Source: Sutcliffiella horikoshii (GTDB lineage Bacteria > Bacillota > Bacilli > Bacillales > Bacillaceae_I). From it: DNA of 64,000 nucleotides. The stretch covers positions 1,364,001 through 1,428,000 of the forward strand of contig NZ_CP020880.1 of assembly GCF_002157855.1 (NCBI RefSeq). Reading direction: 5' to 3'. The notes beneath the pieces were generated by a model. That model was not told the origin of the DNA, did no database searches, and saw nothing but the letters and a program-made list of their open reading frames with translations. Both the position numbers and the translations under genes were made by a program. Within the stretch, counting starts at the first letter, position 1; each line of letters begins with the position of its first letter. Positions 1 to 64,000 of the stretch are shown piece by piece.

Positions 1-11
1 CGGTGGAAACA

Positions 12-956
12 ATGGCAACTAATGAAAAGTTAGTGGAAATTCGCAACCTAAAGCAATATTTTAATGAAGGAAAGCCGAACATGGTAAAAGCAGTAGACGG
101 CTTGAATTTCGATATCTATCGCGGTGAAACGCTTGGACTTGTTGGAGAGTCGGGATGTGGGAAGTCCACAACAGGCCGTACCATCATACGCCTTTATGAT
201 GCAACAGACGGAGAAGTACTCTTTGAGGGCGAAAACGTTCACGGCAAAAAGTCTAAGAAAGACTTGTTGAAATTCAACCGCAAGATGCAAATGATCTTCC
301 AAGATCCTTCTGCATCCTTGAACCCTCGTATGACGGTTGCCGACTGCATTGCAGAAGGAATCGACATTCACGGATTGGCGAAGTCGAAAAAGGAACGTCT
401 TGCTCGTGTGCATGAACTACTAGAAACGGTTGGTTTAAATAAAGAGCACGCCAACCGTTATCCACATGAGTTCAGTGGCGGGCAGCGCCAACGTATCGGT
501 ATCGCTCGTGCATTAGCGGTGGAACCGGATTTCATCATTGCCGATGAGCCGATTTCTGCATTGGACGTTTCCATTCAGGCACAGGTTGTCAACTTGATGA
601 AAAAGCTTCAAAAGGAAAAAGGGCTAACGTACTTGTTTATCGCCCATGACCTTTCCATGGTGAAATACATCTCCGACCGTATCGGAGTAATGTATTTTGG
701 TAAGATTGTTGAGCTTGCTGATAGTAACGAGCTTTATAATAATCCAATTCATCCGTACACAAAATCTTTATTGTCCGCGATTCCTCAACCAGATCCGGAT
801 TCTGAGCGCAGCCGTAAGCGTTTTGCTTACGATCCAGCATCCCATGGCTATGCCAAGGATGAGGAGTTAGAGTTGCGTGAAGTACGACCAGGACACTTTG
901 TCTTGTGTTCCGAAGCGGAGTTTAAAAAGTATCAAGCTGAGTATGCAGGTAAATAA
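12..956 (+). CDS. oppF: Oligopeptide ABC transporter ATP-binding protein OppF
   Basis: This is one of the two ATPases of the Opp oligopeptide importer and powers uptake at the inner face of the membrane. Visible parts are the Walker A GESGCGKST (about residues 45-53), the ABC signature SGGQRQR, a Walker B ending DEP, and the oligopeptide/dipeptide C-terminal extension (NPIHPYTKSLLSAIPQPDP). Its length of 314 aa is normal for OppF. The start is taken at ATG 12; a GTG at 3 is possible, and the true start cannot be checked because the upstream oppD lies outside the window. It is the last gene of its operon, followed by a terminator. OppF rather than AppF/DppF is inferred from the neighbouring yjbC-spx-mecA synteny. 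Confidence 0.93.
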   Translation: MATNEKLVEIRNLKQYFNEGKPNMVKAVDGLNFDIYRGETLGLVGESGCGKSTTGRTIIRLYDATDGEVLFEGENVHGKKSKKDLLKFNRKMQMIFQDPSASLNPRMTVADCIAEGIDIHGLAKSKKERLARVHELLETVGLNKEHANRYPHEFSGGQRQRIGIARALAVEPDFIIADEPISALDVSIQAQVVNLMKKLQKEKGLTYLFIAHDLSMVKYISDRIGVMYFGKIVELADSNELYNNPIHPYTKSLLSAIPQPDPDSERSRKRFAYDPASHGYAKDEELELREVRPGHFVLCSEAEFKKYQAEYAGK

Positions 957-965
957 GTTTTCTAG

Positions 966-1002
966 AAACCGATTCCTCGATTGTGGGGGTCGGTTTTTTT
1001 GT
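966..1002 (+). terminator. Rho-independent terminator after oppF
   Basis: Arms AAACCGATTCC and GGGGTCGGTTT pair (with two G-U) and are followed by a run of T. It closes the opp operon. Confidence 0.8.
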
Positions 1003-1045
1003 GGATGAGTCTAAACTCCCAAAGCTTTTACGAAAGAGGCAGAAG

Positions 1046-1482
1046 TGTCTAATAGAACGGTTCTATATGACCGAAGCTCGGTGGGTAGAGGGGGAAAAGT
1101 CTAATGGAAGGTTCTATACGACCGAAGCTCGGTGGGAAGAGGGGGAAAAGTCTAATAGAGCGGTTCTATACGACCGAAGCTCGGTGGGAAGAGGGGGAAA
1201 AGTCTAATAGAGCGGTTCTATACGACCGAAGCTCGGAGAAAAGAGGCAGAAAAGTCTAATAGAATGGCTCTCTATTACCGAAACTCCTCCACCAAAGCCA
1301 AATCGGTAACAGAGAAGCTGTCTCTCCGCCCGAAACTTCTCGGCCAAAGCTAAAACGGTAACAGAGAAGCCGTCTCTCCGCCTGAAACTCCCCCACATAA
1401 GCTAAAACGGTAAAAGAGAAGCCCTCTCAACACCCGAATCCCCTCAACAAGAAACAAAACGGTAACAGAGAACCCTTCCTGC
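1046..1482. repeat. 52-bp degenerate tandem repeat tract, about 8 units
   Basis: The word TCTAAT recurs at 1048, 1100, 1151, 1203 and 1255. The word CGGTAA (once CGGTAAA) recurs at 1304, 1356, 1408 and 1460. The step is therefore 51-52 bp throughout, and the two halves are diverged forms of one unit. Each unit holds a short inverted repeat around a G/C core, for example ATAGA-gcggt-TCTAT in early units and AGAGA-agccg-TCTCT in later ones, followed by a CYGAAnCTC word. The period is not a multiple of three, so the open frames across it are not genes. It fills most of the 665-base gap after oppF. Confidence 0.85.
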
Positions 1483-1621
1483 AAACTCTCATCACTCTCA
1501 TCACCCACTACCACTCTAGTACTCTCGAATTATTTTGAAGGAAATTGTTGAAAAAGGTAAAAAAACAACGATTTTCCAGTATAATAGAGATAGCATATAA
1601 GAGAAGGGATTTTGAAATGAA

Positions 1622-2836
1622 ATGATGAAAAAAATGATTGGTGGTCTGGTGGCTGCAGTCGGAATTTTCGTATTAGGTGGAACGCTAGTACAAGCAGAAG
1701 GGGAAGAAGTACTTCAAGCGGCACAACATGCAACAAAAAAGGTGGAAATGCAAACACGCGAGCTGCCAATATCGATTGCGAGATTTGCGTTTGACTCAGG
1801 ATATACTTTTACATATCCAGATGCAGTTAGAGGGATCTATGTAACAGGTCATTCAGCAGGTGGGGAAAGATTTCCACGCTTACTAGATCTATTGAACAAA
1901 ACAGACCTTAACGCAATGGTTATTGATATTAAGGATGATCATGGGTATCTGACTTACATACCGGAGGAGGAAGACTCCCCATTCATGGACATTGCACAGC
2001 CTTATATTAAGGACCCTAAAGAAATGATGAAAACCTTGGAAGAAAATGAAGTTTACCCGATCGGTAGAATTGTAGTTTTCAAGGATACTGTGCTAGCGAA
2101 GAAGCGCCCGGATTTATCTTTTCAAGAAAACGGTAAAGTATGGGTGAACGGTCGTGAAGAGGCATTTGTCAGTCCTTTCTTAAAGGAAGTTTGGGATTAC
2201 AATGTAGACATTGCGATTGAAGCAGCGAAAATGGGCTTTCAGGAAATACAGTTCGACTATGTGCGTTTCCCGGAAGGTTTTGAAAATAGAGACACAAGTC
2301 TTGAATACACCTATGGGGAGTACAAGGACCTCGATATGGACAATGTTCAAAAGCGAGTGGAAGCGGTAACGGATTTCGTGGAGTATGCACGTGAGCGATT
2401 AGAGCCCTACAATGTGCAAGTGTCCGTGGATATCTTTGGTTATACAGCAACTTTGCCAGAAGCACCTGGAATCGGTCAGAACTTCAGCCGCATCTCAGAA
2501 CACGTGGATGTTATTTCATCCATGATCTATCCAAGCCATTGGACAGCTTATTTCGGAATTGAAAAACCGGATACGGAGCCATATAAGCTGATTGCCGAAT
2601 ATTCTAAGCTAGAAAACGCCAAGCTGGATGAGCTGGAAAATAGACCGGTATCAAGACCGTGGATTCAGGACTTCACAGCAAGTTGGCTTGGAGCAGGGAA
2701 TTATATTCCATATGGACCAAAAGAAGTGGAAGATCAAATCCGTGCACTAAACGAAAATGGAATAGATGAATACCTGATTTGGAATGCAGGTAACAGCTAT
2801 ACAGAAGGACTAGACTTTACCCCACTTAATGACTGA
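1622..2836 (+). CDS. Exported putative glycoside hydrolase (DUF4015-type TIM barrel)
   Basis: A secreted 404-aa protein with a Sec signal peptide at about residues 1-25 (basic MMKKM, hydrophobic core, cut near VQA-EG). The rest resembles the DUF4015 putative glycosyl hydrolase family, with FQEIQFDYVRFPEG and VSVDIFGY as barrel-strand motifs bearing acidic residues and SSMIYPSHW downstream. The substrate is unknown; an envelope polysaccharide is plausible. The start at ATG 1622 follows a GAAGGGA ribosome site. A TATAAT at 1580-1585 without a clear -35 is the likely promoter. It ends in a bidirectional terminator and appears monocistronic. Confidence 0.75.
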   Translation: MMKKMIGGLVAAVGIFVLGGTLVQAEGEEVLQAAQHATKKVEMQTRELPISIARFAFDSGYTFTYPDAVRGIYVTGHSAGGERFPRLLDLLNKTDLNAMVIDIKDDHGYLTYIPEEEDSPFMDIAQPYIKDPKEMMKTLEENEVYPIGRIVVFKDTVLAKKRPDLSFQENGKVWVNGREEAFVSPFLKEVWDYNVDIAIEAAKMGFQEIQFDYVRFPEGFENRDTSLEYTYGEYKDLDMDNVQKRVEAVTDFVEYARERLEPYNVQVSVDIFGYTATLPEAPGIGQNFSRISEHVDVISSMIYPSHWTAYFGIEKPDTEPYKLIAEYSKLENAKLDELENRPVSRPWIQDFTASWLGAGNYIPYGPKEVEDQIRALNENGIDEYLIWNAGNSYTEGLDFTPLND

Positions 2837-2848
2837 GTAAAAAGATAG

Positions 2849-2883
2849 AAAAAAAGCTGCCAATCATCTGGCAGCTTTTTTCT
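2849..2883. terminator. Bidirectional terminator
   Basis: AAAAAGCTGCCA / TGGCAGCTTTTT perfect stem with a six-base loop and A/T runs on both sides. It serves the convergent genes ending at 2836 and 2885. Confidence 0.9.
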
Positions 2884-2884
2884 G

Positions 2885-3070
2885 TTATTTCTTTTTCCCT
2901 CCGACACTCTTCCAACCAGCCTGCATGCTTGCGGACTTATCAAAGCTTTCCGTGCCTTTTTTTCCTCCAAAAAGCTTTTCTCCGATACCGTTTGTCAGTA
3001 CGCCCATAACGGCGGTAATTCCGATGACTAATATAGCCACGATGGTAAAATCAATAAAATATTCGATCAA
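2885..3070 (-). CDS. Small single-span membrane protein
   Basis: A 61-aa product with one N-terminal hydrophobic segment (FTIVAILVIGITAVMGVL) and a basic, Gly/Lys-rich tail ending GGKKK. No family was recognised. The TTG start at 3070 is chosen because an AAAGGGG ribosome site lies 10 bases before it; a GTG six bases upstream is the alternative. It is convergent with the glycoside-hydrolase-like gene and shares its terminator. Function unknown. Confidence 0.55.
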   Translation of the reverse strand: MIEYFIDFTIVAILVIGITAVMGVLTNGIGEKLFGGKKGTESFDKSASMQAGWKSVGGKKK

Positions 3071-3240
3071 AACCACACATCCCCTTTGTCTTATGTAATC
3101 GTATACAAAAAACAATCATACTCTTATTGTATGGTATGTTTAATAGAAAAGAAAGAGGGTATATTAACACTGAGGTCTGTTCAAATTTGTTATACTTAAA
3201 GTGTACATAGAGATAAAACGAAAGGGGAGTTTATTACGGA

Positions 3241-3816
3241 ATGAATTGGTATGAGAAGTTAAATCAGTATTTTCCAGTAGAAGAGATGAAATCCAGGGAG
3301 CATATGGAGCTTCTTTTAAAAGAAAGAGGGGACATTTATCATAAGGATGAAGGGGAGCATCATGTATTAATGTATGTGGAGCTTGATAACTTTATTTTCA
3401 TCGACTACTTGTTTGTTTCAAAAGATGCTAGAGGTTTGGGGCTTGGACATAAGTTGCTAGACAAAATGAAGGAAAAAGGCAAGCCGATTATTTTAGAAGT
3501 GGAACCTGTTGATTATGAAGACACAGACACGGAAAAACGACTCCGTTTTTATAAAAGAGAAGGGTTTGAACATGCCACATCAATCGGTTATAGACGTCGT
3601 TCTCTTGCAACAAATGAAGTGAATGCAATGGAGATCCTTTATTGGTCACCGACGGATGCAGGGGAAGAAGCGATCTACGAGGGAATGAAAGCTACATACG
3701 AGCAAATTCATACATATAAAGATAAAGAACTGTACGGTGAATCATATGATAAAGTAGACAAAGTACTTACTTATGATGAAGATGATGATAATGAGGATAT
3801 ATTGTCTAAATTGTAA
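3241..3816 (+). CDS. yjbC: GNAT-like protein YjbC
   Basis: A 191-aa protein with a GNAT acetyltransferase-like N-terminal half: FIDYLFVSKDARGLGLGHKLL is the acetyl-CoA binding loop, and RLRFYKREGFE is the usual C-terminal helix/strand. It has an acidic C-terminal tail. It matches B. subtilis YjbC in length and in its place after opp. In B. subtilis yjbC is co-transcribed with spx; here about 10 kb of other genes separate them and a terminator follows yjbC, so that coupling is lost. The acetyl acceptor is unknown. Confidence 0.85.
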   Translation: MNWYEKLNQYFPVEEMKSREHMELLLKERGDIYHKDEGEHHVLMYVELDNFIFIDYLFVSKDARGLGLGHKLLDKMKEKGKPIILEVEPVDYEDTDTEKRLRFYKREGFEHATSIGYRRRSLATNEVNAMEILYWSPTDAGEEAIYEGMKATYEQIHTYKDKELYGESYDKVDKVLTYDEDDDNEDILSKL

Positions 3817-3846
3817 AATATCGTTTAAATTATTAAAGCTAGATAG

Positions 3847-3876
3847 AACCATTACCCAAAGGTAGTGGTTTTTTTA
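3847..3876 (+). terminator. Terminator after yjbC
   Basis: AACCATTACC / GGTAGTGGTT stem (one G-U) with a CAAA loop and seven T. Confidence 0.85.
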
Positions 3877-3881
3877 ACGAG

Positions 3882-3905
3882 AAATACTTGCATAAACAAG
3901 TATTT
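3882..3905. promoter_or_regulatory. Palindromic operator before the MarR gene
   Basis: AAATACTTG-cataaa-CAAGTATTT is a perfect 9-bp inverted repeat with a 6-bp spacer, 37 bp before the GTG start of the MarR gene. The half-site CAAGTATTTTTA recurs downstream of the gene, so this is probably the autoregulatory site. Confidence 0.75.
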
Positions 3906-3941
3906 TTAGATAGAATAAAATCGCTGAGAGGAGTTGAAAAG

Positions 3942-4385
3942 GTGAAACCTGAAAGTAACTATAAGTTAGATGATTCGATAGGTTATAAACTTTTCCATGC
4001 ATCAAGACTAATGAATAATCGCATAAACAAATATTTTAAAGAGAATAATTTTCCTGTCACGTATGAACAATGGCAAATACTGAGTAGGTTGTATGAGAGG
4101 GACGGACTTACGCAAAATCAAATTGCAGAACTAAATGAGAAAGATCAACCAAGTGTTTCTCGTTTAATCGTGAACATGGTAAATAGGGGATTGGTAACAC
4201 GGTCACCACATCCTTCAGATGCAAGGATTAATATTATTAAACTTACAGAACAGGCAAAAGAGTCGGAGCAGGAGCTTAAGATCCTTGCGAACCAAACGAT
4301 TCAGGACGCAACGAAAGGGATAAATCCTGAAGATGTGGAGAAATGCCTTAGAATGCTTGATCAGATAAGAGCAAATCTTCAATAA
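3942..4385 (+). CDS. MarR-family transcriptional regulator
   Basis: A winged-helix repressor of 147 aa, the usual MarR length. Visible are the YEQWQILSRLYE helix, the recognition region QPSVSRLIVNMVNRGLV, and the wing motif RSPHPSDARINIIKLT (DxR signature). The GTG at 3942 is taken as start because GAGAGGAG lies 8 bases upstream; the longer open frame from 3888 begins inside the operator. Matching palindromes lie before it and twice between it and the siderophore operon, so it probably represses itself and tunes iron-siderophore import. The ligand is unknown. Confidence 0.85.
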   Translation: MKPESNYKLDDSIGYKLFHASRLMNNRINKYFKENNFPVTYEQWQILSRLYERDGLTQNQIAELNEKDQPSVSRLIVNMVNRGLVTRSPHPSDARINIIKLTEQAKESEQELKILANQTIQDATKGINPEDVEKCLRMLDQIRANLQ

Positions 4386-4390
4386 AAATG

Positions 4391-4440
4391 TTTGTTTAAA
4401 CAAGTAATAGGCTGTTGGTTATTAGTTGTTTAAACAAGTA
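4391..4440. promoter_or_regulatory. Twin MarR-type operators before the siderophore operon
   Basis: Two copies of the palindrome TTGTTTAAACAA at 4392-4403 and 4426-4437, 34 bp apart. Both are followed by GTA, and the second by the same CAAGTATTTTTA half-site as the operator at 3882. Confidence 0.7.
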
Positions 4441-4505
4441 TTTTTATACATTAAGAACTTATAAAGAGATAAATACTTTTAGGCTTATTTTTTTTTAATC
4501 GCCAT

Positions 4506-4520
4506 TGAGAATGATTATCT
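4506..4520. promoter_or_regulatory. Fur box
   Basis: TGAGAATGATTATCT matches the Bacillus Fur box TGATAATnATTATCA at 12 of the 14 specified positions. It lies 33 bp before the first permease gene, indicating iron repression of the importer. Confidence 0.85.
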
Positions 4521-4552
4521 ATTTCAAATACAGTGTAGGGAAGGAAAGCATA

Positions 4553-5515
4553 ATGAAGAAAAGGTATCTGTTTATTTTGCTAATAACATTATCATTTATC
4601 TCTTTATTTGTTGGGGTAACTGAAATTCAACCTTGGAAATTGTGGCAGGGAATAAGTGAACAGCAACTCCAGATTCTCTTGCTTAGTAGAATTCCGAGAC
4701 TGCTAAGCATTATTATCGCCGGAATTGGAATGAGTGTTTGTGGCCTGATTATGCAGCAGCTGACTAGGAACAAGTTTGTCTCACCAACCACTGCTGGAAC
4801 AATGGACTCTGCAAGACTTGGAGTGTTAGTTTCCCTCCTGCTTTTTTCTTCTGCTGGAATGTTACTAAAGGCCTCCATTGCTTTTATCTTTGCACTGGCA
4901 GGGACGTTTATTTTTATGAAAATTTTAGACAGGATAAAGTTCAAGGATGTTATTTTCATCCCGCTAGTGGGGCTAATGTTCGGAAGTATTGTAGGCTCCA
5001 TCACTACATTTTTTGCTTATAAATATGACCTTATTCAAAATATGTCGTCTTGGTTGCAGGGGAATTTCTCCCTAATTATTAAAGGAAGATACGAGCTGCT
5101 TTACATAAGTATTCCATTGCTTATCATTACATATTTTTATGCAAACAGGTTTACCGTTGCAGGTATGGGAGAAGATTTCTCTATTAATCTAGGATTGCCG
5201 TATAAAAAGGTAGTAAACATTGGACTTGTCATTGTGGCAGCTGTGACATCTATCGTCATCCTGACAGTAGGAATGATACCATTCCTTGGGCTGATTGTGC
5301 CAAATATTGTGAGTATCTTTCGGGGAGATCATCTAAAAGAGAATCTGCCATACACTGCAATGATTGGAGCAATCTTTGTCCTTTCATGCGATATTCTCGG
5401 TAGAATTATCATTTATCCTTACGAAATACCAATCGGTCTTACTGTCGGAGTAATAGGTAGTGCGTTATTTCTTTATCTTTTGTTTAGGAGAAGTACATAT
5501 GAAGCTAAAGCATAA
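4553..5515 (+). CDS. yclN: Siderophore ABC transporter permease (FecCD family, YclN-like)
   Basis: An integral membrane permease of 320 aa with many hydrophobic segments and FecCD-family signatures (LLSRIPRLLSIIIAGIGMSVCGLIMQ near the N-terminus, GMIPFLGLIVPNI near the C-terminus). It forms the channel with the next permease for uptake of a ferric siderophore. The start at ATG 4553 has a GGGAAGGAAAG site; the open frame beginning at 4505 would run through the Fur box. The order permease-permease-ATPase-lipoprotein and the strong likeness of the binding protein to YclQ point to the petrobactin-type yclNOPQ (fpb) system. Confidence 0.85.
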   Translation: MKKRYLFILLITLSFISLFVGVTEIQPWKLWQGISEQQLQILLLSRIPRLLSIIIAGIGMSVCGLIMQQLTRNKFVSPTTAGTMDSARLGVLVSLLLFSSAGMLLKASIAFIFALAGTFIFMKILDRIKFKDVIFIPLVGLMFGSIVGSITTFFAYKYDLIQNMSSWLQGNFSLIIKGRYELLYISIPLLIITYFYANRFTVAGMGEDFSINLGLPYKKVVNIGLVIVAAVTSIVILTVGMIPFLGLIVPNIVSIFRGDHLKENLPYTAMIGAIFVLSCDILGRIIIYPYEIPIGLTVGVIGSALFLYLLFRRSTYEAKA

Positions 5516-6455
5516 GATTTATCTATTGATTGGTTTACTAGTATTCTCAGTTTCTCTTTTTTTATTTTATGATCTTGGTTCAAGTTGGGAATATGCACTT
5601 CCAAGGAGAGCTACGAAAGTACTGGGGATAATACTTACTGGGGGATCCATTGCTTTTTCCACCGTTATTTTTCAAACAATTACTGGTAATAGAATATTAA
5701 CGCCAAGCATTATCGGACTTGATTCTCTTTATCTGCTTGTCCAGACATTTATTATTTTCGCATTCGGTTCTGCAAGCTTTATAACAGTTAACAAGGAAGT
5801 GAATTTCCTCCTTTCGGTGTCATGCATGGTATTGTTTGCCATACTCCTTTATAAGTTCCTTTTTAAAGGCGAGGGACGAAATATCTATTTCCTGCTTCTG
5901 GTGGGGATAGTTTTTGGAACGCTGTTTGGCAGTCTATCTACATTTATGCAGGTACTGATTGATCCGAATGAATTCATGCTTGTTCAGGATAGGATGTTTG
6001 CAAGCTTCAATAACGTCAACACGGAACTTTTGATTGGTTCAATTATTCTTCTAATTGGCATCGGGCTTTATGTATCTCGTTATTTGAAATATTTAGATGT
6101 ACTGGCGCTTGGAAGGGACCAGGCCATCAATCTTGGAGTACCGTATAATTTTATTGTGCAAAGGTTTTTAATTATCATTGCCATACTTGTTTCCATAGCC
6201 ACTGCTTTGGTTGGGCCAATAACATTTCTAGGATTACTTGTAGCAAATATAGCGTATCAATTTATGAAAACTTACCGTCATACATACTTATTGACTGCCT
6301 CCATTCTTATAAGCATCGTAGCGCTAGTGGGGGGACAACTGATTGTGGAACGAGTATTCACGTTCTCCACCACCTTAAGTGTCATCATCAATTTTACAGG
6401 CGGTGTCTATTTTATTTATCTGTTATTAAAGGAGAGTAAATCATGGTCGAAGTAA
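5499..6455 (+). CDS. yclO: Siderophore ABC transporter permease (FecCD family, YclO-like)
   Basis: The second FecCD permease, 318 aa, with about nine hydrophobic segments. ALPRRATKVLGIILTGGSIAFS and GPITFLGLLVANIAYQ are the family landmarks. It overlaps the preceding permease by 17 bases and starts at ATG 5499 after AGGAGAAG, so translation is probably coupled. The ATPase start overlaps its end by 13 bases. It pairs with the upstream permease as a heterodimeric channel. Confidence 0.85.
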   Translation: MKLKHKIYLLIGLLVFSVSLFLFYDLGSSWEYALPRRATKVLGIILTGGSIAFSTVIFQTITGNRILTPSIIGLDSLYLLVQTFIIFAFGSASFITVNKEVNFLLSVSCMVLFAILLYKFLFKGEGRNIYFLLLVGIVFGTLFGSLSTFMQVLIDPNEFMLVQDRMFASFNNVNTELLIGSIILLIGIGLYVSRYLKYLDVLALGRDQAINLGVPYNFIVQRFLIIIAILVSIATALVGPITFLGLLVANIAYQFMKTYRHTYLLTASILISIVALVGGQLIVERVFTFSTTLSVIINFTGGVYFIYLLLKESKSWSK

Positions 6456-7201
6456 AAAACCTAACGAAAAGCTATGGAAACAAAAAAGTGGTGGATCAGG
6501 TAAGCACTACAGTGAAGAAGGGGAGCATCACTTCCTTTATAGGCCCTAACGGTGCAGGTAAAAGCACCTTGTTGTCCATGATGAGCAGGCTGATAGAAAT
6601 GGATTCCGGTGAAGTTTACGTAGATGGAGAGAATATAATCAAACAAAAAAGCAATATCTTAGCAAAAAAGTTATCCATTCTAAAACAGTCTAACCATATG
6701 CCAATTCGTTTGACAATAAGGGAGCTTGTCAGTTTTGGAAGATTTCCTCATTCGCAAGGTAATTTGACTGCAGAAGATTGGAGAGAGGTAGATGCAGCAA
6801 TTGCGTACATGCAACTGGAAGAAATGCAGCATAAATTTTTGGACCAGTTAAGCGGAGGGCAAAAGCAACGTGCATTCATTGCCATGGTAATTGCGCAGAA
6901 CACAGAATATATCCTTTTGGATGAGCCGTTGAATAATCTGGATATGAAGCATTCTGTTCAGATAATGAAAGTATTGAGAAGGCTCGTTGATGAAACGGGG
7001 AAGACCGTCATTATCGTAATTCATGATATTAACTTCGCATCTGTTTACTCTGACTATATCGTAGCATTGAAGGATGGAAAATTAGTAAAGCAAGGTAAAA
7101 CAGAAGACATCATTAGAGAAGACATTTTAAAGGAAATCTATGATATTGAAATTAAAGTAAAAGAAATAGACGGAAAAAATATTTCTATTTATTTTTCATA
7201 A
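6443..7201 (+). CDS. yclP: Siderophore ABC transporter ATP-binding protein (YclP-like)
   Basis: A cytoplasmic ATPase of 252 aa, the length I recall for YclP. It has Walker A GPNGAGKST (about residues 34-42), signature LSGGQKQR, Walker B YILLDEP and H-loop VIHD. It energises the two FecCD permeases. It overlaps the second permease gene and is followed by 165 bases before the binding-protein gene, unlike the tight packing upstream. Confidence 0.88.
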   Translation: MVEVKNLTKSYGNKKVVDQVSTTVKKGSITSFIGPNGAGKSTLLSMMSRLIEMDSGEVYVDGENIIKQKSNILAKKLSILKQSNHMPIRLTIRELVSFGRFPHSQGNLTAEDWREVDAAIAYMQLEEMQHKFLDQLSGGQKQRAFIAMVIAQNTEYILLDEPLNNLDMKHSVQIMKVLRRLVDETGKTVIIVIHDINFASVYSDYIVALKDGKLVKQGKTEDIIREDILKEIYDIEIKVKEIDGKNISIYFS

Positions 7202-7366
7202 GGAGGAGAAGATATGCAAGCTTACAGGAATGCTATCCCTTGATGGACTTCTCTGGAACTGGCGCCACCTTTTTGTAAGAAGACTATAACAGATGCAAAA
7301 AGGAGTTCATTAGAGAATATAATCATCATTTGTAGCTTTATCCAAATATTTCATGAGGTGAAGGAA

Positions 7367-8335
7367 ATGAAGAAGAACCTATCCATATTATTTTTAGCTT
7401 TCTTATTATCTTTAGTTGCCGCTGCGTGCGGTACAAATAATAATGCAACAAGTGGAACCGAAACTGCTTCAGCAGAAGAGAAAACTACCGGGAATACAGA
7501 AACGATGACTATTGAACATCAATTAGGAAAAACAGATATCACGAAATCGCCTAAAAATGTTATTGTGTTCGACTTTGGAATATTGGATTCCCTGGACAAA
7601 TTGGGAGTGAATGTTTTAGGAGTTCCTCAAGCGAACATACCTCATTACTTATCAAAATATGAAGACGTAAAATATGAGAATGTGGGAAGTTTGAAGGAGC
7701 CGGATTTTGAGAAAATACATTCGCTTGAGCCAGAGTTAATCATCATTTCCGGCAGACAAGCGGAAGCATATGAGGAACTCTCCAAAATTGCTCCAACAAT
7801 TTTTATGGGAGTAGATACAACTGATTACCTTCCTTCTTACAAAGAAAATATGACATTACTTGGAGAGATTTTCAGTAAAGAGTCCGAAGTTGCTGAGGAA
7901 TTGTCTCAAGTGGAAGAATCTATTAAGGCATTAAAAACAAAAGCAAACGCTTCCGGAAAGAACGCATTAATTATTCTTGCAAATGAGGGTAATATTAGTG
8001 CTTATGGTCCTGGCTCCCGTTTTGGTATCATTCATGATGAGTTTGGACTAACACCTGTGGATAATGGGATAGAAGTATCGACGCATGGACAAAACGTTTC
8101 TTTTGAGTATATTCTTGAAAAGAACCCGGATTACTTGTTTGTCATTGACAGAGGGGCTGCAGTAGAAGGAGAATCAAGTGCCCAATCGTTATTAGATAAC
8201 GATATCATCAAACAGATAAATGCGAGTAAAGATGGGAACATTGTGTATCTTGATCCTAACTACTGGTACTTGTCAGGTGGAGGCCTTATTTCTGTTTCGG
8301 AAATGGTCAAGGAAATCGAAACAAGCTTAGAATAA
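7367..8335 (+). CDS. yclQ: Siderophore-binding lipoprotein (YclQ-like)
   Basis: A cell-surface receptor of 322 aa with a lipoprotein signal ending LVAAAC (lipidated Cys at about residue 21). The mature part matches the YclQ petrobactin receptor as I remember it: VFDFGILDSLDKLG, VGSLKEPDFEKI, LIIISGRQ, KIAPTIFMGVDT, NPDYLFVIDRG and WYLSGGG. It starts at ATG 7367 after GAGGTGA. The 165-base gap before it contains a ribosome site followed by a nine-codon frame (7214-7243), possibly a leader or a remnant. Confidence 0.88.
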   Translation: MKKNLSILFLAFLLSLVAAACGTNNNATSGTETASAEEKTTGNTETMTIEHQLGKTDITKSPKNVIVFDFGILDSLDKLGVNVLGVPQANIPHYLSKYEDVKYENVGSLKEPDFEKIHSLEPELIIISGRQAEAYEELSKIAPTIFMGVDTTDYLPSYKENMTLLGEIFSKESEVAEELSQVEESIKALKTKANASGKNALIILANEGNISAYGPGSRFGIIHDEFGLTPVDNGIEVSTHGQNVSFEYILEKNPDYLFVIDRGAAVEGESSAQSLLDNDIIKQINASKDGNIVYLDPNYWYLSGGGLISVSEMVKEIETSLE

Positions 8336-8380
8336 GTGGTGCAAAATATTGTACTAAGATGCTAATATAAGTGAAAAACG

Positions 8381-8433
8381 AACTCCACCCTAAACTAGAG
8401 GCAAGAAGCTACTAGTTTAGGGTGGAGTTTCAT
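8381..8433. terminator. Strong bidirectional terminator
   Basis: An 18-bp perfect stem (AACTCCACCCTAAACTAG and its complement) with a 13-base loop between the convergent yclQ and lipase genes. Confidence 0.9.
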
Positions 8434-9165
8434 TTATTCTTGGCGGATTTCGTATGCTTTTCTAATCAGCTGGGTAATTTCTGTATATCCTCTATCATTC
8501 GGATGTATGTCGTCCTTCGCGATATGCGTCCACTCCAATGCTTTCCCCTCAAACGCTTCATAGGGGTCAATAACCAGTGTGTTGGATTCATCTCCGTACT
8601 CCTCAATAAAGCCATTAAACAAAGGAGCATATTTAGCGCCAAGGTCGGTCAATTCATGACCTTCAGGATAAGGATTATAGAGTCCTAAAAGAATGATAGT
8701 GGCATCAGGATTCAGTTTACGTAACAACTTATAGGTCTCCTGATAAGTCCTCTTCAAAATCTCCATTCGAACATTTAGTGCTGACTCTTCCTCACTCTCA
8801 GGTACAGAACGGATGGTTTGTAAGAAGTCATTCCCACCGATGGAAACCGAGATCACTCCAGCTGTTTTCAAACGGTTTTGCAAGGCCTCATCCGCATTCA
8901 ACAATGCCAATAAGCCTGTAGAAGAAAGACCGGGAATCCCATAATTCTCTACGTCCACATTGTTTTTCTCACGTAAATATTTCGTGAATTGAGGAACAAA
9001 GCCGTGAATGCGTAAATAGTTTTCTTCTGATGATCCAAGACCTGCAGTTAATGAATCTCCAATGGCGATATAAGTAATTTCACCAGGAGATTCAGCAGTT
9101 GCGGGAGGATAGATAAGAAAACTTGATACAATCAGCATGGCAACCAAAATCCATTTATTCAGCAT
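8434..9165 (-). CDS. Exported GDSL-type esterase/lipase
   Basis: A secreted SGNH hydrolase of 243 aa. It has a signal peptide (NKWILVAMLIVSSFLIY), block I GDSLTAG, block III GGND, and the catalytic DxxH as DDIHPND near the C-terminus. The start at ATG 9165 is 9 bases after GGGAGG; an in-frame ATG directly abutting the ribosome site is less likely. It lies 23 bases downstream of the RND pump gene on the same strand, so it is probably the last gene of that operon, suggesting a shared lipid or amphiphile theme. Confidence 0.85.
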   Translation of the reverse strand: MLNKWILVAMLIVSSFLIYPPATAESPGEITYIAIGDSLTAGLGSSEENYLRIHGFVPQFTKYLREKNNVDVENYGIPGLSSTGLLALLNADEALQNRLKTAGVISVSIGGNDFLQTIRSVPESEEESALNVRMEILKRTYQETYKLLRKLNPDATIILLGLYNPYPEGHELTDLGAKYAPLFNGFIEEYGDESNTLVIDPYEAFEGKALEWTHIAKDDIHPNDRGYTEITQLIRKAYEIRQE

Positions 9166-9188
9166 GTTAATCATCCTCCCGCAAATTT

Positions 9189-12100
9189 TTAGGCATCTAG
9201 CTTTTCTAACTTCTTAAGCTTTCTTTTTTCCTTAAATTCATCAAACAGATAGTAAACAACCGGTATTAAAACTAACGTAATAATGGTTGCAAAACTTAAA
9301 CCGAATACGATAACAATCGCCATCGGCTGCTGAATTTCCATCCCTTCTCCAAAGCCCAAGGTTAACGGAATCAAACCGAGAATGGTAGTAAGAGCAGTCA
9401 TAAAGATTGGGCGTAAACGAGTTGGTCCTGCTATAAGAATAGCTTCCCAAGTTGTTTTACCATCACGTTTCATCATATTTACATAGTCGACAAACACGAT
9501 GGCGTTATTGACGACGATCCCGGTCAAAATAAGCATTCCGACGAGGGAACCAACACCAAGCGGTTGTCCGGTGACGAGAAGGCCGGTAATGATTCCAATA
9601 ACCGTCAGCGGTACGCTGAACATAATGATAAATGGATAGAAGTAAGATTCAAACTGTCCTGCCATGACCATATAGACAAGAACAACGGCAAGGGCGAGGG
9701 CACCTCCGAGTTTGAAAAAGGCGTCATTCATTTGTTCATCCTGTCCGCCAATCGTTATTTTATATTGATTGTTTGGAATGTAGATGTTTTCCTTCAATGT
9801 TTGTTCCACATCATCAATGACGCTTCCAAGATCCCGGTTCACAATATCAGCATTAACCGTAATCTCACGGTTTCTGTTTGTGCGATTAATCTGACTTGGA
9901 CCTTGGCCTCGTTCAACAGTTGCCACTGCTTGAAGAGGGATGTTTTCACCAGTAGGTGTATTGATCAGCAATTTTTCCAAATCTTGAATGGAAGCTGTAT
10001 ACGTATCTTCAATCGTTAATCGGATATCAAGTTCAGCCCCGTCACGAGCCATTCTTGATGCAACAAGTCCTTTTGTGGCATTTGAAACGGCAGAAGCGAT
10101 CTGTGCACTACCAATTCCAAACTGACTTGCTTTGACTCTGTCAATATCTACGACAATCTCGGGATTACCTTCTGTATAGTTAGAAGAAGGTTCCCTGATC
10201 CCATCAATTTCAGTAAGAAGCTCGACTGTCTCATCCGCCATACCTTTCAGCGTGGTCAAGTCAGGTCCTGTAATACTTAGGGATACAGGATTTTGAGAAA
10301 AACCAGAGTCCCCGGAAGAAAGGGAGATGTCAGCACCAGGGATATTCTCAAGCTTCTTCCTGATTTCGTCTCCTACAAGTTTGTCAGAGCGGCTCCGTTC
10401 TGTTACAGGTGTCAAAAGAATGCTGTAGTTCGCCCGGTTTGTCTGAGTACCTGCTGAAACCGAGAAGTTGTCTGTTCCACCGACAGTCACAAATGCCAAG
10501 TCAATATCCTTAATATCCGACAACCTCGAATCAATTTCTTCCATCACATCATATGTAGCATCAAGCGAGCTCCCGTCAGGTAAGCGTACGGTCATGGAAA
10601 TGAAACTTTGATCCTGCTGAGGCAAAAACTCTTTTCCGATAAAAGGGATACCAATTAATGAAATCAGAAACAAAATGACGATAGTGGTTACGGTCTTCTT
10701 TGGATTCCTTAGTACCTTTTCCAAAATAGAACGGTACCAATTGGTGAATCCGGTAAATCTCTCTTCAAAACGAGAAGTGTTTGTATTTACTTTTAATAGT
10801 AGAGATGAGAATAACGGAACAATGATTAATGCTGTGAACAAAGAGGCGAGCAACGAGAACGAAACCACAAGTGCTAATGGTTTAAATAATTGTGCAGCCA
10901 AACCGTCCACAAATACGATTGGTAAGAAAACGATGACGGTGGTCAAAGTGGAAGCGATGATTGCAGGGCCAACTTCACTAGTTCCTTCAATTGCCGCATC
11001 TTTCATGGAATAACCTTTTTGTCGTAAACGATATATATTTTCCAATATGACAATGGCGTTATCCACCATCATCCCAATTCCAAGCGCGAGTCCCCCTAGA
11101 GTCAGAAGATTTAACGTTTGACCGCTAAAGTACATGAAGATAAAGGTTGCGACGATGGAAACAGGTATAGAAAATAAAATGATAAGCGTACTGCGTATGT
11201 TTCGTAAAAAGAAAAACAGAACTAGTGCAGCCAATAAACTACCAGCAATCATGTTGGTGGTCACGGCGCGAATGGATTGTTCGATAAATTGACTTTGATC
11301 AAATATCGGCTTTATTTCGACGCCTTCAGGTAAATTTTTTCTGATTTCTTCTAACTTTTCTTCAATATTGTTTGCAACAGTAACCGTATTGCTTCCTGAC
11401 TGCTTCAATATCGACATTCCTACTGCAGGTTCTCCATTCAAGTAGCTTAGCTGCGTTGTCGGTTGCAGGGTTTCTTTTACTTCACCGAGCTGATCGAGTT
11501 GGATGACCCCTTTAGGAGTAGGAATCGGAAGCGTTTGGATGTCATAAATGGAGGCATATTCTCCGGTAATCCTTATTGGAAGATTTTGATTTTGATCTGT
11601 TAGTGAACCACCAGGGAGGTTTAAGTTTTCGGCAGCGATAATTTGTTGTAATTGATCAATAGATACATCAAAGGAAGAAAGAGCATTCGGATCCAACGTT
11701 ATCCTCACTTCATTTTCTGCTCCGCCTTCCACTGAAATGGACGCAATTCCATCCACACTGCTTAATTGGGGCTCAATATCTTGTTCCGCCAACTGCTTCG
11801 CTTTGGTCATTTCTCCAGATGGATCTGTGATGGCAAGTTGCACAATTGGCAGGTCACTTGGATTGAAGCGGAGAACCCTAGGCAGATTAGCACCTGAAGG
11901 AAGGAAGTCGCGAACAGAATCAATCCGCTCCCTCATATCCAAGGAGGCGAAATCCATATTCGTTCCCCAGGTAAAAGACACGAGAACAAGTGAGCCTCCT
12001 GTACGCGAAATGGAGGTAACAGATTCCACATTCGGCAAAGTGCTCATTGCATCCTCAAGTGGAGAAGATATCAAGTTCTCGATCTCTTCAGGACCAGCCC

Positions 12101-12257
12101 CCTCATAGGTGGTGGTTACCGCTACAATAGGAAAAGTTAATTCAGGAAACAAGTCCACCGGCATACCGCGCATGCTGACGGCACCAAGGATTAACATAAG
12201 TATGATCACCATTGACATTGCAATGGGACGTAATACAGAAAGCTTCGCAATTTTCAT
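9189..12257 (-). CDS. swrC: RND-family efflux transporter (SwrC/AcrB-like)
   Basis: A 1022-aa proton-driven RND exporter. It has an N-terminal membrane helix, a first periplasmic-type loop (MPVDLFPELTFPIVAVTT), and two sets of central helices. The conserved LALGIGMMVDNAIVILENI carries the helix-4 acidic pair, and GMLILTGIVVNNAIVFVDY is its counterpart in the second half. The family member in B. subtilis, SwrC/YerP, exports surfactin-like amphiphiles; the substrate here is inferred only. It is 9 bases after the adaptor gene, consistent with a two-gene pump operon. Confidence 0.85.
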   Translation of the reverse strand: MKIAKLSVLRPIAMSMVIILMLILGAVSMRGMPVDLFPELTFPIVAVTTTYEGAGPEEIENLISSPLEDAMSTLPNVESVTSISRTGGSLVLVSFTWGTNMDFASLDMRERIDSVRDFLPSGANLPRVLRFNPSDLPIVQLAITDPSGEMTKAKQLAEQDIEPQLSSVDGIASISVEGGAENEVRITLDPNALSSFDVSIDQLQQIIAAENLNLPGGSLTDQNQNLPIRITGEYASIYDIQTLPIPTPKGVIQLDQLGEVKETLQPTTQLSYLNGEPAVGMSILKQSGSNTVTVANNIEEKLEEIRKNLPEGVEIKPIFDQSQFIEQSIRAVTTNMIAGSLLAALVLFFFLRNIRSTLIILFSIPVSIVATFIFMYFSGQTLNLLTLGGLALGIGMMVDNAIVILENIYRLRQKGYSMKDAAIEGTSEVGPAIIASTLTTVIVFLPIVFVDGLAAQLFKPLALVVSFSLLASLFTALIIVPLFSSLLLKVNTNTSRFEERFTGFTNWYRSILEKVLRNPKKTVTTIVILFLISLIGIPFIGKEFLPQQDQSFISMTVRLPDGSSLDATYDVMEEIDSRLSDIKDIDLAFVTVGGTDNFSVSAGTQTNRANYSILLTPVTERSRSDKLVGDEIRKKLENIPGADISLSSGDSGFSQNPVSLSITGPDLTTLKGMADETVELLTEIDGIREPSSNYTEGNPEIVVDIDRVKASQFGIGSAQIASAVSNATKGLVASRMARDGAELDIRLTIEDTYTASIQDLEKLLINTPTGENIPLQAVATVERGQGPSQINRTNRNREITVNADIVNRDLGSVIDDVEQTLKENIYIPNNQYKITIGGQDEQMNDAFFKLGGALALAVVLVYMVMAGQFESYFYPFIIMFSVPLTVIGIITGLLVTGQPLGVGSLVGMLILTGIVVNNAIVFVDYVNMMKRDGKTTWEAILIAGPTRLRPIFMTALTTILGLIPLTLGFGEGMEIQQPMAIVIVFGLSFATIITLVLIPVVYYLFDEFKEKRKLKKLEKLDA

Positions 12258-12266
12258 CTAATAGGT

Positions 12267-13487
12267 TCACTCACTTTGTTCGGTTATTTCTGCACCGTCT
12301 TTTAATCTTTCTTTTCCGTTTACGGCTACTTTCTGGCCTTTAGAAACTCCTTCAAGGATCTGCATAAATTCATTGTCACGGAAACCAGTTTGAACATCTT
12401 GTCTTACCGCTTTATTTTCTTCAATGACATATACATAAGGATTTTCCTCTTCATATAAAATAGCGTCCATAGGCACAACAGTTTGCGCTTCAAGGTTATC
12501 AACGGCTACAAATGCAGTGGCCCTCATTCCGCCTTTAATCTCTAATTCTGTATTGCTGACAGGAATGGTGACTGAAAACATGTTTGTCTGCTGGTTAACT
12601 GTGGGAGAGACTGTCTCTATTTTGGATTCAAACGAATCTGCCAATCCCTCAAAGGAAATAGTCGCATCTTGCCCTGCTTTCAATTTACTTACTTGATAAC
12701 TATTCACTTGGAAAGTTGCAGCTATATTGTCTAACTGTATAATCGTTCCAATTGGAACATTAGGAGAAGCAATTCCATCGTTGACTACATTTAATTCAGA
12801 AACAATTCCATCAATTGGGCTTGTAATCGAAGTAGCATCTGCCATTTGCTGCGCTTGCTTAAGCCCTTGTCTAGCCTGATTCAGCTGAGCTTCGATTTCC
12901 ATGGTGTTGAAGGTAGGCATTTGTTGGACTTGGCTCGCAGCTGTCGCTAGTTGCGCCTGTTTGACCATCACATCGACCGTGCTTTGAACCAAATCAAGCG
13001 ATGTAACAGCCCCTGTGTCAACGCCATCCAAAAGAGCCTGAGATTTTTCTAAACTTTGGTTTAATTCGTCCTGCAACTTGGGTATATCAGAAAGAGAGGC
13101 CTGATTTTCAGCTGCCTCTTGCATTTCTTTCATTTTTGAAAGGGCATTTTCCAGTTCTGTTACTGCGCTTTGAGCCTGTGTTACTTGTTCGTTCGCAGCT
13201 TCAGAATCCAATGAAACGATTACATCGCCCTTTTTTACTATATCTCCAATTTTTACATGAACAGATTCAACGGTAAGGGGGGAGGTAGTTAGGAGTGGTA
13301 CTTGTGTTTCCGGTACAGCCAGTCCGACCAATTCGATCGTGTTGCTGATGTTTTTTTCCGTAACTTCAGCAATCGTAACAGGAATCTTATTGGACTCTGT
13401 ATTCTGGCTTGTAATCTCTTTTTGACTGCAAGCGGTTGAAAATAAGAGTACGAACATGGCAGGAAGCAGCCAATATTTTTTCAACAT
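12267..13487 (-). CDS. RND efflux adaptor (membrane fusion) lipoprotein
   Basis: A 406-aa HlyD/AcrA-type periplasmic adaptor anchored as a lipoprotein (signal ending LLFSTAC, Cys at about residue 20). It shows the split lipoyl motif (VHVKIGDIVKKGDVIVSLD and ITSPIDGIVSELNVVNDG) flanking a Gln/Ala-rich alpha-helical hairpin (about residues 95-220). A C-terminal beta-barrel/membrane-proximal domain follows, with KGGMRATAFV. It stabilises the RND pump encoded immediately downstream. Gram-positive cells lack an outer membrane, so the adaptor probably acts at the membrane-wall interface. Confidence 0.88.
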   Translation of the reverse strand: MLKKYWLLPAMFVLLFSTACSQKEITSQNTESNKIPVTIAEVTEKNISNTIELVGLAVPETQVPLLTTSPLTVESVHVKIGDIVKKGDVIVSLDSEAANEQVTQAQSAVTELENALSKMKEMQEAAENQASLSDIPKLQDELNQSLEKSQALLDGVDTGAVTSLDLVQSTVDVMVKQAQLATAASQVQQMPTFNTMEIEAQLNQARQGLKQAQQMADATSITSPIDGIVSELNVVNDGIASPNVPIGTIIQLDNIAATFQVNSYQVSKLKAGQDATISFEGLADSFESKIETVSPTVNQQTNMFSVTIPVSNTELEIKGGMRATAFVAVDNLEAQTVVPMDAILYEEENPYVYVIEENKAVRQDVQTGFRDNEFMQILEGVSKGQKVAVNGKERLKDGAEITEQSE

Positions 13488-13720
13488 ATATCACCTCATA
13501 CTTATCTTGTCTAATTATAAAACTAACATGTATTACAAACCCTTACAAATCCTAACTATCTAAGGGCAATCGAATCAACATAATTGTTACTACTTTGTGA
13601 ACATACAAAAAAATATCAAAACTAATTTCATATAAATGAAACCTTCTAGGACAACCAAACGTCTGAATAGATGTAAGCCAAGTAATTACTAAAATTATTT
13701 AAACTTATTATAAGATTTCC

Positions 13721-13853
13721 CCCTGTAGATTGAAGTGTAAGGTGTGAGACTCCAGCGGGGAGGTAACGGTAGATTGAGACCCCACAGGCGAAGCCGAGGA
13801 GGCTCAAACACCGTCCCGCGGAAAGCGAACACCTGAAACGGAAATCTACAGGG
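13721..13853 (+). repeat. Dispersed ~130-bp palindromic element, copy 1
   Basis: The ends CCCTGTAGATT and AATCTACAGGG are an 11-bp inverted repeat. The interior shares GTGAGACTCCAGCGGGG, GAGACCCC-CAGGCGAAG, CGAGGAGGCTCAA and AAGCGAACACCTG words with five other copies in the window. It sits in the 565-base gap between the pump operon and spx. Confidence 0.9.
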
Positions 13854-13932
13854 CGTTAAAGCAGTGAAAATTTGAACATGCTGTGACAACTTGTCCGACT
13901 TTTAAAATACTATACCTTTTCAGTCGGAAATC

Positions 13933-13940
13933 GTGTATAA
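13933..13940 (+). promoter_or_regulatory. Extended -10 promoter element before spx
   Basis: TGTATAAT with no clear -35, about 113 bases before the spx start. It leaves a 5' leader of roughly 105 bases. Confidence 0.5.
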
Positions 13941-14052
13941 TAAACAATAGAGATTACTTCTTTAGAGTAATTTCAAATTGAGAGCGATTCACAATTAGAA
14001 ACGTTCAGCATGTTCTTTCGAATAATACTAGATAAAAAGGAGAGGAAAGTTC

Positions 14053-14451
14053 ATGGTAACCCTATATACATCTCCAAGTTGTACTTCTTGTCGTAAAGCA
14101 AAAAATTGGTTAGAAGAACATAACATTCCATATACAGAAAGAAATATTTTCTCTGAATCCTTATCGATTGATGAGATTAAAGAGATCTTACGAATGACGG
14201 AAGACGGGACAGATGAGATCATCTCAACTAGATCTAAAATCTTCCAAAAACTGAATATAAATGTGGAAGCAATGCCACTTCAAGAATTATATTCCGTTAT
14301 AAAAGAACACCCTGGTCTTTTAAGAAGACCTATCATCATAGACGAAAAACGACTACAAGTAGGGTACAACGAAGATGAGATTCGTCGATTCTTACCAAGA
14401 AAAGTAAGAACCTTCCAATTAAGAGAAGCACAACGATTAGTGAACAGCTAA
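14053..14451 (+). CDS. spx: Global redox regulator Spx
   Basis: An ArsC-like regulator that binds the RNA polymerase alpha C-terminal domain under disulfide stress. It has 132 aa, with the CxxC redox switch at C10-C13 (SPSCTSC) and the typical [11 protein letters not shown] segment. It starts at ATG 14053 after AAAAGGAGAGG. It is degraded by ClpXP with the adaptor YjbH (encoded at 22233) and lies close to mecA, as in B. subtilis, but here it is no longer downstream of yjbC. Confidence 0.96.
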
Positions 14452-14460
14452 TATAAACAA

Positions 14461-14499
14461 AAAACTTCTACATGCATCATCGCATGTAGAAGTTTTTTT
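14461..14499 (+). terminator. Terminator after spx
   Basis: A 15-bp perfect stem AAAACTTCTACATGC / GCATGTAGAAGTTTT, loop ATCATC, then T run. Confidence 0.92.
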
Positions 14500-14538
14500 A
14501 TTCCTACAAGTTCTATAGTCTACATTTTCTATAATCTA

Positions 14539-14670
14539 CTTATTGATTGGAGTGCAAGGTGTGAGACTCCAGCGGGGGAGAAACGGTAGCTTGAGACCCC
14601 GCAGGCGAAGACGAGGAGGCTCAAGCACCGTCCTCTGGATAAGCGAACACCTGGAACGGAAATCAATAAG
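14539..14670 (+). repeat. Dispersed palindromic element, copy 2
   Basis: Ends CTTATTGATT / AATCAATAAG (10-bp inverted repeat). The interior is the same family and orientation as copy 1. It lies between the spx terminator and the 3' end of yjbE. Confidence 0.9.
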
Positions 14671-14689
14671 GGTTAAAGCAGCAACTTAC

Positions 14690-15352
14690 TTATCGTATTT
14701 TTAAAAACTGTCTTTTATATAATCCAGTAAAAACCAACATGCCCAATATCAACACATACGGAAAAAACATTTGCCAATCACCCTCAGGAAGCATAACAGC
14801 AACCCTAGGTTCAAAAATAATCATCTTTCCGGCCGTATAACACAAAATGCTTGCTCCAAAATAGATAATTATAGGATATTTCTCCATTGCCACTAATATA
14901 ATTTTACTCCCCCATATAATTATTGGTATGGAAAAGACCAGGCCAATGATTACCAAATAAAAATTACCATGTGCAGCACCTGCAACAGCCATAACATTGT
15001 CTATTCCCATCACAATATCGGCAATCACAATTGTTTTAATAGCAGCACCAAGGGAGTTCCTGCCCTCAACAATCGTTTCGTTTCCTTGATCGAGGATTAA
15101 TTGTGCTGCTATATAAACCAATAATACCCCTCCGATAAACTGAAGGAACGGAATAGCCAAGAGGTAGACGGCACAGATGGTGAGTAAGATTCTGCATACA
15201 ATCGCGAGAAGTGTCCCGATTATGATTGCTTTGTTACGGTGTCGCTCTGGAAGATTACGACATGCCAGTGCTATCACAATGGCATTATCTCCTCCGAGCA
15301 CAATATCAATGCCAATGATGATTAGTATGGAAGTTATCAGTTCCAGCTCCAC
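14690..15352 (-). CDS. yjbE: TerC-family integral membrane protein YjbE
   Basis: A 220-aa TerC-type transporter with about seven membrane segments. The paired acidic motifs GIDIVLGGDNAIVIALA and ADIVMGIDNVMAVAGAA are characteristic. Family members are linked to manganese export in Bacillus, so a role in metal homeostasis is likely. The start is GTG 15352 after AAGGGGCG. In B. subtilis yjbE also sits between spx and mecA; no Mn riboswitch could be recognised upstream here. Confidence 0.88.
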   Translation of the reverse strand: MELELITSILIIIGIDIVLGGDNAIVIALACRNLPERHRNKAIIIGTLLAIVCRILLTICAVYLLAIPFLQFIGGVLLVYIAAQLILDQGNETIVEGRNSLGAAIKTIVIADIVMGIDNVMAVAGAAHGNFYLVIIGLVFSIPIIIWGSKIILVAMEKYPIIIYFGASILCYTAGKMIIFEPRVAVMLPEGDWQMFFPYVLILGMLVFTGLYKRQFLKIR

Positions 15353-15898
15353 TTTATCGCCCCTTCTTGTCCCAGTCCTCTATAAATATAGTGGTTAAGA
15401 AGAGAGATTATGACTGAAAAAATGGATTCAGGAGTTAGCCGGGTTAGTATCATTTTATTGGATAGGCATTTTAACGATTTTTTAAAATGTGAGCATTTTT
15501 GTTTCCATTCTTCCTTTTTTTATCATAAAATAAAAGTACAAGTATCACTCTTGATAGTAAAATGTTCTTTTAATATGCTGCGGTCATGGTCTAGCTTTAA
15601 AGGCTAGGTACTTGAGGTCATTACTCATCTCTGAACAGGGATGTATAACAATCTATGTTTTGCTTAAATGGACCGGAACCAGCCGCATTTGCTCATCTTT
15701 GCATAGATCTTAGGTTTACTCGCTATGCTAAATGGATAAATTGTAACAATAAGGTATAAGAAATTTGTGGAGGGTCCCTTCCAAGGAAAGACGGAGGAAA
15801 ATGAGAAGCGGACAATAAGAGACTGGCATTTCTCACATGAGATTTGTTTACAAGAGAGCACGCTTATCATTTACCGAATCAGAAGGGAGTTGTTAAGA
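15353..15898. other. 546-base gap between yjbE and mecA
   Basis: No credible gene was found. The open frames here lack ribosome sites, and the frame fused to mecA from 15767 starts far upstream of the mecA ribosome site. A short inverted repeat CTAGC-tttaaag-GCTAG lies at 15590-15606, and TATAAG near 15747 may be a mecA -10. Nothing else was recognised. Confidence 0.5.
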
Positions 15899-16591
15899 AT
15901 GGAAATAGAACGTATTAATGATCATACGGTAAAGTTTTATATTTCATATGGTGATATAGAGGAACGTGGATTTGACCGCGAAGAGATCTGGTATAACCGT
16001 GAGCGCAGTGAAGAACTATTCTGGGAAATGATGGATGAAGCCCATGATGAAGAAGACTTCATGGTGGAAGGCCCGCTTTGGATACAAGTTCAGGCCCTTG
16101 ATAAGGGATTGGAGGTCATTGTCACACGTGCGCAGTTGTCTAAGGATGGAAAGAACTTCGAGGTACCTGTGTCAGAGGACAAGCGAATTGACATACCTGT
16201 TGATGAGAGAATAGAAGCGCTTCTTGATCAGCACTTTAATTCTCCAGCTAAAACAGATGAAGCAAAGGACGATAAGCTAGATGAGGAAAAAGACCTTCTG
16301 CAATTTATGGTCCGGTTTAGAGATCTCGAGTATATTATTTCGGCGAGTCACCGACTGCAACACTTAGAAAATTTAAGTAACAATCTTTACTTTTACGAGA
16401 AAAGCTACTATTTATATGTTGATTTCTCAAGTGAACATTATACAGATGAAGAAATTGACAATGTACTAAGTGTGTTACTCGAATATGGGGAAGAATCAGC
16501 CATCTCCATTCACCGTCTACAAGAATATGGTTCGGAAGTTGCCAAGGACGATGCGATGAAGGAAATGACGAAGCATTTTCCCCTTAAATAA
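15899..16591 (+). CDS. mecA: ClpC adaptor protein MecA
   Basis: A 230-aa adaptor that delivers ComK and other substrates to ClpCP. The N-terminal substrate-binding domain begins MEIERINDHTVKFYISYGDI. An acidic linker follows at about residues 110-135, and the C-terminal ClpC-binding domain contains LENLSNNLYFYEKSYYLY. The start at ATG 15899 follows GAAGGGAG; the in-frame extension to 15767 is rejected. It neighbours coiA and pepF, as in other bacilli, linking it to competence control. Confidence 0.95.
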   Translation: MEIERINDHTVKFYISYGDIEERGFDREEIWYNRERSEELFWEMMDEAHDEEDFMVEGPLWIQVQALDKGLEVIVTRAQLSKDGKNFEVPVSEDKRIDIPVDERIEALLDQHFNSPAKTDEAKDDKLDEEKDLLQFMVRFRDLEYIISASHRLQHLENLSNNLYFYEKSYYLYVDFSSEHYTDEEIDNVLSVLLEYGEESAISIHRLQEYGSEVAKDDAMKEMTKHFPLK

Positions 16592-16595
16592 TCGA

Positions 16596-16628
16596 AAGCC
16601 GATTTCACAATGTTGAAATCGGTTTTTT
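16596..16628 (+). terminator. Terminator after mecA
   Basis: CCGATTTCA / TGAAATCGG stem with loop CAATGT, followed by six T. Confidence 0.9.
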
Positions 16629-16703
16629 CCGATTAAAATATCATGATTACTACATATAGGAAGATTTGGCGTCTGCGTTTAGGATAGAGGAGAAGTGAGT
16701 CTG

Positions 16704-18221
16704 TTGAAAAATACCATTCGGGTTATTGTATTTATACTAGTGATTGGTGCCATGTTGTTTGCAACCCAAGGCCTATGGGAAGGCTGGTTGCTAGGATCCA
16801 TTTCTATATTTTTCACTATATCTGTCGTCTTTATAGCATTTTTAATATCTCTTGAAAATAGACACCCGACTAGAACACTCACCTGGTTGGTCGTCTTAGG
16901 AAGTTTTCCGGTACTTGGGTTTTTCTTTTATTTAATATTTGGACGAAATGTCAGGAAGCGTAGGCTATTTCAAAGGAAAGCGCTTCTTGACAAGGAAGTA
17001 CTGGAAGAAGTGGAAGGAACGAGAGAGTACACAGAGCAAGATATGCGACTCTTGGACGAAAGTAAGAAAGGGATTTTTCAACTTTCTCAGAATATCGGAA
17101 GAAGTCCTATCTCCTTTGATACAGAAACGGTAGTGTTGACTAACGGAAATCAGACATTCACCAGGATACTTGAAGAAATCAGCAAAGCAAAACACCATAT
17201 CCATTTTGAATATTATATTGTAAGAGATGACGAGATTGGTTCACAAATCAAAGATTTATTAATTGAAAAAGCTAAAAGCGGTGTACAGGTGCGTTTTCTG
17301 TTTGATGCAGTGGGAAGTTTTCAATTAGGCAGTAAATACATAAAGGAACTCCGAGCTGCAGGAGTGGAAATCGTTTCTTTCTCCCCTGTAAGGGTCCCTG
17401 TATTTAACAACAAGATTAACTTCCGTAATCACCGAAAAATCATTGTCGTGGATGGAGACGTAGGTTTTGTTGGTGGGTTGAATATCGGGGATGAGTACCT
17501 TGGGCGCGATGAGTATTTTGGGTTCTGGAGGGATACCCATCTTTACGTAAGAGGGGAAGCCGTCAGGACGCTTCAATTAATATTTCTCCAAGACTGGTAT
17601 TATGCAACAGACGAATCTCTGCTTACCCCGAGCTATTTGACTCCGGCCTTACCAAATGAAAACGGGAAAAAATATGGCGGAGTCCAAATGATTGCAGGAG
17701 GCCCTGATCAGGAATGGGAGGTCATAAAAAGTTTATACTTTTCGATGATTACTTCTGCCCGTAAATCTATTTGGATTGCCTCCCCTTACTTTGTTCCTGA
17801 TGACGATATTTTCACGGCACTGAAGGTGGCAGCGCTAAGTGGCCTGGATGTCCGGTTATTGGTGCCGAAGCGACCTGATAAACGGATCGTATACTATGCT
17901 TCTAGATCTTATTTTCCAGAAATGATGGAAGCAGGGGTGAAGATTTTTCAATACGAAAAAGGATTCCTTCACAGTAAAGTGGTGGTAGTCGATGAACAGG
18001 TTGCTTCCATTGGCACCGCAAACATGGACATGAGAAGTTTCCATTTGAATTTTGAAGTCAATGCATTTCTTTACAATACCGAAAGTGTGCAAACTCTTGT
18101 AGATGATTACGAGCAAGATCTGCATGATGCGAAACCAATTGCTAAAGAGGTATTTGCCAACCGACCTTTCTACCAGAAGGTGTTTGAATCATTAGCAAGG
18201 TTAGCCTCCCCACTACTGTAA
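16704..18221 (+). CDS. cls: Cardiolipin synthase
   Basis: A membrane phosphatidyltransferase of 505 aa that condenses two phosphatidylglycerols to cardiolipin. It has two N-terminal membrane spans (about residues 5-60) and two HKD motifs: NHRKIIVVDGDVGFVGG in the middle and LHSKVVVVDEQVASIGTANMD near the end. The TTG start at 16704 is preferred because AGAGGAG lies 11 bases upstream; the GTG at 16695 is only 2 bases from it. Its position between mecA and coiA is known in some bacilli but not in B. subtilis. Confidence 0.93.
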   Translation: MKNTIRVIVFILVIGAMLFATQGLWEGWLLGSISIFFTISVVFIAFLISLENRHPTRTLTWLVVLGSFPVLGFFFYLIFGRNVRKRRLFQRKALLDKEVLEEVEGTREYTEQDMRLLDESKKGIFQLSQNIGRSPISFDTETVVLTNGNQTFTRILEEISKAKHHIHFEYYIVRDDEIGSQIKDLLIEKAKSGVQVRFLFDAVGSFQLGSKYIKELRAAGVEIVSFSPVRVPVFNNKINFRNHRKIIVVDGDVGFVGGLNIGDEYLGRDEYFGFWRDTHLYVRGEAVRTLQLIFLQDWYYATDESLLTPSYLTPALPNENGKKYGGVQMIAGGPDQEWEVIKSLYFSMITSARKSIWIASPYFVPDDDIFTALKVAALSGLDVRLLVPKRPDKRIVYYASRSYFPEMMEAGVKIFQYEKGFLHSKVVVVDEQVASIGTANMDMRSFHLNFEVNAFLYNTESVQTLVDDYEQDLHDAKPIAKEVFANRPFYQKVFESLARLASPLL

Positions 18222-18250
18222 AAACCGGAAATTTTTCTCCGGTTTTTTTT
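18221..18250 (+). terminator. Terminator after cls
   Basis: AAAACCGGA / TCCGGTTTT stem with T run; it begins at the cls stop codon. Confidence 0.88.
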
Positions 18251-18328
18251 GTGGGCTTTTGAAGGAATTTGTCTAAGTATGACGAATGGTATAAAGGTGT
18301 AAAATTATCTACCGAAGGGTGTGTTGGA

Positions 18329-19507
18329 ATGTTTGTTGCTAAAAGAAAAGATGGATCTTTTATTTCGTTACTGGATTGGAAGACCCGAGAAGATGTTGAG
18401 CACCTAACAAAAGGGGAGCAGTTTTTCTGTCCAGCGTGTCACAGAACACTCCAATTAAAACATGGTCAGGTAAGAAAAGTACATTTTGCCCACATGAACG
18501 ACTCCTGCAATGCTTCCTCAGAATCAGAGACCAACTACCACCTTGAAGGCAAGGCCAAGTTATATGAAAGCCTTCTCCACTCTAATGATAAAACCACCCT
18601 GGAACATTATATCCCAAGCACCAATCAAAGAGCGGACGTATACACGGAAAGCGGGAATCAAAAGTATGCGTTTGAATTTCAATGTTCCACCATACCAAAA
18701 TCAGAGTTTAGTAAGAGGACGCAACTTTATGAAAGCTCTCGCATCAAGCCGATATGGATCCTTGGAAAAGAAAAACTGGGAAACATACAACCACAAATGA
18801 AGTTTTCACCATTTCAGTGGCAATTTTTACAAAGACATACTCCACGAAGTCCGCCATACATCCTCACTTTTTGTCCCAAAACTTCTATATTTCATTATAT
18901 CTACCCAACATTTTCCTTTAATACCTCTACCACATATATCTCAACGGCGACAAGCAAGGTTTGGATCGAGAACCCGAACAATATGACCACACCAACACCT
19001 TCATGGAAAGAGCACTTTCTCCACTATAAAAAAAAGTGGAGGTATGTTTATTCCCTCTATAAGCCGCAACACCTTTTGAGAAAATTCTGTTATGCTAAAA
19101 TGAACATTCCTCTTTCATTGTTTCCCGCTGAAATTGGCCTTCCTGTTCCTTCTTTTTATCGAATTCATACCCCTGTCATTGAATGGCAGGCCTGGCTCTA
19201 TTTTGATTCTATCTTCCATACACCATTGCATTCTATTATTCATGTGCCGACCGTTATACAAAACTTTAAACGTCGGATTAAAAATTCACAAATAACCATA
19301 AGAGAGCTGCCACTTATTAAAGCCGGTTCCTATGAGGATGCTATTGTGGAATATCTTAACGCTCTCGTTTCGATTGGTGCATTAAAGCGTGAAACGCCTA
19401 TAGTTTATCGGAAAATAAAAAAGGAACTGCCTTTTTCGTCCTTGGAGGAAGGGTGTAAACAAGATCGCATTGTATTGGAATACTTGATGCATATCATCCA
19501 ATCTTAA
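18329..19507 (+). CDS. coiA: Competence protein CoiA
   Basis: A 392-aa nuclease-like protein needed late in transformation. The N-terminal region carries a zinc-ribbon-like FCPACHRTLQLKHGQVRKVHFAH. Then come the PD-(D/E)XK-type core RADVY...YAFEFQCS and a long, less conserved C-terminal part. The start at ATG 18329 (MFVAKRKDG) has GAAGGG 9 bases upstream, while the longer frame from 18269 has none. It lies between cls and pepF. Confidence 0.9.
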   Translation: MFVAKRKDGSFISLLDWKTREDVEHLTKGEQFFCPACHRTLQLKHGQVRKVHFAHMNDSCNASSESETNYHLEGKAKLYESLLHSNDKTTLEHYIPSTNQRADVYTESGNQKYAFEFQCSTIPKSEFSKRTQLYESSRIKPIWILGKEKLGNIQPQMKFSPFQWQFLQRHTPRSPPYILTFCPKTSIFHYIYPTFSFNTSTTYISTATSKVWIENPNNMTTPTPSWKEHFLHYKKKWRYVYSLYKPQHLLRKFCYAKMNIPLSLFPAEIGLPVPSFYRIHTPVIEWQAWLYFDSIFHTPLHSIIHVPTVIQNFKRRIKNSQITIRELPLIKAGSYEDAIVEYLNALVSIGALKRETPIVYRKIKKELPFSSLEEGCKQDRIVLEYLMHIIQS

Positions 19508-19591
19508 GATTAATAAAACAAAAAAGGGAATAATAAAGACGTGTCGAATAGTTTAAAGGATGTACTTTCTATTTTTAAAGGGGGTTTTAAG

Positions 19592-21406
19592 ATGGCGGAA
19601 CAAACTGCTGTTAAGAAATTACAAGAGCGTAAAGACATCTCTGTGGAGGATACATGGAGATTAGAGGATATTTTCTCAAGCGATGAAGCATGGGAAAAAG
19701 AGTTTCAAGACGTAAAAGGAATGATCGGAAAGATAAAGGATTATGAGGGGAAACTGTCCGAGTCTGCTGATGCGTTGTTTGAAGCATTACAGTACCAGGA
19801 TTCCATCTCCAGTCGATTAGGAAAGCTTTATACATATGCGCATATGCGTTATGATCAAGATACTACGAACTCCTTCTACCAAGGACTGAACGATCGTGCA
19901 ACCAATCTTTATACACAAGTGGCAAGCGCGCTATCTTTTGTGGTACCTGAAATTTTAACGATGAAGGAAGAAGACATCGCCAAGTTTCTGCAAGAAAATA
20001 AGGAACTAGCTTTATACGAGCACTCCTTAGACGAAATTAATCGCCAACGACCGCATGTGTTATCCGCGAAAGAAGAAGCATTATTAGCAGAAGCTTCTGA
20101 AGTGTTATCCGCATCTTCCAACACGTTTGGAATGCTGAACAATGCTGACATTACCTTCCCATCTGTAAAAGATGAAAACGGGGAAGAAATCGAAATCACG
20201 CATGGCCGTTACATCCGCTTCTTAGAAAGTGAAGATCAAGAAGTGAGAAAAAATGCATTTAAAGCGGTTTATGAAACGTACGGAAAATATCGCAACACAT
20301 TTTCCAGTACATTAGGCGGAGCGGTGAAAAAGGACAACTTCCAAGCTAAGGTCCGTAACTATGATTCAGCCCGACAGTCTGCCCTAAGCAACAATAATAT
20401 TCCGGAAACTGTCTACGATAACTTGGTAAACACGATCAATAAAAACTTACACCTTTTACACCGTTATGTGGATCTTCGCAAAAAAGTACTTGGTGTTGAA
20501 GAGTTGCATATGTATGACTTGTACACCCCTCTTATCAAAGAAGCGAACATGAAGGTTTCGTACGAGGAAGCAAAAGATTACTTGCTTAAAGGTCTTGCAC
20601 CATTAGGTCAGGAGTATCTTGACATTGTAAAAGAAGGATTCGATAACAGATGGGTAGACGTTCAAGAGAACAAAGGGAAGCGATCTGGTGCTTATTCTTC
20701 TGGAACATATGGAACCAACCCATATATCTTAATGAACTGGCAGGATAATGTGAATAACCTGTTCACGCTTGCACATGAGTTCGGCCATTCCGTACACAGC
20801 TACTACACAAGAAAAACACAGCCGTATCCGTATGGAAACTACTCCATCTTCGTGGCAGAAGTAGCATCTACATGCAACGAAGCACTATTAAATGATTACT
20901 TGTTAAAAACAGTGGATGACGATAAAAAACGTCTATACTTGCTGAACCACTATTTAGAAGGCTTCCGTGGCACAGTATTCCGTCAAACAATGTTTGCTGA
21001 ATTTGAGCACAAGATCCATGAGCTTGCGCAAAATGGTGAAGCGTTGACTGCTGACCTTCTAACAGAAACATACTATGAGTTAAACAAGAAATACTTTGGT
21101 GAGAACATCACAATTGATGAGGAAATCGGTTTAGAGTGGGCAAGAATCCCTCACTTCTACTACAACTACTATGTATACCAATACGCGACAGGCTACAGTG
21201 CAGCTACAGCACTAAGCAAGCAGATCCTAGAAGAAGGGCAGCCTGCTGTGGACCGTTATCTTGAGTTCTTGAAAGCCGGCAGCTCCGATTATCCAATTGA
21301 AGTGTTGAAAAAGGCTGGAGTGGACATGACTCAGTCCAACCCGATTGAAGAAGCTTGTAAAGTATTTGAAGAGAAGTTAAAAGAAATGGAAGAATTGCTT
21401 TCCTAA
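19592..21406 (+). CDS. pepF: Oligoendopeptidase F
   Basis: A cytoplasmic zinc metallopeptidase of family M3, 604 aa, degrading oligopeptides of about 7-17 residues. The HExxH zinc motif is HEFGH at residues 395-399 and the downstream Glu lies in FVAEVASTCNEA. The start at ATG 19592 has AAAGGGGG; the GTG at 19541 is unlikely. It ends at a clear terminator. Confidence 0.95.
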   Translation: MAEQTAVKKLQERKDISVEDTWRLEDIFSSDEAWEKEFQDVKGMIGKIKDYEGKLSESADALFEALQYQDSISSRLGKLYTYAHMRYDQDTTNSFYQGLNDRATNLYTQVASALSFVVPEILTMKEEDIAKFLQENKELALYEHSLDEINRQRPHVLSAKEEALLAEASEVLSASSNTFGMLNNADITFPSVKDENGEEIEITHGRYIRFLESEDQEVRKNAFKAVYETYGKYRNTFSSTLGGAVKKDNFQAKVRNYDSARQSALSNNNIPETVYDNLVNTINKNLHLLHRYVDLRKKVLGVEELHMYDLYTPLIKEANMKVSYEEAKDYLLKGLAPLGQEYLDIVKEGFDNRWVDVQENKGKRSGAYSSGTYGTNPYILMNWQDNVNNLFTLAHEFGHSVHSYYTRKTQPYPYGNYSIFVAEVASTCNEALLNDYLLKTVDDDKKRLYLLNHYLEGFRGTVFRQTMFAEFEHKIHELAQNGEALTADLLTETYYELNKKYFGENITIDEEIGLEWARIPHFYYNYYVYQYATGYSAATALSKQILEEGQPAVDRYLEFLKAGSSDYPIEVLKKAGVDMTQSNPIEEACKVFEEKLKEMEELLS

Positions 21407-21420
21407 TAATGCAAATGGGG

Positions 21421-21445
21421 ACCACCTTGTAATGAGGTGGTTTTT
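21421..21445 (+). terminator. Terminator after pepF
   Basis: ACCACCT / AGGTGGT stem with a T-rich tail. Confidence 0.8.
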
Positions 21446-21461
21446 ATTTTGGGGAAAGTGT

Positions 21462-21638
21462 TTATTTGAATCCTTTAAACCGCCTCTGATTGTTTAATAG
21501 AGCGATAAGCAGGAATATAGAAAAGAATAGTACGGGAGACGTTAAATAAATCGGGTACAGCTTCATAAGTCCAAGGACATTAATGAAGAGGCTGAACAGA
21601 ATAAACGCGATGCAGAATATGAATGGTATTTTTGACAT
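21462..21638 (-). CDS. Small two-span membrane protein at the yizD position
   Basis: A 58-aa hydrophobic protein with two membrane segments (IPFIFCIAFILFSLFINVLG and PVLFFSIFLLIALL) and a basic tail. The start at ATG 21638 is 7 bases after AAAGGAG. As I recall, in B. subtilis the small gene yizD lies beside the sRNA gene roxS, and this gene holds that position. I cannot confirm sequence homology, so the symbol is left blank. Confidence 0.65.
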   Translation of the reverse strand: MSKIPFIFCIAFILFSLFINVLGLMKLYPIYLTSPVLFFSIFLLIALLNNQRRFKGFK

Positions 21639-21755
21639 GATGCGGCTCCTTTCCATAAGACTTGTACCTCTACTAGTTATATGTACGTAAAAGGGGCAGA
21701 TTCCATTACAAAAAAATACCTTTGTGACAAAGTTGTGAAATAGAGGTCTAACCTC

Positions 21756-21807
21756 TTGTCAAAAGCGGCTGGCATCTGATATATTTATAACTGTGAAACG
21801 ATTCACA
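21756..21807 (+). promoter_or_regulatory. roxS promoter with Rex operator
   Basis: TTGTCA (21756-21761), 18-bp spacer and extended -10 TGATATATT (TATATT at 21780-21785). These are followed by TGTGAAACGATTCACA at 21792-21807, a perfect match to the core Rex palindrome TGTGAAnnnnTTCACA. It overlaps the expected transcription start, so Rex should repress when NADH is low. Confidence 0.85.
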
Positions 21808-21912
21808 AACAAACATATACCCCTTTGTTTGACCGTGAAAAATTTCTCCCATCCCCTTTGTTGTCTTTAATGACAATAGATTAGCCCTGGTCCCGTTGAC
21901 CGGGGCTTTTCC
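21792..21912 (+). ncRNA. roxS: RoxS/RsaE small regulatory RNA
   Basis: A trans-acting sRNA that adjusts central metabolism and redox balance. A 5' hairpin is built on CAAACA...TGTTTG with ACCCCTTT in its loop. It is followed by the single-stranded C-rich words TCTCCC and ATCCCCTTTG, which are the anti-Shine-Dalgarno seeds of RsaE. The 3' end is the terminator AGCCCTGGTC-ccgtt-GACCGGGGCT plus TTTT. The seed region agrees nearly base for base with S. aureus RsaE as I remember it, and the location next to yjbH matches B. subtilis roxS. Confidence 0.93.
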
Positions 21913-21981
21913 TATTTGTAAAACAACATAGTTTCAAACGGCGCGGCAGTATTGAGCATTAAGTAGCCTATAAAAGTGAAT

Positions 21982-22111
21982 CGGGCGATAATTAGACCAT
22001 TATGGGCGACTTTTTGAAAATACGGGCGAAAATCTGCCTCTTTCGGGCGATAATTTGATTTTACGGGCGATTTTTAATAGCTTTCGGGCGAAAATAAAAA
22101 AAACGGGCGAT
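21982..22111 (+). repeat. CGGGCGA array A, 7 boxes at ~20.5 bp
   Basis: GGGCGA occurs at 21983, 22004, 22024, 22045, 22065, 22086 and 22105 (steps 21, 20, 21, 20, 21, 19). Six of the seven are preceded by C. The 13-15 bases between boxes are AT-rich and differ from unit to unit. The array lies between roxS and the yjbH terminator. Confidence 0.9.
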
Positions 22112-22175
22112 TCGATAAAATCCAAAAATAAAAAACAACTTCGTGGGCCTTAAAAAAACCAGAAGCAAAACCTAA

Positions 22176-22216
22176 AAACCGGAGAGGCAAACATCATGAG
22201 TTTGCCTCTCCGGTTT
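22176..22216 (-). terminator. Terminator after yjbH
   Basis: A 16-bp perfect stem AAACCGGAGAGGCAAA / TTTGCCTCTCCGGTTT, with the T tail on the minus strand. Confidence 0.92.
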
Positions 22217-22232
22217 ATTTATTCTTACTAAG

Positions 22233-23105
22233 TTAATTCGCAATATATCTCCAAAACGTCCCGTGCTTCACTGGAACTTTTTCGACACGTTGGGCCAGCT
22301 GAAGCTTTTTTAACTCATGTTCGACTTCTACAATCGGCAGGTTATAGACTACCGATATTTCCTTTGTTGCTACAAAAGAAAACTGTGATAAGAAGTCCTC
22401 TAAAGGAGGCAGCATCTTAGGAAATGGCTGTTCTCCGAGCATATCTTGTAAGATGTGCACATACACCTCATAAGAATGATAGCCAGACACTTTAATGCCT
22501 TCTTCTTCAATATTTTCGTTAAAGAATACAAGCGTGGGGATCTCAGATACGTCCATTTCACTTGTGATTTTGAAATCACAATTTAATGCCTTGGAAGCAC
22601 AATCTCCGCTCATATCATTCTTGAATTCTTCCATATCGAGTCCGACTGACTCCGCACATTCCATTAACACAGGGAGTTCGGAGATATTCTGTTTCTCGAG
22701 GAACAGTACCTCTTGTAACTTCCGCAAGTACTTGATTCCTGCCTTACGTCCTTGAAGCTCGGCAGCCTTAATTGCAATGGATGCAACATATGGTGATTCA
22801 ATCGGATTCTCAAGCCACAAGGACCCATCACAGGACATGCCAGAACGGGTTGCCGTGCGTTCCCAAACTTGGGCCATCGAAGCAGCATAATGTTTTTTGG
22901 CCAGATTAAGGGATGTTAATTGGCCTGTGACAATATGCTTGATGGTAAAATACTGACCGTACTGCACGTATAACTTCTTTAGCATCGGCTCCAATGCCCA
23001 GCACTCTGGACAGAGAGGATCGATGAAGAAGTAAATCTCTATTGGTTTATTGGTAGTATGCTGAATGTTTTTTAAATAAAATAATTTCTTATCATTACAG
23101 GTCAC
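22233..23105 (-). CDS. spxH: ClpXP adaptor SpxH (YjbH)
   Basis: A 290-aa thioredoxin-like (DsbA-family) adaptor that presents Spx to ClpXP. The redox-like motif [12 protein letters not shown] sits at about residue 33. The [21 protein letters not shown] and SEIPTLVFF segments are family landmarks. It overlaps the globin gene by 11 bases, so translation is probably coupled. Its target gene spx is in the same window at 14053. Confidence 0.93.
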
Positions 23106-23511
23106 ATGAATCTTCCTTTTCTTCAGGTTTGTCTGGGGTATTGATCATATGTTGAGCCGTTAGTACTAAACGCTGAAAAAATTCATTTCGATATGAACCC
23201 TCAAGTCCCACTTCATCCATTGCCTCTTCCATACACGCAAGCCATGCTTTTGCACGCTTAGGTGTAATTTCAAATGGCATATGGCGCGCACGTAGCATCG
23301 GGTGCCCGTGCTCACTTGTATAAAGTGGTGGTCCTCCTAAATATTGGGTAAGAAATTGCTTTTGCTTCCTTGCTGTTTCCGTCAGATCATTCGGGAAAAT
23401 AGGAGCTAAACTGGGATGGCGACCTACACGATCGTAAAATGCGTCTACAAGTTCATCAATAACTTGCTCTCCGCCAACAGTTTCAAAAGGTGATTGTATG
23501 TTATCCATCAT
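23095..23511 (-). CDS. yjbI: Truncated hemoglobin (YjbI type)
   Basis: A group II truncated globin of 138 aa that binds heme and oxygen and has been linked to handling of oxidative damage. Visible are [45 protein letters not shown] (distal pocket and proximal His region) and the W of [11 protein letters not shown]. The start at ATG 23511 is 6 bases after AAGGAG, with a second ATG directly following. It is the first gene of the yjbI-yjbH pair. Confidence 0.92.
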
Positions 23512-23647
23512 TTTTAACTCCTTATATCTAAAGTAACGATTGTATGTATATTTTAGCAATGTGGTTATTATATCTCAAACAATTCGATTCCACCCTTGCA
23601 AAAAATAGGGAAAAAAGGAAGAGGAGTGGAAGGGGTATTGTTTCAAA

Positions 23648-23774
23648 CTGTTGATTTCCGTTCCAGGCGCTTCGCTTGCCTGCGGGCGGTCCGTGAGCCT
23701 CCTCGCTACGCTGCGGGGTCTCACTTGTCCCTTCCTCCCGCGGGCGTCTGCGCGCCTTTCACTTCAATCAACGG
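23648..23774 (-). repeat. Dispersed palindromic element, copy 3
   Basis: Opposite orientation to copies 1 and 2. End words CTGTTGATT / AATCAACGG (one mispair). It shares TTTCCGTTCCAGGCGC, GAGCCTCCTCG and GGGGTCTCA with the family. Confidence 0.88.
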
Positions 23775-23846
23775 GTTATCATATTTCTAAAAAAACCCTC
23801 GCATGAATTTTTAATTTCAAGCGAGGGGTTATATTAAAATTATTTA

Positions 23847-24494
23847 TTAAGCCTGATAATTCCCTGTAACTTTACGGACGTAGTTCATGGTTTCTTTGAA
23901 GGGAGGGACTCCGCTGTATTTGTCTACGTTTCCTGGACCTGCATTGTAGGCGGCAAGTGCGAGGGTTAGGTTGCCATCGTACTTATCGAGCATCTGACGA
24001 ATGTATTTAGTGCCGCCCATAATATTCTGACGAGGGTCCATGGCATTCGTGACGCCGAGTCCTTTTGCTGTTAAAGGCATCAGTTGCATCAATCCGGTTG
24101 CCCCTGCATGACTTACGGCGGTTGGATTAAAGCTTGATTCTTGTTGAATGATTGCTTTGATTAGTTTTGGATCGACTCCATATTTTACCGAAGCTTCCTC
24201 AATGATCTCTTCAAAATCTGATCGTTTAGCAACACTCATCTTTTCTCCAACTGAGTTAGAGGTACTTACTTGTGCTTCCAACAAGCTCGCATTCATCGAA
24301 AGCATTGCAGAATTTAATGGATGAGAAAAAGAATTCTGCCCAGTGAGCGAGGAATTCCCAGTGTCAGTAGTCATCATTCCCGCCAATACAGTAGAGAATG
24401 GGAGATTGGAACCAGAGTTGTTGGGTTGCTTGTTTTCTTGTAGTCCCTGCAAAGCTTGAAGCTGCATCATGGACCGGAGCTGTTCTACGTTCAT
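23847..24494 (-). CDS. cwlQ: Lytic transglycosylase CwlQ (YjbJ)
   Basis: A 215-aa peptidoglycan hydrolase. The C-terminal SLT domain has the catalytic Glu in [13 protein letters not shown], followed by GLMQLMP and [18 protein letters not shown]. The N-terminal ~100 aa are Ser/Asn/Gln-rich and low in complexity, with no signal peptide. It starts at ATG 24494, overlapping the yjbK stop as ATGA, after GGAGAAGGGG. B. subtilis CwlQ is reported to have both muramidase and transglycosylase activity. Confidence 0.88.
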
Positions 24495-25102
24495 TGTTGG
24501 TCCCCTTCTCCTGTAAGTGCACAAGCTTTTGCCTCGTAAAATCTTACAATTTTATTTTTCGTTTCACGGAGAGGAATTCCATAAGCAGCAAGTAGTTCTT
24601 GAAACAATTTTTCACCTTCTTCATAATTGCTTACTTCGTATTCCAGCTCAAAGTCGCTAGTATCCATATAATTGCTCTCATCCAATACTAATAATCCATC
24701 TTTGTATGAAAGCTCAGCGCGGTTTGTTTTCAATGATCCAAAGTAGATTACTTCCGATGGGGAGATACTAAGCTCGTCCTTTAATATAGTGGAGATAATT
24801 CCGCTGATCAATCCGTTCTTTGCGCCTTTCATGGCAACAAATTCATCTTCTGTCACAACTTGATGTGTTTCAAGAAGTCCTTCGGCAGCAGGTTGTTTTA
24901 AGGTAAGTGTGAATGTGTCGCCTTTTTTTCGAACGCGAAGAGCACATCCTATTTCTTTCAGGGCAAACCCAGGAGTATCAAAATAATGGTTTTCCTGAGT
25001 GAAAAAATCACCTGATTTCACTTTGAATGCCGAACAGAGAGATGTGAATTCATCAAAGGTCAATAAGTTTTTAAATTCGATTTCGATTTCTTGGTTAGTC
25101 AT
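24491..25102 (-). CDS. yjbK: CYTH-domain protein YjbK
   Basis: A 203-aa triphosphate tunnel metalloenzyme-like protein. The N-terminal ExExK signature is present as EIEIEFK (about residues 5-11). Alternating basic and acidic strands follow ([24 protein letters not shown]). Such proteins hydrolyse inorganic tripolyphosphate or bind triphosphates. It is the first gene of the yjbK-cwlQ pair and divergent from yjbL. Confidence 0.88.
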
Positions 25103-25287
25103 AGTTTTACCTCACCTAATTGATATACTTCTATTATTACTTGCTTTTCTGGGGAAGGCAATGTTTAAGTGCATTCTTCTAGGAATCACGAAACACAATT
25201 TTTTGGTAAAAAGTTAGGTTTCCATTTCGTTGCAGGAAGGGAATTATGATAATATATGAGTAGGATTTGGGTTGGAAGGAGATTATT

Positions 25288-25656
25288 ATGCAAAAAAGAA
25301 TTGAAATCAAGAAAACATCATGGAATGAACAACAACTTTTGCTAGAGGCGGATTCTGTATCTTTTCCGCTTGATCAGGTGTCTGCGAGCAATCAAATGCT
25401 GGTGGATTCAGACAATCTCGCATTTATTTATAAACTGGAGACAGCGACTGAATTTATCTATGTGAGCATCAAGGATGATTTTTGGAATGATATGAGACAG
25501 GCATTAGAAGATAAAAAGGCAATTGTACTTGTAGTGGACAAGACGGCATTGCTGCTGACAAATATAGAAGAAGAATTAGGCTACTTAATAGAAAATATTA
25601 GGGACAATGCTAATTATGGAGAAGAGATGGAGAGAAGAGTAAACGAGATTTTTTAA
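25288..25656 (+). CDS. yjbL: Conserved protein YjbL (UPF0738 type)
   Basis: A 122-aa cytoplasmic protein of unknown function and the same length as B. subtilis YjbL. It starts at ATG 25288 with GGAAGGAG; an upstream in-frame start at 25267 lies before the ribosome site. It leads the operon yjbL-sasB-nadF-rluD with only 15 bases before sasB, tying it by context to the (p)ppGpp gene. Confidence 0.78.
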   Translation: MQKRIEIKKTSWNEQQLLLEADSVSFPLDQVSASNQMLVDSDNLAFIYKLETATEFIYVSIKDDFWNDMRQALEDKKAIVLVVDKTALLLTNIEEELGYLIENIRDNANYGEEMERRVNEIF

Positions 25657-25671
25657 GGGGTTTGACCAATT

Positions 25672-26304
25672 ATGATACAACACTGGGACTTGTTTTTAGC
25701 GCCTTATAAACAGGCTATAGATGAAATGAAAGTGAAATTAAAGGGGATGCGCGGGCAATTTAAGATGCAATCGGAGCATTCTCCCATCGAATTTGTTACG
25801 GGAAGAGTTAAGCCGATCGCAAGTATCTTGGATAAAGCGACACGTAAGGGCATATCGCTTGAAAAGCTGGAAGACGAAATGCAGGACATTGCCGGTGTCC
25901 GCATGATGTGCCAGTTTGTGGATGATATACATAGAGTGGTGGAAATTCTCCGGATTCGCAATGATTTTGAAATTGTGGAAGAACGAGATTATATTTCCTC
26001 CCGAAAAAACAGCGGGTATCGTTCTTATCATGTGGTCGTCCGTTATCCTGTGCAAACGATTGAAGGGGAAAAGAAAATCCTCGTTGAAATTCAGATCAGG
26101 ACACTTGCGATGAACTTTTGGGCAACGATCGAGCATTCGCTGAACTACAAATATAGCGGCCAATTTCCTCAGGATATAAAAGAAAGACTGGTTCGTGCAG
26201 CGGAAGCGGCATATCTCCTAGATGCAGAAATGTCGCAGATACGAGGAGAAATCCAAGAAGCGCAAGCCATCTTTTCACGAAAAAAAGAGCTAGATTCGAA
26301 CTAA
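25672..26304 (+). CDS. sasB: Small alarmone synthetase SasB (RelQ/YjbM)
   Basis: A 210-aa single-domain (p)ppGpp synthetase lacking hydrolase and regulatory domains. The RelA/SpoT core is clear: [25 protein letters not shown], and [24 protein letters not shown] with its catalytic Glu. The family works as a tetramer. In bacilli and enterococci it precedes nadF and rluD, as here, with 16 bases to nadF. Confidence 0.94.
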
Positions 26305-26320
26305 CATAAGGGGTGGGAGT

Positions 26321-27118
26321 ATGAAATTTGCCATAACCTCCAAAGGGGACTCAGTTTCAAATACATTAATGCACAAGATGAGGACCTACTTGCAGGATTT
26401 TGATTTGACTTATGATGAAGATCAACCTGACTTAGTTGTGTCTGTCGGTGGAGACGGGACCCTTCTATACGCGTTTCACCGCTACCGCAGCCGCCTGGAC
26501 AAGACTGCTTTCATCGGTGTCCATACCGGTCACCTTGGATTCTATGCCGATTGGGTACCCGAAGAAATAGAAAAATTGGTCATTGCCATTGCCAAGACTC
26601 CCTATCAAATTGTGGAATATCCTTTATTGGAAGTCATTATCCGCTACAATGATGGGGGGAGGGAAGCCCGTTACTTGGCACTAAATGAATGTACAGTTAA
26701 AAGTGTAGAAGGTACCTTGGTAATGGATGTGGAGATTAAGGGGCAACTGTTCGAAACATTCCGTGGTGATGGTCTGTGCATTTCCACTCCTTCTGGAAGC
26801 ACTGCCTATAATAAAGCGTTAGGCGGAGCAATCTTGCATCCATCCCTACCTGCAATTCAGCTGGCAGAGATGGCTTCCATTAATAACAGGGTGTTCCGTA
26901 CCATCGGATCGCCACTTGTATTGCCACAGCACCACACCTGTTTGTTAAAGCCTGTAAATGATGTCGACTATCAAATAACCATTGACCATTTGACCTTGCT
27001 ACATAAAGATGTAAAATCTATTCAAAGCCGAGTGGCAAAAGAGAAAATTCGCTTTGCACGCTTCCGACCATTCCCTTTCTGGAAACGAGTTAGCGATTCA
27101 TTTATTACGGACAAATAA
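26321..27118 (+). CDS. nadF: NAD kinase
   Basis: A 265-aa ATP-NAD kinase making NADP. The diagnostic GGDGT motif sits at [12 protein letters not shown] (about residue 45), and NECTVKS and [21 protein letters not shown] form the NAD site. It starts at ATG 26321 after AGGGGTGGGAG. It lies between sasB and the pseudouridine synthase in one operon. Confidence 0.95.
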
Positions 27119-27132
27119 GAGGACTGGTTGTT

Positions 27133-28041
27133 ATGGAAAGGTTTTTTCTAGTCTTTAAGGCTGGAGCTCGTGACGAAGGAAAAATGCTTCGCGAATTCCT
27201 AAAAGAAAGGCAAATCTCCAAAGCTGCCTTAATCGATATAAAATTCAACGGTGGGGCGCTGCAAGTAAATGGCAGCGCCGTTACTGTGCGATACCTTCTG
27301 CACAAAGGCGATACGGTTGAAGTGTTTTTTCCAAAAGAAGAGCCGAGTGAAGACCTTGTGGCTGAAGAAATCCCACTTGATATCGTGTTTGAGGATGAGT
27401 ATGTCCTTGTGGTGAACAAGCCGGCTGGGATGGCATCAATTCCGTCACGGGAGCACCGACATGGAACACTGGCAAATGCAGTGCTTGGTTATTATCACTT
27501 GAAGGGAATCTGCGCAACGATTCATATTGTGACTCGATTGGATCGTGATACATCAGGTTTGATGCTCATTGCCAAACACCGCCATGCGCATCATCTTTTT
27601 TCCCTGCAACAGAAGGAGTTTGGCGTGAAGCGGCGATATGAGGCGTTGGTGCACGGCGAGATGACAGGTGAGGCCGGCTCTGCTTGCGGTAAGGTGGATG
27701 CGCCAATCGGTCGGAAGGATTCGAGTATCATTGAGCGCGAGGTACGAATTGATGGACAACGGGCTGTCACCCAATATGAGGTGCTTCGTGTTGGAGCTGG
27801 TTGGAGTCAACTTTCTTTGAAGTTGGAAACGGGGCGCACTCATCAGATCCGTGTGCATATGGCGCATATAGGGTATCCTCTGCTTGGTGATACTCTTTAT
27901 GGAGGTTCTTTGTTTGGCGGCATGTCACGCCAAGCGCTGCACAGCTGTGAGTTGCGTTTCTTTCATCCGGTAGAAGAGCGGGATATGACGTTTCGGTGCG
28001 AGCTGCCGGAGGATATGAAAAGAGTATTGGAGGAGAGCTGA
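27133..28041 (+). CDS. yjbO: RluA-family pseudouridine synthase (YjbO)
   Basis: A 302-aa rRNA pseudouridine synthase. An S4-like N-terminal part (REFLKERQISKAALIDIK...VNG) precedes the catalytic domain. The nucleophilic Asp is in IVTRLDRDTSGLMLIAK, and LETGRTHQIRVHMAHIGYPLLGD is also typical. The target uridine is not predictable from the sequence. It is the last gene of the yjbL operon, and its stop codon lies in the terminator stem. Confidence 0.92.
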   Translation: MERFFLVFKAGARDEGKMLREFLKERQISKAALIDIKFNGGALQVNGSAVTVRYLLHKGDTVEVFFPKEEPSEDLVAEEIPLDIVFEDEYVLVVNKPAGMASIPSREHRHGTLANAVLGYYHLKGICATIHIVTRLDRDTSGLMLIAKHRHAHHLFSLQQKEFGVKRRYEALVHGEMTGEAGSACGKVDAPIGRKDSSIIEREVRIDGQRAVTQYEVLRVGAGWSQLSLKLETGRTHQIRVHMAHIGYPLLGDTLYGGSLFGGMSRQALHSCELRFFHPVEERDMTFRCELPEDMKRVLEES

Positions 28042-28070
28042 CGTTCCAGGGGAATGTCGGCTTTCTTTTT
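28036..28070 (+). terminator. Terminator overlapping the yjbO stop codon
   Basis: AGCTGACGTTCC / GGAATGTCGGCT stem with G-U pairs, then TTTCTTTTT. Confidence 0.75.
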
Positions 28071-28129
28071 CGGGGGCTGGCTCGATCGGTGACGGCGCGA
28101 GTGGGTTCGATGTGGTAGAAAATGGGAAA

Positions 28130-28237
28130 CGCCCGTAATTTCTGATTTTCGCCCGTAAATCTCAATTATCGCCCGTTTTTCCCAAAAGTCGCCCGATTAC
28201 TCGTGAAAATCGCCCGTAAATTCTAATTATCGCCCGA
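28130..28237 (-). repeat. CGGGCG array B, 6 boxes at 20 bp
   Basis: The complement GCCCG starts at 28131, 28151, 28171, 28191, 28212 and 28232 (steps 20, 20, 20, 21, 20). Read on the minus strand the boxes are CGGGCG followed mostly by A/T, as in array A, including the shared ATAATT continuation. It lies between the convergent yjbO and prpE; the rest of this 309-base gap shows nothing else. Confidence 0.9.
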
Positions 28238-28350
28238 TTCAGGAAAACACTGCTTTTGAGAGTGAACCCGCTTGCGGTTTCTAGTTCCCGTCATTGCTGA
28301 CACATTTCCTCCGCCAATCCATCCGCAGTCCTCGGTCCCCGACGTCCCTC

Positions 28351-29091
28351 TCAGTCCCACAACTCTCGAAACTTCTCCTTCACAAACGGCATCCCGGATT
28401 CCACAGAAACCGTCTCCATTTCAGGGTAGCGCAGTGCGGAAAGCTTACCGCCAAACACCGCACCTGTATCAATATTAGCAGTGTTATGGACGATTCTCAC
28501 TTCGCGAACTGGCGTGTGACCATAGACAACCCAGGCTTCTCCGTCATACTCTTGTGCCCAATCGCGGCGAACAGGCATGCCGTTCTCATGGAACTCACCG
28601 GTAATATCGCCGTAAAGGACAAAAGTTTTCACCTTTTTACCCTCTTTACCTATGTAATCTTTCTTAATGCCGGCATGCGCTACAACTAGTTTGCCATTAT
28701 CCAATACCTGATAAAGGGGTGAATCCTCGTATAGCTTAATAAACATCTGGCGAAAACGCCCCTGTTCTGCACCAGAAAGCGTCTCGAATTCCGCCACTGT
28801 CGTTTCCAATCCATGAGTATGCTGAACTTTGTTTCCTAAAAGAAAGCGGTACAGCTTGTTGCAGTGGTTGCCTGGTACATAATAGCCGAGTCCCGCTTCG
28901 ACCAACGCATACACAATCTTCACCACGCCAACCGAGTCAGGTCCTCGGTCAGTAAGATCGCCAACAAAAGCAAGTTTTCGTCCCTCAGGATGTTTATAAA
29001 GACCATTGACCTCCGAATAGCCTAGGTCATTTAGAAGGGATTTAAATTCCTCAATACACCCATGAATATCACCGATGACATCTATTTTCAT
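28351..29091 (-). CDS. prpE: Bis(5'-nucleosyl)-tetraphosphatase PrpE
   Basis: A 246-aa calcineurin-like metallophosphoesterase that hydrolyses Ap4A-type dinucleotides; B. subtilis PrpE also influences spore germination. Metal motifs in order are [21 protein letters not shown] and VAHAGI, plus VVYGHTP. It is the yjbP position. It lies opposite yjbO and just beyond repeat array B. Confidence 0.92.
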
Positions 29092-29309
29092 AAAGCTAAA
29101 ACACTCCTTTTATATACATATCTATCCCATTTTCCCCATACAAATGAGTGAGAAAAAAGGAAAAAGTTCATACTATTGTTAATATCTTCATTCTACCACC
29201 ATTGTAAATTTTACATGAAGAATTTATTAGATTGCTGTATTAGCGCAGTGAAAACGTGATATAATTCTTGCTTATTACATACAAAAAAGAAATGATCGGG
29301 GAAGATAGC

Positions 29310-31373
29310 ATGTTTGAATTACCAATAAAGGAACCGGTATTAGTATTTACAATTGCCATGATTATCTTTTTCATTTTTCCCTATTTCATGAAATTGTTAC
29401 GTATACCGGGTTTGATTGGACCGATTTTGGCAGGAGTCATCATTGGACCTAACGGATTGGCAGTATTGGAGAGAAGCTCGACGATTGAACTTTTGGGAAC
29501 AGTCGGTTTGCTTTTCATCATGTTCATTGCCGGACTTGAAATGGATTTAGACGGATTCAAAAAATATCGAAACCGAAGCATTGTCTTTGGTTTGATGTCA
29601 TTCTGGATTCCGCTCGCGGTCGGGACGGCCATCAGTTTGCTTCTGGGTTACAGTGTGGCAGCGGCTATTCTAATCGGATCAATTCTTGGGTCGCATACTT
29701 TATTAGGTTATCCGATTGCCAGCCGTCTCGGAATTGGGAAAAGTAAAGCCATTACCACAGCGGTTGGTGGCAGTATTCTAACAGATACATTTGCCTTATT
29801 GGTGCTTGCAGTCATCACGGGGGCAGCAGCAGGAGAATTGGATATTTACTTTGGTGTAAAATTGACCTTCTCCTTGATTGTGTTTGTTGCGATTATATTC
29901 TTGGGGACGCCGTTTCTCTCTAGATGGTTTTTCCGGAACGTGGCAACAGAAGGAACAGGAGAGTTCATCTATGTTATGGTCATGCTGTTTACAGCGGGAT
30001 CATTGGCACTTATTGCAGGTCTGCAGCCGATTATCGGGGCGTTTTTAGTTGGGCTTGCCTTGAACCGTTTCATCTTTGACCAAGGGCCACTGATGAACAG
30101 AATTCGCTTTACAGCAAACAGCATCTTCATTCCGTTTTTCTTGTTATCAGTTGGAATGCTGATGGATTTAAGTGTACTTGTTGGCAATGCAAAAGCTTGG
30201 GTACTAACCATTGCCATCGTGCTAGGGTTACTATTAAGTAAATATATTGCCGCAGCGCTAACAAGTAAATTTTACCAATACACCAAAGACGAAAAAATGG
30301 TGATATTTGGCCTTACGACTCCACAGGCTGCCGCAACGCTTGCAGCGACGCTTGTCGGGTTTAATGTCGGACTGTTGGATCAGGCAACGGTCAATGGAGT
30401 TATCATCATGATTTTGATTACGTGTATTGTCGGTCCATATCTGGTTGAAAAATATGGCCGCAAACTCGCACTGGAAGAAGAAATGATGCCAGTTCAAAAA
30501 GGCGATGCCCCAGAGCGTATATTGATTCCGATTGCCAACCCGAATACAATGGAGTCCTTGATGGATCTTGCTTTTGTGATCCGACAATCTAATTCTGTCG
30601 AGCATCCGTTATATGCACTGAGTGTGGTGCAACGGGACATGTGGGGGGCAGATGGGGATGTGGCAAAAGCGGAGAAAATGCTAGGGCAGGCGGTTTCCTA
30701 TTCAAGCGGGGCAGATGTTCCAATCCGCGTGACGACAAGGGTAGATAGAAACATTGCGATTGGGATTAACCGTGCCATTGCTGAAGAACGCATCACGACA
30801 CTTGTAGCAGGCTGGAACGGAGAACGTACCGCTCCTCAGAAGATTTTTGGCGGTGTCATCGACCAAGTGCTGGATCAGACGAATGTGTCCGTGCTTATTT
30901 CTAAGCTTGGTCACCCGTTGAATACGACGAAACGCATTGTGTTGATTCTACCAAAAGGAATCGACCATAAACCAGGTTATTGGGACGCGCTGGCAACCAT
31001 AAAATTAATCGCCAGCAATCTTGGCGCGACGATTCAATGCTATGTCATCAAAGGCTTTCCTGATGTTTATAAAGCGCATATGCGCGAAATTAAGCCTAAT
31101 CCTCCGACTGTTGTGGAATGGGTGGAAGGTTGGACGGCACTCTATGAAAACAAGCTGCCGACCTTGCAACCGGATGATCTGGTGGTTGTGATTAGTGCAA
31201 GAAGAGGGACGACAGGCTGGCATCCACAGCTGGAGAAGATCCCAGGTAAACTTGCAAAAATCAACCCGGAAAGTTTTATCATCTTCTATCCTCGCGAGGA
31301 AAAAGAAGATCTGCGTGGTACGCGCGGAACGGAGATTCCGAAAGAAGTACTGCTTGGCAGGGATTATGATTGA
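29310..31373 (+). CDS. yjbQ: CPA2-type cation/proton antiporter (YjbQ)
   Basis: A 687-aa membrane antiporter. The N-terminal ~390 aa are a Na+/H+ exchanger domain of about 12 spans (FIMFIAGLEMDLDGF and LTDTFALLVLAVITGA carry the acidic core). The C-terminal ~290 aa are soluble and resemble a universal-stress-protein region, with no TrkA nucleotide-binding motif. It starts at ATG 29310 after GGGGAAG. An extended -10 TGATATAAT at 29257-29265 is the likely promoter. Confidence 0.88.
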   Translation: MFELPIKEPVLVFTIAMIIFFIFPYFMKLLRIPGLIGPILAGVIIGPNGLAVLERSSTIELLGTVGLLFIMFIAGLEMDLDGFKKYRNRSIVFGLMSFWIPLAVGTAISLLLGYSVAAAILIGSILGSHTLLGYPIASRLGIGKSKAITTAVGGSILTDTFALLVLAVITGAAAGELDIYFGVKLTFSLIVFVAIIFLGTPFLSRWFFRNVATEGTGEFIYVMVMLFTAGSLALIAGLQPIIGAFLVGLALNRFIFDQGPLMNRIRFTANSIFIPFFLLSVGMLMDLSVLVGNAKAWVLTIAIVLGLLLSKYIAAALTSKFYQYTKDEKMVIFGLTTPQAAATLAATLVGFNVGLLDQATVNGVIIMILITCIVGPYLVEKYGRKLALEEEMMPVQKGDAPERILIPIANPNTMESLMDLAFVIRQSNSVEHPLYALSVVQRDMWGADGDVAKAEKMLGQAVSYSSGADVPIRVTTRVDRNIAIGINRAIAEERITTLVAGWNGERTAPQKIFGGVIDQVLDQTNVSVLISKLGHPLNTTKRIVLILPKGIDHKPGYWDALATIKLIASNLGATIQCYVIKGFPDVYKAHMREIKPNPPTVVEWVEGWTALYENKLPTLQPDDLVVVISARRGTTGWHPQLEKIPGKLAKINPESFIIFYPREEKEDLRGTRGTEIPKEVLLGRDYD

Positions 31374-31392
31374 TTTAAGTTGATTTAGTAGG

Positions 31393-31432
31393 AAGCAGTG
31401 CAGGGTGGAAGATACCTGTGCTGCTTTTTTTC
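31393..31432 (+). terminator. Terminator after yjbQ
   Basis: AGCAGTGCAGG / CCTGTGCTGCT stem with two weak pairs, followed by seven T. Confidence 0.8.
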
Positions 31433-31468
31433 TCAAAAGATTTAATTCGCATTTGGACAACTATATGC

Positions 31469-31491
31469 TATAATTATGACTAGGTACTAAT
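31469..31491 (+). promoter_or_regulatory. fabI promoter and FapR operator
   Basis: TATAAT (31469-31474, with TGC before it) is followed at once by TATGACTAGGTACTAAT. This is the complement of the FapR consensus ATTAGTACCTAGTCnTA. FapR should repress fabI unless malonyl-CoA is present. Confidence 0.88.
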
Positions 31492-31520
31492 AACTTATAT
31501 AAATAGGAGGATATAAAACA

Positions 31521-32291
31521 ATGAACTTATCCTTAGATGGTCGTACATATGTAGTAATGGGAGTAGCAAATAAAAGAAGTATCGCATGGGGTATCGCACG
31601 CTCCTTGCATGACGCAGGAGCGCGTTTGGTATTCACGTACGCAGGTGAACGCTTAGAAAAAAGCGTAAGAGAGCTTGCAGATTCACTTGAGAGAAACGAT
31701 TCCATCGTTCTTCCATGTGATGTAACGAAAGACGAGGAAGTTCACACTTGTTTCCAGCAAATTAAAGAAGAAGTTGGAACGATACACGGTGTAGCGCACT
31801 GTATCGCATTCGCCAACAAAGAAGAGTTGCAAGGCGATTACATGAACACAACTAGAGATGGATTCCTGCTTGCGCACAATATCAGCTCTTACTCTTTAAC
31901 AGCTGTGGCTAAAGAAGCAAAAGAAATCATGACAGAAGGTGGAAGCATCGTAACACTTACTTACCTTGGCGGTGAAAAAGTGGTTCCAAACTACAACGTC
32001 ATGGGTGTGGCAAAAGCGAGCCTTGATGCAAGCGTGAAATACCTTGCCAATGACCTTGGAAAAGTGGGTATCCGCGTAAACTCCATTTCCGCAGGCCCAA
32101 TTCGTACGCTTTCTGCTAAAGGTGTAAGTGACTTCAACTCTATCTTAAAAGAAATTGAAGAAACAGCTCCACTTCGCAGGGTGACTACACAAGAAGAAGT
32201 TGGGGACACGGCGTTGTTCTTGTTTAGTAACTTGTCTCGTGGAATTACTGGGGAAAATATTCACGTTGACTCTGGATACCATATCTTTTAA
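31521..32291 (+). CDS. fabI: Enoyl-[ACP] reductase FabI
   Basis: A 256-aa NAD(P)H-dependent enoyl-ACP reductase, the last step of each fatty-acid elongation cycle and the triclosan target. It has the N-terminal cofactor motif VMGVANKRSIAWGIA, the YNVMGVAKASL Tyr-(x6)-Lys pair, and ISAGPIRTLSAKGV. It starts at ATG 31521 after TAGGAGG. It is controlled by the FapR site upstream. The spore-surface genes begin right after it, as in B. subtilis. Confidence 0.95.
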   Translation: MNLSLDGRTYVVMGVANKRSIAWGIARSLHDAGARLVFTYAGERLEKSVRELADSLERNDSIVLPCDVTKDEEVHTCFQQIKEEVGTIHGVAHCIAFANKEELQGDYMNTTRDGFLLAHNISSYSLTAVAKEAKEIMTEGGSIVTLTYLGGEKVVPNYNVMGVAKASLDASVKYLANDLGKVGIRVNSISAGPIRTLSAKGVSDFNSILKEIEETAPLRRVTTQEEVGDTALFLFSNLSRGITGENIHVDSGYHIF

Positions 32292-32321
32292 TAAGGCTCA
32301 TTCCGCAACTTATAAAATTAT

Positions 32322-32367
32322 TTAAAAAAATCCGTTCTTGATCTTTAAATCAAGCTCGGATTTTTCT
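32322..32367 (+). terminator. Terminator after fabI
   Basis: AAAATCCG-TTCTTGAT / ATCAAG-CTCGGATTTT stem with a T tail. Confidence 0.85.
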
Positions 32368-32384
32368 GTTCTAAGAGCTAGGAG

Positions 32385-32678
32385 CTAACTGGGAGCATTG
32401 GCATCGCCATTTGGAAAAGGTGATTGTTCAATGCTTGAAACAGATTTACAACAAATGTGATGAACTCCGTTTTCAAAAGACTCCACAATAAAGATACCCG
32501 ACTTCAAATTTATTTTTGTCAGAATCCCACGAATGATACCACCGCCGCTAGGACCACCAACAACACGGACCGCTACCTCTTCATCTAAAAACCTGAGAAG
32601 ATACTTTCCACAGAAACAGGAATCCTCATCTTTTGAAAAACACGAGCTTCCTAAAGAAGTATGAAATTGTATTCCCAT
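32385..32678 (-). CDS. Small CFCGK/CCK-signature protein, probable spore coat component
   Basis: A 97-aa protein with SCFCGK near residue 22 and HICCKSV near residue 75. Between them lie short strands (VAVRVVGG, IIRGILTKINLKSGIFIVES) suggestive of an Sm/SH3-like barrel. The same plan is seen in the genes at 42290 and 42658. No named family was recognised. It lies at the cotO position after fabI, so a coat or exosporium role is inferred. It starts at ATG 32678; GGAAGGGGGG lies upstream. Confidence 0.7.
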   Translation of the reverse strand: MGIQFHTSLGSSCFSKDEDSCFCGKYLLRFLDEEVAVRVVGGPSGGGIIRGILTKINLKSGIFIVESFENGVHHICCKSVSSIEQSPFPNGDANAPS

Positions 32679-32826
32679 AAATTTATCCCCCCTTCCAATG
32701 TTGTATTAGAGAAACTACTTTCTCTATCACATACTATTCATTTACTAAAATTTTGGAAGTGCGCTTGCCTCTTTTTAATAAAAAGAATAGATTTGCATTT
32801 GCTATTTTCTATTAAAATATATTTAT

Positions 32827-32906
32827 CAACTCCTCATTAACGCTAATCATCCTCCTGAATCTAGCATGTTATATAGCAAAAGGAGGGAATCACCATATGA
32901 AATTAA
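32827..32906 (+). repeat. Partial duplicate of the amidase promoter/start region
   Basis: This stretch repeats 34247-34329 with scattered differences: AACTCCTCATT, CATCCTCC, TCTAGCAT, TATAGCAAAAGGAGGGAA and TCACCA-ATGAAATT. After ATGAAATT the likeness stops and the frame closes after 12 codons. The sigma-K -10 has drifted to CATGTTATA. Confidence 0.85.
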
Positions 32907-33228
32907 GTTACTCACTCAGAATAGATGGCCCTTAGCTAACGACATAGGCTTCACTTGAACTCTCCATATCCAGTTAACCATCATTTTAGATATAAGGTAG
33001 CAAGAGTTAGCATTGCCTGTTAGCCTCCTTAGGTTGACCAACCGATTTAGCCCCTGGCCATGGAAAGCAGGGACTAAGTCTTACACCCTTGGTTCTGATT
33101 ACTGACGAAATCAAGAATTCAAGAATTATATATTATTTAAAGTGTAATAAACTAATGTGTACGAAAGATGGTTTGAGAGGGACGTGGTTATCCATCTCCT
33201 CTAATCACTATAAAAATTGATTGCAGCG
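32907..33228. other. Non-coding stretch with a small hairpin
   Basis: No gene was recognised. One inverted repeat, TTAGCCCCTG / CAGGGACTAA (33047-33077, one mispair), and the palindrome GGTTGACCAACC (33033-33044) may be remnants of a decayed element. Confidence 0.4.
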
Positions 33229-34090
<862 letters not shown>

Positions 34091-34270
34091 CGAGCAAGCT
34101 AGGAAAAGGAAGAAGTAAAGATGTCAGAACAAATATTTCTGACATTTTGTTCTGAAATAAATTAGGACTGGCTGTAGCCCCGCGGTGTTGATTTCATACC
34201 TAAGTTGATAGATTTGCCTCTGGTTCAATTATTCTATTAAAAAAAGACAGCGAACTCCTCATTCACCCAT

Positions 34271-34298
34271 ACCACCCTCCGAACTCTAGCATATTCTA
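34271..34298 (+). promoter_or_regulatory. Sigma-K-type promoter of the amidase gene
   Basis: ACC at 34271, 17-bp spacer, CATATTCTA at 34290-34298, matching AC-N16/17-CATAnnnTA. It lies 24 bases before the start codon. Confidence 0.75.
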
Positions 34299-34321
34299 TA
34301 GCAAAAGGAGGGAATCACCAG

Positions 34322-35746
34322 ATGAAATTGATAGTGTTAGACCCTGGTCATGGCGGACAGGACCCCGGGGCTGTATTTCAGAGGCTCCAAGAAAAAGTAG
34401 TGAATTTAGATATTGCCAAGCGTGTGAGAGCATATTTGGAAAAAGAATATGAAGTGAAAGTGATGATGACAAGAGAGGGGGATTCCACTGTCAGCTTGGA
34501 AGCGAGAACTAATCTTGCAAATTCTGTTAAAGCGGATTATTTCTGTTCTATTCATCATAATGCTGGCGGCGGAACAGGCTTTGAAAGCTATCGTTTTAAT
34601 GGTAGCAACGCGTTTTCTAGTAAATCAAAGACTTTTCAGGAAATTGTTCATAGAGAAGTCATTAACGTGGTCACAAGTAAATACAATAGAAGAGATAGAG
34701 GAATCAAAGCGGCAAACTTCCATGTGTTAAGAGAAACGTCGATGCCATCTGTTCTGTTGGAGATCCTGTTTCTAGATAGCACCGAGGATCGGGCGCTCAT
34801 CCAGCATGAAATGTTTAAAGAGGATGTGTCGGCTGCGATCGGGGAAGGTATTGCCAAAGCTTTGGCCCTGCCAAGGAAGGTGACAACCAATTTGTATAAA
34901 GTAATTGCCGGATCTTTTAAGGATAGAAAAAATGCCGAAGCCAGAATGAAATTCCTTCAGGAAAAGGGCATCACGGCATTCATTGCGACAACGACCTTAA
35001 ACGGTGCGCCATACTTTCGTGTGCAAGCGGGTGCATTTAAAGATAGGGAGAATGCCGAAAACCTGGTGGACCAAATTAAGAAGTTAGGAGTGGAAGCATT
35101 CATCCTAGTCGAAACCACTATGTCACCAACGCCAACGCCTCCAGTAGATCCAACACCACCAACACCGCCTGCTCCACCTAATGCTCCAAAACCAACAGGA
35201 CTATCCATTGAAGGTCAATCTGTATTAAAAGCCGAAGAACTAGATACCTTTGTCAAAACAATTAATCCGAATGGCCCTTTGCTTGGAGAGTATTATATCG
35301 AACTTGGAGATGCTTATAACATCAGAGGGGATGTTGCCTTTGCACAGGCCATCCACGAAACAAACTATTTCCGGTTTACAGGAACCGTGAAACCAGAGCA
35401 AAATAACTATGCAGGGATTGGAGCGACAGGTGAAGAGGTACGAGGTGCCACTTTTGCAACACCGGAAGAAGGGGTTCTTGCTCATATTCAGCACCTTTAC
35501 GCGTATGCAAATCGCGAGCCGCTGCCAACAACCTATCCTAAAGTTGATCCACGTTTTGACCTTGTTACAAGAGGAATTGCCCCTGGATGGATTGATTTGA
35601 ATGGTCGCTGGGCGGTACCTGGAACACAATACGGACAGTTGATCTTAAAGATTTATGAAAAAATGCTGGAAGATACCATTACGGTAAAACAGGAAGAGTT
35701 GGAGAAGATGAGGGATGTGCTGGTCGAACTAAGAAACTCCAATTAA
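34322..35746 (+). CDS. Amidase - SPOR - glucosaminidase fusion, probable mother-cell wall hydrolase
   Basis: A 474-aa bifunctional peptidoglycan hydrolase without a signal peptide. Residues 1-180 are an N-acetylmuramoyl-L-alanine amidase_3 domain (LDPGHGGQDPGA, SIHHNAGG, catalytic Glu in LLEILFLD). Residues 185-255 are two SPOR-like repeats (YKVIAGSFKDRKNAEARM and YFRVQAGAFKDRENAENL). A Pro/Thr linker lies at about 258-285. Residues 295-460 are a glucosaminidase/FlgJ-like domain (VAFAQAIHETNYFRF...NNYAGIG). The first half equals CwlC, a sigma-K mother-cell lysis amidase; the added glucosaminidase is unusual. A sigma-K promoter and GGAGGGAA ribosome site precede it. Confidence 0.85.
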   Translation: MKLIVLDPGHGGQDPGAVFQRLQEKVVNLDIAKRVRAYLEKEYEVKVMMTREGDSTVSLEARTNLANSVKADYFCSIHHNAGGGTGFESYRFNGSNAFSSKSKTFQEIVHREVINVVTSKYNRRDRGIKAANFHVLRETSMPSVLLEILFLDSTEDRALIQHEMFKEDVSAAIGEGIAKALALPRKVTTNLYKVIAGSFKDRKNAEARMKFLQEKGITAFIATTTLNGAPYFRVQAGAFKDRENAENLVDQIKKLGVEAFILVETTMSPTPTPPVDPTPPTPPAPPNAPKPTGLSIEGQSVLKAEELDTFVKTINPNGPLLGEYYIELGDAYNIRGDVAFAQAIHETNYFRFTGTVKPEQNNYAGIGATGEEVRGATFATPEEGVLAHIQHLYAYANREPLPTTYPKVDPRFDLVTRGIAPGWIDLNGRWAVPGTQYGQLILKIYEKMLEDTITVKQEELEKMRDVLVELRNSN

Positions 35747-35836
35747 TAAACGTCCTTCACTCCTTGACTCATGAACATGGCTTTGCAAGCATATGATGAC
35801 TATACATGGCTATTTCTTTAAGGGAGTGAGCAGGAT

Positions 35837-36040
35837 ATGTCCATTGAAGTGCAACATGCCAACTTAAAGGTTGTCTTTAAAAGAGGATTCACGCTGTCAC
35901 CGGAGCTTAGTGCGGAAGAGGCATTGAAGGCCGTGTTGCAAGCAGTTAAGAATGGTGAGGCCAAAGAGGTTAATATAGCAGTGGAATACAGCGAAGAAGA
36001 CGCCGATGCCCTTGCAGATTTAGAAGAAGAGGAAGAGTAG
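35837..36040 (+). CDS. Small acidic protein of unknown function
   Basis: A 67-aa protein, basic-hydrophobic at the N-terminus (LKVVFKRGFTLSPELSAEEALKAVLQAV) and strongly acidic at the end (DALADLEEEEE). A likely amphipathic helix spans residues 24-37. No family was recognised. It has its own GGGAGTGAG ribosome site and a strong terminator after it. Its position between the lysis amidase and the glycosyltransferases suggests a sporulation role, but this is inference only. Confidence 0.65.
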   Translation: MSIEVQHANLKVVFKRGFTLSPELSAEEALKAVLQAVKNGEAKEVNIAVEYSEEDADALADLEEEEE

Positions 36041-36065
36041 AAAGCTAATTGAATAAGAGGGTATG

Positions 36066-36108
36066 AAAAGAGGTCCTTTACAGCAAGTTCTGTAAAAGAC
36101 CTCTTTTT
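36066..36108. terminator. Bidirectional terminator
   Basis: AAAAGAGGTC-cTTTACAG / CTGTAAAa-GACCTCTTTT stem between convergent genes; it reaches the stop codon of the CgeB-like gene. Confidence 0.88.
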
Positions 36109-37105
36109 AATTTTCTTCCCATTTTTTTTCGGGAGTTTTAAGTTGCACTTCTTGGAAGAAAGTCTCTAAACGCTGTTTCCAAGTGTGTTTTTCTGCACAC
36201 TTCTTTTGTCCTGCCAACCCAATTGCTTCTGCATCATCAGGGTGTTGAAGAAAGTATCTGATTTTTTTAATCAAATCTGCCTCATCTGAGTATGCGATTA
36301 TTTCTTTTCCGTACTCAAAAAAATGTTCCATCTCCTCAAAGTACTCCGTAAAAATAAGTCTTCCTGTCGCGGCGGCTTCGAATATACCTACTTTAACATT
36401 GGTGTATCCAGCCCCTGTCAAAGGAAAGTTGACTACCATTTTAGTAGAATACATGGCTTTGAACCATTCATCATCATAAACTGGTCCCATGGAAGGGAGG
36501 GGCCATCCTCTTCCAAATATTTTACAACGGAAGTTTTCCTGGAGGGCTTTTGCTGCTTCCAACCGGTTTGGACGGAAATGTCCAATAATAGATACATCAG
36601 ATTTATATTTATAGATTGGCTTATGTGGGGTGAAAAACCTTGAATCAATTGCAAAGGGCATATAATGGGTGTTGTTGATTCCAGCTTTCTTGTACATCTC
36701 CATAGCAAGGGGGGAGTTGGTTGTATGATGATCAAATTCTCCCACAAAGGATTGAACAGACGGAAAAACATCTGGGTCACTTAATGTAAATCCGATGATT
36801 GTACAATATTTTTTTAATTCCTCCATGACAGTCTTCTCAAAAGTCAATCCGCCGGCGCAGAATAAAATAACATCTGGTTTAAAAACGGTAATTTCCTCTT
36901 TTATAAACTCCCATTTCACATAGACAGGACCGTGGCCGCCAAAGTTTTTATGAGGATTATAGATTAAAGAAGTTCGTTGAGAAAGGTTTATTTCTAATAA
37001 TTCATGTCCATTTTCCTCAAGGCCCATAAAAATACTTTTTACTATCCCTGTTTTCCCCTCTGTATATCGTCCTATAAAGGCAATCTTTAGTGAAGATCTA
37101 GTCAT
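36107..37105 (-). CDS. CgeB-like glycosyltransferase (spore surface)
   Basis: A 332-aa GT-B-type transferase resembling the CgeB/YkvP spore-maturation family: FSLSDPDVFPS-like middle segment, SIIGHFRPNRLEAAKALQ, and MVVNFPLTGAGYTNVKVGIFEAAATGRLIFTEYFEEMEHFFEYGKEI near the end, which is the donor-binding region. It probably adds sugar to spore coat or crust glycans. It is the last gene of a four-gene operon and overlaps the previous gene by 8 bases. The acceptor and sugar are unknown. Confidence 0.82.
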   Translation of the reverse strand: MTRSSLKIAFIGRYTEGKTGIVKSIFMGLEENGHELLEINLSQRTSLIYNPHKNFGGHGPVYVKWEFIKEEITVFKPDVILFCAGGLTFEKTVMEELKKYCTIIGFTLSDPDVFPSVQSFVGEFDHHTTNSPLAMEMYKKAGINNTHYMPFAIDSRFFTPHKPIYKYKSDVSIIGHFRPNRLEAAKALQENFRCKIFGRGWPLPSMGPVYDDEWFKAMYSTKMVVNFPLTGAGYTNVKVGIFEAAATGRLIFTEYFEEMEHFFEYGKEIIAYSDEADLIKKIRYFLQHPDDAEAIGLAGQKKCAEKHTWKQRLETFFQEVQLKTPEKKWEEN

Positions 37106-38228
37106 ACTTGCTCAACTCAATTGCTTTTGTAAGTACGTCTTTATTGATTTTTTCCCGTTCTTGTAGAATGGCGAGTTTATCCTGCACGACTCTTTTATGA
37201 TGACCAGTATTGTTTAGGATGTCCTGAATAATCTGTTTGAAGGAGGATAAATCATAGTTTGATAAGGAATGACAGTAGGTAGGTAATTGTATTTCCTGGA
37301 AAAATTGTTCTACCTTTCCGTCGTAGGATATTCCTACACTTGGAACTCCTTCATAAATAGAAAAGATATTAGCATGAAGTCGCATCGCAATCATCAAATC
37401 CAATTGTTGACAAAGGTATTTATATTTTTTAGGCGAAGAGCTATACGGCAGTACTTCCGCGTTTCCAAGTTCTTTGGCGATTTGTTCTGCTTTCACCATT
37501 TCTGAAGGCAATTTATTAAAAGGCATCACATAATAGGTAATGGGAAAAGCCTTGGCTAATAAGTGTAGATAATGAATAAACTGCTGCTGAAATAGTTTTG
37601 CGTCCTGTTCTGCGTATGTCCAGTTTCTCAGATTGATGCCGACATTCAACTTTTTGTTACTATTCATCGAATGGGCTTCATTGGTAAAAGTAGAACCAAG
37701 CCGGGTCACTGGATCTGCGGTCAATACTTGCTTAGTGACGCCAACTTCTTTTAATAACTGATAAGATTCCATATCCCTGACGGTTATATCATCTGCCAAT
37801 TCACCGATCCATTTCATCGCGGTTCTGGAGATCGGTTGTTGAAGCGGTCCAACACCAATCCCATAAAACATGACGCGTATAGCCATCATTTTCGCAAGAA
37901 TGATAGGATACGTGTAGTAGTTGATAGCCCCTCTTTGGTTCGTAAATAGGTTGCCAGGGTCAAAGGAGTTATAATCCTGAAACAGACCTCCTCCACCCAC
38001 GATAAGAAGAGAACATGTTTCCAGTTCTTTGCTTACAGCCGGTATGTCCGTACCAAGCACATATTGAATAGATTCTTTGCCATAATAGGCTGGGATGTTT
38101 TTGGAGCGGATACTTACGACAATCTCGATCTTGCCATTTATTTCTTTAATCGTTTCTATGATAGCCTCAAGGATGGCGTCGTCTCCTGCATTCCCTGCTC
38201 CGTAAAAGCCATGGATGAAGATTTTCAT
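37098..38228 (-). CDS. Polysaccharide pyruvyl transferase family protein (CsaB-like)
   Basis: A 376-aa protein of the CsaB/WcaK polysaccharide pyruvyl-transferase family, which puts ketal pyruvate on surface glycans. Landmarks are GFYGAGNAGDDAILEAI at the N-terminus, LLIVGGGGLFQD, VMFYGIGVGPL and MIAMRLHANIFSIYEGVPSVGISYDGKV. It overlaps the epimerase gene by 4 bases and the CgeB-like gene by 8, indicating coupled translation. Confidence 0.87.
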   Translation of the reverse strand: MKIFIHGFYGAGNAGDDAILEAIIETIKEINGKIEIVVSIRSKNIPAYYGKESIQYVLGTDIPAVSKELETCSLLIVGGGGLFQDYNSFDPGNLFTNQRGAINYYTYPIILAKMMAIRVMFYGIGVGPLQQPISRTAMKWIGELADDITVRDMESYQLLKEVGVTKQVLTADPVTRLGSTFTNEAHSMNSNKKLNVGINLRNWTYAEQDAKLFQQQFIHYLHLLAKAFPITYYVMPFNKLPSEMVKAEQIAKELGNAEVLPYSSSPKKYKYLCQQLDLMIAMRLHANIFSIYEGVPSVGISYDGKVEQFFQEIQLPTYCHSLSNYDLSSFKQIIQDILNNTGHHKRVVQDKLAILQEREKINKDVLTKAIELSKYD

Positions 38229-39313
38229 GTAGATCCTCCTGTCATGATATCCAAAATTTTAGCGCTGATACCTGCCGATCCATACGGGTGTTTCCATTTA
38301 GTTGGCGAGTTTAATGTGGTCTCAACTATTTGTATTATTTTTTTAGTGTCATATCCTGCAAGTGTATTGGCACCACAATCCACTGTTTCAGGTCTTTCCG
38401 TATTTTCTCTTAGGGTGATACATGGGGTTCCTAGAATACAAGATTCTTCTTGCAACCCACCGCTGTCTGTTAGCACGATTTTGGCATGTTGTTGCAGGTG
38501 GATGGTTTCCTGAAAATTTGGAGGTGGATCTAGTACTAGAACGTTTTGATGATTACTAAGCCGTGCTAGAAAGTTATTTATTATGAGTATCTTCTTTGTT
38601 CTTGGGTGTAGCGCGAAGACCACTTTATAGGGCGTGTGAGTCGCTAGATGTAGGAGGGCCTCCATAATCCCATTTAAACGTAAGTTGCAATCTGTATTCT
38701 CCTGCCGGTGGCATGTGACAAACAGGTAAGAATCGGAATGTAATGAGTGCTTCTCTAGTATGACTGGCGTGATGCCTTGTGAAATGTAGGTAACGGCGTC
38801 CACGATTGACTGGCCAACAAGGTGGATGCCTGTGTTAATGCCTTCCTTTGATAGATTTTCCACTGCGCCTTCAGTTGGACAGAAAAGGTAGTTGGAAAGA
38901 TGGTCCACAAGCACTCTATTGGTTTCTTCCGGCATAGACCTGTCATAGCTTCTTAAACCGGCTTCTACATGGGCAATTTTCGCAGCCGTTTTACAGGCAG
39001 CAAGACTTGTAGCAAGTGTGGTATTTGTATCCCCATGCACGACAACAAGATCTATTTTCTCCTTTAAAATAAGTTCTTCAATCTTCACCATAATTTTTGC
39101 GGTTGTTTCACTATGTGAGCCAGATCCGACGCTTAAATGATGGTCTGGCTTTGGCAGTTCAAATAATTCCATCACCATGCCATCCATAAAATAATCGTAA
39201 TGTTGGCCAGAATGAATAAAGAGATGATTAAGATCTCGTTTTTTTAGTTCCTTGATCAACACGGCCATTTTAATCAACTCTGGCCTTGTTCCCACTATGA
39301 CGGCTATTTTCAT
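38225..39313 (-). CDS. UDP-N-acetylglucosamine 2-epimerase (WecB/MnaA type)
   Basis: A 362-aa non-hydrolysing epimerase interconverting UDP-GlcNAc and UDP-ManNAc. It has the N-terminal VGTRPELIKMAVLI, VVHGDTNTTLA, HVEAGLRSYDRSMPEETNRVLVDHLS, and LTDSGGLQEESCILGTPCITLRENTERPET. In a spore-surface operon it probably supplies ManNAc for the neighbouring transferases. A housekeeping mnaA for teichoic acid linkage units is expected elsewhere. Confidence 0.93.
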   Translation of the reverse strand: MKIAVIVGTRPELIKMAVLIKELKKRDLNHLFIHSGQHYDYFMDGMVMELFELPKPDHHLSVGSGSHSETTAKIMVKIEELILKEKIDLVVVHGDTNTTLATSLAACKTAAKIAHVEAGLRSYDRSMPEETNRVLVDHLSNYLFCPTEGAVENLSKEGINTGIHLVGQSIVDAVTYISQGITPVILEKHSLHSDSYLFVTCHRQENTDCNLRLNGIMEALLHLATHTPYKVVFALHPRTKKILIINNFLARLSNHQNVLVLDPPPNFQETIHLQQHAKIVLTDSGGLQEESCILGTPCITLRENTERPETVDCGANTLAGYDTKKIIQIVETTLNSPTKWKHPYGSAGISAKILDIMTGGST

Positions 39314-39318
39314 CTCAT

Positions 39319-40341
39319 TTAGTCGTCCTCTCTAATGGTTTTAATTTGAATACTCTCTATTAAGGAAAGAATGCTATTGCATCGGTGTTCCCAGGTGTTG
39401 GATAACGCAATATGTCGGCGAGGGGTGGCATCACCCGGAGCTTCTAAAAGACTCTTTACTTTTGCAATAAAATCCAAGTGACTTGTACCGATGGCGATCA
39501 CTTCTTCATATTTTCTACACTCTGGTAGGTTGGTGGACACGACGGGTTTACCCGTGGCAAGGTATTCATACATTTTCACCGGGTTGGTTGCAAGCGTTAT
39601 AGAATTCACCTTAAAAGGAATGAGACATACGGAAAAAGTTTGAAGGTGCTCTGCTAATTCGTCGTGTGGCAGATGCCCTAAATAGGTAATATTCGGGACA
39701 TCATGCAACCGGAACTTTTTATCAAATTCAATTCCTATAATTACAATAGTGTTGGTTGGAACTGCATATGCAAGCTTACGTATCAACGCTTCATCAACCC
39801 ATGGTGCCCATGCTCCTATATACCCAATAATTTTGTCAGGCTTAGGGGCAATTGACTTTTGTAAATGCAGTCTCATGTTATCGTCATAGGCATTGGGAAT
39901 AAGTTTAATGGTTTTATCGGGATACATTTTTCGTAACCTGTCATGTATCCGACCGGCTGTGCATGTAATGGCATCGGCTTTGGCTACCAACGCTTTTTCA
40001 TATTGTATAGTTAATGCAAATTCATCGACACAGTCGTAGATAATCCAATCGGCCTGATATACATCCAATGTTTCCGCGAGTTTAGGCCATGAACACCAAA
40101 CTCCAACGCGACCTTTCCGTTTCTGTCTAAAAATAGGGAGAGTCACGCTTACTAACTGATGGTGATCATGAATAAGATATAGGTTAGGATAAACCTGTTC
40201 CATGTCTGTATCTTTTTGGGTTTTATTACAATAAAATACGCAAAATCCTTTAGAAGCGAATTTGGCCATTAATTGTTGAGGGCGCTGTTTCATAAAGGTC
40301 CAATCAATGGTAGGAGGAAAAATGATAATGTCCAATGTCAT
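39319..40341 (-). CDS. Glycosyltransferase (GT-B fold)
   Basis: A 340-aa glycosyltransferase with the N-terminal WTFMKQRPQQLMAKFA motif, common in GT4-like surface polysaccharide enzymes. It also has IGYIGAWAPWVDEALI (start of the donor domain), YLGHLPHDELAEHLQ, and TNPVKMYEYLATGKPVVST with the donor-binding Glu. It is the first gene of the minus-strand operon, behind a sigma-K-like promoter. The sugar and acceptor are unknown. Confidence 0.85.
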   Translation of the reverse strand: MTLDIIIFPPTIDWTFMKQRPQQLMAKFASKGFCVFYCNKTQKDTDMEQVYPNLYLIHDHHQLVSVTLPIFRQKRKGRVGVWCSWPKLAETLDVYQADWIIYDCVDEFALTIQYEKALVAKADAITCTAGRIHDRLRKMYPDKTIKLIPNAYDDNMRLHLQKSIAPKPDKIIGYIGAWAPWVDEALIRKLAYAVPTNTIVIIGIEFDKKFRLHDVPNITYLGHLPHDELAEHLQTFSVCLIPFKVNSITLATNPVKMYEYLATGKPVVSTNLPECRKYEEVIAIGTSHLDFIAKVKSLLEAPGDATPRRHIALSNTWEHRCNSILSLIESIQIKTIREDD

Positions 40342-40359
40342 CCCTCTTCTCTAACGTCT

Positions 40360-40416
40360 ACAAGTTCAAAAGTGTACATAATCTATATATAGTGTATGTG
40401 CAGGGGAGAAGGGGGT
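40360..40416. promoter_or_regulatory. Divergent sigma-K-type promoters between the glycosyltransferases
   Basis: Plus strand: AC at 40360, 15 bp, CATAATCTA at 40377-40385. Minus strand: AC at 40416-40415, 16 bp, CATACACTA at 40398-40390. Both match CATAnnnTA exactly, within an 83-base divergent region. Confidence 0.75.
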
Positions 40417-40424
40417 GTAGACAT

Positions 40425-41168
40425 ATGCGGAAGGAATATGGATATTTCAGGGAGGGAAATACTGATCCGAAATTCAGTGTTGTAATTTGCACGTATAATG
40501 ATGCTGAGTATTTATCTAATGCAACAGAGAGTGTGATTAACCAAAGTAAGTGTAATTGGGAGTTAATTATAGTTAATGATGGATCATCGGATGATACCTT
40601 AAAAATACTTGAACCTTTAAAAATCTTCCCCAATATTCATGTCATTTCTTTGCCACAAAATAAGGGAAAAGCATTTTGTTTAAATATTGGGTTGCAAGCA
40701 GCAAAAGGTACATGGCTAGTAGAACTTGATGCTGATGATTGGCTCCCAAAAAAAGCATTAGAAATGTTAGATAATATTGTTTGTGAGGGGGTGGAGGCAT
40801 ACTATGGGAACTATGTTGAATGGAGGGAGAATTACAGTAACAAACAGCTTTCTTTTTCTAGAGTGATTAAAGGCATGCCAGATTTCAACGCGACGATGTA
40901 CTTAGAGAGTGCTTTTCCACTTGCTCCAAGGATATATCGAATGGATACATTGCGGAAAATTGGAGGGTGGTACACAAAGGATATTTTCGAAAGTAGAATG
41001 TATGAGGATGTGTATATTCTGTGTGCTATCAGTAAAAAGGGGAGGCTAGAACACTTGGATGAACTGCTATATCATAGAAGGTTAAGAAGCAGGAGTGTGT
41101 CTGCGAAAGGACGAAAGGATTTGTTTGAGAAGTGGAAAGAGTGGGTTAAAGAGGAATTATCTATTTAA
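40425..41168 (+). CDS. Family 2 glycosyltransferase
   Basis: A 247-aa GT-A transferase with FSVVICTYNDAEYLSNATESVINQ, the nucleotide-binding VNDGSSDDT, the metal-binding ELDADDW (DxD) and an EDVYILCAISKKG region (catalytic base area). There are no membrane spans. It starts at ATG 40425 after AGAAGGGGG; the long frame from 40335 runs through the promoter. Divergent from the four-gene glycan operon, it probably contributes to the same spore-surface glycan. Confidence 0.9.
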   Translation: MRKEYGYFREGNTDPKFSVVICTYNDAEYLSNATESVINQSKCNWELIIVNDGSSDDTLKILEPLKIFPNIHVISLPQNKGKAFCLNIGLQAAKGTWLVELDADDWLPKKALEMLDNIVCEGVEAYYGNYVEWRENYSNKQLSFSRVIKGMPDFNATMYLESAFPLAPRIYRMDTLRKIGGWYTKDIFESRMYEDVYILCAISKKGRLEHLDELLYHRRLRSRSVSAKGRKDLFEKWKEWVKEELSI

Positions 41169-41200
41169 AAGGAGACGATTATAAAGGTATCGTCTCCTTG
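41169..41200. terminator. Bidirectional terminator
   Basis: An 11-bp perfect stem AAGGAGACGAT / ATCGTCTCCTT between convergent genes. Confidence 0.85.
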
Positions 41201-41207
41201 TTGTAGG

Positions 41208-41420
41208 TTATAAGTTTAATTCATCGATGACGCGGACGCCTTGTACATTGTCTAAAAAAATTGTTACCAACTCAGTAGGTGTGACATAGGACCCGTTTTG
41301 CACTTCAACCACAAACGATTCACTACTAACCGAACGTAAACGGCCAAATGGTGTTTGATTCGGAAGATATACTTCAACTGCTCTGTCTATATACTGAGCA
41401 AGGATTTGAGAAAAATTCAC
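41208..41420 (-). CDS. Small DUF2642-like beta-barrel protein
   Basis: A 70-aa protein that looks like a single Sm/SH3-type barrel (AVEVYLPNQTPFGRLRSVSSESFVVEVQNG, then TIFLDNVQGVRVI). This is similar in plan to DUF2642 proteins of bacilli, several of which are spore-associated. The start is GTG 41420 with GGAGG 7 bases upstream; longer frames overlap the preceding gene out of phase. It lies 19 bases downstream of the next gene and is probably co-transcribed with it. Confidence 0.72.
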   Translation of the reverse strand: MNFSQILAQYIDRAVEVYLPNQTPFGRLRSVSSESFVVEVQNGSYVTPTELVTIFLDNVQGVRVIDELNL

Positions 41421-41439
41421 ATTGGTTCCTCCATTCTTT

Positions 41440-41829
41440 TTAGATGGTTTCAACACTTCTATATGGAATAATGAGGATGTCTCCCTCCGGTGTAAGAATT
41501 TCAGCTGCATCCGTCCCTGCAGTAATAACAGTGCCAGTAACAGTACCAAATGTTGTAGCTACTGTTACAGTATCACCTTCATTTTCTATGAAAAATTCCC
41601 TCACTTCTGGTGAAACGGCATCTCCGTTTTCCAATTGAGTAATTAACCTTCTATTTTCAGCAATTAGTTGTGCATTACGTGCTACTAACCCTTCTAGAAT
41701 TGCAACTCTTTCTTCAAGAGAACGGGTGGTTGAATTGGGCTTGCATTTGCTCTCGGAAGAATTTCCTCTTGTGGAACATTTAAAACATCCACATCCCTCT
41801 CGTGAGCTTTCTACATATAATACTCCCAT
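41440..41829 (-). CDS. Cys-rich coiled-coil / barrel protein, probable spore surface
   Basis: A 129-aa protein in three parts. First is an N-terminal Cys cluster (GCGCFKC, then a further Cys). Second is a short coiled coil (LEERVAILEGLVARNAQLIAENRRLITQLE, about residues 38-67). Third is a C-terminal Val/Thr-rich barrel-like domain (TVTVATTFGTVTGTVITAG...ILIIPYRSVETI). No named family was recognised. The build suggests oligomerisation and disulfide cross-linking in a spore layer. It starts at ATG 41829 after AAAGGAGG. Confidence 0.72.
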   Translation of the reverse strand: MGVLYVESSREGCGCFKCSTRGNSSESKCKPNSTTRSLEERVAILEGLVARNAQLIAENRRLITQLENGDAVSPEVREFFIENEGDTVTVATTFGTVTGTVITAGTDAAEILTPEGDILIIPYRSVETI

Positions 41830-42006
41830 TTAAAAGCCTCCTTTATTTACAAAATTGTATTTAGAGTCATTTACTAATTTATTCATATTTGTAAGAAGTG
41901 TCCATGTGCATGTGCCTCTTTTTCAGAGAAAAGATAACAAGTACAAACGTTTTATTATCTCTTTGAATAATTTGTAATACAGAAGAAGAAAGGAGTGAGA
42001 AGGAAG

Positions 42007-42117
42007 ATGAAAGCTGTGCGTGTTATGGGTGAGAATAAGCTCGTTGCAGAAAGTTTGATAGAGAAAAGAAAAGAGAAAAAGAAAGAGAAAAAGAAGACCT
42101 GGAAGTGTTATTTTTAA
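42007..42117 (+). CDS. Very small basic protein (36 aa)
   Basis: MKAVRVMGENKLVAE, then a Lys/Glu-rich stretch, ending TWKCYF. AAAGGAG lies 11 bases upstream, and a dedicated terminator follows 13 bases after the stop, which supports real expression. No family was recognised. It stands alone on the plus strand among minus-strand spore genes. Confidence 0.5.
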   Translation: MKAVRVMGENKLVAESLIEKRKEKKKEKKKTWKCYF

Positions 42118-42130
42118 ACTATACGAGTAG

Positions 42131-42169
42131 AAATAGTATCTTTTGAATTTCATAGAGATACTATTTTTT
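42131..42169 (+). terminator. Terminator after the 36-aa gene
   Basis: AAATAGTATCT / AGATACTATTT stem followed by T run. Confidence 0.8.
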
Positions 42170-42211
42170 ATAGTGGAGATGTTCCCTCAGTAGTTTAAAT
42201 AAAATAAAAAG

Positions 42212-42255
42212 TAGCTTGTAGACGCCCACTTAATATAGGAATCGCCTACAAGCTA
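42212..42255 (-). terminator. Terminator of the CFCGK gene pair
   Basis: TAGCTTGTAG / CTACAAGCTA stem; on the minus strand it is followed by CTTTTTATTTTATTT. Confidence 0.85.
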
Positions 42256-42289
42256 TATTACATCATTTACAAAATACAGTTATTGCTGA

Positions 42290-42619
42290 TTACCCCGCTG
42301 CTCCAGCTAATGGTTCAGCTGGTACTGGAGCGATAAATGCAATGTCCTTACAGCAAACGTAAACTAGTTGACCTTCAACAAACGGTTCGCCAGCACCTGG
42401 AGTCACGACTACAAAAGTGATTAATCCTGATTTTTCATCAATACATGCAATTCTAAAAGTTGTGGTAAATGCTCCAGCAACTGATCCGATTACTACTTCT
42501 TGACCAAGCAAATATTTTGGGAATTTTCCACAAAAACAGTCTTGTTCATGTTTGTGATCTTCTTTATGGTCATCTTCTTTTTTATAACAATTAAACTTAT
42601 ACTCATAGTATAAACTCAT
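42290..42619 (-). CDS. CFCGK/CCK-signature protein, probable spore coat component
   Basis: A 109-aa protein. The N-terminal tail is rich in Lys/Asp/His (KEDDHKEDHKHEQD), followed by CFCGKFPKYLLGQEVVIGSVAG. A barrel-like middle (FRIACIDEKSGLITFVVV) comes next, then VYVCCKDIAFIAPVPAEP and an Ala/Gly end. It is a close paralogue of the gene at 42658 (38 bases upstream) and a distant one of 32385. The His/Cys content suggests metal binding or cross-linking. ATG start with AGGAGG upstream. Confidence 0.78.
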   Translation of the reverse strand: MSLYYEYKFNCYKKEDDHKEDHKHEQDCFCGKFPKYLLGQEVVIGSVAGAFTTTFRIACIDEKSGLITFVVVTPGAGEPFVEGQLVYVCCKDIAFIAPVPAEPLAGAAG

Positions 42620-42657
42620 TAAATTTCCTCCTTATGAAAATTTTTAAAAAGGTAAAA

Positions 42658-42960
42658 TTAACCTTCTGGTGTTACAGGTGTTAATGGTACAGGAGCGATA
42701 AACGCGATATCTTTACAGCAGACATAGAAAAGTGAACCAGCCAGTAAGCCGGTACCTCCTGGTGCTACAACAATCAATGTGATGATTCCAGATTTCTCAT
42801 CCACACAAGCAATTCTAAATGTAACTCCTTCTAATGTTCCTGCAATTGTACCCACTATAACTAATTGCCCTAATAAATACTTTGGAAATTTTCCGCAAAA
42901 ACAATCTTGTTTATGACTGTGATCGTGTTTGTGGTCGTCTTTTTTACCGCAACAACTCAT
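42658..42960 (-). CDS. CFCGK/CCK-signature protein, probable spore coat component
   Basis: A 100-aa paralogue of the preceding entry: MSCCGKKDDHKHDHSHKQD tail, CFCGKFPKYLLGQLVIVG, FRIACVDEKSGIITLIVV, FYVCCKDIAFIAPVP. It starts at ATG 42960 after GAGGGAGG. A sigma-K-like promoter (AC, 17 bp, CATAATAGA with one mismatch) lies about 75 bases upstream. It is the first gene of the pair. Confidence 0.78.
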   Translation of the reverse strand: MSCCGKKDDHKHDHSHKQDCFCGKFPKYLLGQLVIVGTIAGTLEGVTFRIACVDEKSGIITLIVVAPGGTGLLAGSLFYVCCKDIAFIAPVPLTPVTPEG

Positions 42961-43089
42961 AATTTTTGCCTCCCTCTGAATTTTGGTAGGAATATTTACT
43001 TCCTACATTAATGTATTCTAGTTGGTCTATTATGAGAGGGCGTTTACCTTAGTACAAGCGCCTTTTTTCTATGATTCTAGTAACATAGC

Positions 43090-43836
43090 CTATGGGATTT
43101 GAAAATTAATTTTATTGAGGGAAGAACTCGGAGATTGAGTAGCATCAAAATAGATGAATGCTTCTATTGTGCCTTTTATAGGTCGTTTATAATTATCTAC
43201 TGTTATTTCTAACCCTTTTAAAGTCAGTGTGCTGAAACTTTTTGGGTTTATGGGTTTTATCCAGTACTCACCACTTTCCATAATCTTTTTCCGCCAATCC
43301 TCTATAGCATAAACCCATTTAATATCTTCTCTTGCCGTACCAGGGCCTTGGAGCAACTTAGGATCAGAAATCTGCCCAGATAATATTACTGCTCCAACAG
43401 GCATAACTTTCATACAGACCACCATATCATTTAGTGGTTCCTCCCCAGTATTGACAATTGTGAAATGACTATAAATACATACGCTCTCTCCACCTTCAGC
43501 AGGGAAAACTACTGAATAATTAAAATAACTATAAAAATCAAGTGTATTTTGTTTAATACTCGGTTCTCCTTTTATTTTTTGAAAAGTGCTTTCCTCTTCT
43601 ATCTCCACTTCCAACTCCAATATTTTTTGCTGAAGTTCTTTAATTTCTTGTAGATAACTATCTATTTTTTCATTATTTAATACTCTAAGTTTCTGTTGTA
43701 GATAATTATTTCGGACTTTCTCTTTCTCCACTACTCTCTCTAATTCAAGAATTCTATTTCTATATTTAACTACTTCAGCACGGTAGTAGATTACTTGTTG
43801 CTTTGCTCGAAACAACTCACTGTTTGGATCCACCAT
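43090..43836 (-). CDS. Coiled-coil protein with C-terminal beta-sandwich
   Basis: A 248-aa protein. Residues ~8-85 are a heptad-rich coiled coil (ILELERVVEKEKVRNNYLQQ, IKELQQKILELEVEIEEE). Residues ~100-245 resemble an extracellular DUF11/CARDB-type sandwich (SHFTIVNTGEEPLNDMVVCMKVMP, FSTLTLKGLEITVD, GTIEAFIYFD). There is no signal peptide, which fits mother-cell production and assembly on the forespore. Function unknown. It starts at ATG 43836 after GAGGAG. Confidence 0.75.
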   Translation of the reverse strand: MVDPNSELFRAKQQVIYYRAEVVKYRNRILELERVVEKEKVRNNYLQQKLRVLNNEKIDSYLQEIKELQQKILELEVEIEEESTFQKIKGEPSIKQNTLDFYSYFNYSVVFPAEGGESVCIYSHFTIVNTGEEPLNDMVVCMKVMPVGAVILSGQISDPKLLQGPGTAREDIKWVYAIEDWRKKIMESGEYWIKPINPKSFSTLTLKGLEITVDNYKRPIKGTIEAFIYFDATQSPSSSLNKINFQIP

Positions 43837-43905
43837 TCAACACTCCTCACAAGTATGTTTACATCATCTTATGTATCGGACAATCTTCGTTATGAACACA
43901 ATAGA

Positions 43906-43950
43906 AACAGCCAAAGAGCATCGGAGGGTGTTCCGATCCTTTTGGCTGTT
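43906..43950 (-). terminator. Terminator after the Cys-rich spore protein gene
   Basis: AACAGCCAAA / TTTGGCTGTT outer stem with an inner ATCGGA / TCCGAT stem. Confidence 0.75.
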
Positions 43951-43979
43951 CTAGAAAGTGTTTTATTTGTATGTGGAAG

Positions 43980-44720
43980 TTATCTTGGGCGTCTATGTGC
44001 TGGGAAGATTTCTGGGCACTGTTCCGGAAATTGTTTTGGAGGGCAGATTAGGCCTTCGATAATTTCCTCACGTGGGCGGCAGATTTTTGCTTCTACTTCT
44101 AGTTTAACGTCTGCTTCCATTTGAATGTCTAAGCAAAGTGCAAGTGTTACGTCTAGTTGAGAGAATTCGTCTGTTGCGATTAGGTTAGAGTCGCACTCGA
44201 AATATGTTACGTGGCAGTCTAACTCTGTGCCGTCTGGAGCACATAACAGGAATGTTTGAACTGTCGCAAAAGGTAGTGCTTTGGAGCAGCATCTTACGCG
44301 GCCTTGAGCGTCTACTAGTTGAACCGTCACAAACCCTTTGATTAGAACTTTAACGCGTTGTAATTCAATTTCTGTACCGTCTGGTAGTTCTACATCTACA
44401 GACTGACGTCCACCTGGTTGCTCGATTTCCTTGCAGATAAAGCCTTTGTGATGGCGGTGGTGGTGTGCTGCCATTACATCAATTTTACGACCGTGATCGT
44501 CGGACAGGTAACATTCCACTGCTAAAGGACCAATTTTTGGATCTATTTCACATAAAAGGTCTGCAATGTTTGCATCTTCTTCGTGTTCCCAATCGCATGC
44601 AAAGATTCCTTCTAAATCAGAGTTACATATACTTTTAGGGGAAACCTGCACTTGACGAGTTACCCAGTCGTAAACTTTACGAGCCTTAATGCAGACTCTT
44701 TCAGTTTCTTTATGACTCAC
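43980..44720 (-). CDS. Cys/His-rich spore surface protein (SPOCS/DUF3794-like)
   Basis: A 246-aa protein beginning MSHKETERVCIKARKVYDWV, an N-terminal type (VCxKxxKVYDWV) I associate with exosporium/coat proteins and DUF3794-like families. The middle holds HHHRHH and VELPDGTEIELQRVKVLIKGFVTV, and the end is Cys-rich and strand-like. There is no signal peptide. The GTG start at 44720 has AGGAGG. A precise sigma-K promoter lies 51 bases upstream, so late mother-cell expression is likely. The family assignment is from memory. Confidence 0.75.
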   Translation of the reverse strand: MSHKETERVCIKARKVYDWVTRQVQVSPKSICNSDLEGIFACDWEHEEDANIADLLCEIDPKIGPLAVECYLSDDHGRKIDVMAAHHHRHHKGFICKEIEQPGGRQSVDVELPDGTEIELQRVKVLIKGFVTVQLVDAQGRVRCCSKALPFATVQTFLLCAPDGTELDCHVTYFECDSNLIATDEFSQLDVTLALCLDIQMEADVKLEVEAKICRPREEIIEGLICPPKQFPEQCPEIFPAHRRPR

Positions 44721-44770
44721 TAAAAACTCCTCCTATTCATTTAATACCCATTTGGGTTACGGGACTACTG

Positions 44771-44797
44771 TATAGTATGAATTTGGTGGGTAAGTGT
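44771..44797 (-). promoter_or_regulatory. Sigma-K-type promoter
   Basis: On the minus strand AC (44797-44796), 16 bp, CATACTATA (44779-44771), an exact match to CATAnnnTA. Confidence 0.78.
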
Positions 44798-44897
44798 GCC
44801 GAGACAATAACCCAAATTTTATTTTTGCATCAGTTAGTCATATTTCCCAAGTTAATGGAATTACATTTAAAAGGGAGAGTTTTTGGGAGGGATAAGC

Positions 44898-45719
44898 ATG
44901 AAAAGCTTTAAAAATGATGACAAAATTATTTTACAGCAGAAAATTATTCATTTAGGTGCAGAAGTAAAGCGCCTTACTGCAGATGTAGAGAAGCTTAATA
45001 GTAAGTCTCTCTTGAAAAATATAGAAAAACAAAAAGATGAATACGAAGAAAAAATCCAACAACTGACAGATCAACTTGTCAAATTGGAGGAAGAAGAAAA
45101 CGAAAAAGTCTCTAATCTTCAAAAAGAAGTTGCACAATACAAAGGAGAGCTTGCTAAGCAAAAAGAAGATCATCAGGGAAAACTGATGACTATTAGCAAT
45201 GAAGTGTTTCAGCTTAAGCAACAATGTGAAGCAGAACGAACGGCACACCTAAAAGCAATTGAGACGAATGAGGCGCTTGCGGAAGAGCTTGAGGATTTGA
45301 AGATGGAGCTTGATAAACAAAGTACCATAAATTCAGACCTTGAAAAAGAATACGAAATGGTAAAAGAAACGGTGAAAGGGTTGCTTGTGAAAATTGAAAG
45401 CTCCAATCAGGCGCATGAAGGGTACCAAAGGATAGCGGAAATCAATGATCAGCTGGAGGCCGAAAATCAGTCTTACCGCAAGATGGTTGCTGAGTTGGAA
45501 GAGGAAGTTAAAACGCTACATGATGAGAACTCTCTTTTATCAGATGATTTGAAGAAGGTTAATGAGTGCGTAAGGGAGTTGGAAAAGAAAGGGGACCAGG
45601 TAATTCACGAATCCACGAAGGTTTCCAGTCTAGAAAAGAAGAAATCAGCTCCACAAACTCCAACACATGATCCGAGAATGCAATCTTGGTTCTATAATAA
45701 TGTGAAAAAAAACACATAA
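44898..45719 (+). CDS. Long coiled-coil protein
   Basis: A 273-aa protein that is almost entirely predicted coiled coil from about residue 10 to 240 (for example VKRLTADVEKLN, EKQKDEYEEKIQQLTDQLVK, LEEEVKTLHDENSLLSDDL). It ends in a short polar tail DPRMQSWFYNNVKKNT. There is no membrane span or signal. It starts at ATG 44898 after GGGAGGG, with a TTG at 44883 less likely. Divergent from the sigma-K gene at 43980 and inside the spore island, it could be a structural coat scaffold. No family was recognised. Confidence 0.75.
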   Translation: MKSFKNDDKIILQQKIIHLGAEVKRLTADVEKLNSKSLLKNIEKQKDEYEEKIQQLTDQLVKLEEEENEKVSNLQKEVAQYKGELAKQKEDHQGKLMTISNEVFQLKQQCEAERTAHLKAIETNEALAEELEDLKMELDKQSTINSDLEKEYEMVKETVKGLLVKIESSNQAHEGYQRIAEINDQLEAENQSYRKMVAELEEEVKTLHDENSLLSDDLKKVNECVRELEKKGDQVIHESTKVSSLEKKKSAPQTPTHDPRMQSWFYNNVKKNT

Positions 45720-45748
45720 GCCTATACGAGTGATGATAGATGCGGAAA

Positions 45749-45775
45749 ACTTTTTTGTCGAAAACGCATAAGATA
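45749..45775 (+). promoter_or_regulatory. Sigma-K-type promoter
   Basis: AC (45749-45750), 16 bp, CATAAGATA (45767-45775); exact CATAnnnTA, 36 bases before the next start codon. Confidence 0.75.
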
Positions 45776-45811
45776 AAGTATCTTATACTACGAACAAATT
45801 GGAGGTTGCAT

Positions 45812-45964
45812 ATGAACTACTATCATTATTCAGGCCAACCAAAACCTACAGCTGGTCAGGTGAAAGTTTTTTCTTCAAGTAATAAATCCTCTTCTTCGAA
45901 CAAGAAAAAGAAATCCTCCGGTTGTGGCTGTGGCAAAAAAGCAAAAGTTATTCAGGAAGATTAA
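45812..45964 (+). CDS. Small Ser/Lys-rich CGCGKK protein, probable spore protein
   Basis: A 50-aa protein: aromatic start MNYYHYSGQPKPTAGQ, then Ser/Asn/Lys-rich low complexity, then SGCGCGKKAKVIQED. It starts at ATG 45812 after TTGGAGG, with an exact sigma-K promoter upstream. The composition suits a cross-linkable coat peptide. No family was recognised. Confidence 0.72.
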   Translation: MNYYHYSGQPKPTAGQVKVFSSSNKSSSSNKKKKSSGCGCGKKAKVIQED

Positions 45965-46023
45965 TTTCATCAATACTAATTCCCCTTTTCATACATATCA
46001 TCAATATGAAAGGGGGAATTTTT

Positions 46024-46377
46024 TTGCTTGAAAGCTGGTTTTGGTTTCTCCTGCTTGGACTTGCCAGTTTCCGTTTAACCAGGCTGATTGTGTTGGATAA
46101 AATTGCAGGGTTTATTCGAAAGCCATTTGTGGAAGAAATCGAAGAGAAGAATGAGAAGGGTGAAATAGAGGAATATATCATCATTAAAGGAAAAGGACTA
46201 AGACGCTGGATTGGAGAACTGCTCAGCTGCTATTGGTGTACCGGAGTTTGGGTGACAACGGGCTTGTTTCTATTAATGACGTTTTATCCATTTATAGGAG
46301 AGCCTGTGCTGATAATTTTTGGTGCTGCAGGTGTTGCGGGGATTCTAGAAAGCATCGTGGCAAGAATTATTGATTAA
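46024..46377 (+). CDS. yjcA: DUF1360 membrane protein YjcA
   Basis: A 117-aa protein with an N-terminal span (SWFWFLLLGLASFRLTRLIV), a charged loop (residues ~35-65), and ELLSCYWCTGVWVTTGLFLLM carrying the DUF1360 CxWC motif. A final hydrophobic segment follows. In B. subtilis yjcA is a sporulation gene between the cot genes and yjcZ, the same place as here. The TTG start at 46024 is 7 bases after AAAGGGGG; the ATG at 46006 has no ribosome site. Confidence 0.88.
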   Translation: MLESWFWFLLLGLASFRLTRLIVLDKIAGFIRKPFVEEIEEKNEKGEIEEYIIIKGKGLRRWIGELLSCYWCTGVWVTTGLFLLMTFYPFIGEPVLIIFGAAGVAGILESIVARIID

Positions 46378-46381
46378 ATGT

Positions 46382-46405
46382 GGCTCTCCTTAGGGAGGGC
46401 CTTTT
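46382..46405 (+). terminator. Terminator after yjcA
   Basis: GGCTCTCC-ttag-GGAGGGCC followed by TTTT. Confidence 0.8.
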
Positions 46406-46487
46406 AAAGTGGAGTTTTCTATACATAATTTCGAAGGGAGATATAAATATTAAGAGATAGAGTAATAATGCGAAATGAGGTGATGTA

Positions 46488-46940
46488 ATGAAAGTGGCGG
46501 CGTTTGTAGTGATGTTGGTGTTGTCTGTGAGTGTGTTAGGTGCGTGCGGGCAAGGTGAGGTGAAAGAGAGAGTCGAGGACACTATCATGAGGACCTCTAA
46601 TGAGCAAAAAGAGAAGTCTGATAAGGAACAACTTGCAGAGAAGATTGCTAAAGATTTCATAGAGGTAAAAGGTGCTATTGCATATGATACCGAAGACGAA
46701 TTGGTGGTTGCCTTTCATGTGACACAGTATCAGAAGTTTTTTACAGAGAAGATTGAAAAAAAGGTAAAAAAAGCATTGGAAAAGGAGTTTCCAGATGAAA
46801 ATGTGGTCGTATCCCATGATCTAAAAATTCGTCTTGAAATTGAAAGGCTTAGAAGAGATGTGGAGCAGCAGGACATTTCTGAAAAAGAGTTGGAGAAGCG
46901 GATTGAGAAAATGAAGACACTACGAGAAGAAAAAGCATAG
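46488..46940 (+). CDS. YhcN/YlaJ-family sporulation lipoprotein
   Basis: A 150-aa lipoprotein (signal ending VSVLGAC, Cys at residue 20) of the YhcN/YlaJ sporulation type. DELVVAFHVTQYQKFFTEKIEKKV is the core, and a C-terminal coiled-coil helix is rich in Lys/Glu. It starts at ATG 46488 after GAGGTGATG. It heads the accessory spoVA operon, 13 bases before spoVAC. A YhcN-type protein in this slot is characteristic of spoVA2mob-like operons. Confidence 0.85.
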   Translation: MKVAAFVVMLVLSVSVLGACGQGEVKERVEDTIMRTSNEQKEKSDKEQLAEKIAKDFIEVKGAIAYDTEDELVVAFHVTQYQKFFTEKIEKKVKKALEKEFPDENVVVSHDLKIRLEIERLRRDVEQQDISEKELEKRIEKMKTLREEKA

Positions 46941-46953
46941 GAGGTGCCATCGA

Positions 46954-47430
46954 GTGAGCAAGAAGGATAAGCAACTAACACCTGAACAGAAAGCCTATCA
47001 GAAGTTGGAACAGAAGATCGAGTTGAAGCGACCGGTTTGGAAAAATTGCATCATTGCCTTTTTGGTGGGTGGCCTCTTTTGTATTGTGGGACAGGCCATA
47101 CAACTGATGTACATATATCTCTTTAATTTTACCGAAGTGACGGCTGGGAATCCAACTGTAGCGACCATGATATTTATTGCCATGTTGCTGACAGGATTCG
47201 GTGTGTATGATAGGATTGCACAGTTTGCCGGAGCGGGAAGTGCGGTGCCTGTAACAGGGTTCGGAAACGCCGTTATTTCGGCATGTATTGAACATAAGAC
47301 AGAGGGTTACGTGCTTGGAGTAGGATCTAATATGTTTAAGCTTGCGGGATCGGTTATTTTGTTCGGCGTATTCTCAGCCTTTGTGGTTGCACTGGTGAAG
47401 ACCATCGTGGTCTCGATAGGAGGGTTCTGA
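46954..47430 (+). CDS. spoVAC: Stage V sporulation protein AC (accessory copy)
   Basis: A 158-aa inner forespore membrane protein of the SpoVA channel that moves dipicolinic acid. Membrane segments are NCIIAFLVGGLFCIVGQAIQ, TMIFIAMLLTGFGVYD and a C-terminal span, with the conserved AGAGSAVPVTGFGNAVISACIEHKTEG. GTG start at 46954 after AGGAGGT. Its stop overlaps the spoVAD start (TGATG). Confidence 0.93.
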   Translation: MSKKDKQLTPEQKAYQKLEQKIELKRPVWKNCIIAFLVGGLFCIVGQAIQLMYIYLFNFTEVTAGNPTVATMIFIAMLLTGFGVYDRIAQFAGAGSAVPVTGFGNAVISACIEHKTEGYVLGVGSNMFKLAGSVILFGVFSAFVVALVKTIVVSIGGF

Positions 47431-48449
47431 TGCTACAGGGAAAACAATCATGGGTATTTGCCAATAAGCCTGTTATCACCTCAAGTGCTACCATAGGTGG
47501 TCCATTTGAGGCGAATGGCTTGCTTGCGAATGATTTTGATATGCTGCATAAGGATTTGTGGCTGGAACAGGATAGTTATGAGAAAGCGCATCGTGTGTTG
47601 CTGGAGCAAGCGTGTGAGACTGCGCTGAATAAAGCGGGGTTGTCATTGCCTGATGTGCAGTTTCTACTGGCAGGCGATTTAATCAATCAGATGACGCCAT
47701 CCAATTTTGCGGCTGAGGCTTTGGAAGTCCCGTATCTTGGCGTGTTCGGGGCGTGCTCGACTTCTATGGAAGGATTGGCGCTAGCTAGTTTTCTTGTGAA
47801 CTATGGTGGTGCAAAATACTGTTTAACAGGTGCCTCAAGCCATAATGCGGCTGTAGAGAAGCAGTTCCGTTATCCAACGGAATATGGCGGTCAAAAGCCT
47901 CCGACGGCTCAGTGGACCGTTACGGGTGCTGGTGTGGGGCTTGTAAGTAGTGGTGGAGTAGGGCCTCAAGTTACCTCTGCTACCATTGGAAAAGTGATAA
48001 ATATGGGGCTGTCGGATCCATTTAATATGGGAGGTGCAATGGCACCTGCTGCGGTGGATACGATTGAAGCGCATTTTAATGATACTGGCAGGGATCCATC
48101 TTATTATGATCTGATTGCAACAGGGGATCTTGGTGAGATTGGTCGTGAGGTATCACTTGAGCTGTTGAGGGAGAAAGGATTGCAGATTACTGACGAGCAG
48201 TATCAGGATTGCGGTTTGATGATTTATGATAAGAGCCAGCCGGTACTTGCCGGGGGAAGTGGAGCCGGATGTTCGGCTGTGGTTTTATATGGACATTTAT
48301 TGAATGAGATGAAAAAAGGGACATATAAACGGATTTTGCTTGTTGCTACTGGCGCATTGTTATCTCCGGTTTCCTTTCAACAGAAGGAATCTATCCCATG
48401 TATTGCTCATGCAGTGTCCATTGAGATGGGGATGGGAGGTGTCAGCTGA
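47430..48449 (+). CDS. spoVAD: Stage V sporulation protein AD (accessory copy)
   Basis: A 339-aa thiolase-like protein that binds dipicolinic acid for the SpoVA channel. Landmarks are the N-terminal GKQSWVFANKPVITSSATIGGPFEANG, VFGACSTSMEGLALA and GMGGVS at the C-terminus, with no catalytic function expected. It is joined to its neighbours by 1-base stop/start overlaps, showing strict co-translation with spoVAC and spoVAEb. Confidence 0.94.
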   Translation: MLQGKQSWVFANKPVITSSATIGGPFEANGLLANDFDMLHKDLWLEQDSYEKAHRVLLEQACETALNKAGLSLPDVQFLLAGDLINQMTPSNFAAEALEVPYLGVFGACSTSMEGLALASFLVNYGGAKYCLTGASSHNAAVEKQFRYPTEYGGQKPPTAQWTVTGAGVGLVSSGGVGPQVTSATIGKVINMGLSDPFNMGGAMAPAAVDTIEAHFNDTGRDPSYYDLIATGDLGEIGREVSLELLREKGLQITDEQYQDCGLMIYDKSQPVLAGGSGAGCSAVVLYGHLLNEMKKGTYKRILLVATGALLSPVSFQQKESIPCIAHAVSIEMGMGGVS

Positions 48450-48805
48450 TGTTATTATCGTTCTTTTGGGCGTTTGTTGTTGGAGGGCTTATTTGTGTGA
48501 TCGGGCAAATTATGTTCGACGTGTTCAAGCTAACTCCCGCACATACGTTGAGTACGTTGGTGGTTGCAGGAGCAGTATTGGATGGATTGGGATTGTATGA
48601 GCCGTTGATTGCCTTTGCGGGAGCAGGTGCAACGGTTCCCATTACAAGCTTTGGGAATTCTTTGGTGCATGGTGCTTTGGAAGAGGCTGAAAAACACGGG
48701 CTTGTTGGTGTGTTGACAGGAATGTTTGAAGTGACGAGTTCCGGTATTTCTGCAGCAATCGTGTTCGGTTTCATCGGAGCACTACTATTTAAACCGAAAG
48801 GATAA
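48449..48805 (+). CDS. spoVAEb: Stage V sporulation protein AEb (accessory copy)
   Basis: A 118-aa membrane protein with three to four spans (FFWAFVVGGLICVIGQIMFD, TLVVAGAVLDGLGLYEP) and GAGATVPITSFGNSLVHGALEEA, the counterpart of the SpoVAC motif. It completes the C-D-Eb trio found in accessory spoVA2 operons; SpoVAA, AB and F are not present here. Confidence 0.92.
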   Translation: MLLSFFWAFVVGGLICVIGQIMFDVFKLTPAHTLSTLVVAGAVLDGLGLYEPLIAFAGAGATVPITSFGNSLVHGALEEAEKHGLVGVLTGMFEVTSSGISAAIVFGFIGALLFKPKG

Positions 48806-48821
48806 GGGGGCCGCCTTTTAG

Positions 48822-48998
48822 ATGGATGAAAAAATGATGCTAACTTATAACCGGGCAAGTCTGAAGATGATTCGAAACAATCTTCATGTGTATGCAATGG
48901 AAGCATGTGATCCGGCGGCCCAAAACACCTACCACGAATCGATGATGAAAATTGACGACCTGCTTGCGAATATAGATTTGAAACTCAAGGAGATATAA
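48822..48998 (+). CDS. DUF1657 small protein
   Basis: A 58-aa helical protein (MDEKMMLTYNRASLKMIRNN, then LHVYAMEACDPAAQNTY, ending DLKLKEI) with the features of DUF1657. The ATG at 48822 is 11 bases after AAGGGGG. DUF1657 next to spoVAEb and a DUF421 gene is the hallmark layout of the spoVA2mob operon. Function unknown. Confidence 0.85.
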   Translation: MDEKMMLTYNRASLKMIRNNLHVYAMEACDPAAQNTYHESMMKIDDLLANIDLKLKEI

Positions 48999-49027
48999 TT
49001 AGTATACGTTTTGGAAGGTAGGTTTTT

Positions 49028-49891
49028 GTGGTGCCACAGTGGATAGAGGTTGCCGTTAGGTCATTTGCAATTATTATTGGGTTGTTTTTGATTACCAAAC
49101 TCCTAGGAAAAAAGCAGCTTTCAAAGCTGTCTTTTTTTGAGTATATCGTTGGCATCACGGTGGGGGACATTGCAGGGACATTGTCGATGGACCGGGAACT
49201 GGATTTGAAGAACGGTGTGACAAGCATTTTGATTTGGTCCCTGTTCCCGCTGGTGACCTCTCAGATTTCTCTTCATAATAAAAAGTTCCGAGATTTTGTG
49301 GAAGGTAACTCAACCGTGTTTGTACGAGAGGGGAAAATTCTGGAAGATAACTTGAAGAAAGAAAAGTACACAATAGATGAATTCCTTGAGCAATTGCGTA
49401 AGAAAGATATATTTTCAGTAGAAGATATTGAGTTCGCTACGCTTGAATCAAATGGTGAGTTGAGTGCGCTTTTGAAAAAGAACAAGCAGCCTGCCACTTA
49501 CGGAGATCTCTATCCGGACACGCCAGATCAAAAAGAACCTCAAACAGTAATTATGGATGGGGAAATCTTAGATGAGCCGCTTGCTCAGATAGGATTAAAC
49601 CGGGCCTGGCTGGAAGCGGAACTCGAAAAACGAAATGTCCTTTTGGGAAATGTGTTTCTCGCTCAAGTAAATGTCTGGGGAGAAATAAGTGTGGATTTAT
49701 ATAATGATCATATTAAAGCTGCGCCGTTGAAAGAAAAGATGCTGACTTTCGTGACACTTGAAAAATGTTCTTCAGACTTTTCGTTCCTTAGTGTAACCGC
49801 GAGTTCTGGTGGAAACCGCGCCTTTTATCAGAGTGCTATGTCTAGTTTGGAAGAGCTAAGCGGGAAGCTGCGCCCATTATTAAAGGGTTAA
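49028..49891 (+). CDS. DUF421/YetF-family membrane protein of the spoVA2-like operon
   Basis: A 287-aa protein with three N-terminal membrane spans (VAVRSFAIIIGLFLITKLLG, FEYIVGITVGDIAGTLSM, SILIWSLFPLVT) and a cytoplasmic region of two small domains (FVREGKILEDNLKKEKYTID, VIMDGEILDEPLAQIGL). GTG start at 49028 after GGAAGGTAGG. This YetF-like protein is the component reported as important for the heat-resistance effect of spoVA2mob operons. It is 29 bases after the DUF1657 gene. Confidence 0.87.
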   Translation: MVPQWIEVAVRSFAIIIGLFLITKLLGKKQLSKLSFFEYIVGITVGDIAGTLSMDRELDLKNGVTSILIWSLFPLVTSQISLHNKKFRDFVEGNSTVFVREGKILEDNLKKEKYTIDEFLEQLRKKDIFSVEDIEFATLESNGELSALLKKNKQPATYGDLYPDTPDQKEPQTVIMDGEILDEPLAQIGLNRAWLEAELEKRNVLLGNVFLAQVNVWGEISVDLYNDHIKAAPLKEKMLTFVTLEKCSSDFSFLSVTASSGGNRAFYQSAMSSLEELSGKLRPLLKG

Positions 49892-49938
49892 GCTACCGGC
49901 TTTTTTTTCGTTCATATAATAACTTGAGGTGAAGCATT

Positions 49939-50178
49939 ATGAGCGAATTTGATTTTGGAGATGAGCATTTAAAGTTTCTTTTTGAGCGGTGGAAGGTGGA
50001 TGAGGGAATTGCCGAGACTGGAAAACAGGCGAAAATAAATATTCAATCCGCAGATGAGGGTTTCATGCACGTGCAGCATCTAGAAGCTCGGATGAAAAAA
50101 TACATTGGGAACCTGGAACGGTGGATGGAGGGGAAAGCAAGTACGGTTCGTCCGGATTTTGAGGATGACGATGAGTGA
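49939..50178 (+). CDS. Conserved small protein of unknown function
   Basis: A 79-aa soluble, charged, mostly helical protein (FLFERWKVDEGIAETGKQAK, ARMKKYIGNLERWMEG) with an acidic end FEDDDE. ATG with TTGAGGTGAAG upstream. It is 47 bases after the DUF421 gene and may be co-transcribed. No family was recognised. Confidence 0.65.
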   Translation: MSEFDFGDEHLKFLFERWKVDEGIAETGKQAKINIQSADEGFMHVQHLEARMKKYIGNLERWMEGKASTVRPDFEDDDE

Positions 50179-50242
50179 ATTTTATTTTTGCGAAGTGGGA
50201 GAGTTAGAGGTCCCCTTCGTTTTTTGCTTTTTGGGGAAAATT

Positions 50243-50355
50243 GTAGAAGGTTTTCTTTTAGTGGTAGAAGGTGGCGTGTTTGTGGTAGAAGCTACAAGTT
50301 AATATGGTAGAAGGTGTGCCGGGAAATGTAGAAGGTCCCTTGGGAAATGTCCAAC
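50243..50355 (+). repeat. GTAGAAG array C, 5-6 boxes at 21 bp
   Basis: GTAGAAG starts at 50243, 50264, 50285, 50307 and 50328 (steps 21, 21, 22, 21). A degenerate GTCCAAC at 50349 continues the phase. Spacers differ. It fills the 337-base gap before yjcZ. Confidence 0.88.
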
Positions 50356-50456
50356 AGGGCAAAAGTGCATTAATCTCGATTTCGACTTGACTTCCAGATT
50401 CCCCCCTTCTCTAAAAAAATTCCGCAAAACCGCACATTGCCCGTAAAAGCGCCCAT

Positions 50457-50483
50457 ACCGTTTTGGTAAAAGTACATATAGTA
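50457..50483 (+). promoter_or_regulatory. Sigma-K-type promoter of yjcZ
   Basis: AC (50457-50458), 16 bp, CATATAGTA (50475-50483), exact match; 33 bases before the start codon. Confidence 0.78.
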
Positions 50484-50515
50484 ATAGGGAATCTTCATTA
50501 AGGAGGTGCGAGATT

Positions 50516-50656
50516 ATGGGTTACTATGGAGGCTATCCTTATGGTGTAGGTGGCGCTAACTACGGTTACGGTTGTGGCAACCAAGGCGGCACATTCGTGT
50601 TAATCGTTGTTCTATTCATTCTTTTGATCATCGTTGGTGCATCTAAATTCTATTAA
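50516..50656 (+). CDS. yjcZ: YjcZ-family spore peptide
   Basis: A 46-aa peptide. It has a Gly/Tyr-rich head (MGYYGGYPYGVGGANYGYGC) and a single C-terminal span (FVLIVVLFILLIIVGASKFY), the YjcZ/sporulation-class plan. AAGGAGG lies 9 bases before ATG 50516. It has an exact sigma-K promoter and the same place before spoVIF as in B. subtilis. Confidence 0.92.
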   Translation: MGYYGGYPYGVGGANYGYGCGNQGGTFVLIVVLFILLIIVGASKFY

Positions 50657-50806
50657 TAGTTAATTAGTAGGAATAAGGAAAGTGCGGGATTTGTCCCCGT
50701 GCTTTTCTGTTTCGTCCACCGCCACAGTAGTGAGTGATGAATTATTAGAGGCACACCGATAGGCTCTCTCACATATGATGTGATATATCCGAGAGGAGGA
50801 TGTTTG

Positions 50807-51067
50807 GTGGATAATAATATTTTTAAGGGCATTGAGAAGAAAACGGGCGTGAGCATGAAGGACGTATTTGAGCTTGCTAATTCTATGCAGAATGCGAATT
50901 TCAAAGACGAGCAGACTGTGCGTAATTTGGTGTCTCGTGTAGCGACGTTGGCGAATAAGAAGGTACCTAAGGAATTGGAAGATAAGATTGTTAATACATT
51001 GATTAATGGGAATAAGCCGGTTGATATGGGGACTATTTCTAAGATGTTGAATGAGAAGAAGAAGTAA
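50807..51067 (+). CDS. spoVIF: Sporulation protein SpoVIF
   Basis: An 86-aa protein needed for proper coat assembly and GerE-dependent gene expression. MDNNIFKGIEKKTGVSMKDV and the helical remainder (LVSRVATLANKKVPKELEDKIV) fit SpoVIF/YjcC in length and sequence. GTG start at 50807 with GAGAGGAGG 6-7 bases upstream. A near-consensus sigma-K promoter (AC, 17 bp, CATATGATG) lies just before it. Confidence 0.9.
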   Translation: MDNNIFKGIEKKTGVSMKDVFELANSMQNANFKDEQTVRNLVSRVATLANKKVPKELEDKIVNTLINGNKPVDMGTISKMLNEKKK

Positions 51068-51116
51068 GAAAACATCTGCCTTCCACGTTTGAAGTGGGTC
51101 GGGCAGATGTTTTTTT
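51068..51116 (+). terminator. Terminator after spoVIF
   Basis: AAAACATCTGCC / GGCAGATGTTTT stem followed by T run. Confidence 0.88.
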
Positions 51117-51134
51117 AGTGTTATCCGGATAACT

Positions 51135-51264
51135 CCCTGATAGCTTCCGTTCCGGGTGTTCGCTTTCCGTGGGCGGTCCGGAAGCCTCCTCGGCTGCGCC
51201 TGTGGGGTCTTCCTTGTCCCGTCCTCCCACAGGAGTCTCACCCCCTGCACTTCAGCTATCAGGG
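51135..51264 (-). repeat. Dispersed palindromic element, copy 4
   Basis: Ends CCCTGATAGCT / AGCTATCAGGG (11-bp perfect inverted repeat). Interior family words include GAAGCCTCCTCGG, GTGGGGTCTTC and GGAGTCTCACCCCCTGCA. Orientation as copy 3. Confidence 0.9.
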
Positions 51265-51295
51265 GGTGTACTTTCACACCTGCTAAGTACTAAAA

Positions 51296-51766
51296 TTACT
51301 CAATCGTCTCCAAGTCCCCCAACACAACATTGCGGTCGGCGTCTTTGTTGATTTGTGCGGAGGCTTCTTTTGCCAGGTTCAAATATTTTTCTTTTGCTGC
51401 TGCATCTCCGCTTATGCTGTATGCGCGGGCTAGGGCTTCGTATGCGAATGCGAGGTCAAAGTCCTTGATATCATGTTCTAGAACGATTTCTAGGTTTCTT
51501 TTAGCATGCACGAGGCAAGGTTCAGCTCGACGTAAAACGGCGTAAACTCTTGAAATTTGCCATTCGCCTCGGGAGAAGTTGACCGGTTCGCCGATTTTGC
51601 CCCAGTGGAAACGGGAGGCATGGGCTTTATGTATCATTTGAAAATCTTCTTCTGAAGTACGGTCCGTCTTTTCCATTAGATCCCATACTTCATTGAATAA
51701 GTTAATAGCGGTTTTTCTATGAAAAGTATATTGAAGATCTTGCTCTTCCTGTGTGACGTTGGCCAT
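51296..51766 (-). CDS. Conserved TPR-like protein of unknown function
   Basis: A 156-aa all-helical protein; LRRAEPCLVHAKRNLEIV and LAFAYEALARAYSISGDAAAKEKYLNLAKEA resemble tetratricopeptide helices. There is no signal or membrane span. ATG 51766 after AGAGGAG. Similar proteins are annotated only as hypothetical, as far as I can recall. It is monocistronic, between spoVIF and the sda-like gene. Confidence 0.72.
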   Translation of the reverse strand: MANVTQEEQDLQYTFHRKTAINLFNEVWDLMEKTDRTSEEDFQMIHKAHASRFHWGKIGEPVNFSRGEWQISRVYAVLRRAEPCLVHAKRNLEIVLEHDIKDFDLAFAYEALARAYSISGDAAAKEKYLNLAKEASAQINKDADRNVVLGDLETIE

Positions 51767-51842
51767 TGTACAACTCCTCTTTATTAATAATTATCTATAT
51801 ACTCTAAATAGTATCATTTTTATATTAAAAATTGGAGCATTA

Positions 51843-52004
51843 TTAGTACAAGCATCCTTCTTTTCGTTTAAGTAATTCAGTCTCCAGTAGTTGAATGAAA
51901 TCACCGTCCAGGTTTTCTGCCTTTGCGTTTTCATATGCAAACATGAGAGATTCATCGGACAGTTTTGTGATGGAACAGTTATAGTGAGAATCCAATGTTT
52001 TCAA
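51843..52004 (-). CDS. sda: Sda-type sporulation checkpoint protein
   Basis: A 53-aa protein. KLSDESLMFAYENAKAENL, followed by DGDFIQLLETELLKRK, aligns with B. subtilis Sda (KLSDELLIESYFKATEMNL...RDFIELIENEIKRR), the helical-hairpin inhibitor of KinA-type histidine kinases. It has an extra ~13-residue N-terminal lead. The TTG start at 52004 follows AAAGGGGAA. In B. subtilis sda lies elsewhere and is DnaA-controlled; no DnaA box was recognised here, so this may be a paralogue. Confidence 0.82.
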   Translation of the reverse strand: MKTLDSHYNCSITKLSDESLMFAYENAKAENLDGDFIQLLETELLKRKEGCLY

Positions 52005-52124
52005 AAGAATATTCCCCTTTCAACTCATCTATTAAGGGTACATACCCAGATAGGAGCAGATAAAACGTAATTTTTAACTATTCAAAAAATAATGCTTTTT
52101 CTGCTGGTTTTTGTTGACAAAACG

Positions 52125-52165
52125 AAAAAGCGCAATCCTGAAAATGAAGAAGGATTTGCGCTCTT
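52125..52165 (-). terminator. Terminator after yjcD
   Basis: AGCGCAAATCCT / AGGATTGCGCT stem with TTTTT on the minus strand. Confidence 0.85.
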
Positions 52166-52167
52166 TA

Positions 52168-54450
52168 TTAGAGAATATCTTTAATAAATCTAGTCATGTA
52201 TGCCTTCTTTCCACGACGATTCATCGGTACAGATAGTTGCAAGGTTTCCTTTGCTCTAGTCATTGCCACATACAATAGTCGTCGTTCTTCTTCAAGAGCT
52301 CCGAGTTCACCGTTACGGTAGGATTCTAAGGCGAAATCATGAGGAAGGCTACCATCGACAGCACTAAGGACATAAACGTTCGTATACTCGAGTCCCTTAG
52401 AACGATGGATGGTGGAGAGGTGGATGGCATTGGAGTATTGCTTGCTGAGCCTCTTCATCTCATCCGTTTTGGCAATCATATCTTCCACATGGTCAAGAAA
52501 GTCAGCGATGGATTGGAACTTACGGGCAACCACCTTCAAATCGCGAATATCATCCGAGCCTTTTTCAAGAGCGTTCCCCTCGTTGCCGCGCTTTTTAATG
52601 TAATCATCAAAGCCCATGTCTTTTTCAATCATCTCAAGTGCAACTGAAGGGGAGACGTTGGCAAGAGTTTTAAATAAAGGGATGATCCGTTTGATTTTTT
52701 TTACTTGAAAAGGCTGCACGTTGGTCAACTTACTCAATGATTTTACTAAACTGCAATCTTCCAAAATACTGATGGCTTTCGCATCTTGGAGGTTTGATTG
52801 CTTTAGGAACAGGGCTGGCAGGATATCTGCTAACGCCTGAACATCATTGGCGTCACGACTCAAACGCAGGAAACCGAGGATGCCTTTCACAATCCTTCTC
52901 TTATAAAAGCTTTCGTAATCTTGATCAAGCTTGAATGGAAGACCAGATTGGGAGAGCCTCTCAAAGATTGCGCGTGCGGCACTATGTGTCCGGTATAGGA
53001 CAGCAAAATCATTCGGAGTGGCGCCTTGTTCAATTTGTTCTTTCATATCTTGCATTATAATGGTGGCTTCTTCTTCCTCGTCGTAAGGGTAAAATAATAC
53101 AGGAAAGTGCTTATTGTCACGTTGAGCAATCATTTTTTTCACTCTGCGGTTCTTGTTTTTATCAATTACCTGATTGGCAGAGGCGACGATGGTGTGCGTT
53201 GATCGGTAGTTCTCTGAAAGCGTGACGACTTTTGTAGAAGGAAAATCCTTATGAAAGTTCAATATATAATCGGGACTGCTGCCACGGAACGCATAGATGG
53301 ATTGATCATCATCCCCAACTGCACAGATATTTCCGCTTTTGGCCAGTAGTTTCATTGTTTCATATTGCACCTTATTAATATCCTGAAACTCATCAATTAG
53401 AAAAAATTGAAATCTTTCCTGATATTTCCCGAGCAGAGCTGGATTTTCCATCAACAGCTCATAACATCCAAGCAACATATCATCAAAATCAAATACATTC
53501 TTCTCGCGCTTCCAGTCCTCATAGTCCTGATACAAACTCTGAAACTGCTCTTCTAGCTTACTGGTCGGTTTTATCCTCTTAGGTGTCTGCATATTATTTT
53601 TCCAATAGCCGATTTGCTGTATGGCCTGATCAAATGGGAAGTCCTTTTCATCCAAACCAAGCTTGCGGCCGGCCTGTTTTAAAAATTGCTCTTTTTGCCA
53701 ATCCCATTTCAATAAATTATCGCCGTTCCATCTTTCAGGGTGATGGTGTTGAAGAATTCGATAGAAAATGCTGTGAAACGTTCCAGATAGAAGGTTAGCG
53801 AACATTCTTGAACCCGGTGACTCGTATAATCGCAGCCGTTCTTTCATTTCATTGGCTGCCTTGGCTGTAAAGGTAATCAGCATGATGGATTTTGGGTCGA
53901 TCTTTTCCTCCTGGACCATATAGGCGACACGCGTGATCAATACCCGGGTTTTTCCGCTGCCTGCACCTGCTAGTACTAGCAACGGCCCGCTCACTGTTGA
54001 AACAGCTTCTTGCTGGGCGGAATCTAAAAAGATATTTTTTTCTTGTAATCCAAGGAAAAACCCACTTATATTGGAATGGCTTTTCGTATGTTCTTTAATA
54101 AAGATAGGAAGATGTGTAAGCGGTTTTGGCGCTCTCCATGTTTCTGTTGGCTTTTCTTTTTCCGCAATAACCGTTCTGGTTTTAGGATAGCGAAATCCAT
54201 CGCGCTCCACATATTCTTGTTTTGGTGTAACCGCTGTTTCTGACTTAGGCATTTCTTCTTCATGAGTGATAGAAGCATCTATGTGATAAAAATGAGGTTC
54301 TTTTCTAAGGCCTAAATAGAGCTTGACACTCTCACCACAGATTTTGCATGAGAGATCGCCCTTTACACCGGCGTCGTACACCTCTTGATACATTTCTCTA
54401 GCCATTGTTTTTATATGTATGTTTCGTTCTTTCCAAACAGCAGATTTCAT
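52168..54450 (-). CDS. yjcD: UvrD-type DNA helicase YjcD
   Basis: A 760-aa SF1 helicase, the length of B. subtilis YjcD. The N-terminal ~130 aa carry a small Cys pair region (DLSCKICGESVKLYLG). Motif I is GPLLVLAGAGSGKTRVL, motif II LIDEFQDIN, motif III VGDDDQSIYAFRGS, motif V IHLSTIHRSKGLEY and motif VI RLLYVAMTRAKE. It probably acts in DNA repair or recombination. The start at ATG 54450 is 9 bases after AAGGAG. Confidence 0.92.
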   Translation of the reverse strand: MKSAVWKERNIHIKTMAREMYQEVYDAGVKGDLSCKICGESVKLYLGLRKEPHFYHIDASITHEEEMPKSETAVTPKQEYVERDGFRYPKTRTVIAEKEKPTETWRAPKPLTHLPIFIKEHTKSHSNISGFFLGLQEKNIFLDSAQQEAVSTVSGPLLVLAGAGSGKTRVLITRVAYMVQEEKIDPKSIMLITFTAKAANEMKERLRLYESPGSRMFANLLSGTFHSIFYRILQHHHPERWNGDNLLKWDWQKEQFLKQAGRKLGLDEKDFPFDQAIQQIGYWKNNMQTPKRIKPTSKLEEQFQSLYQDYEDWKREKNVFDFDDMLLGCYELLMENPALLGKYQERFQFFLIDEFQDINKVQYETMKLLAKSGNICAVGDDDQSIYAFRGSSPDYILNFHKDFPSTKVVTLSENYRSTHTIVASANQVIDKNKNRRVKKMIAQRDNKHFPVLFYPYDEEEEATIIMQDMKEQIEQGATPNDFAVLYRTHSAARAIFERLSQSGLPFKLDQDYESFYKRRIVKGILGFLRLSRDANDVQALADILPALFLKQSNLQDAKAISILEDCSLVKSLSKLTNVQPFQVKKIKRIIPLFKTLANVSPSVALEMIEKDMGFDDYIKKRGNEGNALEKGSDDIRDLKVVARKFQSIADFLDHVEDMIAKTDEMKRLSKQYSNAIHLSTIHRSKGLEYTNVYVLSAVDGSLPHDFALESYRNGELGALEEERRLLYVAMTRAKETLQLSVPMNRRGKKAYMTRFIKDIL

Positions 54451-54586
54451 ACGTGTAGACTCCTTTATAACCGTCAATCTTATCCATAGTACCACATATT
54501 ATATAGAGAGAACACGAGTCAAAGGAAGTTTGTGTTATGCAAAAACAGGGAAAATTATAAGTAGAATAGGGAAGGGGAGAAATGTG

Positions 54587-54853
54587 ATGGGATATGTTTT
54601 ACCAGTGCAAATGGATGCCTACACACAATATGCGAACCGAACTGTTTCAGAAAAACAACAAATAAAGCTTGATCCAGTGATAAGACCGAACTTTTATAGG
54701 GTGGATCCTCAATATTCATGGGAAGAAATCCACAAAAATGCTCCACAACACAACCCCTATCATCAAAGAAAAGAAAAGCAGGCTACCCGCATTTCTGATA
54801 AATTATTGGCCGACATAACAGGAAAAGGCCGCTTCTTTCACGAAAAAATATAA
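54587..54853 (+). CDS. Conserved small protein of unknown function
   Basis: An 88-aa basic, Gln/Tyr/His-rich protein (MGYVLPVQMDAYTQYANRTV at the N-terminus, KGRFFHEKI at the end) with no membrane span. ATG 54587 with GAAGGGGAG 7 bases upstream; the longer frame overlaps yjcD. It may be co-transcribed with the following hydrolase gene 31 bases on. No named family was recognised. Confidence 0.7.
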   Translation: MGYVLPVQMDAYTQYANRTVSEKQQIKLDPVIRPNFYRVDPQYSWEEIHKNAPQHNPYHQRKEKQATRISDKLLADITGKGRFFHEKI

Positions 54854-54884
54854 AAGTCCAAAATTTTTAGGGGGTGTATGTTAC

Positions 54885-55793
54885 GTGGAGTTTCATCCCA
54901 TAACAGATAACGTTTATTATTTTCAAGGGTCCGTTAACATCGGGTATGTCCGATTTTCTTCTGGAGAAGGAATGCTCATTGATGCGGGGCTTGAAGAACA
55001 GGCCATGAAAAAAGTGTTGAAGACACTAAAAAGTAAGGAACTGCCAATAACGCATTTATTCATTACGCATGCGCATGCCGATCATTATGGAGGAGCGGCC
55101 TATTTGCAAAAGCAACAAAAGGTTTATACCATTGCCCCAAAATTAGAAGCCGCCATTCTTCAAGAACCGATGCTAGAGCCGTTGTACTTGTTTCATGGTG
55201 TCAACCCTATCCAAGAATGGAGGAGCAAGTTTTTGGAAGGGAAGCCGATTAAAGTGGATGCAATCATCGAAGAAGCAGGTGAGGTGACGGTGGGGGAGTC
55301 AACCTTTCAAACAGTGGACTTGCCAGGACACAGTTACCATCAATTCGGGGTAATCGTCGAGGATGTACTTTTTGCTGCTGACGCCTATTTTGGTGTGGAA
55401 ATTTTACATAAACATGGTATTCCTTATATTGTTGACGCAAAACAAACCATGGAAAGTCTTGAAAAAATAAAAAAACTCCCGTGTGCAGGAGCAGTTCCTG
55501 GTCACGGGAGTTATGAAAAAGATTTTATTGCTACTATTGATGAAAATTTACAGGTTCACCACGATATCGAAAACTTACTATACACGCTTGTTAATCAAGA
55601 GGAAGACGGCATATCCATTGAACAGTTAGTGACAAAAGCTTGCACGGAAAAAGGACTTACTATCCGCAATGTGCCGTCGTTTATGTTGTTCCGAACAGCC
55701 GTCACTGCATACCTAACCAAATTGATTCAAGAAGGACGTGTGGAGTTAATTGTTTGCAACAATCAATTGGTCGTAGCATCTTCTTCTGAATAA
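54885..55793 (+). CDS. Metallo-beta-lactamase-fold hydrolase
   Basis: A 302-aa hydrolase with the metal-binding HAHADHYGG (HxHxDH), a second-shell His in TVDLPGHSYHQ, the bridging Asp in LFAADAYFG and the last His in VPGHGSYEKD. A C-terminal ~80-aa helical extension with a winged-helix look is present. The substrate is unknown. GTG start at 54885 after GGGGGTG. Its last 31 bases overlap the 3' end of the convergent DUF421 gene. Confidence 0.88.
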   Translation: MEFHPITDNVYYFQGSVNIGYVRFSSGEGMLIDAGLEEQAMKKVLKTLKSKELPITHLFITHAHADHYGGAAYLQKQQKVYTIAPKLEAAILQEPMLEPLYLFHGVNPIQEWRSKFLEGKPIKVDAIIEEAGEVTVGESTFQTVDLPGHSYHQFGVIVEDVLFAADAYFGVEILHKHGIPYIVDAKQTMESLEKIKKLPCAGAVPGHGSYEKDFIATIDENLQVHHDIENLLYTLVNQEEDGISIEQLVTKACTEKGLTIRNVPSFMLFRTAVTAYLTKLIQEGRVELIVCNNQLVVASSSE

Positions 55794-56467
55794 GGCATGA
55801 CATAAATTGGCTTTCCTTCTTCCCACTCGGCAAACACGATGTCTTTTGGGTTGTGGTAGCCGATTTTTTTAATTTCGTTTAAAAGCCATTGCTCAGACAG
55901 GTTGAATTCATCTAAATTGTCCTTTAAAATTTCTCCATCAGAAATTACCGGAATAGGAAGTGTGACCGCTTTAAAAGGTATGTTCAAATCTTCGTTCAGA
56001 GGCTGAGCATAAGGGTGCTTCTTTAAAACGCTAACTGTACCATCTGTTTCAAGGATGGCATACTCTACTTCTTGAATGGAGAAAGCACCTTTTGAACGTA
56101 GAAGGTGTCGCAGTTGGTCAATATCTAATTTGGACTTCTTCAATTCTTTTTTATTTATGATGCCTTTATGTATGACTATAGACGGCCTGCCTTCTAACAA
56201 TCCTCTTGTTTTTCGTACCTTCTGTGTGATTGTTTCAAGTAAAAAGATCAATATTCCCCACAATCCCAACGTAAAAAGGATTTTTACAACACCAATATCA
56301 TTATCATATAATGCGTTTCCTACAAGTTCTCCTAATACAAGTGCTGAAATGAAGTCAAAGGGTGTTATTTGCGTGATTTGTGTTTTTCCGAGCAACTGGG
56401 TGATTGAAAATAGTGCAAAGAAACCGATTACCAATTCTACTGCAATACGACCGTAGTCCATCATCAT
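55763..56467 (-). CDS. DUF421/YetF-family membrane protein
   Basis: A 234-aa relative of the DUF421 gene at 49028. It has three N-terminal spans (AVELVIGFFALFSITQLLG, FDFISALVLGELVGNALYD, ILFTLGLWGILIFLLE) and the soluble domain (IVIHKGIINKKELKKSKLDI, ISDGEILKDNL). It is a stand-alone gene outside any spoVA operon. Start among three consecutive ATG codons at 56467. Confidence 0.85.
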   Translation of the reverse strand: MMMDYGRIAVELVIGFFALFSITQLLGKTQITQITPFDFISALVLGELVGNALYDNDIGVVKILFTLGLWGILIFLLETITQKVRKTRGLLEGRPSIVIHKGIINKKELKKSKLDIDQLRHLLRSKGAFSIQEVEYAILETDGTVSVLKKHPYAQPLNEDLNIPFKAVTLPIPVISDGEILKDNLDEFNLSEQWLLNEIKKIGYHNPKDIVFAEWEEGKPIYVMPYSEEDATTN

Positions 56468-56535
56468 GATTATGTCATCCTTTATGTTGGGTCCTTGACA
56501 GTAGTATTAGTAAGGAGCGGGGAAAGTATGAAAAC

Positions 56536-56582
56536 AAAAAAGATATCTCTCGAAAGGTTTCCCTTAGAGAGATATCTTTTTA
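56536..56582 (-). terminator. Terminator after yjcF
   Basis: AAAAGATATCTCTC / GAGAGATATCTTTT stem; it reaches the yjcF stop codon. Confidence 0.88.
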
Positions 56583-57005
56583 GATGTTTTTCGTCATGGT
56601 CACATGGGGGATTCCTGCATCCATAAAAATGTCGGAAACCGTCTCGTATCCAAGCTTCGCATAAAAGGGTTCTGCATGTGTTTGCGCATTAAGCTTTAGG
56701 ACATGCATCTCTTTTGTTTTTGCATATTCTTCAATGGTATTCATGATAAGCCGTCCTGCACCTTTGGAAGTTCGATGAGAAGGAAGGACGCAAATTCGCT
56801 CCACTTTACCGATGCCTTCAACAATTCGAAAGCGACCAGCACCTACTGCTTGGTCCTCATCATACAGTACAAAATGCGCGGAATCTTCTTCGTATTGATC
56901 TATTTCTTCTTCTAGAGGCACATTTTGTTCCTCCACAAAAACCGTTTTTCTGACAGAATAGGCATCCTGCAGTTCTTTATCTGAGTCTACAACTTGTACA
57001 TACAA
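56580..57005 (-). CDS. yjcF: GNAT acetyltransferase YjcF
   Basis: A 141-aa GNAT protein (RKTVFVEEQNVPLEEEID, RICVLPSHRTSKGAGRLIM acetyl-CoA loop, HAEPFYAKLGYETVSDIF). It matches the ElaA/YjcF group. It starts 3 bases after the yjcG stop, so it is co-transcribed with yjcG. The acceptor is unknown. Confidence 0.88.
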   Translation of the reverse strand: MYVQVVDSDKELQDAYSVRKTVFVEEQNVPLEEEIDQYEEDSAHFVLYDEDQAVGAGRFRIVEGIGKVERICVLPSHRTSKGAGRLIMNTIEEYAKTKEMHVLKLNAQTHAEPFYAKLGYETVSDIFMDAGIPHVTMTKNI

Positions 57006-57008
57006 GGT

Positions 57009-57530
57009 TCAGCAATCCTTTCCAAAGCGGAATGTTTCATAAACCGTCCACATGCCATCTTCTAATTGATAGAGAAGGTGGAAGCGGTCGACCACCTCTT
57101 CATGCTCAATATTGGTCATTTTTAATTGACCCAGAACATCAGAGTGCTCATCATCAGATAAATTTTGGCCGATTGTTATATGAGGCACATAGGAAAATTC
57201 ACGGTTATCTTGGAAATATCCTTTTCCGGAATGAAGCTTTTCGTGTAAGGATAACAGTTCGTCTGTTGGATCTACTTTAAGGTAAATGACATTGTTTACT
57301 GGAGCAAAAGAGCTCACTTTATAAATGTTCAAAGGGATTGGTGTAGTGTCTTTTGCGATTGCTGCAAGCTCATCGGTTACTGATTTCATATCATTTTCAT
57401 CAATTTCGAATGCAGTTTTTAATGTCACGTGTGGCGGAATCAATGCGTAGTGAGCATCATAACGCTTTCTAAATGAATTTGCGAGATCTTGTAATTTTTT
57501 GGTCGGAAAAATAGCTATTCCATATTTCAT
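57009..57530 (-). CDS. yjcG: 2H phosphoesterase YjcG (2'-5' RNA ligase-like)
   Basis: A 173-aa protein with the two histidine motifs of the 2H family, PPHVTLK (about residue 34) and VPHITIG (about residue 115). Members act on cyclic phosphodiesters or RNA ends. The length is near B. subtilis YjcG. ATG 57530 after GGAGGGA. The order yjcG-yjcF is as in B. subtilis. Confidence 0.9.
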
Positions 57531-57653
57531 CCAATATCCCTCCTATTAGCGTTTGCAATATAGTAACTTATCTTCTTATTTTATCTTAATTTTTTTCAAA
57601 AGAATAGAAAAGTTTCCCTTTCATTCTTAAATAACTATTGTTATTGGATAACT

Positions 57654-57783
57654 CCTGTAGTTTTCCGTTCCGGATATTCGCTTATCCAGAGGGCGGTGCT
57701 TGAGCCTCCTCCCTGCGCTGTGGGGTCTCAAGTCTACAGCTACCTCCCGCCGGAGTCTCATATCCTGCACTTCAAACTACAGG
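57654..57783 (-). repeat. Dispersed palindromic element, copy 5
   Basis: Ends CCTGTAGTTT / AAACTACAGG (10-bp inverted repeat). Interior words include TTCGCTTATCCAGAGGGCGG, GAGCCTCCTCC and GTGGGGTCTCAAG. It separates yjcH from yjcG. Confidence 0.9.
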
Positions 57784-57798
57784 GAAATCTTCCTTAAA

Positions 57799-58524
57799 TT
57801 ATGAAAGCATTTTGGGTAGGGCTTGTTTTAGGTCGGGTTGCCAGTAGGTCCAGGTGTGTGTGCCTTCGAATTCTTCGTAATAGACGGAGAATCCTTTTTC
57901 TTTCATTAAGGTATGGAGTGCACGATTTGGTTCGATAAAGTTTTTCTTCTCTCCACCAGTAGTTGGAACTTCTGTTTCTTTTGTGCCGATTACATGGTAA
58001 AGGGATAGGAAGGAAGGTTGACTGAATTCCTCCACTTTTTTAATGACCTTTTCATCCACATATGGGGATTGCATAATGACTTTGCCGAATGTATGCGGGT
58101 ATGACAGAGCCGTCATCAAAGACACAGTTGCTGCCAGGGAATCGCCAATTAAAGCTCGTCCCATTCCCATTTGATAGGATGGATATTTTTCATCAATATA
58201 TGGTGTCAATTCATGTGCAAGAAAGCGAATGTAGGCACTGTTTTTGCTTCCGTCTGGATGGTACTTTTCCCAACGATCTTTAACGTCTTTGTATGGGATA
58301 CCGACGATAATGGTATTTTGCATTTCGTTTGCTGCAAGCAGTTTGTCGGTGGTACTGCCTATGCGGCCCAGTGTGAAATAATCTTTTCCATCCTGTGCGA
58401 TAAGGATGTTGTATTTATAGAGTGGTGAATAGTTAGCTGGTGTATAGACCATCAGTGTCATATCTTCATTAAGTTCGTTACTGTGTAGTGTGAACTCCTC
58501 AATACGCCCAACGTGTTTACCCAT
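57799..58524 (-). CDS. yjcH: Putative esterase YjcH (alpha/beta hydrolase)
   Basis: A 241-aa esterase_D-like hydrolase: oxyanion region YNILIAQDGKDYF, nucleophile Ser in LIGDSLAATVS, and final His in FEGTHTWTYW. The natural substrate is unknown; relatives cleave siderophore or acyl esters. ATG 58524 after AGGAGGT. A cre-like palindrome overlaps its promoter. Confidence 0.87.
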   Translation of the reverse strand: MGKHVGRIEEFTLHSNELNEDMTLMVYTPANYSPLYKYNILIAQDGKDYFTLGRIGSTTDKLLAANEMQNTIIVGIPYKDVKDRWEKYHPDGSKNSAYIRFLAHELTPYIDEKYPSYQMGMGRALIGDSLAATVSLMTALSYPHTFGKVIMQSPYVDEKVIKKVEEFSQPSFLSLYHVIGTKETEVPTTGGEKKNFIEPNRALHTLMKEKGFSVYYEEFEGTHTWTYWQPDLKQALPKMLS

Positions 58525-58560
58525 TGTTCATTACCTCCTGTGATGCCTTTATCTATTGTG

Positions 58561-58584
58561 GTAAGCGCTTTACCGTATACTATA
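58561..58584 (-). promoter_or_regulatory. yjcH promoter with cre-like site
   Basis: Minus-strand extended -10 TGCTATAGT (TATAGT at 58584-58579), followed by the near-palindrome GTAAAGCGCTTAC (58573-58561). This resembles a CcpA cre core, at a repressing position. No -35 is clear. Confidence 0.45.
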
Positions 58585-58685
58585 GCATATTTGTACCCAT
58601 TTTGTTGAATGGTAAGCTTGGATGTCGACGAATTACACTTCAGTCAACCGGATGAAAATTATTTTAATTATTTTCTGTCAATATA

Positions 58686-58713
58686 TTGACCTTTTTCACA
58701 TACGTTATATAAT
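58686..58713 (+). promoter_or_regulatory. Sigma-A promoter of the SsuBCA-like operon
   Basis: TTGACC, 16-bp spacer, TATAAT, about 60 bases before the ATPase gene. No riboswitch or known operator was recognised in the leader. Confidence 0.75.
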
Positions 58714-58778
58714 ATATTTTATCCAATTAATCCGATTAAACTAATATGGATTATATGAAAAGTGTAAAGTAGGTGCAA

Positions 58779-59555
58779 ATGTTGTTTTTACAGATCTCTG
58801 ATATTACAAAAGTTTATACACAACAAAACGTTGAAAATAAAGTACTTTCATCTATAAATGTTGACATCCAAGAAGGAGAGTTCGTTTCCATTCTGGGGCC
58901 ATCTGGCTGTGGGAAGTCTACTTTACTTTCTATGGTGGCAGGATTACTAAAACCTACAGAAGGAGAAATCCGACTGAAGGGATCGGTTATTACAAAACCA
59001 GGGAAAGATAGGGGGATGGTGTTTCAGCAGGCTGCCTTGTTCCCGTGGATGACTGTGGAAGAAAATGTCCTTTTTGCCATCCGTGATATGAAAGACACGG
59101 AAGAAAGAGAGAAGAGAGCCCTTCATTACTTAAAAATGGTACAGCTTGGCAGTAACCTCAAACAATATCCGCATGAATTATCAGGTGGAATGCAGCAGAG
59201 AGTGTCTATTGCACGAGCCCTTGCCATGGATCCAACTGTTCTATTAATGGATGAACCGTTTGGAGCATTAGATGAACAAACACGGTTGCGCCTGCAGCAG
59301 GAACTTGAAACGATTTGGTTGCAGACGAAGAAGACCGTTTTGTTTGTCACACATAGTATTCATGAATCAATTAAACTCTCAGATCGGATCCTTGTGATGG
59401 GAACAAGACCCGGAACTATTATTGCAGACATTAAAGTAGACGCAGCTCGCCCGCGTTTACGGACAAATGAAGAGGTTGCACGCTTGGAATCGCAAATCAG
59501 TGCCATGTTGGAAAAAGAGATTGATAAGGTTGTAGAGGAGGAGTTGAGACGATGA
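58779..59555 (+). CDS. ABC transporter ATP-binding protein (SsuB/TauB type)
   Basis: A 258-aa ATPase: Walker A GPSGCGKST, Q-loop MVFQQAALFPW, signature LSGGMQQR, Walker B VLLMDEPFGALD, H-loop VTHSIHES. These are typical of nitrate/sulfonate/taurine importers. ATG 58779 is chosen over GTG 58773 because of its distance from AAGTAGG. It overlaps the permease start by 4 bases. The substrate is not settled by sequence; aliphatic sulfonates or a thiamine precursor are possible. Confidence 0.87.
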   Translation: MLFLQISDITKVYTQQNVENKVLSSINVDIQEGEFVSILGPSGCGKSTLLSMVAGLLKPTEGEIRLKGSVITKPGKDRGMVFQQAALFPWMTVEENVLFAIRDMKDTEEREKRALHYLKMVQLGSNLKQYPHELSGGMQQRVSIARALAMDPTVLLMDEPFGALDEQTRLRLQQELETIWLQTKKTVLFVTHSIHESIKLSDRILVMGTRPGTIIADIKVDAARPRLRTNEEVARLESQISAMLEKEIDKVVEEELRR

Positions 59556-60307
59556 AAGCTGGAGTAAAACGCCTCATATTCTTTGCCTCCTTATTTATCA
59601 TTTGGGAAGTGGTGGTGCTATTAATCGGTTGGTCACCGGCCGTGATGCCGAAACCATCCAATGTTGCGGTGGCACTATACCAAGGGTTCATGGATAAAAC
59701 ACTGCTTTATGATTTAGGGGCGAGTTTTAAGCGCTTAGGAGTTGGACTGTTTTTGGCGCTCATCATCGGAACCTTGCTTGGGATTTGGCTTGCCAAGTCA
59801 AAAACGGCAGATGAAACAGTAGGGACGCTTGTTCTTGCCCTTCAAAGTGTTCCTAGTATTGTATGGTTGCCGCTTGCGATTATCTGGTTTGGGTTTAATG
59901 AAACAGCTATCATTTTTATCGTTACTTTAGGTGGAACACTCGTCATGACAATAAATATGAGGATGGGCATCAAAAGTGTTCCCCCTTTATATATAAAAGC
60001 GGCTTCCACAATGGGAGCAAGCGGTGTGGAAATGTTTTGGAAGATTATTTTACCTGCATCTGTACCATATGCGGTGACAGGAGCGAGGCTTGCTTGGGCG
60101 TTTGCTTGGAGAGCGCTGATGGCTGCTGAATTACTGAGTATGGGACCAGGTTTAGGTTACACGCTGAAATATGCAGCTGATTTTGGACAGATGAGTTTGG
60201 TATTCGGTGTGATCATTATCATCTGTGTGATTGGTTCTGTGGTTGATTTAGTTATCTTCCAACGTTTTGAGAAAAATGTCATCAGACGCTGGGGCTTGGA
60301 TTCATAA
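59552..60307 (+). CDS. ABC transporter permease (SsuC/TauC type)
   Basis: A 251-aa membrane permease with six spans and the EAA-type loop KAASTMGASGVEMFWKIILP contacting the ATPase. It starts at ATG 59552 inside the ATPase stop region (ATGA-type overlap). It forms the channel for the neighbouring lipoprotein receptor. Confidence 0.88.
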   Translation: MKAGVKRLIFFASLFIIWEVVVLLIGWSPAVMPKPSNVAVALYQGFMDKTLLYDLGASFKRLGVGLFLALIIGTLLGIWLAKSKTADETVGTLVLALQSVPSIVWLPLAIIWFGFNETAIIFIVTLGGTLVMTINMRMGIKSVPPLYIKAASTMGASGVEMFWKIILPASVPYAVTGARLAWAFAWRALMAAELLSMGPGLGYTLKYAADFGQMSLVFGVIIIICVIGSVVDLVIFQRFEKNVIRRWGLDS

Positions 60308-60331
60308 ATAGAAACTATGGGAGGAAAAGAG

Positions 60332-61327
60332 ATGAAAAAAGGTTGGTTGGTTGTTAGTGCAATGTTTCTACTATTAATGGGGGTTCTCGCTGGATGTGGA
60401 TCAAGCACCAGTGGATCCAATGGCAAAGAGAGAGTCGTTATCGGGTATTTTCCTAACATCGATCACGTGCCGGCAATGGTTGCCCGTGAAAAGGCTATGT
60501 ATGAAGAAGCTTTGGGTGATAAGTATGAAGTGGAATACAAGACATTCCCTGATGGTGGCGCATTTATGACGGCATTGAAAACAGGAGACATCCAAGGTGG
60601 CTTAGTTGGTCCAGGACCTGCAATGAACAACTATGTAAGCGGTGCGGACGTGAAAGTGGTAGCCGGTGCTTCTTCTGGCGGAACGGTCATCATTGCAAGT
60701 AAAGAAAGTGGTATTACATCTGTGGAAGAGCTTGATGGTGCTACATTTATCACGCCTGGAGTTGGTTGTACGCATGACGTTCAGATGGAAACATTTTTAC
60801 AAGACTATGGTCTTTCCTCAGCTCGTATTGGTGGGAGCATGAAGCATGTTACAGGAAATCCTGCACAATACGCTGGGATGTTTGAATCAGAAAGTGTAGA
60901 TGCAGCAGCAGTTCCAGAACCATGGGCTTCCTTATTATCCATTGAGCACGGAGCTAACATTCTTGTAGACAGTAATGAGATTGCGTTCGGTACTACCTTG
61001 CCTAACACTATTCTTGTAACAAGCGGAAAGCTGATTGATGAAAATAAAGAACTCGTACAAAAATTAGTGGATGCTCATCAAGAGTCAGTGGATTTCATTT
61101 CTGAAAATCCAGAAGAGTCAAAAGAGATTGCGATCAATTCGATTAAGGAACTGACAAACCAAGAACTTTCAAAAGAAGTGATTGATTCTGCTTGGGAAAG
61201 AATTCGCTTTACTCATGAAGTGGATGCAGAAGTAGTGCAGGAATTTGCAAACTCGTCCTTTGAACTTAAATTCTTGAAAGAAAAACCGGATTTCACAGAA
61301 TTCATTGATTCACAATTTGTTAACTAG
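60332..61327 (+). CDS. ABC transporter substrate-binding lipoprotein (SsuA/NMT1-like)
   Basis: A 331-aa lipoprotein (signal ending GVLAGC, Cys at about residue 22) of the SsuA/NMT1 fold. Motifs are IGYFPNIDHVPAMVAREKAM, ALKTGDIQGGLVGPGPAMN, TPGVGCTHDVQMETFL and AAAVPEPWASLL. ATG 60332 after GGGAGG. The closest described type is aliphatic sulfonate binding, but this is inference. Confidence 0.88.
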   Translation: MKKGWLVVSAMFLLLMGVLAGCGSSTSGSNGKERVVIGYFPNIDHVPAMVAREKAMYEEALGDKYEVEYKTFPDGGAFMTALKTGDIQGGLVGPGPAMNNYVSGADVKVVAGASSGGTVIIASKESGITSVEELDGATFITPGVGCTHDVQMETFLQDYGLSSARIGGSMKHVTGNPAQYAGMFESESVDAAAVPEPWASLLSIEHGANILVDSNEIAFGTTLPNTILVTSGKLIDENKELVQKLVDAHQESVDFISENPEESKEIAINSIKELTNQELSKEVIDSAWERIRFTHEVDAEVVQEFANSSFELKFLKEKPDFTEFIDSQFVN

Positions 61328-61335
61328 CATTCCTA

Positions 61336-61370
61336 AGAGTGTCGGGCTATAATGGTCTCGACACTTTTTT
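61336..61370 (+). terminator. Terminator after the ABC operon
   Basis: AGTGTCG / CGACACT stem followed by six T. Confidence 0.85.
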
Positions 61371-61390
61371 ATGAGTTTGGAGGAATAAAC

Positions 61391-61975
61391 TTGAAAAGAC
61401 TTTTGTTCTTATTGTCATTTGTCATCTTGCTTGCTCTTGCAGGTTGCGGAGGCAGTGAAGTTAATTTAGATGAGGAATTTTCAATGAAACTTGAGGTTGG
61501 GAAGCTAGATGGGGTAAATCAAAATGAAGAGACTTTTACTAGCTCTAAACATGAAGGGGAGTTTTGGTTAGCTAATTTCATCTTTACTAATTGTGATACA
61601 GTTTGTCCTCCGATGACAGCCAATATGGCAAGGGTGCAGCGAGAGATGAAAGAGGCAGGTATTGAAGTGCCAATTGTATCGTTTAGCATCGATCCTGAAA
61701 AGGATACACCTGAAGCTTTAAAAGAGTATGGGGATCTATATGAAGCAGATTATCAGGCATGGGATTTTGTCACTGGATATGACCAGGAAACGATAGAGCG
61801 ATTTGCGAATGTATCATTTATGGTGCCGGCTTCCAAAGAAGAAGGTTCCGATCAGTATATGCATAGTACGAGTATTTTCTTAGTGGATAAAGAAGGATTT
61901 GTACGAGAGTCGTACAGTGGCTTGGATGTCCCTTTAGAAGAAATTATGGAAGATCTTGAAAAAGTAACAGATTGA
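61391..61975 (+). CDS. Sco1/SenC-family copper chaperone lipoprotein
   Basis: A 194-aa thioredoxin-fold lipoprotein (signal ending ALAGC, Cys at residue 19) for CuA-site assembly of cytochrome oxidase. Copper ligands are the CxxxC in TNCDTVCPPM and the His in QYMHSTSIFLVD. The TTG start at 61391 is 9 bases after TTTGGAGG. It suggests aerobic respiration with a CuA-type oxidase. Confidence 0.92.
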   Translation: MKRLLFLLSFVILLALAGCGGSEVNLDEEFSMKLEVGKLDGVNQNEETFTSSKHEGEFWLANFIFTNCDTVCPPMTANMARVQREMKEAGIEVPIVSFSIDPEKDTPEALKEYGDLYEADYQAWDFVTGYDQETIERFANVSFMVPASKEEGSDQYMHSTSIFLVDKEGFVRESYSGLDVPLEEIMEDLEKVTD

Positions 61976-61987
61976 CCTTTGCGTTCA

Positions 61988-62017
61988 CACTCATATGATG
62001 GATATATGGGTGTTTTT
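61988..62017 (+). terminator. Terminator after the Sco gene
   Basis: CACTCATAT / ATATGGGTG stem followed by five T. Confidence 0.75.
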
Positions 62018-62056
62018 CACTTTTGCCAAGTAAGGGTTTTCAAAAATTCCCAAATA

Positions 62057-62083
62057 AAGAGGTGGCAGCATCGGCTACCTCTT
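62057..62083 (-). terminator. Terminator of the HD hydrolase gene
   Basis: AAGAGGT / ACCTCTT stem with a TTTATTT tail on the minus strand. Confidence 0.7.
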
Positions 62084-62088
62084 GTGCG

Positions 62089-62640
62089 TTACATCGATTG
62101 TTCATGTGAAGGTGATGAAAGTTGTTGTTTTGGAAGGTAATGTTCGACGAGTTGATCAAGGTAGTTTATTTTTTCTAGCGCAGTGGATTTATCAATTTGT
62201 CTATAGTGGTGGTTTCCGCCTTTTTCCTCGTCCATTTCGTCCGCAAGCTTCACTACTTTTTGTAGAGGACTTCTTTTAACGTCGATTTCAGGTAAGTAGG
62301 AATCTGTATGCAAAAGAATAGCAACAGAGATTTTTTTCGCGTTTTGCGGGTTTTCTCCTAAGCGGATCAATAACTTGTGGGCACGCTCTGCCCCTTTAAT
62401 TGCATGAATATCATTTTCTCTATATAATTCATAGTCCCATTTTCCTTGACGATACCATTCATAATGCCCGATATCGTGCAGAAGGGCAGCTTTCGTAGCC
62501 AAATCTACGCTTACATTATATTTAAACGCCAAATGAAAGGCATGGTTGGCCACTTCTAGGGCATGTGCGACCCCTGAACGTTTCAAATACTTCTGTGTAA
62601 TAGGGTGTGTAAAAATATCTGTAAGTGTTACTTCTCTCAT
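62089..62640 (-). CDS. HD-domain phosphohydrolase
   Basis: A 183-aa metal-dependent HD protein: first His in VAHALEVANHAFHLA, then KAALLHDIGHYEW, a further His in AERAHKLL and a terminal Asp in LADEMDEEKGG. The substrate (nucleotide or other phosphoester) is unknown. ATG 62640 after AGGAGGGAG. Confidence 0.85.
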   Translation of the reverse strand: MREVTLTDIFTHPITQKYLKRSGVAHALEVANHAFHLAFKYNVSVDLATKAALLHDIGHYEWYRQGKWDYELYRENDIHAIKGAERAHKLLIRLGENPQNAKKISVAILLHTDSYLPEIDVKRSPLQKVVKLADEMDEEKGGNHHYRQIDKSTALEKINYLDQLVEHYLPKQQLSSPSHEQSM

Positions 62641-62714
62641 TAATATCTCCCTCCTGTAAAAATGTGTTTCTTTATAGAATATCATATATGAGTAATTGTG
62701 TGCAAGAGAAACGT

Positions 62715-62939
62715 TCAGATAACCTCATTCTTGTACGTTTTTATTAAAGGACGATAAGATAATATACTATCTAACAGAAACGTTCTTTTTTGATTGCGCA
62801 AGTAACAGAATGCTGTCACATTATTTTTATTAATATCCAACACGAGTAAGGATCTTTGCGTGATGGATCCATCTTTGGACATATAGATTATTTCAATAGG
62901 TGTTCTTGAATTCCTATACCACTCGAGCGTTCGGCTCAT
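62715..62939 (-). CDS. Small WYL-like protein under LexA-type control
   Basis: A 74-aa protein whose body (PIEIIYMSKDGSITQRSLLV, then FCYLRNQKRTFLLDSILS) resembles a minimal WYL ligand-binding domain without a DNA-binding part. ATG 62939 is 9 bases after AAGGAG. Its promoter is spanned by a LexA-like box, implying DNA-damage induction. Function unknown; WYL domains are sensors of nucleic acid or nucleotides in known regulators. Confidence 0.7.
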   Translation of the reverse strand: MSRTLEWYRNSRTPIEIIYMSKDGSITQRSLLVLDINKNNVTAFCYLRNQKRTFLLDSILSYRPLIKTYKNEVI

Positions 62940-62960
62940 TATCATCATCTCCTTACAACT

Positions 62961-63012
62961 ATTATATACGAACATACGTTTTATATTCAATTAAAATACG
63001 AACGTATATTCT
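62961..63012. promoter_or_regulatory. SOS-type regulatory region with two LexA-like boxes
   Basis: Minus-strand promoter TTGAAT (62990-62985), 18 bp, TATAAT (62966-62961). CGAACATACGTTTT (62969-62982) lies exactly between -35 and -10. A second box CGAACGTATATTCT (62999-63012) lies 30 bp away, next to the -35 (TTGTTT, 63015) of the divergent gene. Both fit CGAACrnryGTTyC with one or two mismatches. Confidence 0.7.
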
Positions 63013-63069
63013 GGTTGTTTTTTGGGGAGTAAGGAATATACTTGAAATATAAGAAAGGAAGGTGATTTT

Positions 63070-63381
63070 GTGAAACCATCTACTACATTAAAGTGGGTTA
63101 CAGGCGGAATGGAAGCGTTTTTGGCTATTCCTGTTCTTGGAGGTCTTACTGTGATGGGGTTTGGGTATTCTCCATTGGGCCTTATGTTGATCTTACATAT
63201 CATTACGTTGGTGTTTAGTGCAAAAGAAGGGCAGAAGTTTCACGGTAGCATTTGGGGAATTGTTGCGTCTTGTTTAGGATGGGTCCCTTTTGTGGGTTGG
63301 GCTTTACACACTATAACAGCTATTATCCTGATGATTGATGCTTTTGCTTCAGGTAGAAAAGAAAAAGGTATGCAAGTGTAG
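63070..63381 (+). CDS. Small three-to-four-span membrane protein
   Basis: A 103-aa hydrophobic protein with segments GGMEAFLAIPVLGGLTVMGF, LMLILHIITLVFS, WGIVASCLGWVPFVGWALH and ITAIILMIDAFA, and a basic tail. The GTG start at 63070 follows GGAAGGTG. It is divergent from the WYL-like gene across the LexA-type boxes. The family was not recognised. Confidence 0.75.
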   Translation: MKPSTTLKWVTGGMEAFLAIPVLGGLTVMGFGYSPLGLMLILHIITLVFSAKEGQKFHGSIWGIVASCLGWVPFVGWALHTITAIILMIDAFASGRKEKGMQV

Positions 63382-63422
63382 CCGTTCCGAGTTTGGGGTG
63401 GTTTTTAGTTGGTCTAAACGCC

Positions 63423-63550
63423 GCTGTTGATTTCCGCAAATGGCTTCGCTTTCCGCGGGGCGACCTTGAGCCTCCTCACAACGCTTCAGGGGTCTCAACA
63501 ATGTCGCTACTCCCCCGCAGGAGTCTACGCCTTTTGCTCCAATCAACAGC
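63423..63550 (-). repeat. Dispersed palindromic element, copy 6
   Basis: Ends GCTGTTGATT / AATCAACAGC (10-bp perfect inverted repeat). Interior words include CTTCGCTTTCCGCGGGGCGA, GAGCCTCCTC and GGGGTCTCAA. It lies between the membrane protein gene and the tRNA. Confidence 0.9.
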
Positions 63551-63636
63551 TATAAATTCCTCTGATTTTTGAGTCATAAAAATATCTTTACAAATAAGTA
63601 TGTACTATCTATAATTGTATTTACAGTCGCATATGA

Positions 63637-63708
63637 GATCTGATAGTTCAGTGGGAGAACACTACCTTGACAGGGTAGGGGTCGGGGGTTCGAATCCCTC
63701 TCAGATCA
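63637..63708 (+). tRNA. tRNA-Val (GAC)
   Basis: A complete 72-nt cloverleaf: acceptor GATCTGA / TCAGATC, D arm GTTC-AGTGGGA-GAAC, anticodon arm CTACC-TTGACAG-GGTAG with anticodon GAC, and T arm GGGGG-TTCGAAT-CCCTC (one G-U). The discriminator base is A; CCA is not encoded. It stands alone with its own terminator. Confidence 0.93.
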
Positions 63709-63717
63709 TCCAAGATA

Positions 63718-63757
63718 AAGCTCCAATCTCTTTTGTTTCAAGAGATTGGAGCTTTTT
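63718..63757 (+). terminator. Terminator after tRNA-Val
   Basis: AAGCTCCAATCTCTT / AGAGATTGGAGCTT stem then seven T. Confidence 0.92.
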
Positions 63758-63805
63758 TTATGCAAATCTACTAAAATGGACAAATCTCTTAATTCCTTAG
63801 TCTAT

Positions 63806-63832
63806 ACAAGAAAGAATGCTAGACATACTATG
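63806..63832 (+). promoter_or_regulatory. Sigma-K-like promoter
   Basis: AC (63806-63807), 16 bp, CATACTATG (63824-63832), one mismatch from CATAnnnTA; 29 bases before the next start codon. Confidence 0.6.
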
Positions 63833-63861
63833 TAGAAACTAATGTTAAAGGAGATGTTTAA

Positions 63862-64000
63862 ATGGCAGATATATGTCAAAATTGTAACTGTTCCCCGTAT
63901 GAGAATCTTTGTGTTTGTGCGACTCAAAACGGGATAACTATTATCCAACCAGCATGTCAAACGCTTCCAGATGGTAGCATTGCTAGTAACCCTTGCTTCA
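63862..64000 (+). CDS. N-terminal part of a Cys-rich, probable spore protein (cut by window end)
   Basis: It opens MADICQNCNCSPYENLCVCA and continues with Cys-containing, strand-like sequence to the window edge without a stop. At least six cysteines fall in the first 35 residues. ATG 63862 after AAAGGAGA. The sigma-K-like promoter and Cys content suggest a coat or appendage protein. The family cannot be judged from 46 residues. Confidence 0.65.
   Translation, partial: MADICQNCNCSPYENLCVCATQNGITIIQPACQTLPDGSIASNPCF

Follow-up and report, generated by a model that had tools for sequence, protein, structure and literature searches.

The window, i.e., the whole stretch of 64,000 nucleotides that was analyzed, carries two short arrays of a heptameric word, one on each strand. 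Array A lies between the gene for the RoxS/RsaE small RNA, which ends 71 bp before the array on the same strand, and a convergent yjbH-like open reading frame (ORF), while array B is found next to a phosphatase-like ORF. The two ORFs serve as anchors for loci A and B in other genomes, and the features are as follows:

21793..21911, + strand: RoxS/RsaE small RNA, neighbor of array A (Rfam RF01820, 91.2 bits)
21982..22110, + strand: array A, seven boxes (from word positions and 300 dinucleotide shuffles of the window)
21982..21988, + strand: array A box 1, CGGGCGA
22003..22009, + strand: array A box 2, TGGGCGA, one mismatch
22023..22029, + strand: array A box 3, CGGGCGA
22044..22050, + strand: array A box 4, CGGGCGA
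22064..22070, + strand: array A box 5, CGGGCGA
22085..22091, + strand: array A box 6, CGGGCGA
22104..22110, + strand: array A box 7, CGGGCGA
22176..22216, - strand (scored on + too): terminator-like stem separating array A from the yjbH-like ORF (stem scan)
22233..23105, - strand: yjbH-like ORF (putative name), 290 aa, convergent neighbor and anchor for locus A
28129..28236, - strand: array B, six boxes, all exact except the sixth (CGGGCGT, one mismatch), at steps of 20, 21, 20, 20, and 20 bp (word search)
28351..29091, - strand: phosphatase-like ORF (putative name), 246 aa, neighbor and anchor for locus B

On the + strand, GGGCGA starts at 21983, 22004, 22024, 22045, 22065, 22086, and 22105, with steps of 21, 20, 21, 20, 21, and 19 bp (sum 122). 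As a word, it shows barely any enrichment in the window (15.6 matches expected and 22 observed, the latter count being reached in 4 of 100 shuffles), but the longest run at steps of 19–21 bp in 300 dinucleotide shuffles was one in 299 cases and two in a single case, as compared to the seven and five observed on the two strands, and it is hence the arrangement of the word, rather than its frequency, that is not due to chance. The sevenfold occurrence at 19–21 bp steps, which had been claimed in a preliminary description of this DNA, is borne out by the exact positions and the shuffles, whereas the seven CGGGCGA boxes described there are six, as the second box reads TGGGCGA. Its placement of the array between roxS and the yjbH terminator (yjbH being the putative name given there) agrees with the RF01820 match and the terminator-like stem at 22176–22216; a second such stem, at 21883–21907 (+), flanks the array on the other side. 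At array B, the terminator scan returned one weak stem only, which overlaps the array edge.

Arrays in the Genome of Origin

The genome that contains the window (G000; 4.3 Mb) harbors 12 arrays, including A and B. There are 61 nearest same-strand pairs of GGGCGA at steps of 11–41 bp, namely 55 at 19–21 bp, five at 40–41 bp with one decayed box in between, and one at 25 bp, and together they make up the 12 arrays plus the isolated 25-bp pair, as opposed to four pairs for the reversed control word. The genome-wide enrichment of the spacing, which the preliminary description had named as a check, was therefore found. With up to two mismatches accepted per box (three-mismatch sites being excluded), seven boxes are counted in ten of the 12 arrays and six in the other two, exact copies account for 71 of the 82 boxes, and the mean step is 20.31 bp, or 10.16 bp per helical turn. 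The constant part of the arrays is 7 bp long and is followed by spacers of 12–14 bp, which are 38–49% alike and have a common end pattern: across 69 units, unit position 11 is T in 46/46 20-bp units, and the base preceding the next box is A in 43/46 20-bp units and T in 22/23 21-bp units. The earlier statement that nothing but the word and its spacing is preserved is thus correct in that the spacers diverge, but overlooks the constraint at position 11 and at the base before the box. Within an array, unit identity is 0.377 at lag 1, 0.475 at lag 2, and 0.469 at lag 3, so that adjacent units are the least alike, in line with the earlier argument that tandem duplication would have kept the spacers; the argument does not extend to the relative G008, where a two-unit repeat is present.

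According to mechanical ORF calls, four arrays (A, B, L180, and L185) lie in convergent gaps, and one (L178) lies in a divergent gap whose flanking genes encode, by Pfam, an ABC-type ATPase and a Rex-like protein, and where it may have a local regulatory effect between divergent promoters. Another six arrays are found in co-directional gaps, antisense to the genes at L181, L182, L183, L184, and L186 and sense at L179, while the left side of the L177 gap is ambiguous in these calls. No functional theme was found among the genes next to the 12 arrays (ORF calls; Pfam on ten proteins). Terminator-like stems flank A, L185, and L181 and are absent at L184, and no rule emerged from the promoter and terminator scans. 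When the 12 arrays were folded as RNA on both strands and compared to arrays rebuilt from random same-length units, no excess of structure was seen (mean z of -0.06 and -0.01), with individual arrays reaching z values as low as -2.0. Heptad repeats of coding sequence were considered as a cause and rejected, because steps of 20 bp break the frame in the genus and no consistent frame exists in G000; four of the ten arrays checked there lack an open frame in each of the six frames, and the remainder have mostly short ones.

Conservation and Turnover Within the Genus

In ten genomes of the genus, with the same limit of two mismatches per box, at least 70 arrays were counted (those of G004, G009, G012, and G013 among the matches listed), of which one has two boxes, six have three, four have four, eight have five, 17 have six, 33 have seven, and one has eight; the loss of entire units could often account for the shorter arrays. 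Exact boxes make up 62/62 of those counted in G001, where one extra three-mismatch site was excluded, 45/61 in G008 and, among the matches listed, 26/35 in G009 and 20/27 in G004. No triple of the CGGGCGA type was found in six of the 16 genus genomes. The seven boxes of array A in G000 are matched by seven in G009, while five are present in G007 and likewise in G008, where two units are duplicated within the array; in G004 it is split by inserted DNA, with five boxes on one side and two on the other, and in G001 it is down to one degenerate box. Locus B was traced into 16 genus genomes, and array B has seven boxes in G009 and G004 and lacks different units in G000, G008, and G001. Given this loss, shortening, and decay in relatives, none of the arrays is essential on its own.

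Several further observations were made at these two loci. The DNA inserted after the fifth box in G004 (L212, L313) resembles a putative insertion sequence. Locus A of G015 (L215) and G013 (L216) holds a different repeat, GATGAAGACCTCT and its reverse complement, in units of roughly 60 bp, and in G002 (L214) and G003 (L217) the locus has GC-richer stretches resembling other dispersed Bacillus repeats. At locus B, a lone box is present in G015 (CGGGCGA, L377) and G002 (TGGGCGA, L379), which could be what is left of a collapsed array or else an ancestral state with one box.

Arrays of G013, G002, and G015 map by flank comparison to L182, L183, L180, and L185 of G000, and in these deep ortholog pairs site and orientation are kept in 5/5 cases, with long flank alignments mostly at 74–80% identity and one flank at 90%. 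At L182, seven boxes of G013 align to seven of G000, and G010 also has seven there, with another word. Between different loci, three of the 78 array pairs (L184–L186, A–L181, and L182–L290) share the order of their units (z 3.0–3.35), and whole arrays have therefore probably been copied between sites. Over all 78 pairs, p<0.05 for unit order is reached in 8% with a mean z of 0.21, and units of the same index are slightly more alike than others (0.491 vs. 0.468, p=0.0125). A simple founder model, in which one seven-box master gave rise to all arrays, was rejected, as the overall signal is weak even though the three pairs are clear.

In each of the eight comparisons with G000, boxes show fewer changes per site than spacers do, with p values from 0.016 down to about 1e-8. 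Between G000 and G001, at all 12 loci (A being lost in G001), 13/455 box, 85/713 spacer (11.9%), and 987/6999 flank positions differ (box vs. spacer p 8.5e-9). For the other genomes, the box and spacer differences are 13/350 and 72/561 in G007 (8 loci), 65/417 and 190/663 in G008 (11 loci), 19/189 and 81/308 in G009 (4 loci), 12/140 and 70/228 in G004 (3 loci), 25/126 and 65/201 in G012 (3 loci), 14/138 and 67/227 in G013 (3 loci), and 2/42 and 35/77 in G002 (1 locus), with box vs. spacer p values for these seven genomes of 0.016 to 1.2e-6 or smaller. The arrays in these comparisons were defined in G000 and most loci were located via exact boxes, which favors box conservation in most of them. 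In a comparison of G001 with G007, 10/287 box, 80/461 spacer, and 341/1908 nearby intergenic flank positions differ, i.e., spacers change like flanks. The least biased test uses loci A and B located by their flanking genes alone, and it is only suggestive of box constraint: 20/231 box positions (8.7%) and 49/351 spacer positions (14.0%) differ (p=0.066), with units matched by hand and G008 and G012 each used in a single pair; of the six pairs, G004–G012 is reversed (boxes 5/35 vs. spacers 3/52). Box constraint would accordingly appear to vary by lineage, from strong to relaxed. The comparison of boxes and spacers between strains that the preliminary description had proposed hence came out in favor of slower boxes in 8/8 genomes, while remaining suggestive at the flank-anchored loci. 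Selection for same-face placement, as had been claimed, is still the best reading, but it is qualified by this latter test and by the decay of arrays.

Word Variants in the Genus and in Other Bacillales

A different word is used in G010, which belongs to the same genus and contains no GGGCGA pairs. This genome has eleven CGNGCGA triples, each with A at position 3, and seven array regions of six to eight boxes at uniform 20-bp steps, in which position 3 is A in 47/47 boxes and 29/47 are exactly CGAGCGA, whereas position 3 is G in 369/370 boxes of nine other genus genomes (for some, among the matches listed). Two of the seven G010 arrays occupy array sites of G000 (B and L182) with orientation kept, an overlap with a chance probability of about 7e-4 if 2500 gaps and 15 occupied sites are assumed. 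That one base has changed alike in dispersed arrays whose spacers differ is what an altered trans-acting reader would be expected to select for, and the genome-wide switch thus points to such a putative reader; alternatively, copies of a new master array could have replaced the old arrays completely.

Among 397 genomes of the order, YGGGCGA triples are found in 18 genomes and in eight of 135 genera (reversed word: five genomes), 11 of the 18 belonging to the genus group of the window, so that conservation of the GGGCGA word throughout the Bacillales is ruled out. CGNGCGA triples occur in 43/397 genomes and 21/135 genera, as compared to 14 genomes for the reversal, i.e., about threefold by genome. 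Among the matches listed, the letter at position 3 tends to be one per genome (A in G317 and mainly C in G131), with G298 having T in most arrays and A in some. From G186, 11 arrays of 5–13 boxes were fetched, mostly with 21-bp steps. Phased GC-rich arrays at 20–21 bp are therefore common in the order, with a lineage-specific word. In GC-rich species with 21-bp steps throughout, open frames are present in the arrays, and coding is possible for each.

Some of these genomes have peculiarities of their own. The G186 arrays (L278–L288) are polar, with CGGGCGA or CGAGCGA boxes first and CGCGCGN at the 3′ end. Triples of the reversed control AGCGNGC at 20–21 bp number 121 in G053, 49 in G121, 30 in G149, and 39 in G375, which indicates that other words also form phased arrays. 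Tandem arrays of AGCGGG (L258–L277; G025, G106, G051, G244, and G348) mostly have 21-bp steps, with 18-bp steps in G033, and their units are near-identical inside a locus and different between loci.

Candidate Functions and Related Systems

We favor, with moderate confidence, the reading that the arrays are binding strips for a candidate sequence-specific protein that would act at the level of DNA, probably in an architectural role. The putative protein would read CGGGCGA in each array, copies on boxes 20–21 bp apart would lie on almost the same helical face and could touch, and about seven boxes over roughly 130 bp could thereby form one cooperative complex, which may shape or partition the chromosome as an insulator or in a topological or nucleoid role. 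As the arrays are sited in intergenic gaps, chromosome architecture is more likely than regulation of single genes. The uniform word, the 20–21 bp steps, the usual count of up to seven, and the slower boxes in most comparisons argue for binding, as do the persistence of orthologous sites and orientations and the change of the word throughout one congener; against it stand the flank-anchored test (p=0.066), the loss and decay of arrays, the lack of a theme among neighboring genes, and the arrays of reversed words in other genera. More tentatively, and possible rather than probable, the arrays could belong to a chromosome-wide protein–DNA system of Bacillales, in which a protein on heptad arrays and its word would co-evolve, with one dialect per genome (CGGGCGA, CGAGCGA, CGTGCGA, or CGCGCGA) and drifting spacers. 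If the binding reading is right, the arrays represent an unrecognized layer of chromosome organization in sporulating bacteria and an example of a regulatory-type array that persists while all but contacts and spacing turns over; since nothing beyond word and phase is preserved, the binding sites could be located directly in any genome sequence. The word switch that separates G010 from the CGGGCGA species would then be a natural experiment for finding the protein, whose DNA-contacting residues should differ between the two.

The arrays could instead be non-autonomous dispersed repeats (REP- or MITE-like), the boxes of which serve a mobilizing or recombining protein in trans, so that arrays are copied to new gaps without gain for the host and the switch in G010 reflects turnover together with the mobilizer. 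We consider this rather unlikely: the three pairs with shared unit order, the slight excess of same-index similarity, the highly variable copy number between genomes, and the arrays that shrink or decay in several species, down to the lone boxes at locus B of G015 and G002, would all be accommodated, but unit order reaches p<0.05 in just 8% of the 78 pairs, sites are stable across the genus, boxes persist after the spacers have diverged, and no clean empty site, target duplication, or candidate mobilizer was found. It is a good deal less probable that the arrays are a neutral satellite, whose units were multiplied by slippage and whose box conservation is only apparent since arrays are recognized by their boxes. 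Gains and losses of units, the tandem duplication at locus A of G008, the p value of the flank-anchored test, and the 21-bp arrays with near-identical units in many Bacillales are in keeping with slippage, but recent duplication would give the opposite of the low similarity between adjacent units, and the boxes are nearly uniform while spacers have diverged, with 0/62 counted boxes changed in G001 and its spacers at 11.9% from G000.

Use of the arrays by a known DNA-wrapping protein, either DNA gyrase or a ring of the RemA or Lrp type, which would wrap about 130 bp so that the boxes mark the side facing outward or inward, is similarly improbable. The motif reported for Escherichia coli gyrase covers about 130 bp, like the arrays, and has phased G/C, but its period is 10.75 bp and its center is a cleavage region of 36 bp (PMC6379681), whereas the arrays have the shorter period of 10.16 bp per turn, are uninterrupted at the center, and repeat a strict word in a single orientation; gyrase would also not require the word to be switched between congeners. 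RemA of Bacillus is described as a ring-forming protein that binds direct repeats, has LytTR-like dimers contacting two consecutive major grooves, and may wrap DNA, and its target regions are likewise repetitive, but their repeats are AT-rich and modestly conserved, with 7 bp protected and 3 bp in between (PMC8481266), in contrast to the strict GC-rich word every 20–21 bp of the arrays. An element that acts as RNA, i.e., a protein-binding repeat or a sponge transcript continuing from RoxS or a neighboring mRNA, is the least probable of the readings and hardly to be expected. Array A does follow RoxS on the same strand, and repeated words containing GG could bind an RNA protein, but A is flanked by terminator-like stems, excess RNA structure was not seen, and the six co-directional gaps hold arrays in mixed orientation (five antisense, one sense), hence no constant strand is transcribed.

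The preliminary description knew of no described element of this form, and none was found in the open-access literature searched, although several related systems resemble the arrays in part. Iteron arrays of theta-replicating plasmids consist of about 5–7 direct repeats of about 17–22 bp with two-turn phasing, to which one protein binds cooperatively. The phased direct repeats are common to both (here 55 of 61 pairs at 19–21 bp and five at 40–41 bp), but iterons conserve the whole repeat unit, whereas the arrays keep 7 of 20–21 bp with spacers 38–49% alike and are scattered over the chromosome in 12 copies; no replication initiator gene was found in the ORF calls around the 12 arrays and by Pfam on ten of those proteins. 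Plasmid partition sites such as parC and tubC also have direct repeats on one face that are bound by a small DNA-binding protein; the arrays differ in being at many dispersed chromosomal sites, and no partition operon lies beside those looked at. REP/BIME and BOX repeats are short, dispersed, and intergenic, as are the arrays, and they are vertically kept, lost, or decaying, but they are palindromes or hairpins conserved throughout, whereas in the arrays mainly word and step are kept and folding excess is absent. TAACTGA heptamers form intergenic direct repeats at many loci in Beggiatoaceae and Cyanobacteria, with 2–6 copies per set in one genome, and most are reported to lie just upstream of start codons and are proposed to act on translation (PMC4679880); the arrays are intergenic heptamers as well, and they differ from this description by spacers of 13–14 bp, helical phase, and the absence of a start-codon position.

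Three further classes of repeats do not fit. A CRISPR array requires repeats of >20 bp and unique spacers of similar length, compared with a constant part of 7 bp and spacers of 12–14 bp; a repeat of the REP/BIME type requires a stem-loop palindrome, at odds with the mean folding z values of -0.06 and -0.01; and a satellite or VNTR requires near-identical whole units, whereas neighboring units are the least alike here. Tandem Repeats Finder reports only 2.5 units on array A, with a score of 60. Elsewhere in the window, at 1033–1472, two adjoining tandem arrays of 52-bp units, the unit sequences of which differ between the two, occupy the gap between an ABC-transporter-like ORF, which ends at 956, and another ORF that begins at 1622.
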